Below are positions 1-64,000 of a DNA stretch of 64,000 bases, piece after piece. The notes under the pieces are model-generated. The model saw only the letters and a list, made by a program, of their open reading frames with translations, searched no databases and was not told where the DNA came from. Position numbers and translations under genes: made by a program. Position 1 is the first letter of the stretch. Every line of letters begins with the position of its first letter. The DNA comes from Fervidibacillus halotolerans (GTDB lineage Bacteria; Bacillota; Bacilli; Bacillales; Caldibacillaceae), in the NCBI RefSeq assembly GCF_026547205.1, contig NZ_CP106877.1, positions 2,320,771 through 2,384,770 of the forward strand, written 5' to 3'.

Positions 1-1
1 T

Positions 2-739
2 ATGCAACAAATTAAGCCGGAAGTCACGATTGCCTTGCAAAATGGTGGAGGAATCCGTGCTTCGGTTGATAAAGGAGAAATCACATTAGGTGAAGTTCTT
101 ACGGTTATGCCTTTTGGAAACATGCTCGTATATATGGAACTAACCGGTGATGAAATTTGGCAAACTCTTGAACATAGTGTAAGTAAATATCCAGAAACCA
201 ATGGAGGATTTTTACACGTATCCGGTTTAAAATTCACCTTCGATCCAGAAAAACCTGCTGGGGAACGAATTGTATCGATCGATGTGAAAAATACGGAAGG
301 AAAATACGAACCGATTAATAAAGAAGCTACGTATTATGTTGCTACAAACTCCTTTACAGCTAAAGGTGGCGATGGATACGATGTATTGGCAAAGGCAACG
401 GAAGAAGGTCGCATGGTAAACGTTGATATGCCAGATTATGAAGTATTCACTGCTTACCTAAACCATCTTGGAGGAACGGTTTCTCCATCCGTTGAAGGTC
501 GAATCGTTGCACTCGGTGTCGATGATCAACCAGCAGATGATACGGAAGAACCTGCTGATCAAAACGACTCAGAAAAACCTGGTGACTCATCCGATGACCA
601 AACATCCAGTGAAGATGAAGGAAAAACATTACCAAACACTGCAACGGATCATGGTAACATCCTATTTATTGGTCTATCTCTAATTGTTGTCGGTTTCGTC
701 GTATTCCTTTATTATAGAAAGCAAAGAAAATTTATTTAA
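2..739 (+). CDS. LPXTG-anchored 5'-nucleotidase, C-terminal part (cut by the left edge)
   Basis: Only the last 245 residues are visible; the reading frame is open to the window edge, so the true start lies outside. The sequence NGGGIRAS near residue 14 and the following block are typical of the 5'-nucleotidase C-terminal substrate-binding domain, which works with an upstream metallophosphatase domain to hydrolyse extracellular nucleotides. The end has an acidic, Asp/Glu/Ser-rich spacer, then LPNTA at about residue 210, a hydrophobic membrane segment and a positive tail (YYRKQRKFI), the standard sortase sorting signal, so the protein should be wall-linked. It is a close paralogue of the C-terminal third of the gene at 21732-25712, but lacks a roughly 22-residue insertion present there. 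A strong terminator follows. Confidence 0.9.
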   Translation: MQQIKPEVTIALQNGGGIRASVDKGEITLGEVLTVMPFGNMLVYMELTGDEIWQTLEHSVSKYPETNGGFLHVSGLKFTFDPEKPAGERIVSIDVKNTEGKYEPINKEATYYVATNSFTAKGGDGYDVLAKATEEGRMVNVDMPDYEVFTAYLNHLGGTVSPSVEGRIVALGVDDQPADDTEEPADQNDSEKPGDSSDDQTSSEDEGKTLPNTATDHGNILFIGLSLIVVGFVVFLYYRKQRKFI

Positions 740-757
740 GATAAAGTGATAAAATAA

Positions 758-788
758 GCGCCCAAGCTAAAACTCTTGGGCGCTTTTT
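758..788 (+). terminator. Rho-independent terminator of the left-edge nucleotidase gene
   Basis: GCGCCCAAG pairs with CTTGGGCGC (758-766 with 775-783), followed by TTTTT. It lies 19 bases after the stop codon. The paralogous nucleotidase gene at 21732-25712 ends in a very similar hairpin. Confidence 0.9.
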
Positions 789-794
789 ATAATT

Positions 795-839
795 GTGGGT
801 CAAGGTTCCGGTTCTTTTGTCCCACTTCTTTTGTCCCGC
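795..839. repeat. REP-like inverted repeat unit
   Basis: A single copy of the GTGGGTC...CCCAC family, here reading GTGGGTCAAGGTTCCGGTTC followed by TTTTGTCCCAC. A second short partial unit (TTTTGTCCCGC) abuts the stop codon of the leftward mannosidase gene. It lies between two convergent genes. Confidence 0.8.
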
Positions 840-840
840 T

Positions 841-3446
841 TTATTTCAATTGAACGGTTTTGACTTCGTTCGGTTTTATGAAAAGGGTGAAGGTTCCTTG
901 TTCCACATCTAATGAGTGAAGATAGGTTTCGTTTAAATTCACCTCACTCGCTTGTTGGGCACCTTTCATCTTAACATTCACACCTTGTTCGCTCGGATTA
1001 TAAAGACGTAGTACAAGGGCGTCTTCTTTTTCCGCCTTTTTCAACGTGCTTATGACTCCAACCGTTTCACCGATTTCCTCCAATAAACTAAAGTTAGCTG
1101 GTGTATGAATTCCGGATGGGTTTAGTTTCATCGCATCATACGGTATTTTGTTATATGTTTCAATCTTTGTTGTATATTCTTTTCCAATACGGGCTATTTT
1201 AACACCATCAAAGGTTCCCGCATACGTGGTAATGGCAAAATCCAATTCCAATTTTCCAATCATTTGGGAATCAGGAGTCGGTAATTTTATTCCAGACGGT
1301 CTTCCCGGTCGACGAATCAGTTCTTCTTTTCCAAGAACACCAATAGATCGGAACAAAGTAATGGCAATCGTATCGAATTTGTCACCGACGATTTCATATT
1401 CACGGGTACTGTTTGTTAGAACAAATACTCCACGATTATCGTTTGCTAATCCGACGAATGAAAGCATCGGATATATTGCATCCGGACGTTCTGACCATCC
1501 TTCTTTTTCCCAAACTCCCATCGCTTCATCAAAAACTCCCCGCTTAATCAATCCAAATTGATTATCAGCAAATGAAACCCTCGATGCAATTTTCGTTGGA
1601 ACCAATACTCTTAACCGATGATCCTTCGCATAGTTTTCAATTTCTGCATGAATATGAAGAATCGGTTTCGATTTTGCAACGGTAATATGCCATTTTACAT
1701 CAACTGAACAATCCGTTTCGCCATTTTTTCGTGCTTCAAGATCAGATGGAACCGGTAAACATAAGGATATCGTAATTTCGCCTCCGTATTTATTTTGGCG
1801 AACGATCGATTTTGCTTCAACATCATGGCTATAAATCAATTTTTCACCAAGTAACGGGGAATAATCATACTCATCACCATCATCTCCCCCATTTTCTAAA
1901 AGAAGAACTTGGTCAAATAGCTCATTCGTCTGCTTATCAAAAATTTTCAACGTACCGTTTTTGTTGACGGAAATCGAATAAAAATCCGTTTCAATTGTGT
2001 TCACTTCTTTGAACGAATGATCCATTGAATTTTCACCTTCTAAAATAAAATACGTCTTGTAACCCATTGCTGGAATCGTATCTTTCAATTGAACGGTGTA
2101 TTTGTAAAATGGATCATAGTTCCCGTAATGAACGATTTGTCGATCGATTAAACCGGGATCGATAACTTCTTTTTCCAACACTTCAAAATCGATTCGGTTC
2201 CCAGTTTCGTCTTCCAATTGGAAAGAACTTAATTTCGTAATAATCGTTGCAGTAAAGACTTCGTTTCGTTTGTAAGGTAATAAATTAAATGCAGTTAACC
2301 GATCTTCTGTGCGATCCGTTTGAATGGCGTCAGTAATTTTTCGTTTGTAAAATTCGATGAGCTGGTCGGTTTTTTCCTCTGCGATGAAAAGTCGGTTTCT
2401 GATTTCCCGATGCACTTTATCCGAACAGCAACAGCCGATACTGTCGTGGGCATGATTTTTCATAATTTCCTTCCAAATGAGTTCAATCAACCCGTGATGA
2501 TATTCAAAGCCTAACCGATACCAATGGAGGCAAGGGGTTCTAAAATATTCGTAATTTTATTTTCAACCCGTGTATTCGCAGCTTTAATATCCATACGGGT
2601 CAAGTAAATACTCCGATGGACGCGCATATATTTTCCGTCTAAAAATTCACCTTGAATCGTATGGAGTGATTGATTTTTTTCAATTTCTTCAAATAGATTT
2701 TCATATTTGCTCAGGAAAAAATTTCGATCAGGGTACAGTTTTTTCAATTTCTCTATAATCGTAAAGATATTTTTTTGTATCGGCATTTGGTCGTGTCCAT
2801 TAGGCAGTAAAATATGGTCGGAAGTCGCACCTTTATCTAACACGGACAAATATTTATCCATTCGCTTTTTTAGCTCTTCTTCATTTTCCGGCAAATACTT
2901 TCCAATTGCGTAACCAAGTGGTAATAATTGAACAAGCACTTTTGATCCGTCATCACTTTTCCAATAAAACTCTGTTCGATCGGTTCCGTGACGTTCCGAT
3001 GCCCCCCTCCAAAACATCGCCCGTTTTATGCCGAATCCATTTAAAATCATCGGCATTTGCGCAGATTGCCCAAAGGAGTCTGGCAAATAACCAATCATCA
3101 TCGGTTCCCCGTATTGTTTACTATCTTTTATTCCATAGAGTAAATTCCGCACGATCGACTCTGCTCCGACGACCATTTCATCCGTTTGCGTGTACCACGG
3201 ACCGATAATGAGTTTTCCTTGTTGAATGAGCTTTTTTACTCGATCTTTATTTTCCGGTTTCACAGCGAAATAGTCTTCTAAAATAGAGGTTTGTCCATCT
3301 AATACATAGTATGGGTAGTCGGGATTGTTTTCGAGCATGTCCATAATTTCTTCCATATTGTTAACGAGTAAAATTCGTGATTCTTCTGTTGAGAAGTACC
3401 ATTCCCGATCCCAATGCATGTGTGGTACAATATGCACATTCTTCAT
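841..3446 (-). pseudogene. mngB: GH38 alpha-mannosidase (mannosylglycerate hydrolase type), single frameshift
   Basis: Two adjacent open frames form one family-38 glycoside hydrolase of about 868 residues, close to the usual length of MngB. The first part starts at 3446 (ATG after GGGAGTG) and carries HMHWDREW (metal-binding His and Asp), GPWYTQTDE and [10 protein letters not shown], whose Asp is the expected nucleophile. It stops at 2511. The second frame, read without needing its own start, gives [16 protein letters not shown] from 2520 and then NHAHDSIG, the other zinc-site motif. One base is missing around 2520-2523; otherwise the protein is complete. In the MngB family the substrate is 2-O-alpha-mannosyl-6-phosphoglycerate, giving mannose-6-phosphate and glycerate. 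The PTS gene upstream and the glycerate kinase nearby support that role. The frameshift could be a real inactivation or a sequencing error. Confidence 0.85.
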
Positions 3447-3479
3447 TTTATTCACTCCCGTAATTCTCTTTGATGTCAT

Positions 3480-3766
3480 TGGTGGGTCGGGGTTCCGGTT
3501 CCTTAGGCCCAGCTTCTGCCGGGTGGGTCGAGGTTCCTGGGTCGAGGTTCCGGTTCCTTTGACCCATTCTGACCCACTCCGTTACTTTGATCCATGGCCG
3601 TTTCCATAATTTGGTGGGTCAAAGTCCCCGTCCCTTTAACCCACTTGAGGTTCCGGTTCCTTTGGCCCACTCGTTTCCTTTGGCCCACTCTGACCCACTC
3701 CGTTACTTTGATCCATGGCCATTTCCATAATTTGGTGGGTCAAAGTTCCCGTCCCTTTAACCCACT
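3480..3766. repeat. REP-like repeat cluster between mngA and mngB
   Basis: This contains several GTGGGTC/GACCCAC units and an imperfect direct duplication of about 78 bases (about 3568-3645 and 3688-3766), each copy carrying ACTTTGATCCATGG and TTTCCATAATTTGGTGGGTC. Part of the cluster is translated as the C-terminus of the PTS protein, whose stop is at 3636. The rest separates mngA from mngB within the same transcription direction. Confidence 0.85.
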
Positions 3767-5618
3767 CACCAATTAATGCTGCACCAAGCCAAATGAGTCC
3801 AGCTAATAAAATCGGTTGACCGTCAAGTAAACCTAATGAGAAAATACCCGCTCCAGGTACACTTAACTCAATTCCGTAATAAGCAACTATTGCCCCCGTT
3901 ACCATTGAACCGATAATGAAAGAAGATAATACACGTAACGGGTCACTAATAGCAAACGGGATCGCTCCCTCTGTAATTCCTGCTAAACCGAGTAACCATG
4001 TTTGTTTACCGATTTCTTTTTCTTCTTTATTAAATAATTCTTTTCCTAAAACTGTCGCCCCCGTTACAGAAAAGGCTGAGACCATCTTTACGGATGCGAA
4101 TGTGGCATAGGGGACAAAATTTCCATTCGCCATCGATGCAATACAAAACGCATAGGCTGCCTTATTGACCGGTCCCCCTAAATCCGTCGAAACCATTGCA
4201 CCGATTACTGCTCCTAAAATTAATGCATTCGATGTCCCGGATAAACCGTCTAACCAATTCGTTAAACTCACATTTATCCACGCTAATGGTTCACCAACAA
4301 TAAGTAACATTATCGAACCTACTACAAGGGTACCGACAACCGGATAAATCCAGAAACTGACAAATCCAGCAAACGTCCCTTTTGGTTGAACCGTTTTCTT
4401 TAACCACTTCATAAAATAACCAGCAAGTAAACCACCCAACATCCCGCCTAAAAATCCACTTCCAATTAAGTTCGCCGCCAAACCTGCTGCAAAACCAGGT
4501 CCTAAAGCAGGTTTATCTGCAATGGAGTAGGCCATGTATGCTGCTAATACTGGTACCATTAACTGACCGAGTAGTCCTCCGCCTAGTTGTCGTAAATACC
4601 AAAGCCACGATCCTTCACTTTGATAAAGATCTTGAAGTCCAAAGGCTTGTGCAATAAATACGGCAGCGGTTAGCGTCATTCCACCAGCAATAATGATGGG
4701 GATCATATACGAAATTCCGGTTAATAGTGAATCCTTCATTTCTATCTGCCATGTTTTTTTACCCGAATCTTCCATCCCTTCACCATTCGATGTGGATTTG
4801 TACTCCCCTTTCGATTCGGTTTCTGATAACTTAACAGCTTTTTCAATTAACGATTTTGCATTTTTTAAAGGGGTGGCAACCGTTGTTTTTACTTTAGGCA
4901 AATGGCTAAATCGTTCTTCATCTTTAATGGCCACATCATTTGCAAAAATAACCGCATCTGCCATTTTCAATCGTTCTGCCGAATGCCGATCTTCAATCCC
5001 GTTTGCCCCTTGTTTTTCAACGAATACTTTCACACCGAGTTCATTCCCAGCCTTTACAAGGGCCTCCGCTGCCATGTACGTGTGAGCAATTCCAGCAGGA
5101 CAAGCAGTAACAGCTAAAATCGTTTTATTTAATTTCATTTCATTGGACGTAACCTTTACCTCGTCTGCATCCAAATTGTTAAAAAGTTCCATCCGATCTT
5201 TCGAAGAAATAAGCCGTTGTTTATATGTTTCATCCGTCAATCTAGTGACAAGTTCAGACAACACATTCAAATGGGTACTTCCGCTTTCTGATTCTGGAAT
5301 TGCAAGTAAAAAAATAAGTTTCACTTGATTATTCGGATCAATACTTTCCCAATCCGTAATCGGCTGTTTTACAGTGGCTACAGCAAAACTTGCTTCCTTT
5401 ACAACATTTGATTTTCCGTGGGGAATGGCTAATCCGCCTTCAAATCCTGTTGGAGATAATTTTTCTCTATCCAAAACCGCTTGGAAAAACGATTTTTCAG
5501 AAGTCACTTTCCCATTTTCATATAACTTGTTTACTAAAAAAGAAATCGCTTCATTTTTTGATTTAAAGTTTTCATCAACAAAAACTAAGTCAGGTGAAGT
5601 TAATGACTTTAATTCCAT
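3636..5618 (-). CDS. mngA: PTS fructose-family EIIABC, probable mannosylglycerate transporter
   Basis: A three-domain phosphotransferase permease of 660 residues in the membrane. The EIIA domain spans about 1-150 with phospho-His in GLAIPHGKS (His67). EIIB spans about 163-270 with phospho-Cys in AVTACPAGIAHT (Cys173). EIIC spans about 295-615 with many membrane segments and the conserved GGPVNKAAY loop. I chose the ATG at 5618 (AAGGGGA upstream); an in-frame ATG at 5648 is possible. The fructose subfamily includes MngA, and the mannosidase and glycerate kinase neighbours favour mannosylglycerate over fructose or mannose, but specificity is an inference. The last 43 or so residues (from [11 protein letters not shown]) are encoded by REP-like repeat DNA and replace the normal short tail. 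Confidence 0.85.
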   Translation of the reverse strand: MELKSLTSPDLVFVDENFKSKNEAISFLVNKLYENGKVTSEKSFFQAVLDREKLSPTGFEGGLAIPHGKSNVVKEASFAVATVKQPITDWESIDPNNQVKLIFLLAIPESESGSTHLNVLSELVTRLTDETYKQRLISSKDRMELFNNLDADEVKVTSNEMKLNKTILAVTACPAGIAHTYMAAEALVKAGNELGVKVFVEKQGANGIEDRHSAERLKMADAVIFANDVAIKDEERFSHLPKVKTTVATPLKNAKSLIEKAVKLSETESKGEYKSTSNGEGMEDSGKKTWQIEMKDSLLTGISYMIPIIIAGGMTLTAAVFIAQAFGLQDLYQSEGSWLWYLRQLGGGLLGQLMVPVLAAYMAYSIADKPALGPGFAAGLAANLIGSGFLGGMLGGLLAGYFMKWLKKTVQPKGTFAGFVSFWIYPVVGTLVVGSIMLLIVGEPLAWINVSLTNWLDGLSGTSNALILGAVIGAMVSTDLGGPVNKAAYAFCIASMANGNFVPYATFASVKMVSAFSVTGATVLGKELFNKEEKEIGKQTWLLGLAGITEGAIPFAISDPLRVLSSFIIGSMVTGAIVAYYGIELSVPGAGIFSLGLLDGQPILLAGLIWLGAALIGEWVKGTGTLTHQIMEMAMDQSNGVGQSGPKETSGPKEPEPQVG

Positions 5619-5691
5619 TCGAATCCCCTTCCCTATAAGCGTTTTCATTTATTACCTGCCTTGTAAATGGGTTCATTATTCGCTCATATCT

Positions 5692-5726
5692 TAACAAAAA
5701 AAAAGAAGAAGAACGGATTCTTCTTA
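5692..5726 (-). terminator. Terminator after the RpiR regulator gene
   Basis: On the minus strand AAGAAGAA pairs with TTCTTCTT across a 4-base loop (5718-5725 with 5706-5713), followed by a run of nine T. It separates the regulator from mngA, implying that mngA has its own promoter in 5619-5690. Confidence 0.75.
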
Positions 5727-5781
5727 TTTTTAAACAAAAAAATTAGAGTTATATTTTTTTCCTGTGTATTTTTTCACTTAA

Positions 5782-6510
5782 TCAATAAGTTGTCCAAATA
5801 ATTTGAGATAATGCATATAGGACAACCATTATAGGACTTGGATCTGTAATATTGTATCCATTCATTTCCTTTCTAGGTGCATAACAATATAATGGGATAT
5901 CTGCCATTTGCTGGAGGGGATTGCGAATAAAGTGGGTTAAAGAAATGATTTGTACACCTCTTTTTTTCGCTTCTTCTGCTATTTCCAGCACAAGGGGGGT
6001 TTTTCCCGATAAACTAATGCAAAAAAGTACATCCTTTGGACCCATTTTTTTTAAATAATAGAGGGTTTCATGCCGATGGACCGAAAAATAGGAAGGTTGA
6101 TCGATAACTTGTAAATTTCTTTTTAACTGGTAACAAAAGTCTACATTATCACCGACTGCAAAAAGGAGGACGTGTTTCGCTTCTTTCATTAGTTTTGCTG
6201 CATTTGAAAGAAGTTCATGATCAATGAGTTCAAAGGTTTTTTGTATGTAGGAAAAAGAACTGCTTTGGACAACCTGTTGATCATTTTCCAATTCATTTTT
6301 CAAACTATTTTTCAAATGGGAAAATCCATCATAACCGAGTTTTTTTGCCAGTCGCATAATTGTATTTGGAACCGTATACAACTGATTTGCCAACGTTTGA
6401 ATCGGCAGTGTAGTTATTTCCTTTTTATGATTCAATATATATTCAATAATTTGGTCATCTGTATCATTCAATTTATACTCGTATTTTTGAACCCGTTCAT
6501 GAAATTGCAT
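5782..6510 (-). CDS. RpiR-family transcriptional regulator
   Basis: This 242-residue protein has an N-terminal helix-turn-helix of the RpiR type (about 1-77, with IQTLANQLYTVPNTIMRLAK in the recognition region) and a C-terminal SIS sugar-phosphate-binding domain (about 105-240, with ISLSGKTPLVLEIAEEAKKR as the phosphosugar loop). I chose ATG 6510, which follows AGAGGGG; the open frame extends 61 codons further up, but that part would run through the divergent kinase start. RpiR proteins sense phosphorylated sugars. Its place between mngA and the divergent glycerate kinase suggests it controls both, sensing an intermediate such as mannosylglycerate phosphate or mannose-6-phosphate. In E. coli the equivalent regulator MngR belongs to the GntR family, so the regulator class differs. 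Confidence 0.85.
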   Translation of the reverse strand: MQFHERVQKYEYKLNDTDDQIIEYILNHKKEITTLPIQTLANQLYTVPNTIMRLAKKLGYDGFSHLKNSLKNELENDQQVVQSSSFSYIQKTFELIDHELLSNAAKLMKEAKHVLLFAVGDNVDFCYQLKRNLQVIDQPSYFSVHRHETLYYLKKMGPKDVLFCISLSGKTPLVLEIAEEAKKRGVQIISLTHFIRNPLQQMADIPLYCYAPRKEMNGYNITDPSPIMVVLYALSQIIWTTY

Positions 6511-6572
6511 TTTCAACACCCCTCTCTTATTATAACAGTGAATTTGGATCGTTAAAATTGGAGGTTTTTCAT
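6511..6572. promoter_or_regulatory. 62-bp divergent promoter region, regulator / glycerate kinase
   Basis: A TATAAT box for the regulator lies on the minus strand at 6529-6534, about 18 bases above its ATG. TTGGAGG at 6558-6564 is the ribosome binding site of the kinase. The gap is so short that the two promoters must overlap or the kinase promoter must lie partly inside the regulator gene, which suits cross-regulation. Confidence 0.5.
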
Positions 6573-7733
6573 ATGGACATTTTAGTCGCTTTAGATTCTT
6601 TGAAAGGGAGCATCTCTTCAAAACATGCAAATGAAGTAGTGAAAGAAGGATTACTGCTTGCAGATCCCGATTTTCGGGTACACACAGTGCCAATTGCCGA
6701 TGGAGGAGAAGGTACGGTAGAAGCCCTCGTTGAAGGAATAAATGGGGTTTATAAACAAGTGGAAGTTACGGGGCCCCTCGGAGAGAAGGTACAAGCCCGA
6801 TACGGTATTTTAGGAGATGGAAAAACAGCTGTGATCGAAATTGCTGAAGCGTGCGGATTTCCACTGGTTCCAAAACAAAAACGAAATCCTCTGTACACAA
6901 CGTCTTACGGAGTCGGGGAAATGATTCTGGATGCCGCTAAAAATGGTTGTAATGAATTTATAATCGGTTTAGGTGGAAGTGCTACAAATGATGCGGGAAT
7001 CGGAATGCTACAAGCGTTAGGATTTCAGTTTTATGATGAACAGGGAATCGAAGTTGGTCAAGGGGGACAGTCCCTCTCGAAGGTTGCTCATATAAATGAT
7101 CGAAACGTTTTTCAAATAGTAAAGGAAGGCTCTTTTCTTGTTGCCTGTGATGTGAATAACCCACTTTATGGAGAAAATGGAGCAGCATATGTATTTGGTC
7201 CGCAGAAAGGGGCGGATGTAAAAATAGTAAAACGACTCGATACCGGTTTACGACATTTTGCCAAAATCGTTTTGGACCAATTTCATCTTAATCTCCAATC
7301 GATTCCTGGAGCTGGTGCCGCTGGTGGATTAGGTGCAGCATTTGCCGGATTTTTACAAGCAAAACTCGTTCCAGGTGTGGAGTTAATTTTTCATCAAATT
7401 CGTTTGGAAAAAACGGTTAGTAAAATGGATTTGATCATTACTGGAGAAGGGAAATTGGACAATCAAACCAATTTTGGGAAAGCCCCTGCAGGCATTGCAA
7501 AACTGGCGAAACGATTTGGCGTTCCCGTTGTTGCAATAGCAGGTGATGTTCGAAAAGCAGACCAACGTTTACACGAACAAGGAATCGACGCCTATTTTTC
7601 GATCATCCCTGGCCCTATGGATTTGGAGAAAGCGATGGAACCATGTACCACAAAAGAAAATTTAAAAAGAACCGGAGAACAAATCGGACGAATCATTCGT
7701 TTACTTCATGGGTCAAGGGGACAGGTACTTTGA
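6573..7733 (+). CDS. glxK: Glycerate kinase, GlxK/GarK family
   Basis: This soluble protein of 386 residues phosphorylates glycerate using ATP; the GlxK/GarK class forms 2-phosphoglycerate. Family signatures are the start MDILVALDSLKGSISS, PIADGGEGT near residue 45, GLGGSATNDAGIGML near 137 and TGEGKLDNQT near 290. ATG 6573 has TTGGAGG eight bases upstream; an earlier in-frame ATG at 6558 overlaps that site and is less likely. The gene diverges from the RpiR regulator. Its product would use the glycerate released by the neighbouring mannosidase. The last few residues (HGSRGQVL) and the stop codon lie in REP-like repeat DNA, so the native C-terminus was replaced by a few codons. Confidence 0.92.
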   Translation: MDILVALDSLKGSISSKHANEVVKEGLLLADPDFRVHTVPIADGGEGTVEALVEGINGVYKQVEVTGPLGEKVQARYGILGDGKTAVIEIAEACGFPLVPKQKRNPLYTTSYGVGEMILDAAKNGCNEFIIGLGGSATNDAGIGMLQALGFQFYDEQGIEVGQGGQSLSKVAHINDRNVFQIVKEGSFLVACDVNNPLYGENGAAYVFGPQKGADVKIVKRLDTGLRHFAKIVLDQFHLNLQSIPGAGAAGGLGAAFAGFLQAKLVPGVELIFHQIRLEKTVSKMDLIITGEGKLDNQTNFGKAPAGIAKLAKRFGVPVVAIAGDVRKADQRLHEQGIDAYFSIIPGPMDLEKAMEPCTTKENLKRTGEQIGRIIRLLHGSRGQVL

Positions 7734-7972
7734 CCCGGGGACTGGAACCTCAAAGTGGGCCAGGGGAACCGAAGTGGGTCAAGGGGACAGGAACCTTGAA
7801 CCATGGACAGGAACCTCAACTCAGGGGAGCAAATCAAAAAAGTGGGCCAGGGGAACCGGAACCTTGACCCACCATTTTCTGGGAGTGGGTCAAAAGAACC
7901 GGAACCTCGACCCACCCTGGGAGTGGGTCAAAAGAACCGGAACCCCGACCCACCCCCTTTATTTGTGGGTGT
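7709..7972. repeat. REP-like repeat cluster between convergent glxK and jetD
   Basis: Five or more units occur in 260 bases, including GGGTCAAGGGGACAGGTACT, GTGGGTCAAAAGAACCGGAA and GGGGACAGGAACCTTGAACC. Inverted ends GTGGGTC and GACCCAC recur. The first unit holds the glxK stop codon and the last reaches the jetD stop codon, so the cluster fills the whole space between the two convergent genes. Confidence 0.9.
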
Positions 7973-9317
7973 AATTTTCTATGCTTTTTTTTAATTCATT
8001 GACAAAAGACTCTTGGTAACAGGCTTTCTTTTGTTCTTTCAACACATCCCTCAATTCAAACAACTCTGAATTTCGTATAGAATCCAGTTTCGATAAGCGA
8101 TCGGCAATATCCTCTTCTGAAAGATAGTTTAAATACGTTTGTTTTTCCATTTTCCAAAGGATGACTTTATCTTTGTAACGGGTTTTCATTCGATCTGCAA
8201 TTAATAGACCCTCTGGATCCATGTCACCTGAATAAAAGATAGTTGCACCGGATTGAACAATGAGATCTAACAATCGCCATCCGGCCATTCTTACTTGACC
8301 ATGAGTACAAACGATTGGGACTTTAGGAAGTGCATCCATCATCATAGATGCAACACCTGAATTTTCCACTACCCAAACAGTATTTCCATGTATAGGCCAA
8401 ATTTTATCTACCTTCATTAATTCCTTCATCGGAACGTTCATAACGGTTCTGCTCTCACAAGCTGCTTTCCAGACCGGATGGACCTCCTCTGTTGATGCCA
8501 GTAATTGTTGACAAGTGACGAAATTCCAAAGATCGTCGCGAAAAATACCGTATTCTGCCAATAAATCATTTAATTCTTCCACTGTTTTTGGCATCGTCAT
8601 CCGATTGTTACCTTTTCGAAGCTGATCGACAAATAACATATGGTGCAATAGTTTTCCTGCCGTTCTTTGACTATCAAAATAATGGGGATTCCCCGAAACT
8701 CGTTCAGAAAAGAAAGGTAATCGTTCAAACTCCCCTTGTTTTGGAAGATAAGTGAACGCGCGGTATGCCATAATGATTTTTTCATACAAATCTTCATCAT
8801 TTTGCTTGTATAGGGACCAAATCCACCGCGTATCTGGACTTTTTTCAGCAAGCCTTTGTAACCACCAATGTGCACCTGGAATCTCTTCCAAAAGGGATTG
8901 AATAAACGCTTCTTCCCTTTCGTGTTCTAATCGACGTTCTTCTTTTTTGGAGATGATTTTTTCACCGAGTACTTTTTCCATAATGTCGAGCAATGTATAT
9001 TCTGAAAAGCTAGTTTTCGCTAATTCCTTTTCAAAGGCTTGTAAGGATACGGTACCTTTTTGAGAAAGTTTTGCCTTCGATATGCCATAAAATCCAGCGA
9101 TGGCCTCCAGTTCATCATCGGCAAATCCTTTTAAAGAAACAGATCCACCGACTCGTCCCAAAGAACGATATTTTTCTTTAAACAAGGCGAATAATTTCAT
9201 AAACCCTGGTTCTTCCAGAAATACTTGGAGTTTATGATCAATTTTTCTGTCCATTAGTTCTTTCTTCCCTTTCATATTAAACAGATCTTTCCACTTTTTC
9301 TCCAACCCCATCATCAT
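7959..9317 (-). CDS. jetD: Wadjet protein JetD (Toprim-type nuclease subunit, TIGR02679-like)
   Basis: This 452-residue protein resembles the TIGR02679/DUF2399 family. The N-terminal part has KEKYRSLGRVGGSVSLKGF (about 48-66), a family hallmark. The C-terminal Toprim-like half has the acidic motif WVVENSG near residue 316 and YSGDMDPEGLLIADRM near residue 370, the metal-binding site expected to cut DNA. JetD is the effector nuclease that cleaves circular plasmid DNA handled by the JetABC SMC complex. The start is uncertain: ATG 9317 lacks a clear ribosome binding site and later ATGs at about 9275 and 9254 are possible. A 321-bp gap separates it from jetC. Confidence 0.85.
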   Translation of the reverse strand: MMMGLEKKWKDLFNMKGKKELMDRKIDHKLQVFLEEPGFMKLFALFKEKYRSLGRVGGSVSLKGFADDELEAIAGFYGISKAKLSQKGTVSLQAFEKELAKTSFSEYTLLDIMEKVLGEKIISKKEERRLEHEREEAFIQSLLEEIPGAHWWLQRLAEKSPDTRWIWSLYKQNDEDLYEKIIMAYRAFTYLPKQGEFERLPFFSERVSGNPHYFDSQRTAGKLLHHMLFVDQLRKGNNRMTMPKTVEELNDLLAEYGIFRDDLWNFVTCQQLLASTEEVHPVWKAACESRTVMNVPMKELMKVDKIWPIHGNTVWVVENSGVASMMMDALPKVPIVCTHGQVRMAGWRLLDLIVQSGATIFYSGDMDPEGLLIADRMKTRYKDKVILWKMEKQTYLNYLSEEDIADRLSKLDSIRNSELFELRDVLKEQKKACYQESFVNELKKSIENYTHK

Positions 9318-9638
9318 TTGCTAAAATCAAATAACACGACGATGACAAAAACCCTACTTGTTCCCATTTTTTACAATCATTATTTATATTTTCGTAAATC
9401 CGCCTCATCCCTTCAGTTTCAAACAACATACTAGATTCTCTGCATGTTTTTATTTCGTACTTCGCTCCTATTTTCTCCGCTAAATGAAATATTCGGAACA
9501 TCTATCTTTCATTCCCAATACGAACGACTACTTACCCCCCTTGAACAACACGACGATTTTCAAATCTCATGCTTATTTTTATTTCGTACAATTCGTACAC
9601 AACCCGTATTTCTACTATCATCTGGTTTTCAAACAACA
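9318..9638. other. 321-bp spacer between jetC and jetD, internally repetitive
   Basis: No confident gene. On the minus strand a frame of 74 codons (9277-9501) runs through it and into jetD, with plausible protein composition but no recognised family. Short direct repeats occur: GTACGAAATAAAAA twice, ATGTTGTTTGAAA twice (one copy at the jetC end) and TCGTCGTGTT twice. Such a long gap is unusual inside a Wadjet operon. Confidence 0.5.
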
Positions 9639-12600
9639 TTACGACTCGCTGAATATTTCTTCGTCAAATGTATCCTCAATTCTCGTTCGTTTTTTTCCAT
9701 CCCAGTGGTAACGAATAACGGTGACGTAATCGGCATTTTTCGGTCGAATCAATTCGCAAATGGATAAACTACTAATAGTATCATAATCCCCCCAGAGACT
9801 TTGGGAATTCATTATATAATCGAATCCAAGTGTTTCCACGACTTCAAACATATCTCGAATATTGTTTTCGTCTACCCCGGCAAAAGCCTCATCAAGGGAA
9901 ATAATATATGGTGCACTCTCAGCTGCCTCTTTATATCTAGAATAAGCTGCTGTAAATAAAGGAATGTACATGGCCATCGCCTTTTCACCGCCACTAAAGC
10001 GATAAAAGGCATTATTTGTCAACTCTCTTTTTGGTTCCCCGGCCCTTTTGTAATATAAAATAAAAGTAAACCATTTCCGATAATCCAATACTTCCTTCAG
10101 CACTTGATGGAGCGTATTTCCTTCATTCCGTAACTCAATCAGTTCCTTTGCCTTGGCAATTCTCGATCGGAAATGTTTCGTGATTTTTTCCAAATCCTCT
10201 TCACTCAAAAATTTGCTATTCCGTTGTAAAAGTTGAACGAGATCCTTTGTATCCAATTCATCCTCCGAATCGGCAGTCAATGGTTTCCATGCGATTGAAA
10301 AAGTTAATCCTGATGAAGTATCCCGTTCCTTCATAATTTGATCCATCTGTTTTACCCATAATTCTGCCCGCTGAATCCGGGTGCGTAAAATTTTTCCAAC
10401 AGTGTTTAAAATAATATCTTCATATAATTGTCGATCTTGTTCGTCTAATAGATTTCGCTCTTTCTCCAATTCTTCTTCAAGTTGATTTGCGACAAAATAG
10501 GGACTGACCCTCATACCAAAATAATCGAGCTCAATTAATTTCCTGCCTTTACTATTTTTCCATTCGGCAATAAGCGGTTCGTATTGTACGCCAAAATCTT
10601 CTCGGAACCAATCGGGTGTTTCCACCTCTTCCATATATTCAACCATTCGATATTCGGTTAAATAATCTTGTTCACTGTAATACGATTTTGTCAAAAGTTC
10701 CAAAATCTTCGCCTTCTCATATTTCGTATATTCTTTTTCAAAGGCTTCATACAACGTTTTCGGATTATCGATTTCCACATCGAAAAAGTTCCGTTCCTTT
10801 TCTTTTTCAACTAACAATCGCCAAGCATCGGTCATATTTTCCCAAAAACGAAAATCCGTACGTGCTTCCTCTAATTTTTCCTGAACGCGTTCTTGTTTCG
10901 ATTTTTGTCTAGGAATAGTTTTGTGAATTTGTTCTAACTGCTCAACCGCCTCTTTCAATTCGGTCAATACTTGCTGAATACGAGTTCGTACTTCATCGAT
11001 TCCTTTCATTTGCAATTGTCTTTCAATGGATTTGACTTCCTCTTTCAAATAATAAATTTCACTTGTTTTAACATTTTGTTCTCCTTTGTTTTTATCCAAA
11101 TCTTCTTCCAATTCTTTAATCCGTTCGAGAATCGAATCCAACTGACTTTCGATGGACACAATTTGAACCGCTACATTTCTTAGCTCGTATAGTCGATCCA
11201 AATACATATTTGCCGCTTCATATGCTTTTGTAATCGGTTCTTTTTCCAAAACGATATTCAAGTGGCGGCCCATCTCTTTTAACGCTTTTTTCTCAGAAGA
11301 CCAATTAGCATGAACTTTTTTCCATTCGTCATCAATTTCAGAAAGTTTGTTTTGAGCGAGTTCGATTTCCTGTTTTTTATGAGATATTTGCCGATAAAGA
11401 TCTTGTAAAAAATCATCCTTTGGTAAATCCTGTTTCCATTGTCCAATCTCGTTTAATTCCGACTGAAGCTCGCTAATAATCTCTTCCAGTTGAGCCAATT
11501 CCTTTTCCAATTCAGCAATTTTTTCTGACCAAATACGAATTTGTTCTTGCTGATGTCGTTTTCGAGAGCTGCGTCCGATAAACTTCGCAGGTCCGTCAAA
11601 GGGTGCATGTCCAACAAGACAACCGATGGAATACGTACCGTCCACATCGATATGGAATCCTGTTTCATCTCGATCGAGGGGAATGCTCCGGAGCACTTCA
11701 TCGACTTTGGCACTGGAGATAGAACTATTTTCATCCAAATCTGGCATTAAATAATCAGCTAACGTATATCCGAGTAGTTTCGGTTCTGGAATAAAAACCG
11801 CGTCTTCTTCAGGTGTAACATCCGTATCGGTAATTAGACTATCTAAAATACCGACCCGTTTCAAAGTAGATTCGATGCGTTCCCGTTCATCTTCCGTTAC
11901 GTGATCCCGAAATTCGACGGCAGCATAAAAGGGTAAAAAGTTTGTTCCTTCTTCTTGCAATTTTGTTCGGAATCGTTCCGTACCTTCACTCCTTTCCGGA
12001 TCCAACATCTTTTGCGATTTAATCCGCTGAAGTTCTTCTTCTGCTTCTTCAATTTCCCGTTTCTTTTCTTCCATTTTCCGTTCGGTCGCATCCAATTCTC
12101 CTTTTACATTACCTTCGTAAGTAAGGATGGCTTTATACAGTCGTTCCCGAACTTCTTCAAATCGGGTTTCTTCGTATAAGCCTTGGATTAAACGGGAAAG
12201 ATGCTGTATTTCCGTATGTGCAAATTCCAATTTTGGATGGTCTTCAATCCATTGGAAAATTACGGTTTCTAACTTTTGATGTTCCTCTTCAAACCATTGT
12301 TCCAAATGATCCTTTTCCTTTTGTAATTCGTCGACGACAAATTTTTGTTTCGATGATTTTCGTTGCAATTCAATATGTCTTTCATGAAGTTGTTCGATGC
12401 GTTCCACACGTCTTCCCATTTCATTTAAAAGTTTTTGATGTTCCTTCGCCTCTTTGATCCATATTGTGAAATCGAAATCGGTAAGCGCTGTTCTGTGGAA
12501 ACTTTCTTCATTGATTTCGTGCTGAGAGAATGCTGCCAGTTGTCCTTCATCTGCCAACTCATCTAATAAATTTTCTTTCCTTTTTGTTAAGTGAAGTAAG

Positions 12601-13745
12601 GATGATTCTTTTTCTTGTCGTTCATTCCAAGCTTTTCGAAGTTTTTCATTCAATTCATCCTGTTTCTTTTCCAACTGGAGAATATATTCTTGCTGACGGT
12701 TGATTTCCCTTTGTTTATCCTCTTTTCTTTTCTCCAAAGACCATACTTCATGATTTGATAAATTTTCCTTTTCCTGTTCGATGAAGGATTTTTTTTGCTC
12801 CCAACGGATCTGTTCGTTTTCTAGTTGCTCAATTTCCAATTGCAAATCAGATGCTTGCTTTTCTAAATGGCGGACATTTTCTTCGGCGGCTTTCTTTTTT
12901 TCTTCCGCTTGCCACCATTGTTTCGCCCTTTCACCAAATATAAATTTGTTATAAGAATCATATACTTTTTTCAACCGTTGAACAGATGCGTATTCTCTTT
13001 CCAATTGCTCCAACTGCTGTCTCGTCTGATCCATGTTATCTATCGTATCGGACAAATGGCGCAATTCATCATCGGTTAAAGGTGGAAGGGCACTTTCCAA
13101 TATCTCATAAATAACGGTCGGTCTAAAATCTTTAGATAACTTTGGGCTTCGCAGTTGAATCAATAATTTAATTAAATCATCGAAGGCTTCCAATGAGGAA
13201 AATCCGAAAATATATTTGTTGACCAGTTCCATATATTCCTTTTGCGTGTGGACGACAAATCCTCCTGCCCCAATGCGATTTTCCAATTCTTTGGCTGAGA
13301 GGGGAATTTTTTCACCAAACTGTTTTTGATATAATGAAAAATCAATCCCGATCCGACGGTTATCCTTAATTATAAAATACCAAGACTTCAATCCTTTATT
13401 TCGTTTCGCTTGCATACCAATTCCAGTCGTCATGTACTGATTAGTCGCTTCCTTTTTATATTCGATGAATAAATAGCCAGTCCGTTCATCTCGATCGACG
13501 ACTTCTTTTTCTCCGATTAAATAATCTTCCATTCGCCTAGCCCGAGAACCGAATGGGTCGAGCCGATCCGGTGTCTTTTTTCCATCTAGCAAAATGGGGA
13601 TAAAACTTTGCATCGTTACCGATTTTCCTGAACCGTTCGCACCCCTTAACAACATTTTTCCTTCTGAAAAAGGGAGAATTTCATCATCGTAATACCAAAA
13701 ATTGAATAATCCTGCCCGATTTGGAACCCATTTCGCATTTTTCAT
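9639..13745 (-). CDS. jetC: Wadjet protein JetC, SMC/MukB-like ATPase (TIGR02680-like)
   Basis: This 1368-residue SMC-like ATPase is the motor of the complex. The P-loop GANGSGKS lies near residue 35 after FNFWYYDDEILPFSEGKMLL. Long Glu/Lys-rich coiled coils flank a hinge-like globular segment around residues 610-740 (GILDSLITDTDVTPEEDAVF region). The C-terminal head has the ABC signature FSGGEKA and Walker B YIISLDEAFAGVDE, with the catalytic Glu present, followed by NSQSLWG. In characterised Wadjet systems JetC with JetA and JetB extrudes DNA loops and recognises small circular plasmids, which JetD then cuts. All ATPase motifs look intact. Three bases separate it from jetB, so the two are translationally close. 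Confidence 0.93.
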   Translation of the reverse strand: MKNAKWVPNRAGLFNFWYYDDEILPFSEGKMLLRGANGSGKSVTMQSFIPILLDGKKTPDRLDPFGSRARRMEDYLIGEKEVVDRDERTGYLFIEYKKEATNQYMTTGIGMQAKRNKGLKSWYFIIKDNRRIGIDFSLYQKQFGEKIPLSAKELENRIGAGGFVVHTQKEYMELVNKYIFGFSSLEAFDDLIKLLIQLRSPKLSKDFRPTVIYEILESALPPLTDDELRHLSDTIDNMDQTRQQLEQLEREYASVQRLKKVYDSYNKFIFGERAKQWWQAEEKKKAAEENVRHLEKQASDLQLEIEQLENEQIRWEQKKSFIEQEKENLSNHEVWSLEKRKEDKQREINRQQEYILQLEKKQDELNEKLRKAWNERQEKESSLLHLTKRKENLLDELADEGQLAAFSQHEINEESFHRTALTDFDFTIWIKEAKEHQKLLNEMGRRVERIEQLHERHIELQRKSSKQKFVVDELQKEKDHLEQWFEEEHQKLETVIFQWIEDHPKLEFAHTEIQHLSRLIQGLYEETRFEEVRERLYKAILTYEGNVKGELDATERKMEEKKREIEEAEEELQRIKSQKMLDPERSEGTERFRTKLQEEGTNFLPFYAAVEFRDHVTEDERERIESTLKRVGILDSLITDTDVTPEEDAVFIPEPKLLGYTLADYLMPDLDENSSISSAKVDEVLRSIPLDRDETGFHIDVDGTYSIGCLVGHAPFDGPAKFIGRSSRKRHQQEQIRIWSEKIAELEKELAQLEEIISELQSELNEIGQWKQDLPKDDFLQDLYRQISHKKQEIELAQNKLSEIDDEWKKVHANWSSEKKALKEMGRHLNIVLEKEPITKAYEAANMYLDRLYELRNVAVQIVSIESQLDSILERIKELEEDLDKNKGEQNVKTSEIYYLKEEVKSIERQLQMKGIDEVRTRIQQVLTELKEAVEQLEQIHKTIPRQKSKQERVQEKLEEARTDFRFWENMTDAWRLLVEKEKERNFFDVEIDNPKTLYEAFEKEYTKYEKAKILELLTKSYYSEQDYLTEYRMVEYMEEVETPDWFREDFGVQYEPLIAEWKNSKGRKLIELDYFGMRVSPYFVANQLEEELEKERNLLDEQDRQLYEDIILNTVGKILRTRIQRAELWVKQMDQIMKERDTSSGLTFSIAWKPLTADSEDELDTKDLVQLLQRNSKFLSEEDLEKITKHFRSRIAKAKELIELRNEGNTLHQVLKEVLDYRKWFTFILYYKRAGEPKRELTNNAFYRFSGGEKAMAMYIPLFTAAYSRYKEAAESAPYIISLDEAFAGVDENNIRDMFEVVETLGFDYIMNSQSLWGDYDTISSLSICELIRPKNADYVTVIRYHWDGKKRTRIEDTFDEEIFSES

Positions 13746-13748
13746 CGC

Positions 13749-14909
13749 TTATTTCCCACCTTTTAAAAAATCTTCCGGATAAGTACCAGCCAAAACACCC
13801 ATCAACGGTTTGATTTTGATTAGTGATGTTTCATCATCCACTTCAGCCATCATCCAATCTTGTAACATGTTTAAAACTTCGATTCGGACGTTGTTCATCG
13901 TGTTTTCTCGTAAATACTTCGTCCAACCAGCTCCAAAAGAGTCACGCAATTCCTCGAGAATTTGGTTCAATTCCCCTTCCGTCAATACGATTTCTCCGTT
14001 TTCTTGAGGTTTGAACTGTTCTTTATGATCGTGTAAATATTTCGATAGTTGTAAAATAACATCCGTTTGCCCTTTCGCATCCGGAAATACAGTTTGATAT
14101 TGTTTCGGTTCCGAATTGGAAAGAAAAGCGGTGTTTTTATATACGTGAAGGTGATACGGACTATGGCTTTGAATATCTTCTGTTAACCGATTACGGAAAT
14201 TACGTATATATAGGAAGTCGGGATCTTGGTTGTCTAATCGTTGCACACCAGGTGAGAAAAACAATTTTCGATATACCCTTTTCCGTCTTTCATCTTCTTG
14301 CATCAATTTCCAATCTTCCTTTACTAGGTCTTCCCAACTTGTAAAGGTAGAAAAATCATCGGGATATGAACGCATAAAATACCGGCTGTAAACCGTTGCT
14401 TCGTATAGCACTTCTTGTTGTTCGTCCCGCTCGTATTTCGATAAATCTCCATCAATTTGTTTGATAAGATGAAATTCTATTAATATTTTAATCGCCCGAA
14501 TCAAAGATTTTCGATGAATGTATAATGTCCAATCTAATTCGTCTTCACCGGGATAGTTCGCTTGGATTTCTTGACTTAGTTCTGAAAGCAAAAACTGTTC
14601 GTCAGCGGATTTCCCTTCTAAAAAAGCCAGCGCTGTGCAGAAAATCGCATAGTCCATCGGTTCTTGAAATTCTTGTATTCCCATCCATCCCTCAGGCTCC
14701 ACCGGAATTTTTTCTAATTTGATAAAATGTTGATGGATGATAAGTTTTAACCCAAATTTATCGGAAATATATCTGCGTAATACTTTCTCCCGTTCCCGAA
14801 TAAGTCTGTACCATTCCGGATGCTCACTCCGTAAAATCCAGTAATGATTGAATAATAAGTCCAATCCTTGAATGGCTTTCTCGTCAAAATGAAAGGATAC
14901 ATCCGCCAT
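13749..14909 (-). CDS. jetB: Wadjet protein JetB (TIGR02678/DUF2398-like, MukE-like)
   Basis: This 386-residue protein matches the DUF2398/TIGR02678 pattern: an N-terminal YRLIREREKVLRRYISDKFG segment, then HFIKLEKIP, a middle helical winged-helix-like region and a C-terminal part including DSFGAGWTKYLRENTMNNVR. In Wadjet complexes this kleisin-associated (KITE, MukE-like) subunit binds JetA and DNA. ATG 14909 follows GAGGAGG, a strong ribosome binding site. A 273-bp gap with no recognisable gene separates it from jetA, whereas jetC follows after three bases. Confidence 0.88.
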   Translation of the reverse strand: MADVSFHFDEKAIQGLDLLFNHYWILRSEHPEWYRLIREREKVLRRYISDKFGLKLIIHQHFIKLEKIPVEPEGWMGIQEFQEPMDYAIFCTALAFLEGKSADEQFLLSELSQEIQANYPGEDELDWTLYIHRKSLIRAIKILIEFHLIKQIDGDLSKYERDEQQEVLYEATVYSRYFMRSYPDDFSTFTSWEDLVKEDWKLMQEDERRKRVYRKLFFSPGVQRLDNQDPDFLYIRNFRNRLTEDIQSHSPYHLHVYKNTAFLSNSEPKQYQTVFPDAKGQTDVILQLSKYLHDHKEQFKPQENGEIVLTEGELNQILEELRDSFGAGWTKYLRENTMNNVRIEVLNMLQDWMMAEVDDETSLIKIKPLMGVLAGTYPEDFLKGGK

Positions 14910-15182
14910 TGGAATCCTCCTCTTTGTGATGCTAAGTTTTTTCGTACGTATCTATATTTTGAAGTTTGCGGATCGTCTGTTTTCCCATTTCCAATGCCCG
15001 TTTTGTTTTTCAATGTGATCGTCGATTAGTTTTTTCGATAAATCAAATTCATTTACCGTTTTGTATTTTTTTCGAGAATTCTATTTTTACCTTAAGCAAG
15101 TTGAGAAAGCGATGCGGTTTTCGTATCGTTTTTTATTGCAAGTCTTTCTTCAACATAATTAAAGAGAAAAATTGTTGTTCAC

Positions 15183-16664
15183 TCAGATTTGCTCAAATAT
15201 ACAATCGGGCATCGTCAATTCCCCGTCTTCCGATTTCAGTACGATCATTTTATCTTTATTGATCGTAACCTTTATTTCCATTCCATAATCCGTTTTCACG
15301 ATTCGATTTTCCGATTGCATTGCTTTCGTTATCCATCCTAGCAATAATTTTCGAATAAAAGGTTCTACCATTGGAAGTTCAGATAATTGGATCATTCCAT
15401 TTTTCATATATTTTATGATTAGCTGTTCTTCCTTTTTTCGTTCTTTCAAATATTTTTGCCGTTCTTTCAGTTTTTTTTCAACATTTGAAATGGCTGCACC
15501 TGGTTTTGTTTTTTCTCGATAATGATTTGTTCTCGGTTTGATTGTCAACATGACCGGATCATCGTCCCAAACATCTGCATACATGTTATCCGTTGTATCT
15601 TCTACTAGGTGGAGATGTTTAACGGTTATCGCACCGAAGACGACAGAACTTAGTCGATGGGCTTCACCAATCGTACGACATTCCGAAAACCATTTTGCCA
15701 AGTGTAAATAATCATTCATCCGGCTACGAAAATGTTGTTGCCGCTCACTAATTCGTTGAACATATCGAGTAATCCTTCGAATCATTTCATTCGTTTGTGT
15801 CTGTAAAATTTCTAGTTCACTTTGTTGGGTACTCGTGCCTAGAAACCATTGACGGAGACTTGCCCATAATTCCTCGTATTCAGACTTCCATTCATCAATG
15901 GAGGAAGACACGTCTTCCAAACGGGGAATCGATTGTCGGTGTTCGATGAGTTTGGCAATAAATGTTTCCAATTTAGTTTTGTTCATTTCTTTTAATCGTT
16001 CTTGAATTTGCAATGAGGTTTTTTGTAACGATACAATAAAATCCCTTAAGTACGCTGTAAATTGATTTTTATAAACGAGGAACGCTTCCGTTTGCATACG
16101 TTGATCGGTTTTCTCACTATTTATATAGGCAATATAATCTGCTGTACTCGTACGGATCGTCTGGAAGTAGCGAAAGACGTCATCCCACAGACGCATATAA
16201 TATTCGGGACTTTTCGTCAGATCAGTGGTGAGTTCATTTTGCAAATTGATTAATGCTTGAAGAAGCCTTTCAAACTGGGAACGCTCTAGTGACCCTTGAA
16301 AATTATCACCGGTCATTTTTTCTAAGGACACGAGCATCCGTTCAATTTCAATCGTATAAGGTGTGGGTTGATAGCGGAAACGTTTCTTTTTGTACTCCTC
16401 CACCGTTTTTGCATTCGTCATGTCTTGTCTTGCAATTAAATTGTTCCATTTTACTAGTTGGGCTAATTGCTGATGAAGTTGTTCTTCTTCATAATCATGG
16501 AAGGCGGGAATAGAGCGTAAATATTCCAAGATCTCTTCCGGACTAATAAAATCCCGCATTCGCTCATGTTGACGATAAAAATAGCGCAAAATCGTCCGAT
16601 ATTGAGTTGCGGAATCAGCTGTTAAGTAGCTCGCTTCAATCACTTTTTTCATCGGTAGTTCCAC
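15183..16664 (-). CDS. jetA: Wadjet protein JetA (TIGR02677/DUF2397-like, kleisin)
   Basis: About 493 residues, first gene of the defence operon. It resembles DUF2397/TIGR02677: ASYLTADSATQYRTILRYFY at the N-terminus as a winged-helix region, long helical middle, and LAKWFSECRTIGEAHRLSSV with VFGAITVKHLHL near residue 350, the family hallmark. It is expected to be the MukF-like kleisin that bridges JetC heads. The start is ambiguous: GTG 16664 has AAGGATG at good spacing, whereas ATG 16673 touches that site directly and ATG 16652 is also possible. The gene starts about 75 bases from a REP cluster, and AT-rich sequence at 16690-16730 probably holds the operon promoter. Confidence 0.86.
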   Translation of the reverse strand: MELPMKKVIEASYLTADSATQYRTILRYFYRQHERMRDFISPEEILEYLRSIPAFHDYEEEQLHQQLAQLVKWNNLIARQDMTNAKTVEEYKKKRFRYQPTPYTIEIERMLVSLEKMTGDNFQGSLERSQFERLLQALINLQNELTTDLTKSPEYYMRLWDDVFRYFQTIRTSTADYIAYINSEKTDQRMQTEAFLVYKNQFTAYLRDFIVSLQKTSLQIQERLKEMNKTKLETFIAKLIEHRQSIPRLEDVSSSIDEWKSEYEELWASLRQWFLGTSTQQSELEILQTQTNEMIRRITRYVQRISERQQHFRSRMNDYLHLAKWFSECRTIGEAHRLSSVVFGAITVKHLHLVEDTTDNMYADVWDDDPVMLTIKPRTNHYREKTKPGAAISNVEKKLKERQKYLKERKKEEQLIIKYMKNGMIQLSELPMVEPFIRKLLLGWITKAMQSENRIVKTDYGMEIKVTINKDKMIVLKSEDGELTMPDCIFEQI

Positions 16665-16738
16665 AAAAATCATCCTTATTCGTCTTCATTTTCTTATTTT
16701 CTATTATATATATTTATATATGGAATTGATAGGTATGA

Positions 16739-16993
16739 GTGGTGGGTCAAGGGGACAGGTACTTTGACCCGGGGGAGCAGATCAAAAAAGTGGGCCAAGG
16801 GAACCGGAACCTTGACCCACCATTTTCTGGGAATGGGTCAAAAGAACCGGAACCTCGACCCACTCCGGGGACAGGAACCTCAAAGTGGGCCAAGGGAACC
16901 GGAACCTTGACCCACCATTTTCTGGGAATGGGTCAAAAGAACCGGAACCCCGACCCACCAAAGTGGACCAAAAGAACCGGAACCTCGACCCAC
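16739..16993. repeat. REP-like repeat cluster between pulA and jetA
   Basis: At least six units in 255 bases, alternating GGGACAGGTACTTTGACCC-type and GTGGGTCAAAAGAACCGGAA-type motifs, some duplicated almost exactly (CCACCATTTTCTGGGAATGG twice). The last unit begins at the base after the pullulanase stop codon. Confidence 0.9.
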
Positions 16994-19900
16994 TTATATT
17001 TTTCTTCTGCGGTAGAAAGATTGAATAGAAAATGCTACAAGTAGAAGTAGCGTTCCTACCAACAGAGAATTATAATAACTTGTTGAAGTATTTGGTAATT
17101 GATTTTTCGTTGTTGCATCCCTAGGTGTTTTCGCATTGTCAGACGATTTGTCACCTTGATTCTCATTACTTGTTCCACTGGTTGGGTTTTCTCCATTTGA
17201 ATTTGTTGGCTTTTCAGATGAATCTTCACCAGTTTGATCCTCGTCATCCGAAGGCGTTGATTGATTATCATCTGGATTGTTAGTTTCTTCTGACGGTTGG
17301 TCTCCACTATTGTCTTGATCATCTGGCGTTGTCGATTCTTCACCATCAGGGTTTGTAGGATTGCTTGGTTCTTCACTATTCTTTTCCGCACTCATTTTAA
17401 TAACTACAGTTGTGAGCGGGTCAATTGTAATACGATCTTTCGTCAAAATAACACCTGTTAGTTCAGAAACTTCTTCAGTGCCCGCCTCATCATCATCTAC
17501 CAAAATGATTCCATTGGTTAAATCTTCACTTAAAGTTAGCGTACGTTGTTGATCATCTGCATTCACGAATACGTAATATGCATCTCCATTCGTCGCTTCG
17601 TTTCGATATCCGATAATTAAATCCTCATTTTGAATCTCTGGTGCATTGATTAACGAAACGTTCTGATCAACAAGATCTTTTTCCCCTAATCGGAAAGCAT
17701 CGGTTGATTTTCTTAATTGAATCAACCCCGCCGTATATTCAGCTGTCGTTGTGTGTAACGGATATGTTGTTTGATCCGTAATCTTTGCCCATTCGATGGC
17801 ATTAATCGCATCGGAAGAATCGTAAGAATCATGAATAAAATACGGATAAACAAATGGATTCCCGTTTTCATCTGTCATATATGTAGACTTATATGGAGGA
17901 GTATCCGTATTCACTCGATATTGTTTTGTACGACCATACTCTTGCCCAGCATGGAGAAATGCTGTTCCTTGAGAAGTTAAAATTAATGAGTTCCCAAGAC
18001 GAATCCGTTTTTGAATTTCTTCTTCATAATACTCGGGATCTTTTTTAATCGATTGGGCAATGACATCATGTAACGTTAAATTATCATGTGCAGCAATATA
18101 TTGGATCACATCCCCCGGATCATCCGCTACGAAATTCCCTGGTTGAGCTTTTATATTGTTAAAAATCACTTGAATATTTCTTGCCCCACCTGTAATAAAT
18201 CGGGGTTGTCCCTCACTTCCATAACCGGATTTCAGTTCGTTTCGAATTTCATCGGAAAAAACTGCGACACTGTCCGTAGACTGCATCCATGTCTGATCAG
18301 CCGGTTGATGAGGTTCATTATCATCTCCCGTATACGTGAGCCAACCTTCACCGAGCATAAGAATATTTGGATTCAATTTTTTTGCTTCATCATAGGCAAG
18401 TTGAATCGTCTCCGCATCATGGTCGCCCATCATATCAAATCGAAAACCATCCACTTTAAATTCATCAACCCAATAGGTGATTGAGTCAACTAACAATTTT
18501 CTCGTCATTTTATGGGTCGTTCCTAATCGTCCTCCACCAAAACTTTCTTTCGGGTTGCCATTTACATCCATAAAATGGTAGTAGTTCGGCACTAAGTTTT
18601 CAAACAATTCCATTTTTGCCGTATGGTTATATACGACGTCTAAAATAACTCCCATTCCTCGTTTATGAATCTCATCGATTAACGTTTTAAATTCTTCAAT
18701 TCGAAGTTCTGGGTTATCCGGATTTTCCGAATACATGCCGCTTAATGAAAAATAACTTTGTGGGTCATATCCCCAGTTGTAATTGTTGTTTTGAGATGAG
18801 TATTCCGATTCCCGTTCATGATTTTTCCACTCATCCGCATAGTAATAACTCATAACCGGTAGAAGCTGAATATGGGTGACACCTAATGATTGGAGATAAT
18901 CCAATTTTTCAATAAAAGAAGAAAATGTTCCGAATTGGGCATTCAACTCGTCTTCAATACTTGGGTCCGATGTAAAGTCACGAACATGTACTTCATAAAT
19001 GATCGCATCTTCCCTTTTTTCATACCCATTAATATTGGCAAAATTTAATTCAGGTCCAATTGCCGATGGATCCACAATCGCAGCTTTTGCAAAAGGATCT
19101 GTCCCACCGGATTCGGGGTTTTTCCATCTAGCTAATGATTTCGCATATGGATCGAGGGCTATTTTCGTTTCACCGTTATGGGTAATTTTGTAATGGTAAT
19201 AATACCCTTTCAAATTTTCCAAACCGGTGTTGTCTTTGTTTAACGTAACTTCCCATACACCTCGGTCACCAAGTGTCATTGGAATATCATCCATGACGAC
19301 ATTGTTTTGGTCATCTTTGTCATATAAAATAATGGAAACTTGTTCCGCTTTGGGCGACCATAATTTAATGGTAGCGCTCCCATCTTTGTTTAAGGTTGGT
19401 CCAAGTTCACCGTCATAGGCGTATAATTCATCGATTAATTTCCAGCTACCTGATGCATGAATGATATAGTCGCCAAATGCAATCGTATACGGTTGACCTT
19501 CTAATGGAAATTGACCAATCAATTGCACCTTTTGTTCGTCTAAAATAACCGCATCCTCTACATTCATTTGATCGCCTGCATTATTTTTAACAACGATCGT
19601 TTCTAATAGACTTTCTTTTGTCAAATCCTCTGTTTTCGAAAATAATAACTGGATTTTATTTTCCGATAAAAGTTCACCGGATATTAATTCGGTTGGAATT
19701 GTTCCGTATGGGTTTGTATACACGTGTTCATCTCCATCGTTTATAAAAATTTGGTCCGTATTTGGAATTGGAAGTGTCTGTTTGTAATCTTGTGTTTGCT
19801 CTGATGTTGCCTTGTTTACAAATAAAAATCCAATTTCATTTCCATCTTCTTTAATCTTAATATCGAAATAGGCACCATGCTTTCCTACTCCATCCGCATC

Positions 19901-20500
19901 AAAGGCACCATTTGGCCAACCGTCGACCGATTCTGATGGTGTTTCTACATCACCCCATGTCCATATCCCCCAGTTGTCATATTCGTTATTTCCTCTTTGA
20001 TAATGAATTCGAATGGTATTTTCAGGGAGTTCAACCGGTTCGACAATAAATACATCGTCTGATCCTTCTTTAATCCAAACTTCATTAATCCCGGGATGGA
20101 AAAGATCTAAACTTTTATCTCCCCCATCTTTGTCACCAGTAATCACATTTAGTACGAGAAATCCAATATTTTTTGCATTATATTTGATTGGAATATCGAG
20201 ATACACACCGTAGTCGTCCTGTTGATCAATAATAAACGGAGTACCCCCACTTGGCCAATTTTGTGAAGGCATTTCCACATCGCCCCACAACCATAGACCA
20301 AGATTTTCATAGTTTCCATCTGTACGTTGATAGTGAATTCGTAATGTATTTTCTGGAATGTCTGTGACCTGATCGGAATTTAATGATAATGTTTCGGCTA
20401 AATTACTAGAAGCATAAGTAAGATTGCTAGTCGAAAAAATAAGTAAAAAGGTTGTTAAAAAAACGATAAATTTCTTAATACGTCCTTTCAAAATTTTCAC
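16994..20500 (-). CDS. pulA: LPXTG-anchored type I pullulanase
   Basis: A 1168-residue secreted enzyme that hydrolyses alpha-1,6 bonds in pullulan and branched glucans. It has a signal peptide (about 1-31, ending TSNLTYAS) and two CBM41-type starch-binding modules (about 50-150 and 165-262, both starting with the IHYQR pattern). A CBM48-like module lies around 365-460, followed by a GH13 barrel. Barrel signatures are YNWGYDP near 573 (diagnostic for type I pullulanases), VILDVVYNHT, GFRFDMMGDHD with the nucleophile Asp near 690, LMLGEGW with the acid/base Glu near 719 and IAAHDN near 806. A Ser/Asp/Pro-rich spacer leads to LPNTS near 1134, a membrane segment and YRRRKI, so the protein is wall-anchored by sortase. 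Three LacI-type operator-like palindromes lie upstream. Confidence 0.95.
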   Translation of the reverse strand: MKILKGRIKKFIVFLTTFLLIFSTSNLTYASSNLAETLSLNSDQVTDIPENTLRIHYQRTDGNYENLGLWLWGDVEMPSQNWPSGGTPFIIDQQDDYGVYLDIPIKYNAKNIGFLVLNVITGDKDGGDKSLDLFHPGINEVWIKEGSDDVFIVEPVELPENTIRIHYQRGNNEYDNWGIWTWGDVETPSESVDGWPNGAFDADGVGKHGAYFDIKIKEDGNEIGFLFVNKATSEQTQDYKQTLPIPNTDQIFINDGDEHVYTNPYGTIPTELISGELLSENKIQLLFSKTEDLTKESLLETIVVKNNAGDQMNVEDAVILDEQKVQLIGQFPLEGQPYTIAFGDYIIHASGSWKLIDELYAYDGELGPTLNKDGSATIKLWSPKAEQVSIILYDKDDQNNVVMDDIPMTLGDRGVWEVTLNKDNTGLENLKGYYYHYKITHNGETKIALDPYAKSLARWKNPESGGTDPFAKAAIVDPSAIGPELNFANINGYEKREDAIIYEVHVRDFTSDPSIEDELNAQFGTFSSFIEKLDYLQSLGVTHIQLLPVMSYYYADEWKNHERESEYSSQNNNYNWGYDPQSYFSLSGMYSENPDNPELRIEEFKTLIDEIHKRGMGVILDVVYNHTAKMELFENLVPNYYHFMDVNGNPKESFGGGRLGTTHKMTRKLLVDSITYWVDEFKVDGFRFDMMGDHDAETIQLAYDEAKKLNPNILMLGEGWLTYTGDDNEPHQPADQTWMQSTDSVAVFSDEIRNELKSGYGSEGQPRFITGGARNIQVIFNNIKAQPGNFVADDPGDVIQYIAAHDNLTLHDVIAQSIKKDPEYYEEEIQKRIRLGNSLILTSQGTAFLHAGQEYGRTKQYRVNTDTPPYKSTYMTDENGNPFVYPYFIHDSYDSSDAINAIEWAKITDQTTYPLHTTTAEYTAGLIQLRKSTDAFRLGEKDLVDQNVSLINAPEIQNEDLIIGYRNEATNGDAYYVFVNADDQQRTLTLSEDLTNGIILVDDDEAGTEEVSELTGVILTKDRITIDPLTTVVIKMSAEKNSEEPSNPTNPDGEESTTPDDQDNSGDQPSEETNNPDDNQSTPSDDEDQTGEDSSEKPTNSNGENPTSGTSNENQGDKSSDNAKTPRDATTKNQLPNTSTSYYNSLLVGTLLLLVAFSIQSFYRRRKI

Positions 20501-20746
20501 TCCTTCTCGTCTAAAACTAGGTCCTAAAGTGTAAGAAGATACTATTTGTTAAATGATGAAAAGATCCCTCCTTCCAAATGATCCTTTTATAAACTCAACT
20601 TTCGCGAATCAATTTGCTCGTGAAGTACGGGTATTCGGTTTTGTTTGTTCAACGCTTCTTTCTAAAAGTACACTAAGAGCGAAAGTTGAGGTGGTAATGG
20701 GTGAACATAAAAATTAAATTGGTGCAATCAAATTATAAAAATTCGT

Positions 20747-20854
20747 GCAACCGGTTGCATCAGAGGGTAAAAATTATATTAGATTATGAAATTAACATTG
20801 TTTATTTTTTTATCGGGCAAACGTTTGCATAAATTGCGCATGGAAACGCTTGCA
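20747..20854. promoter_or_regulatory. Three LacI-family operator-like palindromes upstream of pulA
   Basis: GCAACCGGTTGC (20747-20758), GCAAACGTTTGC (20817-20828) and TGGAAACGCTTGCA (20841-20854, close to the CcpA cre consensus) lie 250-350 bases above the pullulanase start. The perfect palindromes with central CG match the style of LacI/GalR regulators such as MalR and CcpA. They suggest sugar induction plus catabolite control of pulA. The distance to the start is large, so a long leader or a missing gene is possible. Confidence 0.65.
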
Positions 20855-20891
20855 ATTCCAAACTTAATCATATCGTACTATTTTTTAGCCA

Positions 20892-20965
20892 CTGGGTCAA
20901 GGGGACAGGAACTTCAACCCGCCAAATTTTGGAAGTGGACCAAAGGAACCGGAACCTCGACCCAC
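20892..20965. repeat. REP-like unit pair
   Basis: Starts CTGGGTCAAGGGGACAGGAAC and ends with GGAACCTCGACCCACCC. It lies just to the left of the 21-bp tandem array. Confidence 0.85.
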
Positions 20966-21002
20966 CCTTCGAACTGAAGTAACCGGATGGGGCAAATTTC
21001 CT

Positions 21003-21486
21003 GAATTATAGGCATGTTTATCTGAATTACATGCGGGTTCACCTGAATTCCTGAGTAATTTCCCCGAATTCAGCACAATTTTCCCTGAATTATAAGCACG
21101 TTTACTTGAATTACGTGTCAGTTTCCCCGAATTCCTGACCAAATTCCCCAATTGGACCAAAAGAACCGGAACCTTGACCCCAATTTCCCCTGAATTATAG
21201 GTACATTTACCTGAATTACATGTCAGTTTACTCGAATTCCTGACCAAATTCCCCAAATTCGGCACATTTTTCCCTGAATTATGGGCATGTTTGCCTGAAT
21301 TACGTGCCAATTTACCCGAATTCTGTCTAACTTTCCCTGAATTATGTAACAAAACCACCCGAAATCGATCCAACTTCCCCCAAAGTGGGCCAAGGGAACC
21401 GGAACCTTGACCCGCTCTAACAAAACCACCCGAAATCGATCCAACTTCCCCCAAAGTGGGCCAAAAGAACCGGAACCCCGACCCAC
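21003..21486. repeat. 21-bp tandem array 1 with nested REP-like units
   Basis: Fourteen units of exactly 21 bases, each beginning GAATT (one AAATT) and ending TTTCCCCT-, TTTACCC- or TTACCT-like, with a variable middle. Middles recur in order (ATARGCAYG, ACRTGYSRG, CCTGASYAA, CAGCACAAT), giving an 84-bp higher-order unit. A REP-like unit interrupts the array at 21147-21180 and is flanked by CCCCAATT on both sides. The array ends with a 22-base unit and GAAATCGATCCAACTTCCCC (to 21381), followed by two REP-like units that bracket a second copy of that tail, ending at 21486. Either strand is open in some frames because 21 is a multiple of three; I do not regard these frames as genes. Confidence 0.9.
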
Positions 21487-21598
21487 TTCTCGTTTACAAA
21501 TATGAAGAAATTTTAAATTTTTTGTTAAGCGAATAATATAATTTTATAAAAATTCTATATTTATTATATTCCTTTCTGGAAATTCATGATAAAATAAT

Positions 21599-21721
21599 TC
21601 GGGGATAGCAACTAGGCGATACATCATTTCCTTGGTTTGGGGGTGGTTTATGCGGTTCAGGCCAGAATGAGAACTAGCTGATCATTTGTCAACCAGTCGC
21701 GGGATTATCACACCATTTTTC
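21599..21721 (+). other. GC-richer leader before the nuclease/nucleotidase gene, possibly structured
   Basis: After an AT-rich stretch (21505-21595) suitable for a promoter, about 120 bases with more G and C precede the start codon (from GGGGATAGCAACTAGGCG to the AGGAGG site). Short complementary segments exist, such as GGTTGAC/GTCAACC-like and ACTGG/CCAGT-like pairs, but I could not match it to a known riboswitch class. Confidence 0.3.
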
Positions 21722-21731
21722 AGGAGGAGAA

Positions 21732-24700
21732 ATGATGAGATTCATAAAACATCGCGGTTTAATTTTAGCAGCTATTTTTGCATTACTACTAAACTACATT
21801 ATCCCTTTCCAAAACATTTCACATGCATCAGATATAGATGCGATTTCCGTAGAAGAAGCGATTGCTAACAATAGCGGAACAGGTACTGTAACCGGTTATA
21901 TTATTGGAACGGTTAAAAGCTGGGCTAATTTTGAAACGGAAGAACCTTTCTCAGTCGAAACAAACTTAGCCCTAGCCGATGATCCGAATGAAACGGATCC
22001 TGATAAAATTTTACCCGTGCAACTACCAAAGGGAGATATTCGAAATGATTTTAACCTAGTCGATCACCCAGAATATCTCGGTAAAAAAGTATTTATTACA
22101 GGAACATTGACAGCATACTTTGGCGTACCGGGATTAAAATCTCCCTCCGAAATGTGGTTAGATGGGGAAGAACCTCCTGGTGATGTTGAAGATCCTATTC
22201 CAACTCCTATACCAAGTCCAAGCATAAGTGAAATTCAAGGCGATGGTCATACATCCCCTTACAAAAATCAACAAGTTAAGGACGTTGAAGGAGTTGTCAC
22301 TTTCGTCCAAGATGATAAAAATTTCTTTATCCAATCAGTCGTTCCTGATGACAATCCGAACACATCTGAAGGAATTCTAGTTTATTCTGGGCGCGGACAT
22401 TCTGTAGAAGTTGGCGACTTAGTTAAAGTTAGTGGAACCGTCAAAGAATGGGTCATCATTGGTAGTAAAAAAGATGTCGATCTACCGGTTACAGAAATTA
22501 ATGCATCAAATATTACGGTTGAAAAATCTGATCAACCGTTGCCAGAACCGGTAGTTTTAGATCCACCAACGGACGTAATCGATAATGACGCTTTTGCCAT
22601 ATTTGACCCAGAGGAAGATGCGATTGATTATTATGAATCATTAGAAGGTATGCTTGTTTCTGTGGAAGATCCTGTTGTAGTCGGGCCACAAAAATATGGT
22701 GAAATTCCTGTTTTAGCAAAAATAGATGAAGAGAAAGCGTTTACGAATGTAGGTGGAATATTATTAACGGAAGAAACAGCTAATCCTGAAAGAATATTTA
22801 TTGATATTTCCAATAACGCTTTTATAGCAAAAACTGGTGATCAATTCGATGGTATGGTAACTGGTGTTTTATCCTTCGATTTTAGCAATTTTAAAATACT
22901 TACAGACGAAGAAGATTTACCCGAACTTATTGAAAGAGAATATACCCTTCCCGTTACCACATTAAAGGGTGATGAAGATTCTTTAACAATTGCTTCTTAT
23001 AATATTGAAAACTATTATAAAGGTTTGGATAAAAAAACGACGAAAATTGCCAATTCGATTGTCAATCATTTAAACTCACCCGATATTATTGGTTTAGTCG
23101 AAATGCAAGATAATGACGGACCTGCGGATTCAGGTACGACGGAAGCAGATGAAAACTATGAAGCACTCATTTCAGCCATTGAAGCTGCCGGCGGACCGAC
23201 ATACGATTGGGCTGATATTGCTCCAGAGGACAAAATGGACGGTGGCAAACCTGGTGGAAATATTCGGGTAGGATTTTTATATAATCCCGATCGTGTACAA
23301 CTTGTTGATGGAAAACGAGGTACAGCAACAGAGGCCGTTGATTTTGTCAATGGTTCATTAACATTGAACCCAGGAAGAATCGATCCGACCAACCCTGCTT
23401 TTGATGACAGCCGAAAACCGATTGCTGCACAATTTACCTTTAACGATGAAGACATTATCATCATCAATAGCCACTTTAATTCAAAAGGTGGAGACGATCC
23501 GCTATTCGGTATTAATCAACCACCTACATTGAAAAGTGAAATTCAACGGATGCAAATCGCCGAAGTAGTTAATGGATTCGTCGATGACATTCTTGAAGAA
23601 GATCCGAATGCAAATGTGGTTGTTATGGGAGACTTGAATGATTTTCAATTCTCCAACCCGGTAAAAGCTTTACAAGATGATATTTTAGTCAATTTAGTAA
23701 ATAAAGTCCCTCTTAAAAAACGATATACGTATATTTACGAAGGGAATTCCCAAGTTTTGGATCATATTTTAGTCACCCATAACTTGGCAGACGATGCGGA
23801 AGTTGACATTGTTCATTTGAACTCCGCATATATGGAAGCTCATGGACGAGCATCCGATCACGATCCAATTTTGGCCCAATTGAATTTTGATGAAGAAGAT
23901 CCCATTTTACCAGAAGAAGATTTTGATTTGACGATTATGCATACGAACGATACCCACGCCCATGTGGAGCAATTCCCATTTTTATCTACTGCTGTTCAAG
24001 AAATTAGAGCAGAAAACCCGAATAATTTATTGCTACATGCAGGGGATGTTTTTTCGGGAACCCTTTACTATACCGTTTATGAAGGATTGGCTGATCTTGA
24101 ATTTATGAACACAATTGGGTTTGACGCTATGGTATTCGGAAACCATGAATTTGACAGCGGTTCGGAAGTTCTCGGTAACTTTGTAAAAGATGCAGCATTC
24201 CCGTTTGTTAGTTCAAACATCGATTTCTCTAGTGACTCGAATTTAAGTCCATACGTACAAGCGAATATCGGACTACCAGGTGAAGGTGGAAAAATTTACC
24301 CGGCAGTTGTAAAACATGTTGATGGAGAGCCAATCGGTATTATTGGGTTAACGACAGAAGAAACTCCTTCGATATCCAGTCCTGGTGAATCAATCGTCTT
24401 CCATGATGTTATTGAAAAGGCAAGCGAAACTGTAGAACAACTAGAAGATATGGGAATTGACAAAATTATTGCCTTAACTCATTTAGGTTATAAGAGCGAT
24501 TTAGAATTGGCAAAATCCGTTGAAGGAATTGATATTATCGTCGGCGGACATAGCCATACGGATCTTCCTGAAGGTGTCTTAGTTGATGAAAAAGCTGAGC
24601 CTACAATCATCGTTCAAGCAGGCGACAACTTAAATTATTTAGGGAAACTGGATGTCACTTTTGATGAAAATGGGGTTATCATCAATCACGATGCAGAATT

Positions 24701-25712
24701 ACTCAATTTGGAAGAATATGAAAAAGATACTGCACTTCAAGAAAAGGTTGACGAGTATACTGCAGGATTAGAGGAATTACTCAAAGAAGTTGTTGGAGAA
24801 ACAAAGGTTGCTTTAGACGGTGAAAGAGAAGACGTACGATCAAAGGAAACGAATCTTGGAAACTTAATTACAGACGCCATGGTATGGAAAATGCAACAAT
24901 TCAAACCAGAGGTAACTATAGCATTGCAAAATGGCGGAGGAATTCGAGCATCCATCGACGCTGGAGAAATAACGATGGGTGAAGTCCGTACTGTCATGCC
25001 ATTTAATAACACCCTCGTGTTTATGGAATTAACCGGTGAAGAAATTTGGCAAGCGTTAGAACATAGCGTAAGCAAATATCCTGAAACAAACGGAGGATTT
25101 TTACATGTATCTGGTTTGAAGTTTACCTTTGATCCGGAAAAACCAGTTGGCGAACGAGTGATCTCCGTCTATGTTAAAAATAGAGAAAACGTTTCAAATG
25201 CCAGCGTGTCAATAAGTTCCTTATCGATTGCACAAAGTAATGATCAAGAATATGTTCCAATCGACAAAAACGCCACGTATTTTGTAGCCACGAACTCCTT
25301 TATTGCAAAAGGTGGGGACGGTTACGAAATGCTGGCAAAAGCAACCGAAGAAGGTCGAATGACAAATATTGACATTCCTGACTACGAAGTTTTAAGCGAA
25401 TACTTGCAATACCTTGCTAAAACTGGACAAGATATTCCTACAGTTGAAGGAAGAATCATTGCTCTCGGACAAGAAGATAACGGTCAAGATCCAGGTAAAG
25501 ATGAATCCCCTGGAACGCCAAGTGAGGACCAAGATTCCGGAGATAAGCAGGATTCTAAAGATGGTGAACAAACCTCTGGAGCAGATGATCAAAATAATAA
25601 ACTACCGAATACTGCAACAGAGAATGGAAACTTGCTTGCTATCGGAATGTTACTTATGATGGTAAGCCTCATCCTATTCGTATATTATAGAAACCGGAAG
25701 CAATTCATTTAA
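21732..25712 (+). CDS. LPXTG-anchored multidomain extracellular nuclease and 5'-nucleotidase
   Basis: A 1326-residue wall protein, similar in plan to YhcR-type nucleases. It has a signal peptide (about 1-34) and a DUF6359-like domain (about 37-150) with GTVTGYIIGTVKSW. A Pro-rich linker leads to OB-fold-like segments (about 165-400). An endonuclease/exonuclease/phosphatase domain (about 415-718) follows, with ASYNIENYY, GLVEMQD, INSHFNSKGG, MGDLNDF and SDHDP. Next is a metallophosphatase domain (about 730-1000) with MHTNDTHAH, AGDVFSG, GNHEFDSG and GGHSHTD, and then the 5'-nucleotidase C-terminal domain with NGGGIRAS near 1067. LPNTA near 1290, a membrane helix and YYRNRKQFI end it. It should degrade external DNA to nucleotides and dephosphorylate them for phosphate or nucleoside uptake. 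ATG 21732 follows AGGAGG. Confidence 0.92.
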   Translation: MMRFIKHRGLILAAIFALLLNYIIPFQNISHASDIDAISVEEAIANNSGTGTVTGYIIGTVKSWANFETEEPFSVETNLALADDPNETDPDKILPVQLPKGDIRNDFNLVDHPEYLGKKVFITGTLTAYFGVPGLKSPSEMWLDGEEPPGDVEDPIPTPIPSPSISEIQGDGHTSPYKNQQVKDVEGVVTFVQDDKNFFIQSVVPDDNPNTSEGILVYSGRGHSVEVGDLVKVSGTVKEWVIIGSKKDVDLPVTEINASNITVEKSDQPLPEPVVLDPPTDVIDNDAFAIFDPEEDAIDYYESLEGMLVSVEDPVVVGPQKYGEIPVLAKIDEEKAFTNVGGILLTEETANPERIFIDISNNAFIAKTGDQFDGMVTGVLSFDFSNFKILTDEEDLPELIEREYTLPVTTLKGDEDSLTIASYNIENYYKGLDKKTTKIANSIVNHLNSPDIIGLVEMQDNDGPADSGTTEADENYEALISAIEAAGGPTYDWADIAPEDKMDGGKPGGNIRVGFLYNPDRVQLVDGKRGTATEAVDFVNGSLTLNPGRIDPTNPAFDDSRKPIAAQFTFNDEDIIIINSHFNSKGGDDPLFGINQPPTLKSEIQRMQIAEVVNGFVDDILEEDPNANVVVMGDLNDFQFSNPVKALQDDILVNLVNKVPLKKRYTYIYEGNSQVLDHILVTHNLADDAEVDIVHLNSAYMEAHGRASDHDPILAQLNFDEEDPILPEEDFDLTIMHTNDTHAHVEQFPFLSTAVQEIRAENPNNLLLHAGDVFSGTLYYTVYEGLADLEFMNTIGFDAMVFGNHEFDSGSEVLGNFVKDAAFPFVSSNIDFSSDSNLSPYVQANIGLPGEGGKIYPAVVKHVDGEPIGIIGLTTEETPSISSPGESIVFHDVIEKASETVEQLEDMGIDKIIALTHLGYKSDLELAKSVEGIDIIVGGHSHTDLPEGVLVDEKAEPTIIVQAGDNLNYLGKLDVTFDENGVIINHDAELLNLEEYEKDTALQEKVDEYTAGLEELLKEVVGETKVALDGEREDVRSKETNLGNLITDAMVWKMQQFKPEVTIALQNGGGIRASIDAGEITMGEVRTVMPFNNTLVFMELTGEEIWQALEHSVSKYPETNGGFLHVSGLKFTFDPEKPVGERVISVYVKNRENVSNASVSISSLSIAQSNDQEYVPIDKNATYFVATNSFIAKGGDGYEMLAKATEEGRMTNIDIPDYEVLSEYLQYLAKTGQDIPTVEGRIIALGQEDNGQDPGKDESPGTPSEDQDSGDKQDSKDGEQTSGADDQNNKLPNTATENGNLLAIGMLLMMVSLILFVYYRNRKQFI

Positions 25713-25720
25713 ATTTGAGC

Positions 25721-25747
25721 GCCCAAGGATAACTCCTTGGGCTTTTT
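25721..25747 (+). terminator. Terminator of the nuclease/nucleotidase gene
   Basis: GCCCAAGGA pairs with TCCTTGGGC, followed by TTTTT, nine bases after the stop codon. It resembles the terminator at 758-788. Confidence 0.9.
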
Positions 25748-25750
25748 AAT

Positions 25751-25865
25751 GGGGACAGGAACCTTGAGGGTGGGCCAAAGGAACCGGAGGGTGGGCCAAA
25801 GGAACCGGAACCTTGTCCCACCAAATTTTGGAAGTGGGCTGAAAGAACCGGAACCTCGTCCCAGT
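25751..25865. repeat. REP-like repeat cluster after the nucleotidase gene
   Basis: Units GGGGACAGGAACCTTGAGGG, twice GTGGGCCAAAGGAACCGGA, and a variant with GTCCCAC instead of GACCCAC. It leads into the second 21-bp array. Confidence 0.85.
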
Positions 25866-25872
25866 TTGTCCT

Positions 25873-26282
25873 GAATTATAAGCACGTTTCCCTGAATTAC
25901 GTATGTATTTACCTAAATTCCTGACTAAATTCCCCGAATTCAGCACAATTTTCCCTGAATTGCATGCGAATTTACCCGAATTCCTGAGTAATTTACCCGA
26001 ATTCTGTCTAACTTTCCCTGAATTATGTAACAAAATCACCCGAAATCGATCCAACGTTCCCCGAATTGGACCAAAGGAACCGGAACCTCGTCCCACTCGG
26101 CTTAATTTTCCCTGAATTATGTGCCAGTTTACCCGAATTCATGACCAAATTCCCCGAATTCAACACAATTTTCCCTGAATTACATGTGAATTTACCCGTT
26201 TTCCTGAGTAATTTACCCGAATTCTGTCTAACTTTCCCTGAATTATGTAACAAAATCACCCGAAATCGATCCAACTTCCCCC
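25873..26282. repeat. 21-bp tandem array 2 with nested REP-like unit
   Basis: Two modules. The first has seven GAATT/AAATT-headed 21-base units, then a 22-base unit and GAAATCGATCCAACGTTCCC, then a REP-like insertion of about 50 bases (about 26062-26113). The second has six units (one head mutated to GTTTT), the same 22-base unit and GAAATCGATCCAACTTCCCC. Both modules end in the identical order CTGTCTAAC, ATGTAACAAAATC, GAAATCGATCC before a REP-like unit, as does array 1. Confidence 0.9.
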
Positions 26283-26385
26283 AAATTGGGCCAAAGGAAC
26301 CGGAACCTTGACCCGCTCAAAAGAACCGGAACCCCGACCCACCAGAACAAAACTGGTTCAAAAGTATCCGAACCTCGACCCACTG
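26283..26385. repeat. REP-like units closing array 2
   Basis: Starts AAATTGGGCCAAAGGAACCG and continues with GGTTC-containing variants to CCTCGACCCACTG. It directly precedes the promoter of the truncated LacI gene. Confidence 0.85.
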
Positions 26386-26416
26386 TTAAAGTGATGGAAA
26401 CGTTGTATAATATAAT
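26384..26416 (+). promoter_or_regulatory. Promoter of the truncated LacI-family gene
   Basis: Overlapping TATAAT boxes at 26406-26411 and 26411-26416 lie 16-20 bases after TGTTAA. ATGGAAACGTTGTA in the spacer resembles a cre/LacI-type operator, which would fit autoregulation by the lost regulator. Confidence 0.5.
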
Positions 26417-26488
26417 AGTGATGAATATGGGGAAGGTATGATTTCATTTCCTAATTTAAATAAATAGTTGAAAAGGTGAAGTTTTATT

Positions 26489-26617
26489 ATGGTAACGCTT
26501 AAAGATATTGGCAAAGAAGCAAATGTGAGTGTCATGACCGTATCCAATGTAATCAATAAAATTAGTCATCAACTCAGAATCGAAACAACTGTTAGCGGTA
26601 GGGTTAAAATTATTTAA
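26489..26617 (+). pseudogene. LacI-family regulator, truncated to the DNA-binding N-terminus
   Basis: A 42-codon frame begins MVTLKDIGKEANVSVMTVSN, the first helix-turn-helix of a LacI/GalR regulator, with AAAGGTGAA upstream as the ribosome binding site. After about residue 25-35 the sequence stops resembling the family and runs, in the wrong frame, into the 3' end of a sugar permease gene. The whole ligand-binding domain (about 280 residues) is missing. The original regulator probably controlled a sugar transporter and the GH31 gene that follows. Confidence 0.85.
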
Positions 26618-26750
26618 CGGACAGTATTCAACGGACTACGGCGGATTATTTGCTGCCACTTCCATTTCAATCATTCCAATCATTATCGTTTATATATTCT
26701 TCCAAAAACGATTTATTGAAGGAATTGCAGGCGCTTCCGTAAAAGGATAA
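26601..26750 (+). pseudogene. 3' end of a sugar ABC transporter permease gene (MalG-like), remnant
   Basis: Read from 26601, 49 codons give GLKLFNGQYSTDYGGLFAAT, then a membrane helix and FFQKRFIEGIAGASVKG with a stop at 26748-26750. This is the usual C-terminus of MalG/AraQ-type permeases. No start or upstream part exists; the fragment is fused to the LacI remnant. A REP-like unit starts at the next base after the stop. Confidence 0.85.
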
Positions 26751-26846
26751 TGGGGACAGGAACCCCAAAATGGGGGACTGGAACCTGGTGGGCCAACGGT
26801 GGGCCAAGAGAACCGGAACCTTGACCCACTCGGAATCCCGACCCAC
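26751..26846. repeat. REP-like repeat cluster before the GH31 gene
   Basis: Units GGGGACAGGAACCCCAAAAT, GTGGGCCAAGAGAACCGGA and CCCGACCCACCCC in about 95 bases between the permease remnant and the alpha-glucosidase. Confidence 0.85.
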
Positions 26847-26873
26847 CCCAAGAGATAGTTAGGAGGGATTTGA

Positions 26874-29255
26874 ATGAAAATGAGAAAAAAAGAAGATGAC
26901 CCAAAGGCCATGAAGAAGGCAATCATCAAAGGGAAAAATTACCGCTTTACCGTTTTGACAGAGAAATTGATTCGACTGGAGTATTCCGAACATGGAACTT
27001 TCGAAGACCGGGCGACCCAAACGGTCATTAACCGGAAATTTCCGTTGCCAAAGTTCGAAGTGGTTGAGCGACAAGATCAGTTGGAGATTATTACCGACCA
27101 TTTCCATTTGTATTATACGTACGGCCCCTTTTCCAAACACTCCTTATGGATCGATGTGAAAAACAACTACAGTCATTATCGGAACCGGTGGTATTATGGT
27201 GAGCCCTTTGAAACGTTGAAAGGAACGGCCCGAACGTTGGATCAAGTGGACGGGGCGCTACCATTGGAAGAAGGGATCCAATCGAAAAACGGTTTTTCCA
27301 TCATCGATGATTCCAAATCGTGCATTCTGGCCAATGAGGAGACAATTTTGCCGAGGGAGCCGGGACAAGTCGACTTATACTTTTTTGCCCACGGCAGGGA
27401 CTATCTTGCCGGGTTACGGGATTTTTATACATTAACCGGCACAACCCCGCTACTCCCCCGCTTCACCCTCGGAAACTGGTGGAGCCGGTATTGGAAGTAC
27501 GACGAAGAGTCGTATAAAAACTTAATTCGCCGTTTTCAAAAGGAAGACATCCCCTTTTCCGTAAGCGTCATCGACATGGATTGGCATCTTGTCGATATTC
27601 CAGAAAAATATGGAAGCGGATGGACGGGCTATACGTGGAATAAAGAACTGTTCCCAGATCCGGACCGGTTTTTACAGTGGCTTCATAATCAAGGAATGCA
27701 TGTTACGTTAAATGTTCATCCCGCAGACGGGGTCAGACCCCATGAAGAGATGTATGAACGGATGGCAAAGGCGTTAGGGGTCGATGTGGAAAAAGAACAT
27801 CCGATTCCCTTTGATATTACCGACAAAAAATTTCGCGATGCCTATTTCAAATTTTTACATCATCCAGAAGAAAAAAGAGGCGTTGATTTTTGGTGGATTG
27901 ACTGGCAACAAGGGACGACGAGTAAAATCCCTGGTGCCGATCCCCTTTGGCTGTTGAACCATTTCCATAGTTTGGATTTCCAAAAACGAAGAAAACGACC
28001 GCTTATCTTATCCCGCTATGCAGGGGTGGGCAGTCACCGCTTTCCGATCGGTTTTTCCGGAGACACGGTCATTTCATGGGATTCCTACCGATTCCAACCG
28101 TATTTTACCGCAACTGCGTCAAATATCGGCTATACGTGGTGGAGTCATGATATCGGGGGCCATTTTGAAGGGGAAAAGGACGATGAACTAGCACTCCGGT
28201 GGCTTCAATTCGGTGTGTTCAGTCCGATCATGCGTCTTCATAGTTCCAGCAGTCCCTTTAACGGAAAAGAACCGTGGCGATATCCGGAACATATTTCCAA
28301 CATTATGAAAAAGTACTTGCGGTTGCGCCATCAATTCGTCCCGTACTTGTATACGATGAATTGGCGTACTCACCGTAACGAACATCCGCTTATGATGCCT
28401 ATGTACTATTTGTATCCGATGGAAAATGAAGCCTATGAAGTGCCCAACCAATATTTCTTCGGAAGCGAGTTAATCGTCGCACCGGTTACAGAAAAAATCG
28501 ATCGGGACCTGCAACTTGCACCGGTTACCCTTTGGCTACCTGAAGGAAATTGGATCGACTTTTTCACAGGAAGGATGTACAAAGGTGGCGGCAAACTGAA
28601 ATTGTTCCGGGGACTCGAACAAATACCGATTTTCGCAAAAGAGGGGGCGATTGTTCCATTAGCCAAACATCAACCGGGAAAAAATACGATCGAAAACCCG
28701 ACTGAGCTAGAAATTATCGTCTTCCCTGGTAAATCGAATACGTTCTCCTTATACGAGGATGACGGAATGAGCCTTGAATACGAAACGGGCCATTTTGTGG
28801 AAACAAAAATGGAATGGAATTGGGAAGAGAAAACATTTACTATTGATTCTGCAGAAGGGGATCGGTCCGTTATTCCAGAAAAAAGAAATATATGGATTCA
28901 TTTCCGAGGCGTACAGGATTGGAAACATGTGAAGGTACAGGTGGATGGAAAAACGATTCCTGTAAAAGGACAATACGACACAGAAACAAATACGTATACG
29001 TTCATTGTCGAAAACTGGAACGTGAAAACAAAACTGGCGGTGCAAATTGTTGATGAAAACATCATGAAGACGGAACACGATTATAAAGAAGGGATCTTCC
29101 AATTGTTGAATCGGGCACAAATCTCCTTCCCTTTAAAAGATCGGATTTATAAAATCGTGAATGAAACGGACGACAAATGGAAAATCATCCGCCAATTGCG
29201 AACGATGGACTTGAGTGAGATGTTGTTTGATGCGATTTTGGAGGAGTTGGTGTAA
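26874..29255 (+). CDS. GH31 alpha-glucosidase / alpha-xylosidase family protein
   Basis: This 793-residue cytoplasmic enzyme (no signal peptide) hydrolyses terminal alpha-glycosidic bonds. An N-terminal beta-sandwich is followed by a catalytic barrel with RFTLGNWWSRYWKYDEESY near residue 200, DMDWH near 238, the nucleophile Asp in DFWWIDWQQGT near 340, the acid/base Asp in GFSGDTVISWDSY near 396 and WWSHDIGGH near 420. LYEDDG sits in the C-terminal sheet. The start follows GGAGGGATTTGA. A C-terminal extension of about 90 residues (after residue 700) is longer than many family members. GC content looks higher than in neighbours. Substrate preference cannot be read; context with the pullulanase and a lost sugar ABC transporter suggests glucan-derived oligosaccharides. 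With those transporter genes gone, how substrate enters is unclear. Confidence 0.92.
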   Translation: MKMRKKEDDPKAMKKAIIKGKNYRFTVLTEKLIRLEYSEHGTFEDRATQTVINRKFPLPKFEVVERQDQLEIITDHFHLYYTYGPFSKHSLWIDVKNNYSHYRNRWYYGEPFETLKGTARTLDQVDGALPLEEGIQSKNGFSIIDDSKSCILANEETILPREPGQVDLYFFAHGRDYLAGLRDFYTLTGTTPLLPRFTLGNWWSRYWKYDEESYKNLIRRFQKEDIPFSVSVIDMDWHLVDIPEKYGSGWTGYTWNKELFPDPDRFLQWLHNQGMHVTLNVHPADGVRPHEEMYERMAKALGVDVEKEHPIPFDITDKKFRDAYFKFLHHPEEKRGVDFWWIDWQQGTTSKIPGADPLWLLNHFHSLDFQKRRKRPLILSRYAGVGSHRFPIGFSGDTVISWDSYRFQPYFTATASNIGYTWWSHDIGGHFEGEKDDELALRWLQFGVFSPIMRLHSSSSPFNGKEPWRYPEHISNIMKKYLRLRHQFVPYLYTMNWRTHRNEHPLMMPMYYLYPMENEAYEVPNQYFFGSELIVAPVTEKIDRDLQLAPVTLWLPEGNWIDFFTGRMYKGGGKLKLFRGLEQIPIFAKEGAIVPLAKHQPGKNTIENPTELEIIVFPGKSNTFSLYEDDGMSLEYETGHFVETKMEWNWEEKTFTIDSAEGDRSVIPEKRNIWIHFRGVQDWKHVKVQVDGKTIPVKGQYDTETNTYTFIVENWNVKTKLAVQIVDENIMKTEHDYKEGIFQLLNRAQISFPLKDRIYKIVNETDDKWKIIRQLRTMDLSEMLFDAILEELV

Positions 29256-29290
29256 TCCCTTTCCTCCCTTCCTCTAATGAAAAAAATAAA

Positions 29291-29355
29291 TTCAAACGAT
29301 GGATTTAAACGGGGTTTTATTTGATGCGATTTTAGAGCGGATAGATAGTAATTAG
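29291..29355 (+). other. Decayed duplicate of the GH31 gene 3' end
   Basis: ACGATGGATTTAAACGGGGT and the following TTTATTTGATGCGATTTTAG repeat the last coding bases of the GH31 gene (29206-29245) with scattered changes and end in an in-frame stop at about 29353-29355. It looks like the tail of a lost second copy or a small tandem duplication. Confidence 0.6.
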
Positions 29356-29541
29356 ATATATATCGTTTTTGATGGGAGGGTTATCGTTTTTTAAAAATCA
29401 TTTCGTGTATGTAGGTTGATACGGTCAAAAGTAAAAAATAATCTTAATGATTAACATAAAAACGAATCCTTAAATTTTCTAAAATACATTTATAATCAAT
29501 CGGCAATTGAAGCTGGATCATTTCGTTTAACCAAAAAAGAG

Positions 29542-29590
29542 AGTAGTTCATTTTGAGCATAACCTCATTATTGAACTACTTTTTTCTATA
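29542..29590. terminator. Bidirectional terminator between convergent genes
   Basis: AGTAGTTCA pairs with TGAACTACT (29542-29550 with 29572-29580), with A-rich sequence on the left and T-run on the right, so it can stop the GH31 transcript and the leftward transcript. Apart from this hairpin and the GH31 relic I see nothing in 29256-29724. Confidence 0.75.
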
Positions 29591-29724
29591 TGAACGGTAT
29601 TTAACCCATCTAAAAGCAACGAAAACGTGCCGAATTGTGACAAAAGCATATTTTATAAATTTCATTCAGATTCTATATTTGAAGATAATAAATTTACACG
29701 TTAAGGTTTAATCATCTATATTCT

Positions 29725-30201
29725 TTAAGATAAATCAGCATTTGCAACATTAGCATCATTGGGAAAATAAATGTTTTCATATTTAGCACCATTTACATCA
29801 AAACCTAAATAACGATATTCACCGTTACCTTTCAAATTCCCACTGCTATCCATTCCGACATATCCATAGCCCTTTTTAAATAACCCTTTATTAGAAATTG
29901 TATCGGTTGTTCCTTCGGGTTGATGGGCATTTTTAAAATCGTTTCCTGGAACATCTTTGTATGTACCATATACAACAATTCCAGTTTGTTCCCACAACTC
30001 GTAGTTAAATGGGTATCCATCTATATTACATGCTTGAATATTAGAAGGGGGTGTGGGTCCAGTATAGGCACATGCATTAGACTTTGCATTTACACCATAA
30101 CTTGTTAAAGAATAAAAAATTCCAATGACTAGAAAAAGGACTGCCATACCCAAAGGTAATGGCAGTATGTGATTTTGTTTCCTAACATTCATTTTTATCA
30201 C
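29725..30201 (-). CDS. Small secreted or membrane-anchored protein of unknown function
   Basis: A 158-residue protein that I do not recognise. An N-terminal hydrophobic segment (about 15-38, LGMAVLFLVIGIFYSLTSYG) is a signal peptide or anchor. The rest is polar, with two Cys (about 43 and 58: NACAYTG and IQACNIDG) that could form a disulphide, and aromatic Gly/Tyr-rich stretches (KKGYGYVGMDSSG, EYRYLGFDVNG). The start may be the second Met, three codons in. It begins six bases after the SLH gene and is surely cotranscribed with it, so it may work at the S-layer or cell wall. Confidence 0.75.
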   Translation of the reverse strand: MIKMNVRKQNHILPLPLGMAVLFLVIGIFYSLTSYGVNAKSNACAYTGPTPPSNIQACNIDGYPFNYELWEQTGIVVYGTYKDVPGNDFKNAHQPEGTTDTISNKGLFKKGYGYVGMDSSGNLKGNGEYRYLGFDVNGAKYENIYFPNDANVANADLS

Positions 30202-30207
30202 CTTCTA

Positions 30208-31473
30208 TTAAGGGATAATGAAAATATAATACATTTCGGTACTCATAGATGGTTGAAAAATGACTTTTTTCCCATTTACAGTAATTTGATAACGTTTCAA
30301 ATTGTCATTTTTAGCCGGTTCTATATTCTTTTCAAGGTGTTCAATAAACTGGGTAACGTCATCATCGAAGAGATATGAAAAGAATGGTAATAGCGCTTCT
30401 TTGTGTCGTTCCCAAGCTCCTGTTGCTGTACTGACAATCAGAGTATAGGAATTTCCGCTAGGATCAAAAGAAACGGAAAAATCACTAAGTGGAGCACCAA
30501 ATGCCGTTAGAATATCATTCAATCTTGCTAATTCTTCTTGGTATCTTGTTTGATCTTTAAAATATAAATACTTTAATACCGCATTAGAATATGTTGTAAA
30601 TCCTTTGGATTTGTCTTTATTTGTGATTAATACCTCATAAGCTTTTTTCATTTCCGTAGTAGGGAAAACTACTGGTTTCACTTCTCCGTTGGCATAAGGC
30701 CAATTTACATAAGGTAAAGCGGAGAGATCAGGATTAAACGGTTTCCGTTTTGATTTGTCTAACATTCGACTTAAAACAGTAACCGCTTCGGCTCTTGTCA
30801 CCGGTTTATTGACTCCAAATATGTTGTTTCCTAAGCCAATCATAATCCCTTTTGTATACACTTGAAGAATAGATTGATATTGATGCTTGACTTTGTCTAA
30901 ATCTTTTATTTCTGTTTTAGCTAGTAGAGCGTAATTCCATTCTTCCGGAATTTCTGAAAGGAGATTCTTAACTGATTGATTTACAAGATAAGATACATCT
31001 TCCCTCGTTAATGGGGTTGTATAGTCATCATTCCATCTGGACCACCGTTCATGTTCATTGATTATGCCCATATTATCTGCTTGTTCAACAAATGGTTGCG
31101 CCCAGTATCCTTGCGTCGCATTTTTAAAGTCAAACCCTGGACTCCCATAATCGATGACATAGCGACTGTAAGCATCCATTTTATTATAGATTTCACTTTT
31201 CCAATAACGGTCCCCATTTGCTTGTTCTTCGGATACAGCCATGAAAATCATTTTTAAAAATTGACCCACAGTCACAGGATCATTTGGTCGAAATGTACCA
31301 TCAGGGAATCCGTTGATGATTCCTTGTTCGACCATTTCGTAAATAGCACTTTCTGCCCAGTGTCCTTTAATATCCTTAAACGTTGTTTTCTCAGCGGCAT
31401 CTGCAGACACTGGTGAAAAGAATGTAGTAACCATTAAGACTGTTGCGATTGCCAATAACCCAAACTTTTTCAT
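30208..31473 (-). CDS. S-layer-homology (SLH) domain protein
   Basis: This 421-residue exported protein has a signal peptide (about 1-28, ending FFSPVSADA). An SLH domain lies at about 32-75 (FKDIKGHWAESAIYEMVEQG, NGFPDGTFRPNDPVT), with weaker second and third SLH-like segments at about 115-165 (YWAQPFVEQADNMGI, PLTREDVSYLV) and 195-245 (IMIGLGNNIFGVNKPVTRAE). SLH modules bind pyruvylated cell-wall polymer. The C-terminal 170 residues are of unknown function. It heads a two-gene operon with the small secreted protein. A GGAGGGAGAAAAG site precedes the start. A structured leader candidate lies upstream. Confidence 0.88.
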   Translation of the reverse strand: MKKFGLLAIATVLMVTTFFSPVSADAAEKTTFKDIKGHWAESAIYEMVEQGIINGFPDGTFRPNDPVTVGQFLKMIFMAVSEEQANGDRYWKSEIYNKMDAYSRYVIDYGSPGFDFKNATQGYWAQPFVEQADNMGIINEHERWSRWNDDYTTPLTREDVSYLVNQSVKNLLSEIPEEWNYALLAKTEIKDLDKVKHQYQSILQVYTKGIMIGLGNNIFGVNKPVTRAEAVTVLSRMLDKSKRKPFNPDLSALPYVNWPYANGEVKPVVFPTTEMKKAYEVLITNKDKSKGFTTYSNAVLKYLYFKDQTRYQEELARLNDILTAFGAPLSDFSVSFDPSGNSYTLIVSTATGAWERHKEALLPFFSYLFDDDVTQFIEHLEKNIEPAKNDNLKRYQITVNGKKVIFQPSMSTEMYYIFIIP

Positions 31474-31499
31474 ACTTTTCTCCCTCCATTTTTGTTTTG

Positions 31500-31612
31500 A
31501 TTTCGGTTCCCAAACAAAAAACCTTTGGGCAACGATTTGTTTAACAGTAGCCTAAACTACTGTTTTTCAACTCGAAGCCCAACGGCGTGAGGTTTAATCG
31601 AACACTAATTCT
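31500..31612 (-). ncRNA. Candidate structured leader RNA upstream of the SLH gene
   Basis: On the minus strand TTGGGC pairs with GCCCAA at a distance, enclosing a perfect hairpin AACAGTAG-TTTAGG-CTACTGTT. A further hairpin CCCAAA/TTTGGG overlaps the 3' arm, so two alternative folds are possible just before the ribosome binding site. I do not recognise a known riboswitch family. Besides this and a probable promoter near 31640-31690 I see nothing in 31474-31839. Confidence 0.4.
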
Positions 31613-31839
31613 AAAAAAAGTCTTTGGAAAATTAAAAGATGTTAACAATGTAATCATAGCAGAAATATGAGATTCGTAATAATTATTAACATCTTACGTT
31701 TTCCTCAAGTTTTTCCTGAAACTCCCCGAATCAAGCTTATTAGATACAGGAAAAATCAGTCCGCCAAAAAATAATCCATGCTTTTCCATTTTTATCAATG
31801 TTCGATAAATCTGGGAAATTGGTTGATTCATTGATGAAT

Positions 31840-32364
31840 TCACCGGTTCCATTCCCTAATTATGTTCGCACTCCTCATTAAAGCAACGAGTGTAAAAGAG
31901 TCCTTAATAGTCCCTTCAAGGGCCATTTTATAAGCTAGGTCAAAAGGTATTTTTACAATACGGGTAATTCCTTCTGAAATTTGCAATCGATTAGAAGCTA
32001 AAATGGTATTTTTCCCTAAAAATAAATGGATTTGACTGTCTGAAATACCTGAATCTGTATACATCGATCCAAGTGGAACAATTTGTTCACAGACCGCATC
32101 GATTTCTTCTTTCAATTCTCTTTTTGCCGTTTCCAAAGGATTTTCACCTTTTTCCTGAAAACCACGAGGTATTTCCAATACTTTCATATGGATGGGTTCT
32201 CGGTATATTTCGATAAAAAAAACTTCACCCTCCTTTGTAAGTGGCAAAATAGCCGCTCCACCCTTTTTATTTTTTAACGAAAGAATATTATGTTGAACAT
32301 GTACTTCAAAATAATCATTTTTATAAATTATCTTTTTTTCCACTGTCTCCCGCCTATCTATCAT
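31840..32364 (-). CDS. Nudix hydrolase, ADP-ribose pyrophosphatase-like
   Basis: This 174-residue soluble protein has a clear Nudix box from Gly68: GFQEKGENPLETAKRELKEE, with the metal-binding REx2EE part intact; the usual Gly near the end of the box is Asp (EEIDA). The sequence after it (YTDSGISDSQIHLFLG) resembles NudF-type ADP-ribose pyrophosphatases, which hydrolyse ADP-ribose or related nucleoside diphosphate derivatives; the exact substrate is unknown. Its start codon overlaps the stop of the upstream 422-residue gene by four bases (ATGA), so the two are translationally coupled and may share a job. Confidence 0.88.
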   Translation of the reverse strand: MIDRRETVEKKIIYKNDYFEVHVQHNILSLKNKKGGAAILPLTKEGEVFFIEIYREPIHMKVLEIPRGFQEKGENPLETAKRELKEEIDAVCEQIVPLGSMYTDSGISDSQIHLFLGKNTILASNRLQISEGITRIVKIPFDLAYKMALEGTIKDSFTLVALMRSANIIREWNR

Positions 32365-33629
32365 TGTAATGAATTTAACGAAAAAGATTTAATAGTATCA
32401 AAAATATGTTTCGGATTTTCCTTTTCTATTTTTCTGATGACTTGTTCTCCTTCCTTTTCCAACCTACGTAAATTTCTTTTTGTTTTGGAGGTCCATGGGC
32501 TTAATGCGATATTAATTAAATGTCCAATCAGCCGACCACCAGCCATATTTGCAATTTCACTTACACTTATTCCGATCATTGTTGCTAAGCCACTGGAACC
32601 GACACTAACACCTTCACCTGACAAAATATCTGTTCCAAATTGTTGAATCGTTAATTTCCGCTGTTCCTTTTTTATCCTTTCCTTGATATCACGGGATACG
32701 ATTCGTGGGAGTTCTTTATCGTATTGATCAATAAAATCAAAAAGAAGATCTTTTAATTTTTCTTCATGATCATTACCGTTTCTTAAATGTTTTTTCAGTT
32801 TTTTATGCTCCTTCAGTGAACGCAAATGATGAACTTGTTCAAAATCAAGGGATGCTAATATGTATTCGTTAAAAAAGGATGAAAATAAATGTTGTTCATC
32901 TGCAATGGCTTCCATGTGTTTTTTTGATTGACGAATATTTAAAAAAATTTGTTCCGGTGTGATTGAGTCGACATTTTTAAGCAAATCGACCGGATAAGCT
33001 GCCGATAATTGTAAATAATGGGGAATATTGAAATTGTATGTAAGATCGATATATCGGATAATTTTCTCTTTCGATGAATGACTGTTAAATTCAATCGATT
33101 TCGTTAATGAATACAATCCCTTTCTTGTTAAATGGCTCTCTCCATAGCGTTCCATCATTAGTTGTAGCCACAACTGTTTATCATTCGGATGAATATGTAG
33201 TTTCTCCAAATTCCCCTGAATGTTTTCGGTGAAATGGTGGGCAATTTCCGTCCTATTCCATCGAATCGAATTTTCAAGATTCACCCGTTCGATTACATTC
33301 AACAAGTCTTTTTCCGAAACCCACTTTTCCTTCAATGTATTAGATTGTTTAAAATAAAAGTAAATATCAAATAAGCTGTTAATTTCTTCTCTCACAGATG
33401 GCACAATGATTCCTTTATTGACATAAGCTATTCCAGACGGCTCAGAAAGGAATTTCAAAAGGTGACGATTATTTATAAAAAAAGAATCAGGTATAACGAT
33501 CCGATCATAAAGCAAAGCATAAAAATTAATTAATGCTTTGAATGTTTGTAAAGTGATTTTTTGTTCATAAACATCATCTGCAAAAATAAAGTACACGTCC
33601 GCCAAACTGCCCTGTGAAAATCTCCTCAA
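32361..33629 (-). CDS. Large protein of unknown function coupled to a Nudix gene
   Basis: About 410-422 residues; I do not recognise the family. The N-terminal third is mixed (FADDVYEQKITLQTF, LLYDRIVIPDSFFINNRHLL), the middle is helical and charged (about 240-330, many Lys/Glu/His), and residues about 340-385 are Gly-rich and hydrophobic (SSGLATMIGISVSEIANMAG, then RLIGHLINIAL), possibly membrane-inserting. No signal peptide is seen. The start is uncertain: TTG at 33629 has no good ribosome binding site, and TTG at about 33605 follows GAGGAG by 15 bases. Four-base overlap with the Nudix gene indicates an operon. Confidence 0.7.
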   Translation of the reverse strand: MRRFSQGSLADVYFIFADDVYEQKITLQTFKALINFYALLYDRIVIPDSFFINNRHLLKFLSEPSGIAYVNKGIIVPSVREEINSLFDIYFYFKQSNTLKEKWVSEKDLLNVIERVNLENSIRWNRTEIAHHFTENIQGNLEKLHIHPNDKQLWLQLMMERYGESHLTRKGLYSLTKSIEFNSHSSKEKIIRYIDLTYNFNIPHYLQLSAAYPVDLLKNVDSITPEQIFLNIRQSKKHMEAIADEQHLFSSFFNEYILASLDFEQVHHLRSLKEHKKLKKHLRNGNDHEEKLKDLLFDFIDQYDKELPRIVSRDIKERIKKEQRKLTIQQFGTDILSGEGVSVGSSGLATMIGISVSEIANMAGGRLIGHLINIALSPWTSKTKRNLRRLEKEGEQVIRKIEKENPKHIFDTIKSFSLNSLQ

Positions 33630-33846
33630 TAAAGCACACCGTCCTTTTATAACTTGCTATCGGTATACCAAAAAGCAGAAAATTAAACGGTGGTGAAAAG
33701 CATTAATCAATTAAACTATTCGACACGATTTTCCAAAAATCCTGTTTATTTTTATTATTAGTAGAATGTAAATAAGTTTGGAGAAACCTGAACAATCCGC
33801 ATTACCTCGGTCATTTTTTTATTGGTAGAATGTAAATGCTTGGAGA

Positions 33847-33996
33847 TTAACAGCGTTCTTCTTCCCTCAGTTTTTTGAGCTTGTCGATGAGTTGGTTGAG
33901 GAGGTCTTGTACTGTGAGATTTTGGTTCGTGTATGCTTCGCGGTAGGAAGATAACAATACTTCTTTGAAACAATCGGTTTTATTTTGTTTTGACAT
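33847..33996 (-). CDS. Small hypothetical protein
   Basis: A 49-residue frame starting MSKQNKTDCFKEVLLSSYRE and ending in a helical, charged tail (LIDKLKKLREEERC). TTGGAG lies six bases upstream of ATG 33996. Amphipathic heptad-like Leu spacing in NLTVQDLLNQLIDKLKKL suggests a short coiled coil. No family is recognised; it stands alone on both sides. Confidence 0.5.
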   Translation of the reverse strand: MSKQNKTDCFKEVLLSSYREAYTNQNLTVQDLLNQLIDKLKKLREEERC

Positions 33997-34302
33997 TTTC
34001 TCCAACCCCTTCCCCTTAAAAGGTATTCCCAATCAATGAAAACATCTATTTTCGAAAATTTTGAAAAATGGTTTCACAAAATCATATGTATTTCCAGTGG
34101 ATTTGGAGCCATACAAATGTATTTTTATGAAAAATGGGAGTGAACATAGAACGTACTTGTTCAAAAAGACTACTCGGTGCAGAAAACGCTTGAAAGGAGT
34201 ACAGATGAGCCGAGCATTTTATGAATGATATGATTGATTCAAAATTACAAATCAACATAGGTGAGGTAAGAGCGTGTATGAAATGATTGTTGAAAAAACA
34301 GG

Positions 34303-34395
34303 TCCATGCAATACTTAGTATCGGCAAAACGAGTTTGCCGAGTTGGAAAATGTGGCGGAGCATAGTGTCCGTGCAATACTTGGTACCGGCAAAAC
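34303..34395. repeat. 28-bp direct repeat pair plus hairpin, unknown origin
   Basis: TCCATGCAATACTTAGTATC (34303 on) and TCCGTGCAATACTTGGTACC (34368 on) both continue CGGCAAAAC, 25 of 28 bases alike, 65 bases apart. The first copy runs into a perfect hairpin CGGCAAA-ACGAG-TTTGCCG. The 782-bp stretch 33997-34778 otherwise holds no gene I can support. Confidence 0.55.
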
Positions 34396-34673
34396 TTAAA
34401 AAACGCGTAAAAAAAAAGCGCACGCATGCCTTAGTAAAAAAATCTGTGCGGATCAACGTAAAAAAGGATAGGTCTACAGAAACAACAAAAGGGGGCCAGT
34501 CAATGTAAAACTGACCAACACTTATAAATAATCTTATTTTGAAAACTCCTTAGCTGGATAAACCCATGGGAAACATTGTGTAAAATGTGGGCCAAGTTCA
34601 AAAACGTGCAAGTTACGCAGAACGAAAAACCTATGGATCCTTCATATAAGAGGAAAATCGATTTGAACCATTT

Positions 34674-34712
34674 ATGGGGATTCCCACAAAAGGAAAATCC
34701 CCATACTTTTTA
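34674..34712 (+). terminator. Rho-independent terminator on the plus strand
   Basis: ATGGGGATT pairs with AATCCCCAT (34674-34682 with 34696-34704), followed by CTTTTTAC. No plus-strand gene lies upstream within 600 bases, so it may end an unrecognised small RNA or be a relic; it could also protect galE from readthrough. Confidence 0.65.
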
Positions 34713-34778
34713 CATTTCTCAAGGAAATCTAGTTATATCCAATTCTTGCGTGTTTTTTGCCGTTTCTTCGGCACGAAT

Positions 34779-35789
34779 CTAGTTATACCCGTTCGGATTA
34801 TTGACTTGCCATCTCCATGTATCAAGGCACATTTCTTCCAATCCTTTTTCCGCCTTCCAACCGAGTTGTTCCCTCGCCTTCGTCGGATCAGCATATACGA
34901 TTGCCACATCCCCTGGCCGCCGATCGACAATTCGGTACGGTACTTTTTTCCCGGAAGCTTTTTCAAACGCAGCAACCATTTCTAAAACACTATACCCTTT
35001 TCCGGTTCCAAGGTTAAAGGCATCGATGCCGGTTGTTTTCATTACTTGATCGAGGGCTTTTATATGACCCTTCGCTAAATCTACCACATGAATATAGTCC
35101 CTAACACCCGTTCCGTCTGGAGTCGGATAGTCATTTCCGAATACGCGGAGTTCCTTCAATTTACCAACCGCTACTTGGCTAATATACGGCATGAGATTGT
35201 TCGGAATCCCATTTGGATCTTCCCCAATTAGTCCACTCGAATGGGCACCGATCGGATTAAAATAACGTAATAGTGCAATACTCCAACGGGCATCTGAAAC
35301 ATATAAATCTCGTAAAATTTGTTCGATCATCAATTTCGTTTGACCATAAGGGTTCGTCGCACTCAATGGAAAATCTTCAGAAATTGGTACCTTCTCCGGC
35401 ATTCCGTAAACGGTGGCAGAAGAGCTGAACACCATTCGTTTAACATCATATGTTTTCATAACTTCACAAAGAACAAGGGTTCCGGTAATATTGTTCTCAT
35501 AATATTGTAATGGCATTTCCACCGATTCCCCAACAGCCTTTAATCCTGCGAAATGAATAACCGCATCAATGGGATGGGTGGAAAAGATCTGTTCTAGACT
35601 GTTACGATTACGAATATCTACTTGATAAAAGGGGAAATCTCTCCCCGTAATTTTCTTTACCCGTTTAATCGCTTCTTCTTTACTGTTCCCGAGGTTATCG
35701 ACGACGACAATATCGAAGCCAGCGTTGAGTAATTCTACTGCTGTATGACTGCCAATATAACCTGCACCGCCGGTTACTAAAATAGCCAA
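34779..35789 (-). CDS. galE: UDP-glucose 4-epimerase
   Basis: This 336-residue short-chain dehydrogenase/reductase interconverts UDP-glucose and UDP-galactose with bound NAD. It shows the Rossmann motif TGGAGYIGS (residues 6-14), the catalytic Ser-Ala-Thr segment SSSATVYG near 123-130 and YGQTK near 148, and the GalE-specific segments [12 protein letters not shown] and [20 protein letters not shown]. It is the last gene of the long leftward capsule locus, starting seven bases after rfbB, and can supply UDP-galactose (or UDP-GalNAc in broad-specificity forms) for the polymer. Confidence 0.95.
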
Positions 35790-35796
35790 TTTTCAA

Positions 35797-36870
35797 TCAT
35801 CCTTTACTTGTGAAATTTCCATCACTTTTTTTCAAATTTGTATAATGTCTTTGAAAAAAGTCATTTAATTCTCCTTTTAACAAAGGGCTCCACCATATTT
35901 TATTTTCGCGATACCATGCAATCGTTTGTTTGATTCCTTGTTCAAAACTCGTGTTCGGTCTCCATCCTAAGGATTTGATTTTTGACGAATCCATCACATA
36001 TTTTCGGTCATGGCCGGGACGATCCTTAACGTATTCAATGGAGCTTTCCGTTTTTCCGAGTTCCTGCAATATGGTTCGGACAACATCGATATTTCTTTTC
36101 TCGTTATTTGCGGAAACGTTATAAATTTCACCGGGTATTCCTTTATGTAAAACGATGACAACAGCTCTCGACGCGTCCTTTACATATAACCAATCGCGAA
36201 TGTTTTTCCCATCACCATAAATCGGCACTTTTTCATCATTTAATAAACGAATAATTGTTAAAGGAATCAGTTTTTCTGGAAATTGGTAAGGACCATAATT
36301 ATTAGAAAACCGGACGATGTTCATCGGAAGTCCATACGTTTTATAGTAAGCTTGAACAATTAGATCAGCGGAGGCTTTACTAGCACTGTATGTATTATTC
36401 GGTTGAACTGGCGATATTTCGGAAAATTTCTCCGTCGAATCATATGCCAAATCCCCATATACTTCATCGGTGGAAATATGGACGAATTTTTTTACTCCAA
36501 TTTCCTTCGATGCCTCTAACAAATTTTGCGTTCCTAACACATTAGTTTTGATGAATGTTTCCGAATTGATAATCGCTCGGTCCACATGGGTCTCCGCTGC
36601 AAAATGGATTACGTAGTCGAATTTCTCCCTTTGAAAAAGTTCAGTGATTGCGTCAAAATTTGTAATGTCCATTTGTATGAAAGTATAGTTCCGATCGTTT
36701 TCTAGATGCCGGTGCTTCTGTAATTCACCTGCATATGTTAGCAAATCTAAATTAAAGATATGGTAGTCCGGATTCGTGCGGATGAAATTATGAATAAAGT
36801 TACCGCCAATAAAACCTGCACCACCAGTAACTAAAATTTTTTCCTGTTTCAATCTTTTCACCGTTTTCAT
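35797..36870 (-). CDS. rfbB: dTDP-glucose 4,6-dehydratase (RmlB type)
   Basis: This 357-residue NAD-dependent enzyme has VTGGAGFIGGNF at residues 14-25, LLTYAGELQKHRHLEND (typical of RmlB), HFAAETHVDRAI, HISTDEVYGDL with the catalytic Asp-Glu pair, and YSASKA with the catalytic Tyr. It makes dTDP-4-keto-6-deoxyglucose, the precursor of rhamnose and other deoxysugars. The usual partners rmlA, rmlC and rmlD are not in the window, so they lie elsewhere or the product is another 6-deoxysugar. It sits between wzx and galE in the leftward locus. Confidence 0.92.
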   Translation of the reverse strand: MKTVKRLKQEKILVTGGAGFIGGNFIHNFIRTNPDYHIFNLDLLTYAGELQKHRHLENDRNYTFIQMDITNFDAITELFQREKFDYVIHFAAETHVDRAIINSETFIKTNVLGTQNLLEASKEIGVKKFVHISTDEVYGDLAYDSTEKFSEISPVQPNNTYSASKASADLIVQAYYKTYGLPMNIVRFSNNYGPYQFPEKLIPLTIIRLLNDEKVPIYGDGKNIRDWLYVKDASRAVVIVLHKGIPGEIYNVSANNEKRNIDVVRTILQELGKTESSIEYVKDRPGHDRKYVMDSSKIKSLGWRPNTSFEQGIKQTIAWYRENKIWWSPLLKGELNDFFQRHYTNLKKSDGNFTSKG

Positions 36871-36935
36871 TTCCTTTTCTATTTTACTATCTCTTACAAA
36901 ATAAAAAAGGAGAACAGGTAGGTCTCCTAGTTTAT

Positions 36936-38477
36936 TTACTTTAACAATTTCAATTTCTCTTTTATCCTTTTTAATACAAAATTGTTAATAATGTTATATA
37001 AATATTGGAATTCCTTTGTTTTATAAAACAAGCCAAGAAAGATCAAATTTGGCACGATAAGACAAATAAACAATTGAATAAGGAAATTTACCAAGTTAAC
37101 TTCCCTAAATGGAATTGTTATAATAAAAGTTATAAAAAGAGTCATAATAGTCACGAATGTATAAAACAGATACTTTCCAAAGTAGGATCTAACAGATGAT
37201 TTTAACCCATATTTATACAAAACATAGGGTTCAATCCAAAAGACAGTTGTTAATGAGCTAATCGTCGTTCCGAGAAAAACTCCCACCATTCCAAATTTCT
37301 GTACTAATAACAAGGAAGCGGTAAGATTAATAATTGATTCGAAAATCGGTTTATGTCGGTCATACCAAAATACTCCTAACGCATCCCTAAAAGTAAGAAC
37401 CCCTTTTCTCATACCAGTTAAATAAAAATTTAGAATAATGATCAATACTATATAAGTATTTAATACATATTCTTGTCCGACCCATAATTCAATAAATGGA
37501 TTAATTAAAATAACTAAACAAATTGTAATAAAAGAAAAAACCCAGAAATTAAGTAACAAGGTTACCTGGAAGATAAATTTCTTCTTTTCATTAGTTTCTG
37601 TAACTCCCAAATTCCCAACACTTGCAATAATGGATGAAAATATTTGTGATGTTATAATGTTCAGTGCATTTAAAATCAATTGGTAATTCGAATATAAACC
37701 AACTTGTATGAGCCCAACAAATTTAGAAATAATGAGGTTGTCAGTTGTGGTTACAACCACTCCTCCAAGTTTGTGGGCAATCATTGCACGTACATTTTTT
37801 TTAATTTCTGTTAGGGTATTTTTATCGATCTTTTGTACATGTTTATCTTTTAAATACGGATATAATTCGTCAGCTTTTTTGGAAACTAAAATATTTTCCA
37901 CAAACGTTGCAACAATTTGTGATATGAGAAATAAAATAAAATTATGTGTTAAATACAGAACAATGATTTGAACAATATTTAAAATAATAAAGAAAGAATA
38001 CCGATAAATCGTTGCTATATAACGCTTTTGATCTGAAATGATTAATGTGCGTTTATATGAATAAAAATAGGAAATAGCTGTATTCACAACAAAAAGTAAA
38101 AAAAGAAAATGGATATGTGGAATATCCGGAATCGATTTAATAAAAAATCCTAAAAAAGGGGTTAAACCAATCCCTAAAAATAATATAATGATTCCAATAC
38201 TTATATATGCCTTTTGGAAAAGCTTCATTAAGGCTTTTATTTTTTTTTCGTCCTTTTCTGCCAGAGGTTTATATAAACTATAAGCAATTGCAGGGCCAAT
38301 TCCCAGTTCTACTAAAGACAATATACTTAATATATTGGTAAAAAGACCGTTAAGTCCTAAATATTCAGTACCTAGTATTTCAATAAAAACCATTCTAGCA
38401 AAAAAGCTGACCAGCAACCCAATAATTTGCCCTGATAAAGCAAAAAAAAGATTAATAATTGAACTTCTTGTACGCAT
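36936..38477 (-). CDS. Wzx-type polysaccharide flippase
   Basis: A 513-residue integral membrane protein with about 14 hydrophobic segments and the N-terminal pattern RSSIINLFFALSGQIIGLLV seen in MATE/MOP-superfamily polysaccharide exporters. It would flip undecaprenyl-linked repeat units across the membrane before Wzy polymerisation. A hydrophilic loop around 205-240 (KADELYPYLKDKHVQKID) is present in related Bacillus transporters. The gene is very AT-rich compared with galE and galU, as is common for horizontally exchanged capsule genes. Confidence 0.88.
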   Translation of the reverse strand: MRTRSSIINLFFALSGQIIGLLVSFFARMVFIEILGTEYLGLNGLFTNILSILSLVELGIGPAIAYSLYKPLAEKDEKKIKALMKLFQKAYISIGIIILFLGIGLTPFLGFFIKSIPDIPHIHFLFLLFVVNTAISYFYSYKRTLIISDQKRYIATIYRYSFFIILNIVQIIVLYLTHNFILFLISQIVATFVENILVSKKADELYPYLKDKHVQKIDKNTLTEIKKNVRAMIAHKLGGVVVTTTDNLIISKFVGLIQVGLYSNYQLILNALNIITSQIFSSIIASVGNLGVTETNEKKKFIFQVTLLLNFWVFSFITICLVILINPFIELWVGQEYVLNTYIVLIIILNFYLTGMRKGVLTFRDALGVFWYDRHKPIFESIINLTASLLLVQKFGMVGVFLGTTISSLTTVFWIEPYVLYKYGLKSSVRSYFGKYLFYTFVTIMTLFITFIITIPFREVNLVNFLIQLFICLIVPNLIFLGLFYKTKEFQYLYNIINNFVLKRIKEKLKLLK

Positions 38478-38591
38478 GATAAGGTTCCTTTAATATATAT
38501 TGGAATATTAATTAGATTTAATCAAAATATCATTTTTAAATGTGAATAAACTTACAATTATTCTACAAAGAAAAGGAAAGAGTTAATTAGA

Positions 38592-39533
38592 TTATGACAT
38601 TTTTAATTTATTTAACTTATAAATCAATAATACTTTATTGTAATTTAATTTCCAGCTACGTAAACCGTTGTTAAAATTAAATTTTAATATATGATTTTTA
38701 TACTTTCCATAATAATTAATTATCTCCTTTCTATTATATCCTTTATTAATAGCCAGTAATAATCTATATGTAACAAGAGCAGATAAACGATAGTTAATTA
38801 AAGCTTTCTTTAATTTGCGATTTTTATCAGCTTCAAGTTTTTGACACATTCTTTTTACTGACTCAAAGTCTTTATCTAATTTATCCAATGAAAATGATGA
38901 TAAATTTGACTCATTATCCTCTTGGACATAGTTTGTTAGATGTTCGTTAACAAAACAAACCTTATTGGTTTTTGATAAAACTTCACTAAAGAATTCTATA
39001 TCTTCTCCCCATGATATATTCATCGGAAAACGTAAATTATTCAAAATAATAAAATCCCTGTTAATTAGCCAACTAGTTGTATGAATTTTAATCTTTCCTA
39101 AAACATATTCGATTAAAATATCACCTTCTTTAAAAATTGTTTTAGTTGGAAATTTACCTTTAGGTGTTACATTTAAATAACTACAATAACATACGTCAGC
39201 TTTTTTTTCTTTAATTTTCAAATACATTTTTTCCAAAAAAGTAGCTTCATAGAAATCATCTGAATCTAAAAAACTAACATAATCTCCCTTAGCTTCTTTT
39301 ATTCCTCTATTTCTAGCACTAGAAACTCCTTTATTCTCCTGAAAAATATACTTAAACCTTGCATCAATTCTTGTGTATTTTTGAATTACGTCTGCAGTTC
39401 GATCAACACTACCATCATCGACAATAATTACCTCAAAATTACGAAAAGTTTGATTCAACAAAGAATTTAGTGCAATATGGATTTTATTTTCACGATTATA
39501 CGCTGGAATAATTACTGAAATTACTGGTTTCAT
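38592..39533 (-). CDS. Family 2 glycosyltransferase
   Basis: A 313-residue GT2 enzyme with the GT-A N-terminus VISVIIPAYNRENKI, nucleotide-binding EVIIVDDGSVDRT (about 34-46), ARNRGIKEAKGDYVSFLDSDD (split: ARNRGI near 78 and FLDSDD, the DXD metal site, near 93) and a later WGEDIEFF containing the probable catalytic ED pair. It adds one sugar to the lipid-linked capsule unit; which one cannot be told. It is separated from wzy by an IS3-family insertion, so its transcription may depend on readthrough from the IS. Confidence 0.9.
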   Translation of the reverse strand: MKPVISVIIPAYNRENKIHIALNSLLNQTFRNFEVIIVDDGSVDRTADVIQKYTRIDARFKYIFQENKGVSSARNRGIKEAKGDYVSFLDSDDFYEATFLEKMYLKIKEKKADVCYCSYLNVTPKGKFPTKTIFKEGDILIEYVLGKIKIHTTSWLINRDFIILNNLRFPMNISWGEDIEFFSEVLSKTNKVCFVNEHLTNYVQEDNESNLSSFSLDKLDKDFESVKRMCQKLEADKNRKLKKALINYRLSALVTYRLLLAINKGYNRKEIINYYGKYKNHILKFNFNNGLRSWKLNYNKVLLIYKLNKLKMS

Positions 39534-39640
39534 TATTCATCTCCAATAATGTTTTTTTTAATCCCTAAATAAATTGTATAAATATATTAATTCAGTGGAT
39601 CTACGTCAAGTTTCTGGACACAAAAAGATTAAGTTTTTTA

Positions 39641-39746
39641 CACAACAACCATTCATGGATTGTTCCACGCCCAAGTAGGTTGTCAAAGTGAAAAGAGTCT
39701 TTGACATCCTACTTGGACATGGAGAAATAAACCCATGGATGTTGTG
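39641..39746. other. Long hairpin inside the IS3-family element
   Basis: CCAAGTAGGTTGTCAAAG (39671-39688) pairs with CTTTGACATCCTACTTGG (39699-39716) with one mismatch and a 10-base loop. Outer arms CACAACA...CATGG and CCATGGATGTTGTG extend it. It lies downstream of the transposase gene and may act as a terminator or block readthrough. Confidence 0.75.
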
Positions 39747-39787
39747 CCAAAAAATGTGAAGGGGGAAATGTTCTGTACCCCCAAGTT

Positions 39788-40603
39788 TTACGCTGCTATT
39801 CGGAACATTTTTTCATATTCATCAGGTGTCAAATAACCGATGCTTCCATGAATTCGTTTGCGATTATACCAACCTTCGATAAATTGAAATAACGCAATTC
39901 TCGCTGCCTCAAAGCTTTCGTATTTGGTTAGATAAACTTCTTCTTTTTTCAATATGGCGTGAAATGATTCAATACAAGCATTGTCATATGGACATCCTTT
40001 TCGACTAAACGACGAAATCATTTCATGTTTTTTTAGAAGTTCTTGAAACGCTTCACTTGTATATTGTGTTCCTAAATCGGTATGCACGATGAGCCCCGCA
40101 TCCGGTTTTTGATCTTGAATGGCATTCTGAAGTGCTTCCAGCACAATTTCTGTTGTCATTTTGCGAGAGAATTTATATCCGACTACTTTTTTGGTATGTA
40201 AATCAAGAACGGACGCTAGATAACACCAGCCATCACGAAGGGTGTGAATATACGTAATATCAGCTACCCATTTTTCATTAATCGTTGTGGTAGTGAAATT
40301 TTGATTTAATACATTTTCTCGTTCTTCTACTGGCTTTCGTGTTGGTGTTGGGCGAAACTTTTTTATAATACAAGATTTGATGCCTGCTCGTTTCATCAGA
40401 CGTTGAACTCGATTGATACTGCCTGTATAGCCTTCTTTTTTAAGTATTTCAAAGATTTTAGGGGCTCCATAACGACCCTTACTTTCTTTATGGATTGCTC
40501 GAATTCGTTCAAGTAGTTGTTCGTTGGCGACATGATAGCGATTCGGCTTCTTATGAAACGATTGATAATACGTACTTTTAGGCATCTTTAAAACACGACA
40601 CAT
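39788..40603 (-). CDS. IS3-family transposase OrfB (DDE integrase domain)
   Basis: A 271-residue rve-type transposase. HTH_21-like region YHVANEQLLERIRAIHKESK, GRYGAPKIF, then the integrase core with NEKWVADITYIHT (first Asp), VHTDLGTQYTS (second Asp) and NACIESFHAILKKE (Glu), so the DDE triad is intact. The frame extends upstream of the ATG: after a -1 shift at AGAAAATAG at the end of orfA it reads IDEQELIDLIIEESEHHPIQ and joins orfB, giving the usual OrfAB fusion. It probably remains functional. Confidence 0.93.
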   Translation of the reverse strand: MCRVLKMPKSTYYQSFHKKPNRYHVANEQLLERIRAIHKESKGRYGAPKIFEILKKEGYTGSINRVQRLMKRAGIKSCIIKKFRPTPTRKPVEERENVLNQNFTTTTINEKWVADITYIHTLRDGWCYLASVLDLHTKKVVGYKFSRKMTTEIVLEALQNAIQDQKPDAGLIVHTDLGTQYTSEAFQELLKKHEMISSFSRKGCPYDNACIESFHAILKKEEVYLTKYESFEAARIALFQFIEGWYNRKRIHGSIGYLTPDEYEKMFRIAA

Positions 40604-40662
40604 CGTTTGGATTGGATGATGTTCGCTTTCTTCTATGATTAAGTCAATCAGTTCTTGCTCAT

Positions 40663-40923
40663 CTATTTTCTCGCGAATATGGTCATAGCCTTTTTTAGAA
40701 TTTCGATCTCCTGTTTTAGTCGAAGATTTTCCCTTTGAATGGCTTCTACATCAGCCAAAGTTAACTCTTGTTCGCCTTCTATTGGAGAGAGTTGCTTAAT
40801 CCATTTATAAATCGTTACTTCAGAAACACCATATTCGCTAGAGAGTTGACTGACCGGAGTGCCTGAGCGATAAAGCTCAACCACTGTTTGTTTAAATTCT
40901 TGATTATAACGTTTTTGACTCAT
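40663..40923 (-). CDS. IS3-family transposase OrfA (helix-turn-helix)
   Basis: 86 residues starting MSQKRYNQEFKQTVVELYRS. It has the HTH_Tnp_1 pattern GTPVSQLSSEYGVSEVTIYK and a C-terminal leucine zipper-like segment (IQRENLRLKQEIEILKKA). It ends at AAAATAG, where a -1 ribosomal shift would fuse it to OrfB. Confidence 0.92.
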   Translation of the reverse strand: MSQKRYNQEFKQTVVELYRSGTPVSQLSSEYGVSEVTIYKWIKQLSPIEGEQELTLADVEAIQRENLRLKQEIEILKKAMTIFARK

Positions 40924-41040
40924 AATTCGGACACGACCTTTCGTTAGTTCAATTTTAATGACTTAACCAAGTTGTGTCCATATATCTATACTACATCCAG
41001 GAAAAGAAAAACTGTTATTAAATATGAAAATTCCATTAGA

Positions 41041-42276
41041 TTATTTTTGAATTTCTAAATTAAATTCTGATTTTTTTCTATAACTTCCTTTAAATATAAC
41101 GGCTAAATCAACCTTTTTATCTGATATATTTTTTATTATCATTAAAGCTAACATGAGAGGTATCCAAAAACCATATGACCTTCCTGATTCAATCATGGAA
41201 TTTATAAAAGCTATTGTTATAAAAGAAACTGCTATGGGATTTTTTTTTGATTTCAAGATAATAGTAATAAATATTAATAACATTAGCACAGCACCAATTA
41301 TTCCTGACGATACAAGTAAATCAATGTATAAATTATGGGCACCATAATTATTACCAGTCTTCTCCCAATAGTATGTATATCCATTTCCAAAAAAAATGTT
41401 ATTCCTTGACATCAAAATAGCTTGTTCCCATAAAAAATCACGATGATTTAAATCATAGGAAGAAAAATTAAATAATCTAGCTTTAATTTTTTGAGGCAAA
41501 ATGTGATATATCATTAATACTATAGTACAAATTAATAATATTAATGTTATAATTTTAATCATATTATTTTTTTTCAAATAAAGCTTAATATAATATAAAA
41601 TAATAAATAACATCCCCAAAAAGAGTGCTAAAAATCCACCTCTTGACATACTGTAAAAAATTGGATACATCGAAATAAAGACATACATTATATGTTTAAT
41701 TTTATTTATATTCTTACTTAAGATTATCTTATTTATTCCTATTAGTACAGCAGGGATCACAAAATATGGTATTCCATTGGCATTAATGATTGAATTTAAA
41801 TATTTAATCTCGGTTCTATAAATAGCGCTCATCTGAGTAAGATTTGGATTTGAAACCAGAATGAAAATGGAAAACACTATGCCCCCTAAATATATAGAAT
41901 TAATAATCACTCTTAAATCTTTTATTGATAATTTAATGGTCGATAAAATTAAAGCTATAATTAAAGGTAATGTTATCGAAGCATATGATGTGAAGCTCAT
42001 AAATGACATATTATTTAACAAAACGAGTGAATAATATGTGATAGAAATGATTATAATTACTGAAATTACATTAATTTCTAACCTTTCATCAAATAATAAT
42101 ATAGAAAAAAATAATAGTATTATTAATAAGGGCTTATACATATTTGTTAAAACATCGGGAAACACATATACACTGGTAAGAGATAGAAAAAAAAACAAAC
42201 CTATTAACTTTGCTTTAAAGGAGGATCTTTTTGTTATTTCAAATTTTTCAATACAATTATTTTTCATTTTATCCAT
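41041..42276 (-). CDS. O-antigen/capsule polymerase-like protein (Wzy type)
   Basis: A 411-residue membrane protein with about 11 hydrophobic segments. The large loop around residues 265-315 contains NRDFLWEQAILMSRNNIFFG and the signature HNLYIDLLVSSGIIG, typical of the Wzy/WaaL O-antigen polymerase-ligase family. It would polymerise the repeat units flipped by the Wzx protein. Such proteins are poorly conserved, so the call rests on topology, motif and context. It is very AT-rich. The IS3-family element lies immediately downstream. Confidence 0.8.
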   Translation of the reverse strand: MDKMKNNCIEKFEITKRSSFKAKLIGLFFFLSLTSVYVFPDVLTNMYKPLLIILLFFSILLFDERLEINVISVIIIISITYYSLVLLNNMSFMSFTSYASITLPLIIALILSTIKLSIKDLRVIINSIYLGGIVFSIFILVSNPNLTQMSAIYRTEIKYLNSIINANGIPYFVIPAVLIGINKIILSKNINKIKHIMYVFISMYPIFYSMSRGGFLALFLGMLFIILYYIKLYLKKNNMIKIITLILLICTIVLMIYHILPQKIKARLFNFSSYDLNHRDFLWEQAILMSRNNIFFGNGYTYYWEKTGNNYGAHNLYIDLLVSSGIIGAVLMLLIFITIILKSKKNPIAVSFITIAFINSMIESGRSYGFWIPLMLALMIIKNISDKKVDLAVIFKGSYRKKSEFNLEIQK

Positions 42277-42532
42277 TCCTCTTATATATAATATACCATC
42301 GTTTAGGAAATAAAAGATAAGATTTTATCTGCTTTTAGTTCTTTAATTAATAAAATATGGTTTATCTTAAAATACTCTTTATTCTGATACAGTAAATCTT
42401 TTTGATGTAATAAATTTTATGTGATACTCAAAATTAGTACTCTTATAATTACATCCCATATTTCTCTCTACAGTAGAAAAGTATACTCTCCTTCGTGTAT
42501 AGTACAGATAATAAGGCAAAACAACCAATATT

Positions 42533-42652
42533 CTAAATGAACATATATTTCGAATTAATATCAATAATTCTGTATACATTCATTATGAAAGATTCAATCC
42601 CACTAATATGGGATGAAATTCCATAATGAAGTACTCTAATTGTTTTTTCCAT
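42533..42652 (-). pseudogene. Family 4 glycosyltransferase, N-terminal remnant
   Basis: A 39-codon frame starting MEKTIRVLHYGISSHISGIE and FIMNVYRIID, which parallels the first residues of the upstream GT4 gene (ILHVFAQMNRGGAETMIMNMYRHID), but belongs to a different paralogue. It stops after KYMFI. The following 150 bases (42379-42532) hold an open but unrecognised frame and may be the rest of the decayed gene. The remnant lies between wzy and the intact GT4. Confidence 0.7.
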
Positions 42653-42677
42653 TTTTCTTTCTACTACAAAGTCTCGA

Positions 42678-43796
42678 TTATTGGAAGTTAATATTCTTAG
42701 CATAGAAATCTTCCAACCACTTAGCCGTTTCATTAACATCATACCCACCGGTTTTTATTTCTTCAAACGTATTTTTTCGTTCATAAACGTTCATATATTT
42801 TAAAACTTTTTCAGCCCATTCTTTAGCTGAAAGATTTAGTGGTAGTTTCTCTACTAAATTAGTTATTTTCACTTCATCTGTAATAGTATCTGATATTATA
42901 CAAGGAAGTCCTGCTGCTTGGGCTTCAACTAGTGTAACTGGTAATCCTTCATATAAAGAAGGAAATACAAATACATCCGTTGCTTGCAAAAGTTCTGGAA
43001 TATCTGATCTAACGCCAGTAAAAATCACGTAATCTGATAATCCTAATTCATTAACCTTTTTTTCAATTATTGGACGTAATTCACCATCACCTACTAACAT
43101 TAAAACAGTATTTTGATTTTTATCATGCACTTTTTTAAATATATCAATTAAAAGAGAATGATTTTTAGGAATATTAAATCTTCCAACATGGCCAATGACA
43201 AACTTATTTTCTATTTTAAACTCTTTTCTTTTTATGTTTCTAATACTTTCATTAAAAACATATTGTTTTGTGTCAATTGCATTTTTTAATATGTAAAAAT
43301 TATTTTTCTTGCAAGCTCTTTTACCATATAACCATTCACCTGCATCTTTCGAACAAGCAAACAAATAATCTGCAATATATCGAATTGGATATTGCAAGAT
43401 ATTTTTTACAATTGCTGAAAGTCCAGATCCTGAAGATGTACTATGACTGTGTGCAATCGTTATTACCCCATATTTCTTTGCAATTTTTAAGTAAATTGAT
43501 GCTGTACTTCTAACATGGCCATGAATGATTTTGTATTCTGGATGCATTTTAAAAAATTGGTTCCAGCTTTTCTTATAGTTCAAATGATTTTTCCCTGTAT
43601 ATCTAGGAACTCGAAAAATCCTACCCCCAAGTTCATAAATCTCTTTATCATATGCACAATGTTCCTCTGTATGAACGACAAAATCAAATTGGATTTTTGA
43701 ACGATCAATGTGTCTGTACATATTCATTATCATTGTCTCTGCTCCTCCCCTATTCATTTGAGCAAAGACATGCAAGATTCTTATGGGTTCCTTCAT
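42678..43796 (-). CDS. Family 4 glycosyltransferase (EpsF-like)
   Basis: A 372-residue retaining glycosyltransferase with GT-B fold. The N-terminal donor-side loop is FAQMNRGGAETMIMNMYR; the middle has HSHSTSSG and the C-terminal domain has IGHVGRFNIPKNH near 210, the nucleotide-sugar site FVFPSLYEGLPVTLVEAQAAG (E-x7-E type, about 275-295) and MLVGDGELR. Overall it resembles EpsF and capsular GT4 proteins of Bacillus. It overlaps the stop/start with the epimerase gene upstream by one base, so they are cotranscribed. Confidence 0.9.
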   Translation of the reverse strand: MKEPIRILHVFAQMNRGGAETMIMNMYRHIDRSKIQFDFVVHTEEHCAYDKEIYELGGRIFRVPRYTGKNHLNYKKSWNQFFKMHPEYKIIHGHVRSTASIYLKIAKKYGVITIAHSHSTSSGSGLSAIVKNILQYPIRYIADYLFACSKDAGEWLYGKRACKKNNFYILKNAIDTKQYVFNESIRNIKRKEFKIENKFVIGHVGRFNIPKNHSLLIDIFKKVHDKNQNTVLMLVGDGELRPIIEKKVNELGLSDYVIFTGVRSDIPELLQATDVFVFPSLYEGLPVTLVEAQAAGLPCIISDTITDEVKITNLVEKLPLNLSAKEWAEKVLKYMNVYERKNTFEEIKTGGYDVNETAKWLEDFYAKNINFQ

Positions 43797-44770
43797 TACA
43801 AATTCCCCTTATACCATTCTATCGCAGCTTCAATCCCTCTTTCAAAATCCCACTCAGGTTCATACCCTAACATTTCTCTCGCTTTACTAATGTCAGCATT
43901 GCTATGTTTTATATCCCCTTTTCGAGGCGGTCCAAAAATCGGCTCTATATTTTTTCCTAAAGCCTTTACTAAATGATTATATATATCAATCAAAAATTCA
44001 CGACCACCATATGCAATATTATATACTTGTCCCGCTGCTTCACTACTTGCCTGACAAGCTTTTAGATTGGCTTCAATCACATTTTCTATATATGTAAAGT
44101 CACGGCTTTGTTTCCCGTCTCCATGAATTGTGGGTTGCTCATCTTTGAGAAGTTGTTTAATAAATTTCGGAATGACAGCCGCATAAGCACCATTCGGATC
44201 TTGTCTTCTGCCAAAAACATTAAAATAACGCAACCCATATGTTTCAAGACCGTAAAGCTTATAATATAATTTGCCGTATTCTTCATTCACTTTTTTTGTT
44301 AAGGCATAAGGCGACAACACATTTCCTTCCCTTCCTTCCTTTTTCGGAAGAGTTGGCTCGTCTCCATATACAGATGAACTAGAAGCATAAACAAATTTCT
44401 TTACACCATTTTGTCTGGCGGCTTCCATCATGTTCAAGGTTCCTTTGATATTGATTTCTTCATATAATAACGGCATTTCAATACTTCTCGGAACACTCCC
44501 CCAAGCTGCCTCGTGCAGTACAAAATCCACTCCTACAGTTACTTTCTTACAAGTTTCTAAATCTCGGATATCTCCTTCAATAAATTCATAGTTCGGATGA
44601 TTTATAAACTCCTCGACATTTTCCCTTTTTCCTGTTGAGAAATTATCGAGACCTCGAACTTTATATCCTAAATTAAGAATCGCTTCCACCAAATTGGATC
44701 CAATAAACCCGGCAGATCCTGTTACCAAAAATGTTGTCTCTTTTGGAAACTCAATGTTGTCATAACCCAT
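43796..44770 (-). CDS. UDP-N-acetylglucosamine 4-epimerase-like (WbpP/TviC type)
   Basis: A 324-residue extended SDR enzyme: VTGSAGFIGSNLVE at about 16-29, HEAAWGSVPRSIEMP, YASSSSVYGDEP with the catalytic Ser, and YALTKK with the catalytic Tyr. The segment AAWGSVPRS and RYFNVFGRRQDPNGAYAAVI place it with WbpP/TviC epimerases rather than GalE. With the dehydrogenase encoded just upstream it would convert between UDP-GlcNAc- and UDP-GalNAc-type sugars or acids for the polymer. Three bases separate the genes. Confidence 0.85.
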   Translation of the reverse strand: MGYDNIEFPKETTFLVTGSAGFIGSNLVEAILNLGYKVRGLDNFSTGKRENVEEFINHPNYEFIEGDIRDLETCKKVTVGVDFVLHEAAWGSVPRSIEMPLLYEEINIKGTLNMMEAARQNGVKKFVYASSSSVYGDEPTLPKKEGREGNVLSPYALTKKVNEEYGKLYYKLYGLETYGLRYFNVFGRRQDPNGAYAAVIPKFIKQLLKDEQPTIHGDGKQSRDFTYIENVIEANLKACQASSEAAGQVYNIAYGGREFLIDIYNHLVKALGKNIEPIFGPPRKGDIKHSNADISKAREMLGYEPEWDFERGIEAAIEWYKGNL

Positions 44771-44773
44771 AAC

Positions 44774-46159
44774 TTATAACCTCCAATATAGAAAACCAGC
44801 ATTCATCGCTTCTTGCCGATTAAATATGCCTTTGACATCAATTAAAACATCCTTATTCATATCTACAACCATTTCGTTTTCTATTGTAGCTGCTACTTCT
44901 TTTGCAATTTCTGAATCGGTCAGTTGCTTTTTAAACATGTCTTTTATTTCTTTAAAAGTAATAGTTTTAAATTCTTCATGGGAGACAGCAAAAATTACAG
45001 CATCCACTTCTTTCACTTCTTCTCTTTCAGAAAGATGGATTCGATATTCTTTCCATAAATCTTCTTTATCAGCTACTGGATCTACAACTTTCACTTCAAT
45101 ACCGTATTCCTCTAATTCACGAATGATATCAACGACTTTCGTATTTCGAACATCAGGACAATTTTCTTTGAAAGTAATCCCGAAAATTGCGATTTTGGCA
45201 CCATTGATTTGTTTATTTGCCTTAATCATTTGCTTTACAGTATTTTCTGCAACATATTTACCCATATCATCATTAATTTTTCTGCCTGCCAAAATGATTT
45301 GCGAATGGTAACCCATTTGTTCGGCTTTATAGGTAAGGTAATAAGGATCTACACCGATACAATGCCCACCTACAAGACCAGGGGTGAATTTTAGAAAGTT
45401 CCATTTTGTCCCTGCAGCCTCAAGCACTGCTTTTGTATCAATTCCCATTTGATTAAAAATAATCGATAATTCATTCATAAAAGCAATATTAATATCCCTT
45501 TGTGAATTTTCAATGACTTTTGCTGCTTCTGCCACTTTGATACTTTCAGCTCGATGCACACCTGCTTCAACGACAAGTTCATATACTTTCGCAACAATAT
45601 CTAATGTTTCTTCATCCATACCTGATACAACTTTGACGATTGTTTCTAATCGATGTACTTTATCACCAGGATTTATTCGTTCAGGAGAATATCCTACTTT
45701 AAAATCAATGCCACATTTCAACCCAGATTCTTTTTCTAGAATGGGAATACAAATTTCCTCAGTAACACCAGGATAAACCGTCGATTCATATACAACAATG
45801 GAACCTTTCGTTAAATTTCTTCCAACTGTACGGGAAGCCGCTTCTACGGGACTTAAATCAGGAGTATGATCAGATTTTACTGGAGTCGGAACAGCAACGA
45901 TATGAAATTTTGCTTCACGAAGTCGTGTTTCATCTGAAGTGAAATCTACCGTTGTTTCTTGAATTGCCTTATCTCCTACTTCGTTCGTCGGATCGATGCC
46001 CTTTTTATAAAGCGCAATTTTTTGTTCATTCACGTCAAAACCAATGACATCTACCTTTTTTGCAAATGCTACAGCAATTGGCATGCCTACATAACCTAAT
46101 CCAACCAAAGAGAGTTTTTCTTGTCTTTTTAATAGTTTTTCATATAAATTCATTTTCAT
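44774..46159 (-). CDS. UDP-N-acetylhexosamine 6-dehydrogenase (WbpO/TviB type)
   Basis: A 461-residue nucleotide-sugar dehydrogenase. It has the NAD motif LVGLGYVGMPIAVAFAKK at 17-35, STVYPGVTEE, the catalytic stretch FTPGLVGGHCIGVDPYYLTY with the essential Cys, and FGITFKENCPDVRNTK in the C-terminal domain. The pattern fits the WbpO/TviB group that oxidises UDP-GlcNAc or UDP-GalNAc to the uronic acid, rather than UDP-glucose dehydrogenase. Together with the epimerase it indicates a HexNAcA residue in the polymer, hence an acidic capsule. It overlaps the preceding glycosyltransferase gene by 20 bases. Confidence 0.9.
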   Translation of the reverse strand: MKMNLYEKLLKRQEKLSLVGLGYVGMPIAVAFAKKVDVIGFDVNEQKIALYKKGIDPTNEVGDKAIQETTVDFTSDETRLREAKFHIVAVPTPVKSDHTPDLSPVEAASRTVGRNLTKGSIVVYESTVYPGVTEEICIPILEKESGLKCGIDFKVGYSPERINPGDKVHRLETIVKVVSGMDEETLDIVAKVYELVVEAGVHRAESIKVAEAAKVIENSQRDINIAFMNELSIIFNQMGIDTKAVLEAAGTKWNFLKFTPGLVGGHCIGVDPYYLTYKAEQMGYHSQIILAGRKINDDMGKYVAENTVKQMIKANKQINGAKIAIFGITFKENCPDVRNTKVVDIIRELEEYGIEVKVVDPVADKEDLWKEYRIHLSEREEVKEVDAVIFAVSHEEFKTITFKEIKDMFKKQLTDSEIAKEVAATIENEMVVDMNKDVLIDVKGIFNRQEAMNAGFLYWRL

Positions 46160-47273
46160 TTTCTCCTTCCTGGTGTGTGTCGAGTTTATTTATTTGATTT
46201 AAATAAGCTTGAATAACAAAATTCCTATCAAATTCTTTTTCAACTTTTTTCCTCGAGTATTTCCCCATTCTCTCTTTTTCATCTATATGCAGTTTCATAA
46301 ACTTTTCAATTTGATTGATTAAGCTATTAGAATTTTTCACTGTGAATGTAAAACCATTTTTATTAATATCAATAACCTCTTTACAACCAGGGATATCAGA
46401 AGCAATTAATGGTCTACCCATTGCTGCACCTTCTAAAAGAACATTCGATAATCCCTCATTGAAAGACGGCTGAATAACACAGTGTGCTTCTTCAATAAAT
46501 GGTTTTACATCTTCTTGATATCCTAAATAATTTACATATCCTTTTTCCTGATATTCTTGAATCAATTTATTATAGTGAGGCTGAGTTTTTTCAACAAATC
46601 CAATAATATTAAACCTAGTATTCGGATATTTTTTACGAATAGTTTTCGCCGCTTCTAAATATTGATCGATTCCTTTATCCTTCATAATCCGCCCAATAAA
46701 AAGAAATGTTATTGGTTCCTTTTTTGGGTATTCCTTATATTGAAATTCTTCTAAATTCACACCCGAACCAGGTATCAATTCATAATTGTTTTTTACAATC
46801 TTTTTATCTACTAGAAATTTCATGTCTTCCTTATTTTGGAAGAAAACACATGATGATTTTTTCAAACTTATTCTATATAAAAATAAAAGGAGTCTTTTTA
46901 ATAGTTTTCCTTTATTAAATCCACTTCCTAAACCTGTAATATTATTAATATAAGGAATATTTAACATTCTACATGCGAGTCCACCATAAATATTTGGTTT
47001 TATTGTATAAGCTAAAACCGCATTTGGTCGTAATTTCTTAAGAATTTTAAAGTATCCTAAAAACAATCTACTATCTTTTAATGGATTTACACCTCGTCTA
47101 TCCAATTCCAAATGAATAAACTCGCATCCCATTTTTTTTAGCTCTTCTACCTTTTTACCATAAGGTAAAACTAAATAAACTTTATATTTCTTTTCAATTA
47201 ATCTTTGAATTATTTCTTTTCGAAAATTATAAGTATAGGCGTGATCATTTGAAAGTACCACTAGTTTCTTCAA
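46140..47273 (-). CDS. Family 4 glycosyltransferase (PglA-like)
   Basis: A 377-residue GT-B enzyme. The N-terminal part has LVVLSNDHAYTYNFRKEIIQ and AYTIKPNIYGGLACR followed by NNITGLGSGF, a run typical of the PglA/CapJ group that adds HexNAc to lipid-linked sugar. The C-terminal domain has LFIGRIMKDKGIDQYLEAAK and the donor site QPSFNEGLSNVLLEGAAMGRP (first 20: QPSFNEGLSNVLLEGAAMGR). It probably adds the second sugar after the initiating transferase. Confidence 0.88.
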   Translation of the reverse strand: MKKLVVLSNDHAYTYNFRKEIIQRLIEKKYKVYLVLPYGKKVEELKKMGCEFIHLELDRRGVNPLKDSRLFLGYFKILKKLRPNAVLAYTIKPNIYGGLACRMLNIPYINNITGLGSGFNKGKLLKRLLLFLYRISLKKSSCVFFQNKEDMKFLVDKKIVKNNYELIPGSGVNLEEFQYKEYPKKEPITFLFIGRIMKDKGIDQYLEAAKTIRKKYPNTRFNIIGFVEKTQPHYNKLIQEYQEKGYVNYLGYQEDVKPFIEEAHCVIQPSFNEGLSNVLLEGAAMGRPLIASDIPGCKEVIDINKNGFTFTVKNSNSLINQIEKFMKLHIDEKERMGKYSRKKVEKEFDRNFVIQAYLNQINKLDTHQEGENENEFI

Positions 47274-47519
47274 TTTTATTCCTCCGCGTTAGCCCTATAT
47301 ATTCATGAGTATAATTCTACTAACTTACAAGATTATCCATTTTAACTATTGAAAACTGTATTATCTGTGTTACAGTTCTTTGTAATTTTCATATCTCAGT
47401 GTTTGTTTTATATGTTTGGCTTTTCACAGAATATTAAGTATCTCATTAATAAATGTTGGCGTTATTATCGATACTAGTTCTTCCATCATAATAATTTTTA
47501 TCCTTTCACAATCATTTTG

Positions 47520-48206
47520 TTATCTTGCACCATTTCCTGTAAAAACAATCTTTATCGTTTTTAGAATGATTTTTAAATCTAGTAATATATTCATGTTACG
47601 TATGTATTGTAAATCTAATTCCAACTTTTCCTTTGGTGTAATGTCATAACCACCATTTACTTGAGCCCAACCGGTAACTCCCGGTTTGACCTGCAATCGA
47701 TTGATAAATCCCGGAATTTCTTTATTAAACTGGGCCGTAAACATCGGTCTTTCAGGTCTTGGACCGATTAAGCTCATCTCTCCAATTAATACATTCCAAA
47801 GTTGAGGAATTTCATCAATCCTTGTTTTTCTAATAAATTTCCCTATTTTTGTAACCCTTGGGTCATCTTTATCTGCCCATTTAGCCCCATTTTTTTCTGC
47901 GTCTACCACCATCGATCTTAATTTTATAACTTGAAAAGACCTTCCACGTAATCCTAATCTTTCTTGTTTATAAAACACTGGGCCGGGAGATTCGAATTTA
48001 ATTAAAATCGCTACTATTAATAATATAGGAGATGATAATATTAATCCAATAATTGCAAAAATGATATCAAACAATCTTTTTATATGTAAGTAGATTCTTT
48101 TCTCCTTTACCCGATTATCTTCAATTGGAATGTCATTAAAGAACATTGTATCGGTATATTGATCGATATACACTTCTTCTTTTATACCATTCCCCAATTT
48201 TCTCAC
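47520..48206 (-). CDS. Initiating undecaprenyl-phosphate sugar transferase (EpsL/WcaJ-like)
   Basis: A 228-residue member of the bacterial sugar transferase family. One membrane helix lies at about 42-65 after YLHIKRLFDIIF. The catalytic domain has ESPGPVFYKQERLGLRGR, KLRSMVVDAEKNG, RKTRIDEIPQLWNVL (Asp-Glu catalytic pair), GEMSLIGPRPERP and VKPGVTGWAQVNG. It transfers a sugar-1-phosphate to undecaprenyl phosphate and so starts repeat-unit assembly. An AT-rich gap of 246 bases follows before the next glycosyltransferase, which may hold an internal promoter. Confidence 0.93.
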   Translation of the reverse strand: MRKLGNGIKEEVYIDQYTDTMFFNDIPIEDNRVKEKRIYLHIKRLFDIIFAIIGLILSSPILLIVAILIKFESPGPVFYKQERLGLRGRSFQVIKLRSMVVDAEKNGAKWADKDDPRVTKIGKFIRKTRIDEIPQLWNVLIGEMSLIGPRPERPMFTAQFNKEIPGFINRLQVKPGVTGWAQVNGGYDITPKEKLELDLQYIRNMNILLDLKIILKTIKIVFTGNGAR

Positions 48207-48434
48207 CTCATATTGTTAAAAATAAAATTGTATGAAAAAGTGTAGGTGAAAATTAAAAACCTACTTAAAATCATTCATCTTAACTAGAATAATAAAATTA
48301 AAATTTTAAACGTTATACATTGCCTAATTTGATCTTTTCATTTAATGATTTTCATCTACTCATCTTATTATTTCGATTTTTGGATGTACGAAAGTAATAA
48401 AATACTCTTTTCACAGCAATAGATCATGTTACAC

Positions 48435-48476
48435 GAAAAAAAGACGCCTACTTTTTTTAACAAAAAATAGGCATCC
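48435..48476 (-). terminator. Terminator after galU
   Basis: On the minus strand GATGCCTA pairs with TAGGCGTC around inner T/A runs, followed by seven T. It separates galU from the sugar transferase gene, suggesting the glycosyltransferase part has its own promoter in 48207-48430. Confidence 0.85.
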
Positions 48477-48529
48477 TAATCAATCACTAGATATTGACCC
48501 ATATGTTTTGTCAAGCAAAACGAAACTTG

Positions 48530-49414
48530 TTAAATTTGAATTTTCTCCTCTTCCACCAATTTTTTGAGAAAGTCAAGGACCTGCGGTTTTAGCTCTTCGT
48601 CTTTCAGTGCGAATTCGATCGTCGTTTTGACGAAGCCGATTTTTTCACCGACATCGTAGCGATCCCCTTCGAACTCATAGGCGAACACCCGTTGGATTTG
48701 ATTCAATTTTTGAATCGCGTCGGTCAGTTGAATTTCTCCACCTGCTCCAATTTCTTGTTGATCTAAGAAATGGAAGATTTCCGGTGTTAAAATATAGCGA
48801 CCGATAATCGCTAAATTGGAAGGTGCCGTACCCGGTGCCGGTTTTTCCACGAAGTTTTTCACTTGATACCGTCGGCCTTCTTGCGTTAACGGATCGATAA
48901 TTCCGTACCGATGGGTTTCCTTTTCCGGCACACGTTGTACACCGATGATCGATGAAAAGGTTTCTTCGTATTGATTGATTAACTGTCTCAAACACGGTGT
49001 ATCACTTTGGACGATATCATCCCCGAGTAAAACCGCAAAAGGTTCATCCCCGATAAAATTCCGTGCACACCATACAGCATGACCGAGTCCTTTCGGTTCC
49101 TTTTGCCGGATGTAATGGATGTTGGCAAGGTTTGATGAATACCGAACCTTTTCTAATAATTCCATTTTTCCCTTTTCAGCCAAGTTTTGTTCCAGTTCTG
49201 GAGCATTATCAAAATGATCTTCAATCGCCCGTTTCCCTTTCCCGGTGACGATGATGATGTCTTCGATCCCCGATGCAACCGCTTCTTCCACAATATATTG
49301 AATCGTCGGCTTGTCCACGATCGGAAGCATTTCTTTCGGCATCGCCTTTGTCGCTGGGAGAAACCGGGTACCGAGCCCTGCTGCCGGGATAATCGCTTTT
49401 CTTACTTTTTTCAT
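48530..49414 (-). CDS. galU: UTP-glucose-1-phosphate uridylyltransferase
   Basis: A 294-residue enzyme making UDP-glucose from UTP and glucose-1-phosphate. [20 protein letters not shown] at residues 6-25, [28 protein letters not shown] with the metal-binding Asp near 131, and FVEKP are diagnostic. ATG 49414 follows GGAGGATTGAGGAT; an upstream in-frame start at 49450 is less likely. UDP-glucose feeds galE and the capsule, and the teichoic acid glycosylation and lipid pathways. A terminator follows. Confidence 0.95.
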
Positions 49415-49799
49415 ATCCTCAATCCTCCATATTGATTTTAAAGAAATCATTCATTCAGCTTTTACATTTCTTTCGTTTCCCCGTTGAAAGCGTTCGTCTT
49501 ACAGTAATAAAATCATAAACCATTTTTGCAACGGTTCACATTCCCCAATATCATTTTAACCTTAGGCATGGGTGGAAAATCAATATATAACGAATACTTG
49601 AACGGGTTGCTCAAAACAAGTAAATAGGAAAATAGTCCCATTTCTATAGGCATATAGACCTATTGATTTTTAAAAAAAATTTCCAATGAAAAAACACGTC
49701 TTACATGCTCTTTCATTAGAAATCTTTCTATTGATTTTTGAAACAATTAAAATGAAACTTCTCTGTGTATCCATATAATGTAAATAAGGGTAGAAAAAA

Positions 49800-50020
49800 C
49801 CCACATGCTAAACATTTTTTGGGCATCTAACCCACCCTCACACCACCCCATCGACAATACATGTCTAAGGCTAGGGGTTGCCCCGCCCACAGGATGGCCG
49901 AGTGCCTCCTTTGATAACGGTGAGGAGACATTACCGTTTTCAATATCGTATCGAAGAATTTTTCCTCTCCAGCTATAGCTTTATCCACAACAGGACGTTA
50001 GTCGGAAAATTTTGAAATCT
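49800..50020. other. GC-rich conserved-looking block in the 628-bp gap between ywqE and galU
   Basis: Within an AT-rich gap (49415-50042), bases 49800-49960 rise sharply in GC and contain GGGGTTGCCCCGCCC and the hairpin-forming AACGGTGAGGAGACATTACC GTT (AACGGT/ACCGTT). On the plus strand one frame is open for about 48 codons and ends at TAG near 49971, without a start codon. It might be the right end of a decayed IS200/IS605-type element or a structured RNA, but I cannot identify it. The rest of the gap, 49415-49790, is AT-rich with no gene seen. Confidence 0.35.
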
Positions 50021-50042
50021 AGGAATCTTGGTAACCGGTCGA

Positions 50043-50807
50043 TCAAAAGATTCCGAGGATTCGTCTCCGTTGTACCTGCTTCGGTCGTTTCCGATAAACC
50101 GCTTGTCCATTCACGATGAATTCTGCATTTTCTTGAAAGAGATAGACTGTATCGAGACCATAATTTTTTTCAACGAAATCGAAGGCCTCATCCATTTTAA
50201 ACGACCGGGTCGATGTGTTATGGGCATCGCTTGCGATCACATGAACGAGATTCGCTTCGATCAATTGTTGGGAAAATTTTTGAATTTTTTTTCCAAAGGC
50301 TCCGGTTATACTGGCTGCCGTTAATTGGGCGAGTACCCCTTTTTCAACAAATTGAAATAATTTTTCCGGTTGTTCGATCATTTGACGGTTCCGCTCCGGA
50401 TGGGCGATGATTGGAATAAAGCCATTTATTTGCATATCATAAAACAATCGTTCCGCATATACAGGTACATGGTTGCTTGGAAATTCGATTAAAGCATATT
50501 GGGAATCATTGATCGTTGCAATCGTTCCTTTCTCGTATTCTTCTAACCATTCACCAAAAATTCGTACTTCTTGACCTAAAAGCACTTCAAGTGGAATTCT
50601 TTCCAAATGAAGTGCTTCATTAAGTTCGGATAGTTTCGAAATGATTTCCTTTTTCGGATTTTCATAAGCCGATGTCAAATGATGTGGGGTAGCGACTATT
50701 TTTTTTATCCCCATTTGAACAGCTTCCTTCGCCATTTCCAAACTATTTACAATCGTTTGCGCACCGTCATCTACACCAGGTAAAATATGACAATGAAGAT
50801 CAATCAT
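50043..50807 (-). CDS. ywqE: Tyrosine-protein phosphatase of the PHP type (YwqE/CpsB)
   Basis: A 254-residue PHP-superfamily phosphatase: MIDLHCHILPGVDDGA at the start with metal-binding HCH, VATPHHL, LLGQEVRI, IAHPERN and VIASDAHNT, together the full set of metal ligands. It dephosphorylates the tyrosine cluster of the cognate kinase YwqD and so tunes polymer synthesis. ATG 50807 follows GGAGGTGGC; 13 further upstream codons are probably untranslated. It follows the kinase after about 100 bases. Confidence 0.93.
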   Translation of the reverse strand: MIDLHCHILPGVDDGAQTIVNSLEMAKEAVQMGIKKIVATPHHLTSAYENPKKEIISKLSELNEALHLERIPLEVLLGQEVRIFGEWLEEYEKGTIATINDSQYALIEFPSNHVPVYAERLFYDMQINGFIPIIAHPERNRQMIEQPEKLFQFVEKGVLAQLTAASITGAFGKKIQKFSQQLIEANLVHVIASDAHNTSTRSFKMDEAFDFVEKNYGLDTVYLFQENAEFIVNGQAVYRKRPKQVQRRRILGIF

Positions 50808-50909
50808 GTCGCCACCTCCTATTTTAAAACAAAATATAACAGACAATTACAAATATAATCAATTATTTTGCAAAACTCAAGCAATAATCTACAATATTTT
50901 CATATATTT

Positions 50910-51596
50910 TTAATGACTATAATAATAATAATGACTTTTTTTGCTCTCCGGCTTATTATTCAAAATTACCCCGAGCAGTTTCCCTTTCACCGATGATAAC
51001 AATTCCTTCGCTTTAATCGCTTCTTCCCGGTCTGTTTTTCCACTTGATACGACTAAAATGACCCCTTCAGTTAAATTTGCGACCACTTGTCCATCCGTTA
51101 CAGCAAGCACCGGCGGGGTATCGAATAAAATCAAATCATACATGTCATATGCTTCCTTTAATAAGTATTCCATCGACACAGATGCTAATAATTCCGCCGG
51201 ATTTGGGGGAATCGGACCACTTGTCAATACGAAAAGATCGTTAACGTCTGTCTGTCGAACCGCATCTTGAAGATCCACTTGTTTCGTTAACACATTCGTT
51301 AATCCGATTGTGTTCGGAAGTTGGAAAAAATAATGGGTCGTCGGTCTCCGCATATCCGCATCAATTAACAATACCTTTTTCCCTTGCTGGGCAAAGGTAA
51401 CAGCTAAATTCGCAATCGTCGTCGATTTTCCTTCCATCGGTCCCGTTGAGGTAACCGCAATGGTACGAATTTCCGAATCGACAGAAGAAAATTGAATATT
51501 CGTCCGAATCGTCCGGAATTGTTCAGAAATCGGGGATTTCGGCGAAATTTTAGTAATTAATTTCCGGTCTTCATGGGTTCGTATTTTTTTCGCCAT
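50910..51596 (-). CDS. ywqD: Capsule tyrosine kinase (YwqD/CapB type)
   Basis: A 228-residue BY-kinase. It has SEQFRTIRTNIQFSS typical of the family, Walker A STGPMEGKSTTIANL near 50-64, Walker A' LLIDADMRRPTTH near 77, Walker B LILFDTPPV near 155 and a C-terminal Tyr cluster SHYYYYSH, the autophosphorylation site. It lacks its own membrane part, which is the separate YwqC protein, as usual in Firmicutes. The start ATG overlaps the TAA of the ywqC-like gene (TAATG). Confidence 0.94.
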   Translation of the reverse strand: MAKKIRTHEDRKLITKISPKSPISEQFRTIRTNIQFSSVDSEIRTIAVTSTGPMEGKSTTIANLAVTFAQQGKKVLLIDADMRRPTTHYFFQLPNTIGLTNVLTKQVDLQDAVRQTDVNDLFVLTSGPIPPNPAELLASVSMEYLLKEAYDMYDLILFDTPPVLAVTDGQVVANLTEGVILVVSSGKTDREEAIKAKELLSSVKGKLLGVILNNKPESKKSHYYYYSH

Positions 51597-52321
51597 TATT
51601 TTTGTCCCCTCCTCTTCGCCCGGGAAACGGTTGATGTATTTATGTAATCTTCCGGGTTAAAATGTGACACGACTCCTAATACTGGTAAGTCTAAATAACG
51701 TTCAATATCTTGTTCCGTTTTGATCGTATTATCCAAATATTCCAATAGGAAAGCTAGACCTACGCCAATCATCAACCCAATCACAATGGCGATGGCAATA
51801 TTTAAAACCGGCTTCGGCTTGACCGGGGTTAATAGATCAGTCACTTCCGCTTGGGACAGAATACTTACATTATCAACCTTCATAATTTTGGCTATTTCAT
51901 TTTGGAACACTTCTGCAATTTTATTAGCAATCAAAGCTGCCTTGTTCGGATCTGGATCTTCTATGGATAAATTGATAATTTGCGAGTTTTGTTCACTTTC
52001 AACTGAAATTTTTTCCTTTAGTTCGTTTGTCGTCATTTCCAGATCCAGTTCATCCGCTACAATATCTAAAATCCGTGGACTCGTAATAATCACATTATAC
52101 GTATTAATTAATTGTAAATTCGTTTGGATCTCGCTCGTATTATACGTCTCCGTCTCCGTCCGGTTGACGAGCAACTGGGTGGATACTTGATAAACGGGCG
52201 TAATGATAAAGTAGCTCACGACTGCGCTCACGGTTGCTGCTGCAAAGGTTAAAATGAAAATGAGGTGCATCCGTTTCCGAACCGTTTCATATAACTCTTT
52301 CAAACTAATTGTCTCTTCCAT
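51596..52321 (-). CDS. ywqC: Capsule chain-length regulator and kinase activator (YwqC/CapA, Wzz family)
   Basis: A 241-residue membrane protein with two transmembrane helices (about 19-40 and 174-195) flanking an extracytoplasmic Wzz domain. YQVSTQLLVNRTETETYNTS is near 50-70, LSIEDPDPNKAALIANKIAE near 118-140 and the conserved PKPVLNIAIAIVIG before the second helix. The cytoplasmic tail (PVLGVVSHFNPEDY) activates the kinase YwqD. It is the first gene of the 17-kb leftward capsule locus. Confidence 0.93.
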   Translation of the reverse strand: MEETISLKELYETVRKRMHLIFILTFAAATVSAVVSYFIITPVYQVSTQLLVNRTETETYNTSEIQTNLQLINTYNVIITSPRILDIVADELDLEMTTNELKEKISVESEQNSQIINLSIEDPDPNKAALIANKIAEVFQNEIAKIMKVDNVSILSQAEVTDLLTPVKPKPVLNIAIAIVIGLMIGVGLAFLLEYLDNTIKTEQDIERYLDLPVLGVVSHFNPEDYINTSTVSRAKRRGQK

Positions 52322-52771
52322 AAAATCCTCCTACAAATCTTTCCAAAATCCGCTATATAATGCGAATTTTTCTGACAAATTTTATACATTTCAACTATGA
52401 ACATACATAGTATATCATAAATCACGTCATTGGAAGATTCATATTTTCATTTTATTCGCGAATTTTGTTTGTTTTTGAAAATGGTGGTAAAATTGTCTTA
52501 AGATGATTTGACAATCACTAATCAACATAACGTGATTTTTTCCATTCAAATTCCATTATAGAAAAAATCACCAATTTTTCAACATGAAATTTTGACAATG
52601 TTCATTATGGTGTAAATTCTAGAAAATTTTATTTAAATACCAGGACTAATCTTTTTCCATAATTTAACGATTATTTTTTATTTTTTTATTGCTATTTCAT
52701 CCACATTCTTTTAATAATAGAATATAGAAGTTTTATCCATTTGAAAAAAATAATGGTAATGGAGGAACAAT
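52322..52771. promoter_or_regulatory. 450-bp divergent promoter region of the capsule locus
   Basis: AT-rich with no gene. On the minus strand TATGATATACTATG around 52400-52415 offers a -10 box for ywqC. On the plus strand TTGACAATGTTCATTATGGTGTAAATT around 52592-52618 and a second TTGACA near 52509 are candidate promoter parts for the SGNH gene. I cannot place the sites precisely. Confidence 0.4.
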
Positions 52772-53614
52772 ATGATTCAGCGGATACTCACGCTTTTTTC
52801 TATCCTATTATTTGTGATTATTTTAATAATTGGTGGACTGCATTGGAAGGCGAAATTAAATGATGCGGTGAGCAAGCCGGGAGAACATATTGTACTGGAC
52901 GATCAACAAGATTCGAACACTTCCAATGAGCCTGACAGTGATGAAGAACAATCGGATGATTCAGAGAAACAAACTGGTCTAACTTTGGAACAATTAAAAA
53001 ATTATACAGCAAAGCTTCCGGAAGATCTCGCCAATATTTTCAAACAAGCATTTTACGATGAACGGGTTATCCAGATGGTAATCGCCGGTTCTCCCTCTTT
53101 AGGTGCGGAAGAAGATGGATGGAGTGTACAGGTAAAAGAGCATATGGAACAAACATATGGAAATGACCTCGTTCATGTTAACATCGTTGAATTTGACGGA
53201 ACATCGACGGAGTTTATAAATAGTGAAGAAGCAAATGAAATTATCAATGCGGAGCCTGATCTCCTTTTATTTGAAGGTTTTACGTTAGAAGATAATTCCG
53301 GAGTGGTTCCAGTGGAAGTGTCTCAGGTAAATTTACGGGCGTTCTTAGGAAGTTTGATCGAGGCGAATCCGAGTATCGGCATCATCATTCAGCCGCCAAA
53401 TCCGATTTATGCGGCGATCAACTACCCGGTTCAAGTGGCGGAATTGAAAAACTTTGCTGAGCAAGAAGGATTGCACTATTTCGACCACTGGGCGTATTGG
53501 CCGGATGGGGATGACCCGGGGGTTTTAGATTATTTAAATGAAGAAGGACTTCCAAATGAAAAGGGACATAAACTTTGGGCGGAGGCAATCCTCAACTATT
53601 TAATAAACAAATAA
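52772..53614 (+). CDS. SGNH/GDSL-type hydrolase, membrane-anchored
   Basis: A 280-residue exported protein with an N-terminal membrane helix (about 5-23) and an acidic Asp/Glu/Ser linker (about 40-68). The hydrolase domain follows: VIAGSPSLGAEEDGW near 104 (Ser nucleophile in GSPSLG), EGF near 157 and LPNEKGHKLWAEAI near 262 with the terminal His, replacing the usual D-x-x-H by N-x-x-G-H. Such proteins often flank capsule genes in Bacillus and may remove acetyl groups from polysaccharide; that role is an inference. GGAGG lies seven bases above ATG. It diverges from the capsule operon. Confidence 0.8.
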   Translation: MIQRILTLFSILLFVIILIIGGLHWKAKLNDAVSKPGEHIVLDDQQDSNTSNEPDSDEEQSDDSEKQTGLTLEQLKNYTAKLPEDLANIFKQAFYDERVIQMVIAGSPSLGAEEDGWSVQVKEHMEQTYGNDLVHVNIVEFDGTSTEFINSEEANEIINAEPDLLLFEGFTLEDNSGVVPVEVSQVNLRAFLGSLIEANPSIGIIIQPPNPIYAAINYPVQVAELKNFAEQEGLHYFDHWAYWPDGDDPGVLDYLNEEGLPNEKGHKLWAEAILNYLINK

Positions 53615-53813
53615 AATGAGTGGATTGTTCCATCGAACATCATAATCGTTCTCTGCTTTTATAACTGTGAGTGTGTCTTTCTACGTCTGATTTAATGGGA
53701 TTAATTTCAAGAAATGTATGTTTTTACACTGCTAAAATTGCTAAACTATTCTTAAAATGTCGTGTTCATCCTTGAGGGATTCCATAAACTGAGATCTATA
53801 GTATAAAACATTT

Positions 53814-53869
53814 GCACGCTTTTCTACGTTTTCCTTAATTTGCTAAAATGGAGAAGACGTGCATTTTTT
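53814..53869 (+). terminator. Probable terminator downstream of the SGNH gene
   Basis: GCACGCTTTTCT pairs, with one mismatch, with AGAAGACGTGC (53814-53825 with 53852-53862), followed by ATTTTTT. It lies 200 bases after the stop codon. The remaining 53615-54030 holds no gene I can support. Confidence 0.5.
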
Positions 53870-55264
53870 ACTTAAAAATTGCCAACGAGCGTCCCGGCGT
53901 CCTAGTAGCCGAATATGTCGAATTTCTTGAACAATTCTAATTTCTTAATCGATCCGATTTGGTAATTTACACGTAATAGACACTGTTCGAATTTGTCAAC
54001 AAACCGGAGCATTTTTGTAATAAGCTTAAAAAAAGGGGCTCTGCAATTTTTGGTGTTGGTGAATAAACCAGCACCAATTTTTTTGCACAAAAAAAGTGAG
54101 ACACATGACAAAATCCTGGTAAAATGTAATCGCCAAACCACATTTAAAGGAGTAATGTCACATGTCTCATAATTATTTTATACGCAATTTGTTAAATATA
54201 AAAGATAAAAATATTATTTTTGAAGAGAATTTTTGTGTGGAGGAGAAGATAAATGGAGTTAAATCCAAAGTTTTCCATGGCATATTAACTTATCAGCCAA
54301 AGGCTTGTTATGTTTGTGGACATGTCTTTGATCATCAAATTATAAAACATGGTTTTAAAACCTCTATTATTAAAATGCCCAGTGTATCTGGGTTTAACGC
54401 ATATTTGAAGCTCAAAAAACAGCGATACTATTGTAAACATTGTGAGTCCACTTTTACTTTAACAACTGACGTTGTAGCTAAAAACTGCTTTATCTCCAAT
54501 AATACGAAGGCTGCGATTGCCCTTCATGCGAGAGAAAAAATCTCTGAGAAAGATATTGCCCAAACTCATAATGTATCTCACTCTACGGTCAATCGAATCA
54601 TTAATAGCTTTTATAACTACTTTAAGCCCAATTTTTACTATCTCCCAAAACACTTGTGTTTTGATGAGTTTAAATCGGTGAAATCTGCTGCGGGGGCGAT
54701 GTCTTTTATATTCTGTGATTCGAAAACGGGAAAAATTGTGGATATCGTTGAAGATCGACGATTACATGTTTTAAGAGAGTACTTTCTCCAGTATTCAAAA
54801 AAAGCTAGAGATTCAGTTAAAACCGTTGTCATTGATATATATAGTCCTTATATATCATTGATTAAAGATGTGTTTCCGAATGCTCGAATTATTATCGATA
54901 AATTCCACATTCATCAGTTGTTTAGCAGGGCTCTAAACAAAACTCGTATCAAAGTCATGAATCGACATAAAAAGAATTACAACCAATTGAAAAAATACTG
55001 GAGGCTCATCCTAAAAGATGAATCTAAAGTTGATTATATTCACTTCCGTTATCATCGTTCCTTTAAGAAACAAATTCGTGAAAAGGATATCATCCACTAT
55101 CTGATTGATCTAGATCTTTATTGCAAAATAAAAGTGCAGAGCTTTGCAAAGAAAAAATGCAGAGAACTGCACTTTATTAATAAATAAAAAAAGACTTGCC
55201 AGCCACCCCAAGTCCCTCTACTGTAATTGGTGTCGAATCAATTCATAGTGGAGGTTTAGAAAGG

Positions 55265-56685
55265 ATGCTAGCAATGTCTGAAATTAATTGTATCAAATTC
55301 TTAAGAAACAACAAAGGTCTTTCTATTTCTGAAATACAGCGTACACTAAAAATTAATTGGAGAACTGCTAAAAAATATGCAGACGAGGATCAAATACCTG
55401 AACAAAAAAGCCCACAGAAAAAAGGTATGATGTATGAAGAAAAATGGGGTGAAATCGTTTCAGCTTGGCTATTTGAAGACTCTAAGTTAAAAAAGAAATC
55501 GAGAAGGACAAAAAAGAAAATTTTTCATGACTTAGTAGAATTGGGCTTCAAGGGGTCCTATCGAACCGTTTGTTACTTTATTTCAGAGTAGGAAAACTCA
55601 CATGTGGAAGGGAAAGATAAGGGTTTCGAAAGGCTTGAGCACCCACCAAGTGACGCACAAGTAGACTTTGGTGTAATGGAAGCCGTACAGGATGGGGAAC
55701 TAGTAGATGTTCATACTTTAGTAATGTCTTTTCCTTATAGTAATGCTGGATTTGCCGTTCCTTTACCTTCCCAAAATCAAGAGTGTTTTTTATATGGTCT
55801 AAAACAATTATTTCATCAAATAGGTGGAGTACCTAGACGAATTAGAATTGATAACTTAACGCCAGCTGTTAAAAAGACCAGATCCATTGATGAAGAAGCA
55901 GAACTTACAGAAGAATTCCTACGTTTTCAAAGTTACTATGGATTCGATGTTCAAGTATGTAATCCACATAGTGGTCACGAAAAAGGAAATGTGAAGAACA
56001 AAGTGGGATATATTCGTTACAACTTTTTTAATAAAGCGCCGGTTATGAATAGTTATGAGGATTTAACAAATCAACTCTTTCAAGAATTAAATAAAGATAG
56101 GGACAGGTTGCATTATGAAAAACAGGTACGAATAGAAGACTTGTGGTTAGACGAAAAGAACCATTTGCTTGCTTTACCAGAAAAGGATTATCCAGTGTGG
56201 AAAACGGAGCTCGTAAGAGTGAATAAGTATAATGAAGTGAAAATTGATAATATGTTTGTACATGTGCCTAGAGCATGTAACTATAGCCAATTGTATGCAA
56301 TATTAACGTGGAACCAGTTAAAAATCACCTCTCCAGACGGTGATTACTCGATGATTTTCGTCCTTATATGAAAAAACGGAAAGCCCTCCCTTGGCTCTCT
56401 ATTATTAAGACATGGATTAAAAAGCCAAGAGTTATCGAATACTCTCGTTATAAAGACTATTTACCGGGGAGGATTAAAGATTTTTTATTCGTGGATAACT
56501 TATTGGTTCGTAGAAAACGTTTAGAGGGATTAGCGACATTGTTAGTAACTCATGACATGAAAAAAATTAATGAAGAGTTCTACGAACTAATATCTCAAGA
56601 AAAGCTTCCAGCGGAAAATAATCCCTATGAAGTCGATTGGAGTCAATATGATTCGTTAACTCCTGATAAGGAGGTTACATCATGA
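55265..56685 (+). pseudogene. istA: IS21-family transposase IstA, nonsense codon plus frameshift
   Basis: Three open pieces together give a typical IstA. The first (55265-55591) has the helix-turn-helix (SISEIQRTLKINWRTAKKYA) and ends at TAG 55589-55591; the next piece is in the same frame, and TGG would fit there. The second (to 56371) has the integrase core: AQVDFGVMEAV, RIRIDNLTPAV and the HEKGNVKNKVGYIR Glu region. A one-base loss near 56351 then shifts the frame; DDFRPYMKKRKALPWLSI continues in the third piece (56368-56685). IstA is thus probably inactive. GGAGG lies upstream of ATG 55265. Confidence 0.88.
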
Positions 56686-57407
56686 GAACTGACTTAAAAG
56701 AGTTGTGTAAATCTTTAAGAATAGCTTATGTAGCAAATGTATACGAACAAATTGACTTTACGAATCCTGAACAGTATCTACAAGATTTATTCTGTGAGGA
56801 AATACGTCTTAGAGAGCAGGCAAAATCCATGCGTTTGATAAAAAAGGCAAGATTCCTAGATAAAAAGAGCTTACATGACTATGAATGGACAGAACAAATA
56901 CGATTTCCTGTTCAACTAACTAGAGAAGATTTATGTAGTTTACAATTCATAGAAAAAAAGCAGAACGTAGTTCTGGTTGGTTCACCTGGTACAGGAAAAA
57001 CCCATTTAGCAACAGGATTAGGAAGAAAAGCTTGTGAGGAGGGCTATGAAGTACGCTTCTATCGGGTAGCTCATCTTGTAGAGGAGCTAGAAAGTGCTTT
57101 AAGGATAAATCGTTTATCAGCATTTAGAAAACGACTGGAGAAAGTGGATCTGGTTATTTTAGATGAAATAGGTTATTTACCTTTTAGTAAAGAAGGAGCA
57201 GAGCTCCTCTTTCAACTCATTTCAGAGTTTTACGAACAGAAGAGTTTAATTATCACTTCCAATTTAGAATTTAGCCAATGGAATAGAATCTTTACAGATT
57301 CGAGACTAACAGCAGCATTAGTTGACCGTTTAATCCATCACGCTCATATACTTTCATTTCACGGAGAAAGTTACAGGTTGGCTAACGCTCTTTCTAAGCG
57401 AAAGTAA
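56682..57407 (+). CDS. istB: IS21-family helper ATPase IstB
   Basis: An intact 241-residue AAA+ (DnaC-like) ATPase that regulates the IstA transposase. Walker A VGSPGTGKTHLATGLG near 101-116, Walker B LVILDEIGYLPFSKEG near 155-170, and ITSNLEFSQW (sensor 1) near 190. Its start codon overlaps the istA stop by four bases (ATGA). GGAGG lies just upstream. Confidence 0.95.
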   Translation: MRTDLKELCKSLRIAYVANVYEQIDFTNPEQYLQDLFCEEIRLREQAKSMRLIKKARFLDKKSLHDYEWTEQIRFPVQLTREDLCSLQFIEKKQNVVLVGSPGTGKTHLATGLGRKACEEGYEVRFYRVAHLVEELESALRINRLSAFRKRLEKVDLVILDEIGYLPFSKEGAELLFQLISEFYEQKSLIITSNLEFSQWNRIFTDSRLTAALVDRLIHHAHILSFHGESYRLANALSKRK

Positions 57408-57820
57408 CCTATAAGGGTGGCAACACTCTGCATATTTGATTGCATTTTTCTGCACTTTTCTATTGCAAAATACACTAGATCCTGAACAAAAAGCATCTTA
57501 CGAGTTATATCAATATGTATAACTATGTTTAAGAACTAAGAACTTTAAGCTCTTAAAGAAGGTATTATCAAAGAAACAAAACCAGGTCTCCAAATATATG
57601 AAAACCGCCATCAGCACAATGAAGAAATACATATCTTATATAGAAAACACGTTTAAATATAAATACAACAACGAGGTTTTGGAAGGGATTAATAATAAGA
57701 TTAAGACGATTAAACGGATTGCTTTTGGATATCGGTGCTTTTATCATTTTAAAAACCGAATTCTTATTACCCATAATTTAGTAACCATAAAAAAAGGTGT
57801 CCACTGAGTCCAAAATTGAA

Positions 57821-57950
57821 AATGATTGAAGTTCCATTGGTGGCGACTCCTCCGGGTAAAGCACGAGCTTCGAGACCCCGCGGAAACGTTGTGACGAGGA
57901 GGCGGGGCCGTGCCAATGGATGCGCATCCGCCAATGGAACAAATAACTTC
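57821..57950. repeat. GC-rich Bacillaceae-type intergenic repeat
   Basis: GTTCCATTGG (57831-57840) and CCAATGGAAC (57931-57940) form a 10-bp inverted repeat bracketing a GC-rich core with GCGACTCCTCCGGGTAAAGC, GAGACCCCGCGGAAACG and GAGGAGGCGGGGCC. This arrangement (GCGACTCC...GAGACCCCGC...GAGGAGGC) recurs between genes in many Bacillus and Geobacillus genomes, from memory; its function is unknown. It sits at the junction of the ISL3 remnant and the teichoic acid genes. Confidence 0.65.
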
Positions 57951-58066
57951 AAAACCTATTTTGGAAGAATGGACTACCCCTTTGCGATTACATTTTACTA
58001 TGAAAAGTCACTAAATTATCCACCAACACCATTTGACAAAGAACCAAAAAAGGCAGATCCTCGTTT

Positions 58067-58840
58067 TTACCGGGATGCTGCCTCAGTGACTTTTTTCTTC
58101 TTTTTTGGTTTTTTGCTAATCATTTTAATAAAAGCGTCATATTCATCCAACACGTCTTCCGTCGGACCGAACGCTTTCACTTCCCCCTTTTGAAGCCACA
58201 GGACTTTATCGCAAAAATTTTTAATCTGTTTAGTAGAGTGGCTGACGAAAAAGATCGTTTTCCCCCGTTCTTTAAAATCGTTCATCCGTTCCATCGATTT
58301 TTTCGCAAAAGCTTTATCTCCCACCGCAAGTGCTTCATCAATAATTAAAATGTCCGGATCAATATTGACGGAAATGGAAAAACCGAGTCGCGACTTCATA
58401 CCGCTCGAGTACGATTTCACCGGTTGATCGATAAACGGGCCGATATCGGCAAATTCAATAATATCCGGTTCCATCCTTTTGATTTGTTCCTTCGAAAAAC
58501 CGAGCATTAAACATTTCAATTCGATATTCTCCCGTCCGGTCAGTTCGTTTTTTAAACCGGCATTGACCGCGATATATGCCGATTCTCCGTTGACTTCCAC
58601 CACACCGTCCGTTGGAGGAATAATCCCTGCGATAATATTTAATAAAGTTGATTTTCCCGATCCGTTCGTTCCGACAAAGCCAATCGTTTCCCCTTTTTTC
58701 GCTTCAAAACTAACATTTTTTAGGGCATAGAAATCCTGGCCAAAACTTTTCGGAAGAATTAGATCCATCACCTTTTCCCGGTTTTTCCGGTATAATTTAT
58801 ATTTTTTCGTTACATTTTTTATGACCACCGATGTTTCCAT
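58067..58840 (-). CDS. tagH: Teichoic acid export ABC transporter, ATP-binding subunit
   Basis: A 257-residue ABC ATPase: FVGTNGSGKSTLLNIIAGII (Walker A) near 52-71, YSSGMKSRLGFS signature near 141, ILIIDEALAVGD (Walker B) near 164 and FVSHS switch His. It lacks the C-terminal extension of the long TagH of B. subtilis and matches the short type of polysaccharide/teichoic acid exporters. The Lys-rich tail (KKPKKKKKVTEAASR) is notable. ATG 58840 follows AGGAAGTG. With TagG it exports undecaprenyl-linked wall teichoic acid. Confidence 0.9.
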   Translation of the reverse strand: METSVVIKNVTKKYKLYRKNREKVMDLILPKSFGQDFYALKNVSFEAKKGETIGFVGTNGSGKSTLLNIIAGIIPPTDGVVEVNGESAYIAVNAGLKNELTGRENIELKCLMLGFSKEQIKRMEPDIIEFADIGPFIDQPVKSYSSGMKSRLGFSISVNIDPDILIIDEALAVGDKAFAKKSMERMNDFKERGKTIFFVSHSTKQIKNFCDKVLWLQKGEVKAFGPTEDVLDEYDAFIKMISKKPKKKKKVTEAASR

Positions 58841-58980
58841 GTCTTCACTTCCTAAGCCAAGGCGTACGGTTGACACATTTTCCCGCACAAATCTGTCCAT
58901 CCGTATCCCTTATGCGTAATATTTTTCTATCCCCGTTTTTCCGATTCATACTGGACGGATTAACCAACTTTCAAGACGGT

Positions 58981-59787
58981 TTAAATCAATTCGACAAAAT
59001 GACTCCGGAATTTTAAATGGAGTTTCGACCCAATCCATAGGAGAATAAAAACGAGTGCCCAAAAATATAAAGTGTACTCCCAATGTTCAAATAAATACCA
59101 CGATTGACCGAAAAAGGCTGCCCGGTATCCTTCAACTAAATAATACAATGGATTCGCCTTCATGACCATTTGAACAAAATCCGGCAAACTTCTCGTTACC
59201 CAAAGGATTGGGGTTAAGTAAATGAGCATGCGCATAAAAGCTGCGATTAAATTTTGAATATCCCGGATAATCGTCGTCAATGTGGATGTAATTAACGTGA
59301 TCGAAAATAATAAAATCACGGTTGAAAACAAAAAATATGGGATTTGCAAATAATAGATCGTAATCGGATAACCCGAAAATTGAAAGGTAACAATTGCGAT
59401 AGCTAACAGACCGAGATGTGGGTAAAGTTTTGAGAAAATAACAAAACTCGGAATGACGCTCATCGGAAAATTCATTTTAGAAATTATCGTTTTCCGCTTG
59501 TAAATCGCCTTTGACCCTTCTAAAATGGACGGGTTTGCGAAAAACCAGACGATGATCCCTGCCAACATCCATTGGAAAAAGGGAATGCCACCCACATCCT
59601 GTCCACCGCGAATTCCGTAACCAAAGACAAACCAATAAATGCCTACTTGTATTAACGGGTTGATGATTTCCCATGAAACCCCTAAGTAATTGCTGTTGTT
59701 TTTACTTTTTATTTCAAACAAGGATAGTCTGCGTATTAAATGGAAATATAGTATTTGTTCTTTCAGTATTTGCCCGATTGAATGCAT
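58981..59787 (-). CDS. tagG: Teichoic acid export ABC transporter, permease subunit
   Basis: A 268-residue ABC-2-type permease with six membrane segments, beginning with LIRRLSLFEIKSKNNSNYLG (typical RDL-like entry) and WEIINPLIQVGIYWFVFGYG; MLAGIIVWFFANPSILEGSK and NPLYYLVEGYRAAFFG are the usual family segments. It pairs with TagH. It is followed after 140 bases by tagH in the same direction. Confidence 0.93.
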   Translation of the reverse strand: MHSIGQILKEQILYFHLIRRLSLFEIKSKNNSNYLGVSWEIINPLIQVGIYWFVFGYGIRGGQDVGGIPFFQWMLAGIIVWFFANPSILEGSKAIYKRKTIISKMNFPMSVIPSFVIFSKLYPHLGLLAIAIVTFQFSGYPITIYYLQIPYFLFSTVILLFSITLITSTLTTIIRDIQNLIAAFMRMLIYLTPILWVTRSLPDFVQMVMKANPLYYLVEGYRAAFFGQSWYLFEHWEYTLYFWALVFILLWIGSKLHLKFRSHFVELI

Positions 59788-59819
59788 AACCTTCGTCCTT
59801 TAGTCGGAGGAACTCACCC

Positions 59820-61910
59820 TCAGCGCATTAACACTTTACTGCGTTGAGGAGCTGATCCCCCCAATATTTTTTCTGCTACTCGCTTCGAAGCTTCCCCGTC
59901 TTCCCAAGCACAGAACCGTTCATAAAATTCATCAAAATTCGGTGGTAAGGCGGATCCGTTCTGTTCCAACTTACGAATTTCGCCGATCACCTCTTCCGTC
60001 GTTTTGACTAACGGACCGGGAGCTTTCTTTTCAAAATCGAAATAAAAACCCCGGAGCCGGTCCCGATAATCTTCAATATCATAGACGAAAAAGATCATCG
60101 GTCGTTTCAAATTGGCGTAGTCGAAAAATACGGAAGAATAGTCGGTAATGAGTAAATCAGAAATGACATACAATTCTCGTATATCTTCGTGATTGGAAAA
60201 ATCGTACACAAATCCTTCATAGCCTGAAAGATCCAAGTTTTCCGCAACGAGGTAATGTAATCTCAGCAGGATAATGTATTCTTTTCCCAGCTCTTCCCGC
60301 ATTCGGTTTAAATCGAGTTGTAATTCAAATTTGTATTTTCCCCGGCTATAAAATTGATCGTCCCTCCACGTCGGTGCATACAGAATAACTTTCCGATCGA
60401 GGGGAATTTGAAAGCGGGTTTTCAAATCTTTAATTGTTTGTTCATGATTCCCCTTATATAAAAAATCATTCCGTGGATAACCGGATTCGATCATTTCTTT
60501 TTCAAACCGGAACGCACGCCGGAAAATTTCACTGGAATAAGCATTCGGAGAAATTAAATAATCCCAGTTCCTCGACTCTTTATAAAAATTTTTCTTATAT
60601 TTTTCCGTATTCGTCCCCGGCATATGCACTTCTTCCATATCCATCGCAAGCCGTTTCAACGGGGTTCCGTGCCACGTTTGCAAATAAATGGTATGCTTCG
60701 GTTTTGGAATCCAAAGGGGTAAGCGACTGTTGGAAATCCAATATTTCGCCGTAGCCATCAAAAATAACCATTTTACGGAAAACCGTTTAGCAATCTTTAA
60801 CTCTTTTCCTTCAAAATTGCCGATATAGCGTTTGTCCACACTCCAGTACAATTGATAACTGGGATAATGGGTTTTAATATATTCATAAATCGCCCGCGGA
60901 TTACAACTATACTGTTTTCCTAAAAAGCTTTCAAACATTATGAGCTTTTTATTGGCAGGAAACAGACCGACCAATTGGAATACGAACTTATACATTTTTT
61001 TCGTAAAGGATAAATTCCGAAAACGGATCCACTGCCTTCTTACAAAGATCCGAAAGCTCACTTCTTCCAATTTCAAAGTAACATACCTATTCTTTTTCGA
61101 TAAGTAAATCGATAATTTTCTCTTTTCATGATTGTTTTTCGTTTTTTTACATAACCGAAACGACGGGTGTCCGTATACCATTTTTAATGATCCGCTTTCC
61201 AATATGGAGTCCGGATTTTTGTAAGTTTTCAAGCTTTCAGGGTATTGAATTTGGAGCAAAAATGTGTACCGCCCGATATCTAATTGTCCCATGTCCCGGG
61301 TGGGGTCAATGACGATTTGAAACCGGTACACGTCCCCATCTTTTTCTATCATCGGTCGAGCCGTCCAAACGATATCACCGGTCTTGCTTCGTTTTAACCG
61401 GATATGGACTGAATCCGGATTTTGTATCGGTTCGTCTGCCTTTCTTACACATGTAGGATCCAATTTCGGTTTGGGAACGACGAATATCCCATGTAAATGG
61501 ATGGAGCCATTCCCAACAGGTTGTATATGTGTAAACTGGGCAAATACGGTTATATCCGTCCGTTTAATCGAAACATTGCCCTTTTTCGTCGTAAATGGAA
61601 CGATCAGCGTCTCGCTAATCCAGCCGTATTTTTTTTGTAAAAACGGTTCTTCGGAACGAATGCGGACGGTTTGATCTTCTTCCTTTACGTATAGGTCGAT
61701 CGTTCGATCGACCTCCAGCAGATCATCGACAGATGACATCGGGATTTTTGCTACAAATTCACCGTCTTGTTCGGCCAACGGAAACGTATCTTCCCGTTTC
61801 GTTTTTCGCTGTATCCATAATAATCCACACGGACGAGTCGCCTCTTCAACGGACAAATGGATGTATAAATAATGTTCATCAACATAGATGTTAGTTAGAG
61901 TCGCGTTCAA
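59820..61910 (-). CDS. CDP-glycerol glycerophosphotransferase with N-terminal extension (TagF-like)
   Basis: A 696-residue enzyme. The C-terminal half (about 330-685) is the Glyphos_transf domain: YLQTWHGTPLKRLAMDM near 412 with the catalytic His, LISPNAYSSEIFRRAF, ESGYPRNDF, VILYAPTWRDDQF and LITDYSSVFFDYANLKRP near 608. It links glycerol-3-phosphate units from CDP-glycerol, as TagF does when polymerising poly(glycerol phosphate). The first 300 residues form a beta-rich region unlike the short N-terminus of B. subtilis TagF. The start overlaps the previous gene by 20 bases. Confidence 0.9.
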   Translation of the reverse strand: MNATLTNIYVDEHYLYIHLSVEEATRPCGLLWIQRKTKREDTFPLAEQDGEFVAKIPMSSVDDLLEVDRTIDLYVKEEDQTVRIRSEEPFLQKKYGWISETLIVPFTTKKGNVSIKRTDITVFAQFTHIQPVGNGSIHLHGIFVVPKPKLDPTCVRKADEPIQNPDSVHIRLKRSKTGDIVWTARPMIEKDGDVYRFQIVIDPTRDMGQLDIGRYTFLLQIQYPESLKTYKNPDSILESGSLKMVYGHPSFRLCKKTKNNHEKRKLSIYLSKKNRYVTLKLEEVSFRIFVRRQWIRFRNLSFTKKMYKFVFQLVGLFPANKKLIMFESFLGKQYSCNPRAIYEYIKTHYPSYQLYWSVDKRYIGNFEGKELKIAKRFSVKWLFLMATAKYWISNSRLPLWIPKPKHTIYLQTWHGTPLKRLAMDMEEVHMPGTNTEKYKKNFYKESRNWDYLISPNAYSSEIFRRAFRFEKEMIESGYPRNDFLYKGNHEQTIKDLKTRFQIPLDRKVILYAPTWRDDQFYSRGKYKFELQLDLNRMREELGKEYIILLRLHYLVAENLDLSGYEGFVYDFSNHEDIRELYVISDLLITDYSSVFFDYANLKRPMIFFVYDIEDYRDRLRGFYFDFEKKAPGPLVKTTEEVIGEIRKLEQNGSALPPNFDEFYERFCAWEDGEASKRVAEKILGGSAPQRSKVLMR

Positions 61911-63093
61911 AGGGACTGTCCCCCCTCATTAAATATTGTACCAATTTTTCCGATGATTCTCCGGTTGTATATGTATTCCACTTCTGGTGAAATGCGATAT
62001 AGTTTTCTTCGTTAAATGTATGGTTTAAAATTACGTCGAGAATTTCCGATGTATTGTGAGCGACCGCTCCTGGTACCATTTCCTCATACGGTTCCCAAAT
62101 TCCCGGATTCCGCTTATAACTTTCCAAATCGTACGGGTAAAATATCATCGGCTTTTTTAACAGGACGTATTCAAATGGGATTGACGAATAATCAGTAATC
62201 AATAGATCTGAAACTACCATAAGTTCATTGATACTGGCTTTTTTTGAAAAATCAACGACAAAGTCTTCAAATCCAGAAAACATCTGTTCCGGCATGGAAA
62301 CAGACGGGTGCATACGAATAAAAAGGACGTATTCCCCGTGTAGTTTTTCATATAACAAGGGGATGTCCAAATTCAATTCATTATCCTTTGGATTCGGTCG
62401 GAAAGTCGGTGCATATAAGATGATTTTTTTTCCTTTATACGCAGGATATTTTCTAAAAAAAATGTTTTTCTTTTCTCTTATTTTTGATTCATTGAAAAAA
62501 AAGTCCGTACGGGGAAATCCAAACCGAAGAAATTGGTTTTCACTTAAAAGAAAAGCTGCTTCAAATTGTTTGGCAAAGGCATCCGAATTGACAACGACTT
62601 TATCAAATTTAGAATAAACTTTTAAAAACCGTTTTTTCGCCCGGTTGCTTCTCTTTTTTGTTGCATGGTCCATCAATCCAAATTTTTTGATCGCACCTGC
62701 TGCGTGCCAAATTTGGATGCATTCGGTTTCTTCTTTGATCGGAGCAACAGCAAAGACCCCGAAATAATTATCGGTGATAATTTTTTTCGCCGTCATCAAA
62801 TGATAAGCTGCCTTGATTTCGTCCGTGATTTTTCCAGATTCGATTTTATAAACCGGGACAGAGGAAGCCTTTTGTATGCTGTTATAACAATGTTTTTTAC
62901 ATAAAAAAACAATCTCCCCGTCATATTTTCTCCGTTTCAATTCCCGATAAATATATAGATTATTCTCTTTAAAACTGGCAACGAATACGATCTTATTTTT
63001 AACAGGGAGTTTTTTTAAAAAAAAGAATAGAATTTTGTGAAAAACTAAGTAGACTTCAATGAACCATTCCCGGACAAATGATTGTTTATACAT
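61891..63093 (-). CDS. CDP-glycerol glycerophosphotransferase (TagB-like)
   Basis: A 400-residue enzyme of the same family: CIQIWHAAGAIKKFGLMDHA near 124-143, LRFGFPRTDFF, ILYAPTFRPNPKDNE near 224 and LLITDYSSIPFEYVLLKKP near 300. The size fits TagB, the primase that adds the first glycerol phosphate to the linkage unit. An N-terminal hydrophobic stretch (about 10-28) suggests membrane association. It overlaps tagD by eight bases upstream and the large transferase by 20 bases downstream. Confidence 0.9.
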   Translation of the reverse strand: MYKQSFVREWFIEVYLVFHKILFFFLKKLPVKNKIVFVASFKENNLYIYRELKRRKYDGEIVFLCKKHCYNSIQKASSVPVYKIESGKITDEIKAAYHLMTAKKIITDNYFGVFAVAPIKEETECIQIWHAAGAIKKFGLMDHATKKRSNRAKKRFLKVYSKFDKVVVNSDAFAKQFEAAFLLSENQFLRFGFPRTDFFFNESKIREKKNIFFRKYPAYKGKKIILYAPTFRPNPKDNELNLDIPLLYEKLHGEYVLFIRMHPSVSMPEQMFSGFEDFVVDFSKKASINELMVVSDLLITDYSSIPFEYVLLKKPMIFYPYDLESYKRNPGIWEPYEEMVPGAVAHNTSEILDVILNHTFNEENYIAFHQKWNTYTTGESSEKLVQYLMRGDSPFERDSN

Positions 63094-63484
63094 TTTTTAC
63101 CGATATCAAATCCTTTTTTATTTTTGTTGTTGAGATACCAATCGTTCGTGGTAAATAAATGACTTCGCACAATTCTTTTAACTCGTCAAATTTTCCTGTC
63201 CAATCATCGCCCATCACAAATATATCCACGTTATGTTTAATGATATCATTCTTCTTTTGTTCCCAATTTTTCTCCGGAATAACTTCATCCACATAACGGA
63301 TCGCTTCTAAAATCATTTTCCGGTGCTCATAACTATGGTAAGCTTTCTTGTTTTTCAACGCATTAAATTCATCCGTTGATAAACCGACGATTAAATAGTC
63401 TCCTAATGCTTTTGCCCTGCGCAATAAGTTGATATGCCCATAATGGAGCAAATCATACGTACCGTACGTAATCACCTTTTTCAT
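63086..63484 (-). CDS. tagD: Glycerol-3-phosphate cytidylyltransferase
   Basis: A 132-residue cytidylyltransferase making CDP-glycerol from CTP and glycerol-3-phosphate. YGTYDLLHYGHINLLRRAKA holds the HXGH nucleotide-binding site at residues 14-17, and RTIGISTTKIK near 115 is the second signature. The length matches B. subtilis TagD (129). It is the first gene of the leftward tag operon and provides substrate for both following transferases. The 248 bases upstream (63485-63732) are AT-rich and probably hold the promoter. Confidence 0.97.
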   Translation of the reverse strand: MKKVITYGTYDLLHYGHINLLRRAKALGDYLIVGLSTDEFNALKNKKAYHSYEHRKMILEAIRYVDEVIPEKNWEQKKNDIIKHNVDIFVMGDDWTGKFDELKELCEVIYLPRTIGISTTKIKKDLISVKNV

Positions 63485-63732
63485 CTTATCACCCCTTCAC
63501 ACTCTTGTTCAATAGAATAATATGGTTGGCACATCCAACAACTTCCTGTCCATATATATCTTAGCTGTTGTAATAACATTCGACTTTACCTGTCATTATT
63601 TTAAGTTCTTGTGAATATAGTAAAGATACTATTACATAATGTTAATTTTATATTTAATTCTTTTCCTTTACAATACATTATTTAGGATATGTTCTTCAAG
63701 TGTTAATTTTATGAAATCGAGTATGAGTAAAA

Positions 63733-64000
63733 TTATTGTAGATAAAATTGACTTAATATAGATGCGGTGATGGCGAAAATTTCTTTTCTTGTTAACTGTT
63801 CATCTCTGGAAATATGTTTTGAAATTGGTTCAGTGATAATCTTTTCCTCGAGAAGTACGCTCCAGTGGGCGAAAGTCGCTTCCATTTTTTCCTTTCCAAA
63901 TAGAACTTCTACTAATAATGTTGCCAGTTGATCTCTCGTTATAGGATGATCTTCTTCTACTAATATTTCATTCCTTTTCTCTACAAATCTGTTATATAAA
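63733..64000 (-). CDS. C-terminal end of a probable SLH-type protein (cut by the right edge)
   Basis: On the minus strand an open frame runs from the window edge to a TAA at 63733-63735 (about 88 codons). It contains EEDHPITRDQLATLLVEVLF, FAHWSVLLEEKIITEPISK and DEQLTRKEIFAITASIL. The repeated pattern T-R-x-(D/E)-hydrophobic with a preceding W/G-rich turn resembles S-layer-homology modules (compare PLTREDVSYLV in the SLH protein at 30208-31473). The start lies outside the window, so function and length are unknown. Confidence 0.65.
   Translation of the reverse strand, partial: LYNRFVEKRNEILVEEDHPITRDQLATLLVEVLFGKEKMEATFAHWSVLLEEKIITEPISKHISRDEQLTRKEIFAITASILSQFYLQ

Follow-up and report, generated by a model that had tools for sequence, protein, structure and literature searches.

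Arrays of direct repeats with a two-helical-turn pitch, a fixed core and a nearly free centre, located mostly at 3' ends of transcription units in Fervidibacillus halotolerans and some other genomes of its order

The gene for an LPXTG-anchored nuclease/5'-nucleotidase in Fervidibacillus halotolerans is bracketed by two arrays of 21-bp repeats, which raises the question of whether these arrays belong to that gene or represent a more widely placed element, and what such an element might do. The analysis started from a stretch of 64,000 nucleotides of contig NZ_CP106877.1 (positions 2,320,771 to 2,384,770; here called the window), in which an initial annotation, made from the sequence alone, had described units with a constant head and tail around a variable centre and had read them as arrayed protein-binding sites lying on one face of the DNA.

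Array 1 (20996-21352) consists of a block of seven 21-bp units with core TTTNCCNGAATT and centres that cycle in sets of four, or 84 bp (20996-21142, + strand), and a second block of eight 21-bp units (21185-21352, +), followed by a degenerate continuation (21353-21484, +) interleaved with two copies of GAACCGGAACC (a 71-bp duplication). Array 2 (25866-26253) is made up of eight 21-bp units (25866-26033, +), an isolated core (26056-26067, +) and seven further 21-bp units (26107-26253, +), the latter lying inside a 220-bp duplication (25887-26308). When a core-bearing unit is defined by at least 8 of the 10 fixed core letters, the window holds 32 such units, one of them located just beyond the array limits; array 1 accounts for 15 and array 2 for 17, among which the cores at 26056 and 26276 stand isolated. 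The arrays of 21-bp units and their two-turn pitch are therefore as real as had been claimed, given that 26 of the 30 intervals measure exactly 21 bp (13/14 in array 1, 13/16 in array 2), the remainder being 63, 43, 43 and 51 bp. Across the whole window, 20 pairs of GAATT are found at a distance of 21, one at 22 and none at any other distance from 15 to 29, and a two-unit consensus search returned 7 matches where shuffles gave an expectation of 0.00. The 84-bp order in sets of four was recovered for array 1 (TRF period 84, 80% matches), while array 2 displays higher orders of 63 and 220 bp. Both arrays are interrupted by GAACCGGAACC, a dispersed repeat of another kind, of which the window contains 22 copies where 0.01 would be expected.

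With respect to the genes of the locus, the nuclease/5'-nucleotidase gene (21732-25712, +) encodes DUF6359, Exo_endo_phos, Metallophos, 5_nucleotid_C and LPXTG anchor domains, and is followed 3' by a hairpin and T run recognized by eye as resembling an intrinsic terminator (25721-25747, +), which lies upstream of array 2. The gene downstream of array 2 belongs to glycoside hydrolase family 31 (26874-29255, +), and array 1 is located between the nuclease gene and a divergent gene for a pullulanase-type protein with an LPXTG anchor (16994-20500, -). The genome-wide search proposed in the initial annotation revealed that the core TTTNCC(C/T)GAATT builds four additional arrays, none of which (0/4) is next to the nuclease gene; these adjoin genes for gamma-glutamyltransferase/hibernation factor, transketolase/NERD, SpoIIM-like/VCA0040-like and DUF1287/zinc-alcohol-dehydrogenase proteins. 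The bracketing of the nuclease gene thus holds as a description of its flanks, and a special tie to that gene was rejected, because the same arrays are situated beside unrelated genes in this genome and in other genera.

Comparison of the six arrays of the genome, which reach up to 71 units, yielded an identity of 0.90 for the 12-bp degenerate core and of 0.34 for the 9-nt centre, in agreement with the constant and variable parts first described; it is on this comparison between arrays that a core constraint in F. halotolerans would rest. The centres recur within arrays, unit lengths of 20, 21 and 22 bp and an 83-bp order occur in the arrays outside the window, and local duplications generate orders of 83, 84, 165 and 220 bp. 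The centre is thus nearly free in sequence and retained in length, so that the cores are spaced about two helical turns apart on the same face of the DNA.

The core was followed through evolution by means of 44 pairwise alignments of orthologous arrays from 7 species of one related genus, in which substitutions amounted to 36/1591 (2.3%) in the core, 324/2194 (14.8%) in the centre and 1676/10282 (16.3%) in the flanks, the core being defined by a match in one sequence of each pair, which favours it somewhat in this rate test. Eleven less overlapping pairs, hand-picked and summed from the full pair table, gave 4/399, 57/537 and 362/2559, respectively (Fisher p 2e-10 for core versus centre). These rates indicate purifying selection on the core at the orthologous arrays of this genus, run counter to an absence of conservation, and support, together with the identities measured between the F. 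halotolerans arrays, the binding-site logic of the initial annotation, in which the core of a putative site is kept and its centre is free. The core also differs between species of that genus: in four species the listed units carry CGCGGATAT, in other species mainly CGCGGAATT, the control for this GGAATT/GGATAT difference being 0 in 14/14 genomes, and the difference is visible also at one orthologous site (G157, G374).

In order to establish how widespread such arrays are, 397 genomes of the order were searched. A strict two-unit pattern matched the F. halotolerans genome alone, whereas a looser pattern with a free gap of 4-34 nt matched 22/397 genomes. Similar intergenic arrays of 20-21 bp, with a core specific to each genome, are thus present in some other genomes of the order. 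The pitch of the listed matches, judged by eye, was 19-21 bp or double this value in 20 of the 22 genomes, which is not the random pitch that would have spoken against the arrays; the exceptions were G001 (43 bp) and G058 (24 bp). The remaining 375/397 genomes showed no match to the free-gap pattern, which would miss other cores, and the element is therefore not regarded as general. The backward control of the same pattern matched in 10/397 genomes and is not a true null, as all 4 of those inspected contain real arrays, the pitch being about 20-21 bp in G268, G308 and G350, whose core is TTAAG, and 43 bp in G025. Similar intergenic arrays are also carried by a few metagenome-assembled genomes of other phyla: among 23 matched contig stretches, nine (L056, L062, L067, L069, L070, L071, L072, L074 and L075) were kept by eye, L059 perhaps belongs with them, and thirteen were set aside by eye as two-unit chance or coding matches. 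The viral contigs searched yielded 0 matches.

The location of the arrays relative to genes follows a preference. Among 54 arrays, 34 were located between tandem, 16 between convergent and 4 between divergent genes, compared to 60, 14 and 23 for control intergenic regions (divergent fewer, p 0.014; convergent more, p 0.033), and 26 of the 34 tandem arrays were closer to the 3' end of the upstream gene (p 0.003). The elements thus reside mostly at 3' ends of transcription units, the statistics being moderate, and array 1 of the window is an exception, as its neighbours are divergent, an arrangement seen for few arrays. In the three species G314, G294 and G273, where 18 of 25 above-threshold 5S genes were inspected, five were followed directly by tRNA genes, with no array within 880 bp; of the 13 without a following tRNA, 11 had an array 94-440 bp downstream, one had a single relic unit (in G273) and one had none. 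This association was not found in F. halotolerans (0/5) or at the 5S genes inspected in G011 (0/5) and G268 (0/5). Four rRNA-linked copies in G314 have one common centre and may therefore be copies that spread with the operon. As regards replication, dnaA is located at 2.594 Mb, with the five arrays of the same side approximately 190-380 kb away, and given this position 6/6 arrays of F. halotolerans have AATTCGGG on the leading strand; as a general rule this polarity was rejected, since the same strand was leading in 7/11 listed arrays of six other genomes, tallied by hand with rounded genome sizes.

Curvature was predicted with the De Santis and Bolshoy models. In the De Santis model none of the 200 dinucleotide shuffles matched the curvature of any of the 8 array segments of F. 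halotolerans, and column permutations that keep period and conservation reached the same curvature in 0/1000 cases (De Santis) or 1.2% (Bolshoy). Curvature as a universal trait was rejected, since z is 0.3 for an array of Methanimicrococcus and 21/200 shuffles equal or exceed one array out of six in G268; in the Bolshoy model the nine G314 arrays were unremarkable (z -1.5 to 1.4) and 33 consensus units had a median permutation fraction of 0.224. The majority of the tested segments, not all, are thus predicted to be curved. In three F. halotolerans arrays the AT signal has its maximum at 10.35-10.4 bp, and in several arrays of G268 it does not rise above shuffles. Predicted curvature, 3'-end preference, dispersal through the genome and genome-specific cores in relatives were not visible from the window, and to this extent the first reading was incomplete.

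We tentatively favour, at somewhat less than an even chance, a reading of these sequences as architectural arrays behind terminators, on which a putative protein is bound or wrapped on one helix face and probably buffers supercoils. Such a DNA-binding or DNA-wrapping protein would sit on adjacent cores along the array, which is usually curved, the complex would buffer topology by pinning or removing supercoils that arrive from neighbouring transcription units, and the genome-specific core would reflect co-evolution with the protein. One candidate for exploiting the curvature and position is DNA gyrase, though alone it does not explain the genome-specific core. A further proposal, possible and on balance rather doubtful, is that two-turn-pitch arrays after transcription units constitute a class of chromosomal element absent from the literature searched, whose cores are dragged along by the lineage-shifting specificity of a dedicated protein, as a bacterial counterpart of fast-evolving pairs of satellite and binding protein. 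In the searches of open-licence literature, none of the listed titles and abstract openings described such arrays, which is not proof of absence.

Known systems resemble the arrays in part. Plasmid iterons and centromere repeats are direct repeats of near 20-22 bp bound cooperatively, a likeness in repeat length that contrasts with arrays that are chromosomal, occupy several loci and reach 71 units; no initiator or partition domain was detected among eleven scanned proteins neighbouring arrays. The Noc binding site is the palindrome ATTTCCCGGGAAAT, which was rejected as a match (5 window matches with at most 3 mismatches, 8.83 expected). REP/BIME elements of enterobacteria are likewise placed 3' of genes, a location to which array 1 is an exception, and they differ in forming a stem-loop, whereas the units of the arrays follow one another as direct repeats at a two-turn pitch, each with a free centre. 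They are intergenic and dispersed and hypothesised to function in supercoiling, REPs being palindromes of 20-40 bp (available extract of PMC3733652). Gyrase cleavage sites were tested for over-representation in BIME-2, and gyrase in E. coli is enriched downstream of highly transcribed operons, including rRNA operons, a placement said not to be hard-wired, at a degenerate 130-bp motif with a period of 10.75 and phased GC content (available extract of PMC6379681). The arrays may share with this motif the helically phased AT/GC variation and, in G314, G294 and G273, places downstream of rRNA operons, and differ from it in their fixed core and, in three F. halotolerans arrays, an AT peak of 10.35-10.4 bp. 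The enrichment behind highly transcribed operons is a precedent for the topological reading, and the placement that is not hard-wired counts against it. Helically phased A-tracts are known in many prokaryotes (extract of PMC3940949), and such curved DNA resembles the arrays in predicted curvature and an AT period near 10.4, yet lacks their genome-wide fixed core letters and tandem units, and curvature is not present in every array. DNA curvature is reported to pin plectonemes, which is a precedent for a topological reading of the arrays; the predicted plectoneme sites are located upstream of promoters, which counts against it (extract of PMC6301789).

Among the alternatives, it is unlikely, if still worth serious consideration, that a regulator or nucleoid-protein filament is involved which has no topological role, a dimeric protein, by analogy with ribbon-helix-helix or AbrB-like proteins, binding each core and spreading along one face to silence or mark the region. 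The constraint on the core, its difference between species, the two-turn pitch and the many cores that are near inverted repeats by eye (TTCNNGAA) would suit this reading, which as regulation fits poorly since arrays are scarce at divergent promoters and adjoin unrelated genes. Just as REP sequences are recognised by their transposase, the core could be recognised by a mobilising enzyme that spreads selfish units, the 3' ends being tolerated sites; the dispersed family with its genome-specific core, the one centre at four rRNA-linked G314 copies, the 83-, 84-, 165- and 220-bp duplications and the lone relic in G273 are in line with such a mobile repeat, which we consider improbable, as passive insertion would not lead one to expect the low core change at orthologous sites of 7 species; the fixed pitch and a predicted curvature exceeding the column-permutation control also speak against it. 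A neutral minisatellite arising by slippage and unequal exchange would account for the local higher-order repeats and the apparent loss of units, and is made highly improbable by the very different divergence of core and centre (0.90 vs 0.34; 2.3% vs 14.8%) and by the recurrence of one core at sites that are unlinked and whose centres are unrelated. A coding heptad repeat (21 bp being 7 codons, and the pattern hits L064, L066 and L079 of other genomes resembling coiled-coil genes by eye), a structured RNA or a CRISPR-like RNA array can practically be dismissed, given that the frame is broken by 20/21/22-bp units, 83- or 165-bp orders and the 43-bp gaps of the window, that the four window-array folds had z values of -1.05, -0.52, -2.02 (6/200 shuffles equally good) and +0.55, the other three not clearly better than shuffles, that Rfam gave no above-threshold match in window array DNA, and that a 12-bp degenerate core and recurring 9-nt centres do not match CRISPR, whose spacers are unique and whose repeats measure 24-48 bp (extract of PMC3733652); the initial annotation had rightly called the constant and variable parts too short for it.

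Transcription drives twist downstream, and a bacterium has to absorb it. If the topological reading of the post-terminator arrays is true, these would represent a hard-wired, sequence-readable device behind transcription units, unlike the placement of gyrase in E. coli as given in the available extract of PMC6379681. The array core can be mutated and could serve as bait for the putative protein, and the difference in core between sister species provides a natural experiment by which that protein may be found.

Each position of the window (G000:C1:2320771-2384770, in a 2.94-Mb genome of one contig) was compared with TTTNCCNGAATT and kept when at least eight of its ten fixed letters agreed, which yielded 15 core-bearing units in array 1 (window 20996-21352) and 17 in array 2 (window 25866-26253), located on either side of the gene for an LPXTG nuclease/5'-nucleotidase (window 21732-25712). 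The units, composed of a fixed short core and a 9-nt variable centre, follow each other at a pitch of two helical turns: of 30 steps from one unit to the next, 26 measure exactly 21 bp (the remainder being 63, 43, 43 and 51), and GAATT pairs in the whole window are separated by 21 bp in 20 instances, by 22 bp in one, and by any other distance from 15 to 29 bp in none. A tandem-repeat finder (TRF) returned an 84-bp order in array 1, and 63- and 220-bp orders in array 2. The 21-bp arrays with an 84-bp higher order described in the initial annotation are therefore borne out, its count of about 27 canonical units being somewhat low.

A second repeat family, which is dispersed and carries GAACCGGAACC, breaks up both arrays. 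This repeat is present in 22 copies at window 804-26820 (0.01 expected) and elsewhere in the genome, is often tandem with periods of 38-95 bp, and is REP-like by eye; neither of two folded pieces stood out strongly (z 0.35 and -1.28). Between array 2 and a glycoside hydrolase family 31 gene (window 26874-29255), a gene remnant occupies window 26489-26753, in which a LacI-type regulator begins (PF00356, 33.6 bits over 23 positions) and breaks off, followed by an apparent transporter permease end (by eye). An epsC RNA element was also detected at window 49820-49936 on the minus strand (Rfam RF01735, 114 bits).

The arrays are dispersed in this genome. Three GAATT at 21-bp pitch were retrieved 59 times in forward and 26 times in reverse orientation, and never by the backward control; many of the reverse matches arise where GAATTC makes an array readable on both strands, and one reverse match, at 1.78 Mb, stands alone. 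Matches to the pattern with CCC added (at most two mismatches) group into six arrays, namely the two of the window and four others at about 133.4-133.8 kb (minus strand), 2216.6-2217.3 kb, 2311.0-2312.5 kb and 2405.6-2406.7 kb, which also contain 20-bp units and 83- and 165-bp orders (by eye). One of these four adjoins genes for gamma-glutamyltransferase and a ribosome hibernation factor, one those for a transketolase subunit and a NERD protein, one those for SpoIIM-like and VCA0040-like proteins, and one those for a DUF1287 protein and a zinc alcohol dehydrogenase. The genome-wide periodic search that had been proposed thus uncovered copies elsewhere, and no tie to the nuclease gene was found, since the four others adjoin different genes.

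Within the six arrays (108 distinct 21-bp units) the core is kept and the centre nearly free, mean between-array identity being 0.90 in the ten core columns versus 0.34 in the nine centre columns. The former value is biased upward, as units were located by their core; this bias is small given the few missed-unit gaps in the three large arrays (71, 29 and 60 units), where nine double-length gaps of 40 or 41 bp represent one missed unit each and the spacing tables show, in addition, one gap of 125 bp and one of 49 bp. Core constraint in the window species would rest on this identity between its own arrays.

The core pattern of the window had no match in seven other family members examined, and the strict two-unit pattern matched this genome alone among 397 of the same order. 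A motif scan of contigs of 84,980 species matched 23 stretches, nine of them true intergenic arrays by eye: two contigs of Robertmurraya siralis, one of Bacillus methanolicus, two of an Acidobacteria MAG, three of a Flavobacteriales MAG and one of Candidatus Methanimicrococcus, the likeness of which is partly a selection effect because they were picked with the motif of the window genome. A looser three-unit search matched 11 of the 397 genomes (control 0), of which G269 resembles a coiled-coil gene. Coding coiled-coil heptads, seen by eye at loci L064, L066 and L079, imitate the 21-bp DNA pattern, can score as curved, and represent a trap for motif searches of such arrays. A search for three successive copies of AATTCNNNNAAA with free gaps of 4-34 nt matched 22 of the 397 genomes, from 15 of 135 genera; in 20 of these genomes, G001 and G058 being the exceptions, the pitch among the matches listed is 19-21 bp or double (by eye). 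The backward control matched ten of the 397 genomes; three of four inspected carry TTAAG-core arrays of about 20-21 bp and one a 43-bp array. As the four control matches inspected are themselves arrays, the class is wider than one core: its common part is the pitch, and the core is genome-specific. Tandem arrays of 43 bp, near four helical turns and with core TTAAGCGCTTTTGT, were observed at G025:C1:190983-310140 and 2593725 (L139, L143, L147), and in the 21-bp arrays of G268 (L222-L227) unit types TTAAGTAATTTT... and TTAAGTAAATTT... tend to alternate, generating a 42-bp order.

In a related genus (g26, 14 species), CGCGGAWWT pairs at two-turn pitch are present in 13 of 14 genomes, the backward control giving 0 in all 14. 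Unit ends were counted by hand from listed matches, in which overlapping pairs count units twice and G335, G181 and G157 are not included. In G103, G070, G027 and G131 (9 of 19 matches listed for the last), 95 of 102 ends are CGCGGATAT, seven CGCGGAAAT and none CGCGGAATT; the order CGCGGAATT, CGCGGAAAT, CGCGGATAT gives 17, 5 and 2 of 24 in G251, and 26, 12 and 6 of 44 in G314. One orthologous site carries the AATT form in seven species and the GGATA(T) form in four (G070, G103, G027 and, degenerate, G157), with a relic or no clear array in G131, G355 and G374. Across orthologous arrays of seven species (44 alignments, pairs overlapping), substitutions amount to 36/1591 (2.3%) in the core, 324/2194 (14.8%) in the centre and 1676/10282 (16.3%) in the flank; eleven less overlapping pairs, hand-picked and summed, gave 4/399, 57/537 and 362/2559, with the centre a little slower than the flank (p 0.03). 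These rates indicate a centre that is near-neutral in letters but kept in length, and a constrained core. Such selection on the core is the strongest evidence, for this related genus, that the arrays do something.

The arrays are biased towards gene 3' ends. Of 58 arrays entered, four had a called gene on one side only; the 54 used lie between tandem (34), convergent (16) or divergent (4) genes, as compared to 60, 14 and 23 control intergenic regions (150 bp or longer) from the same loci (Fisher, divergent fewer, p 0.014; convergent more, p 0.033), p-values that are optimistic because genes were called by ORF alone and a single genome may contribute several of the arrays. Tandem-placed arrays are nearer the upstream gene's 3' end in 26 of 34 cases (medians 85 versus 193 bp); array 1 of the window counts among the four that lie between divergent genes. 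Among 14 fetched sites of G314, thirteen have at least three units by script (spacing 20, 21, 20, 20 in six), the fourteenth (L212) being assessed by eye.

In three species, arrays also follow rRNA operons. G314, G294 and G273 have 9, 8 and 8 5S genes above threshold, of which 8, 5 and 5 were inspected: five are directly followed by tRNA genes, with no array within 880 bp, and 11 of the other 13 are followed by an array at a distance of 94-440 bp (five in G314, four in G294, two in G273). The G314 copies are not independent, as their centre is common to four operons. In G273, the 5S gene at 2779661 has no array downstream and that at 2714944 (L245) a single relic unit, to which the array apparently shrank by first/last-unit exchange (by eye versus the G314 copy). 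TRF found no array behind five inspected 5S genes each in the window species, G011 (6 in all) and G268 (7 in all); by coordinates, a TTAAG match lies some 0.9 kb downstream of a further G268 5S gene.

DNA shape was modelled with the wedge parameters of De Santis and of Bolshoy. The window arrays are predicted to be curved: eight segments from this genome exceed all 200 dinucleotide shuffles (De Santis), and shuffling the 21 unit-alignment columns, which leaves period, conservation and composition unchanged, reached the observed curvature in 0 of 1000 permutations (De Santis) or 1.2% (Bolshoy). The AT signal of three arrays of this genome peaks at 10.35-10.4 bp. Most of 33 segments from this and other genomes are predicted curved (De Santis), the median permutation fraction of 33 consensus units being 0.045 (De Santis) and 0.224 (Bolshoy), scores that coding coiled-coil repeats can match. 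Predicted curvature is weak in G268 arrays (one hardly apart from shuffles), absent in the Methanimicrococcus array, and does not stand out in nine G314 arrays in the Bolshoy model; it is thus a frequent, not a defining, property.

Proteins may occupy the cores along one helix face, and the protein-array complex would then bend or wrap the DNA, halting or removing supercoils. We hold this architectural reading tentatively, at somewhat below an even chance. The core difference between species calls for a sequence reader. Gyrase suits the position and phasing of the arrays (PMC6379681), and curvature by itself pins plectonemes (PMC6301789), the sites predicted in the latter study lying upstream of promoters, unlike the arrays here. 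A plain DNA-binding filament on the arrays is a less likely alternative, and a mobile repeat is slightly less likely still. Judged on titles and abstract openings, no description of such arrays was found, the nearest being REP/BIME elements, phased A-tracts and the gyrase motif. The arrays most probably belong with the dispersed intergenic architectural repeats, yet there is a real chance that they form a class of their own.
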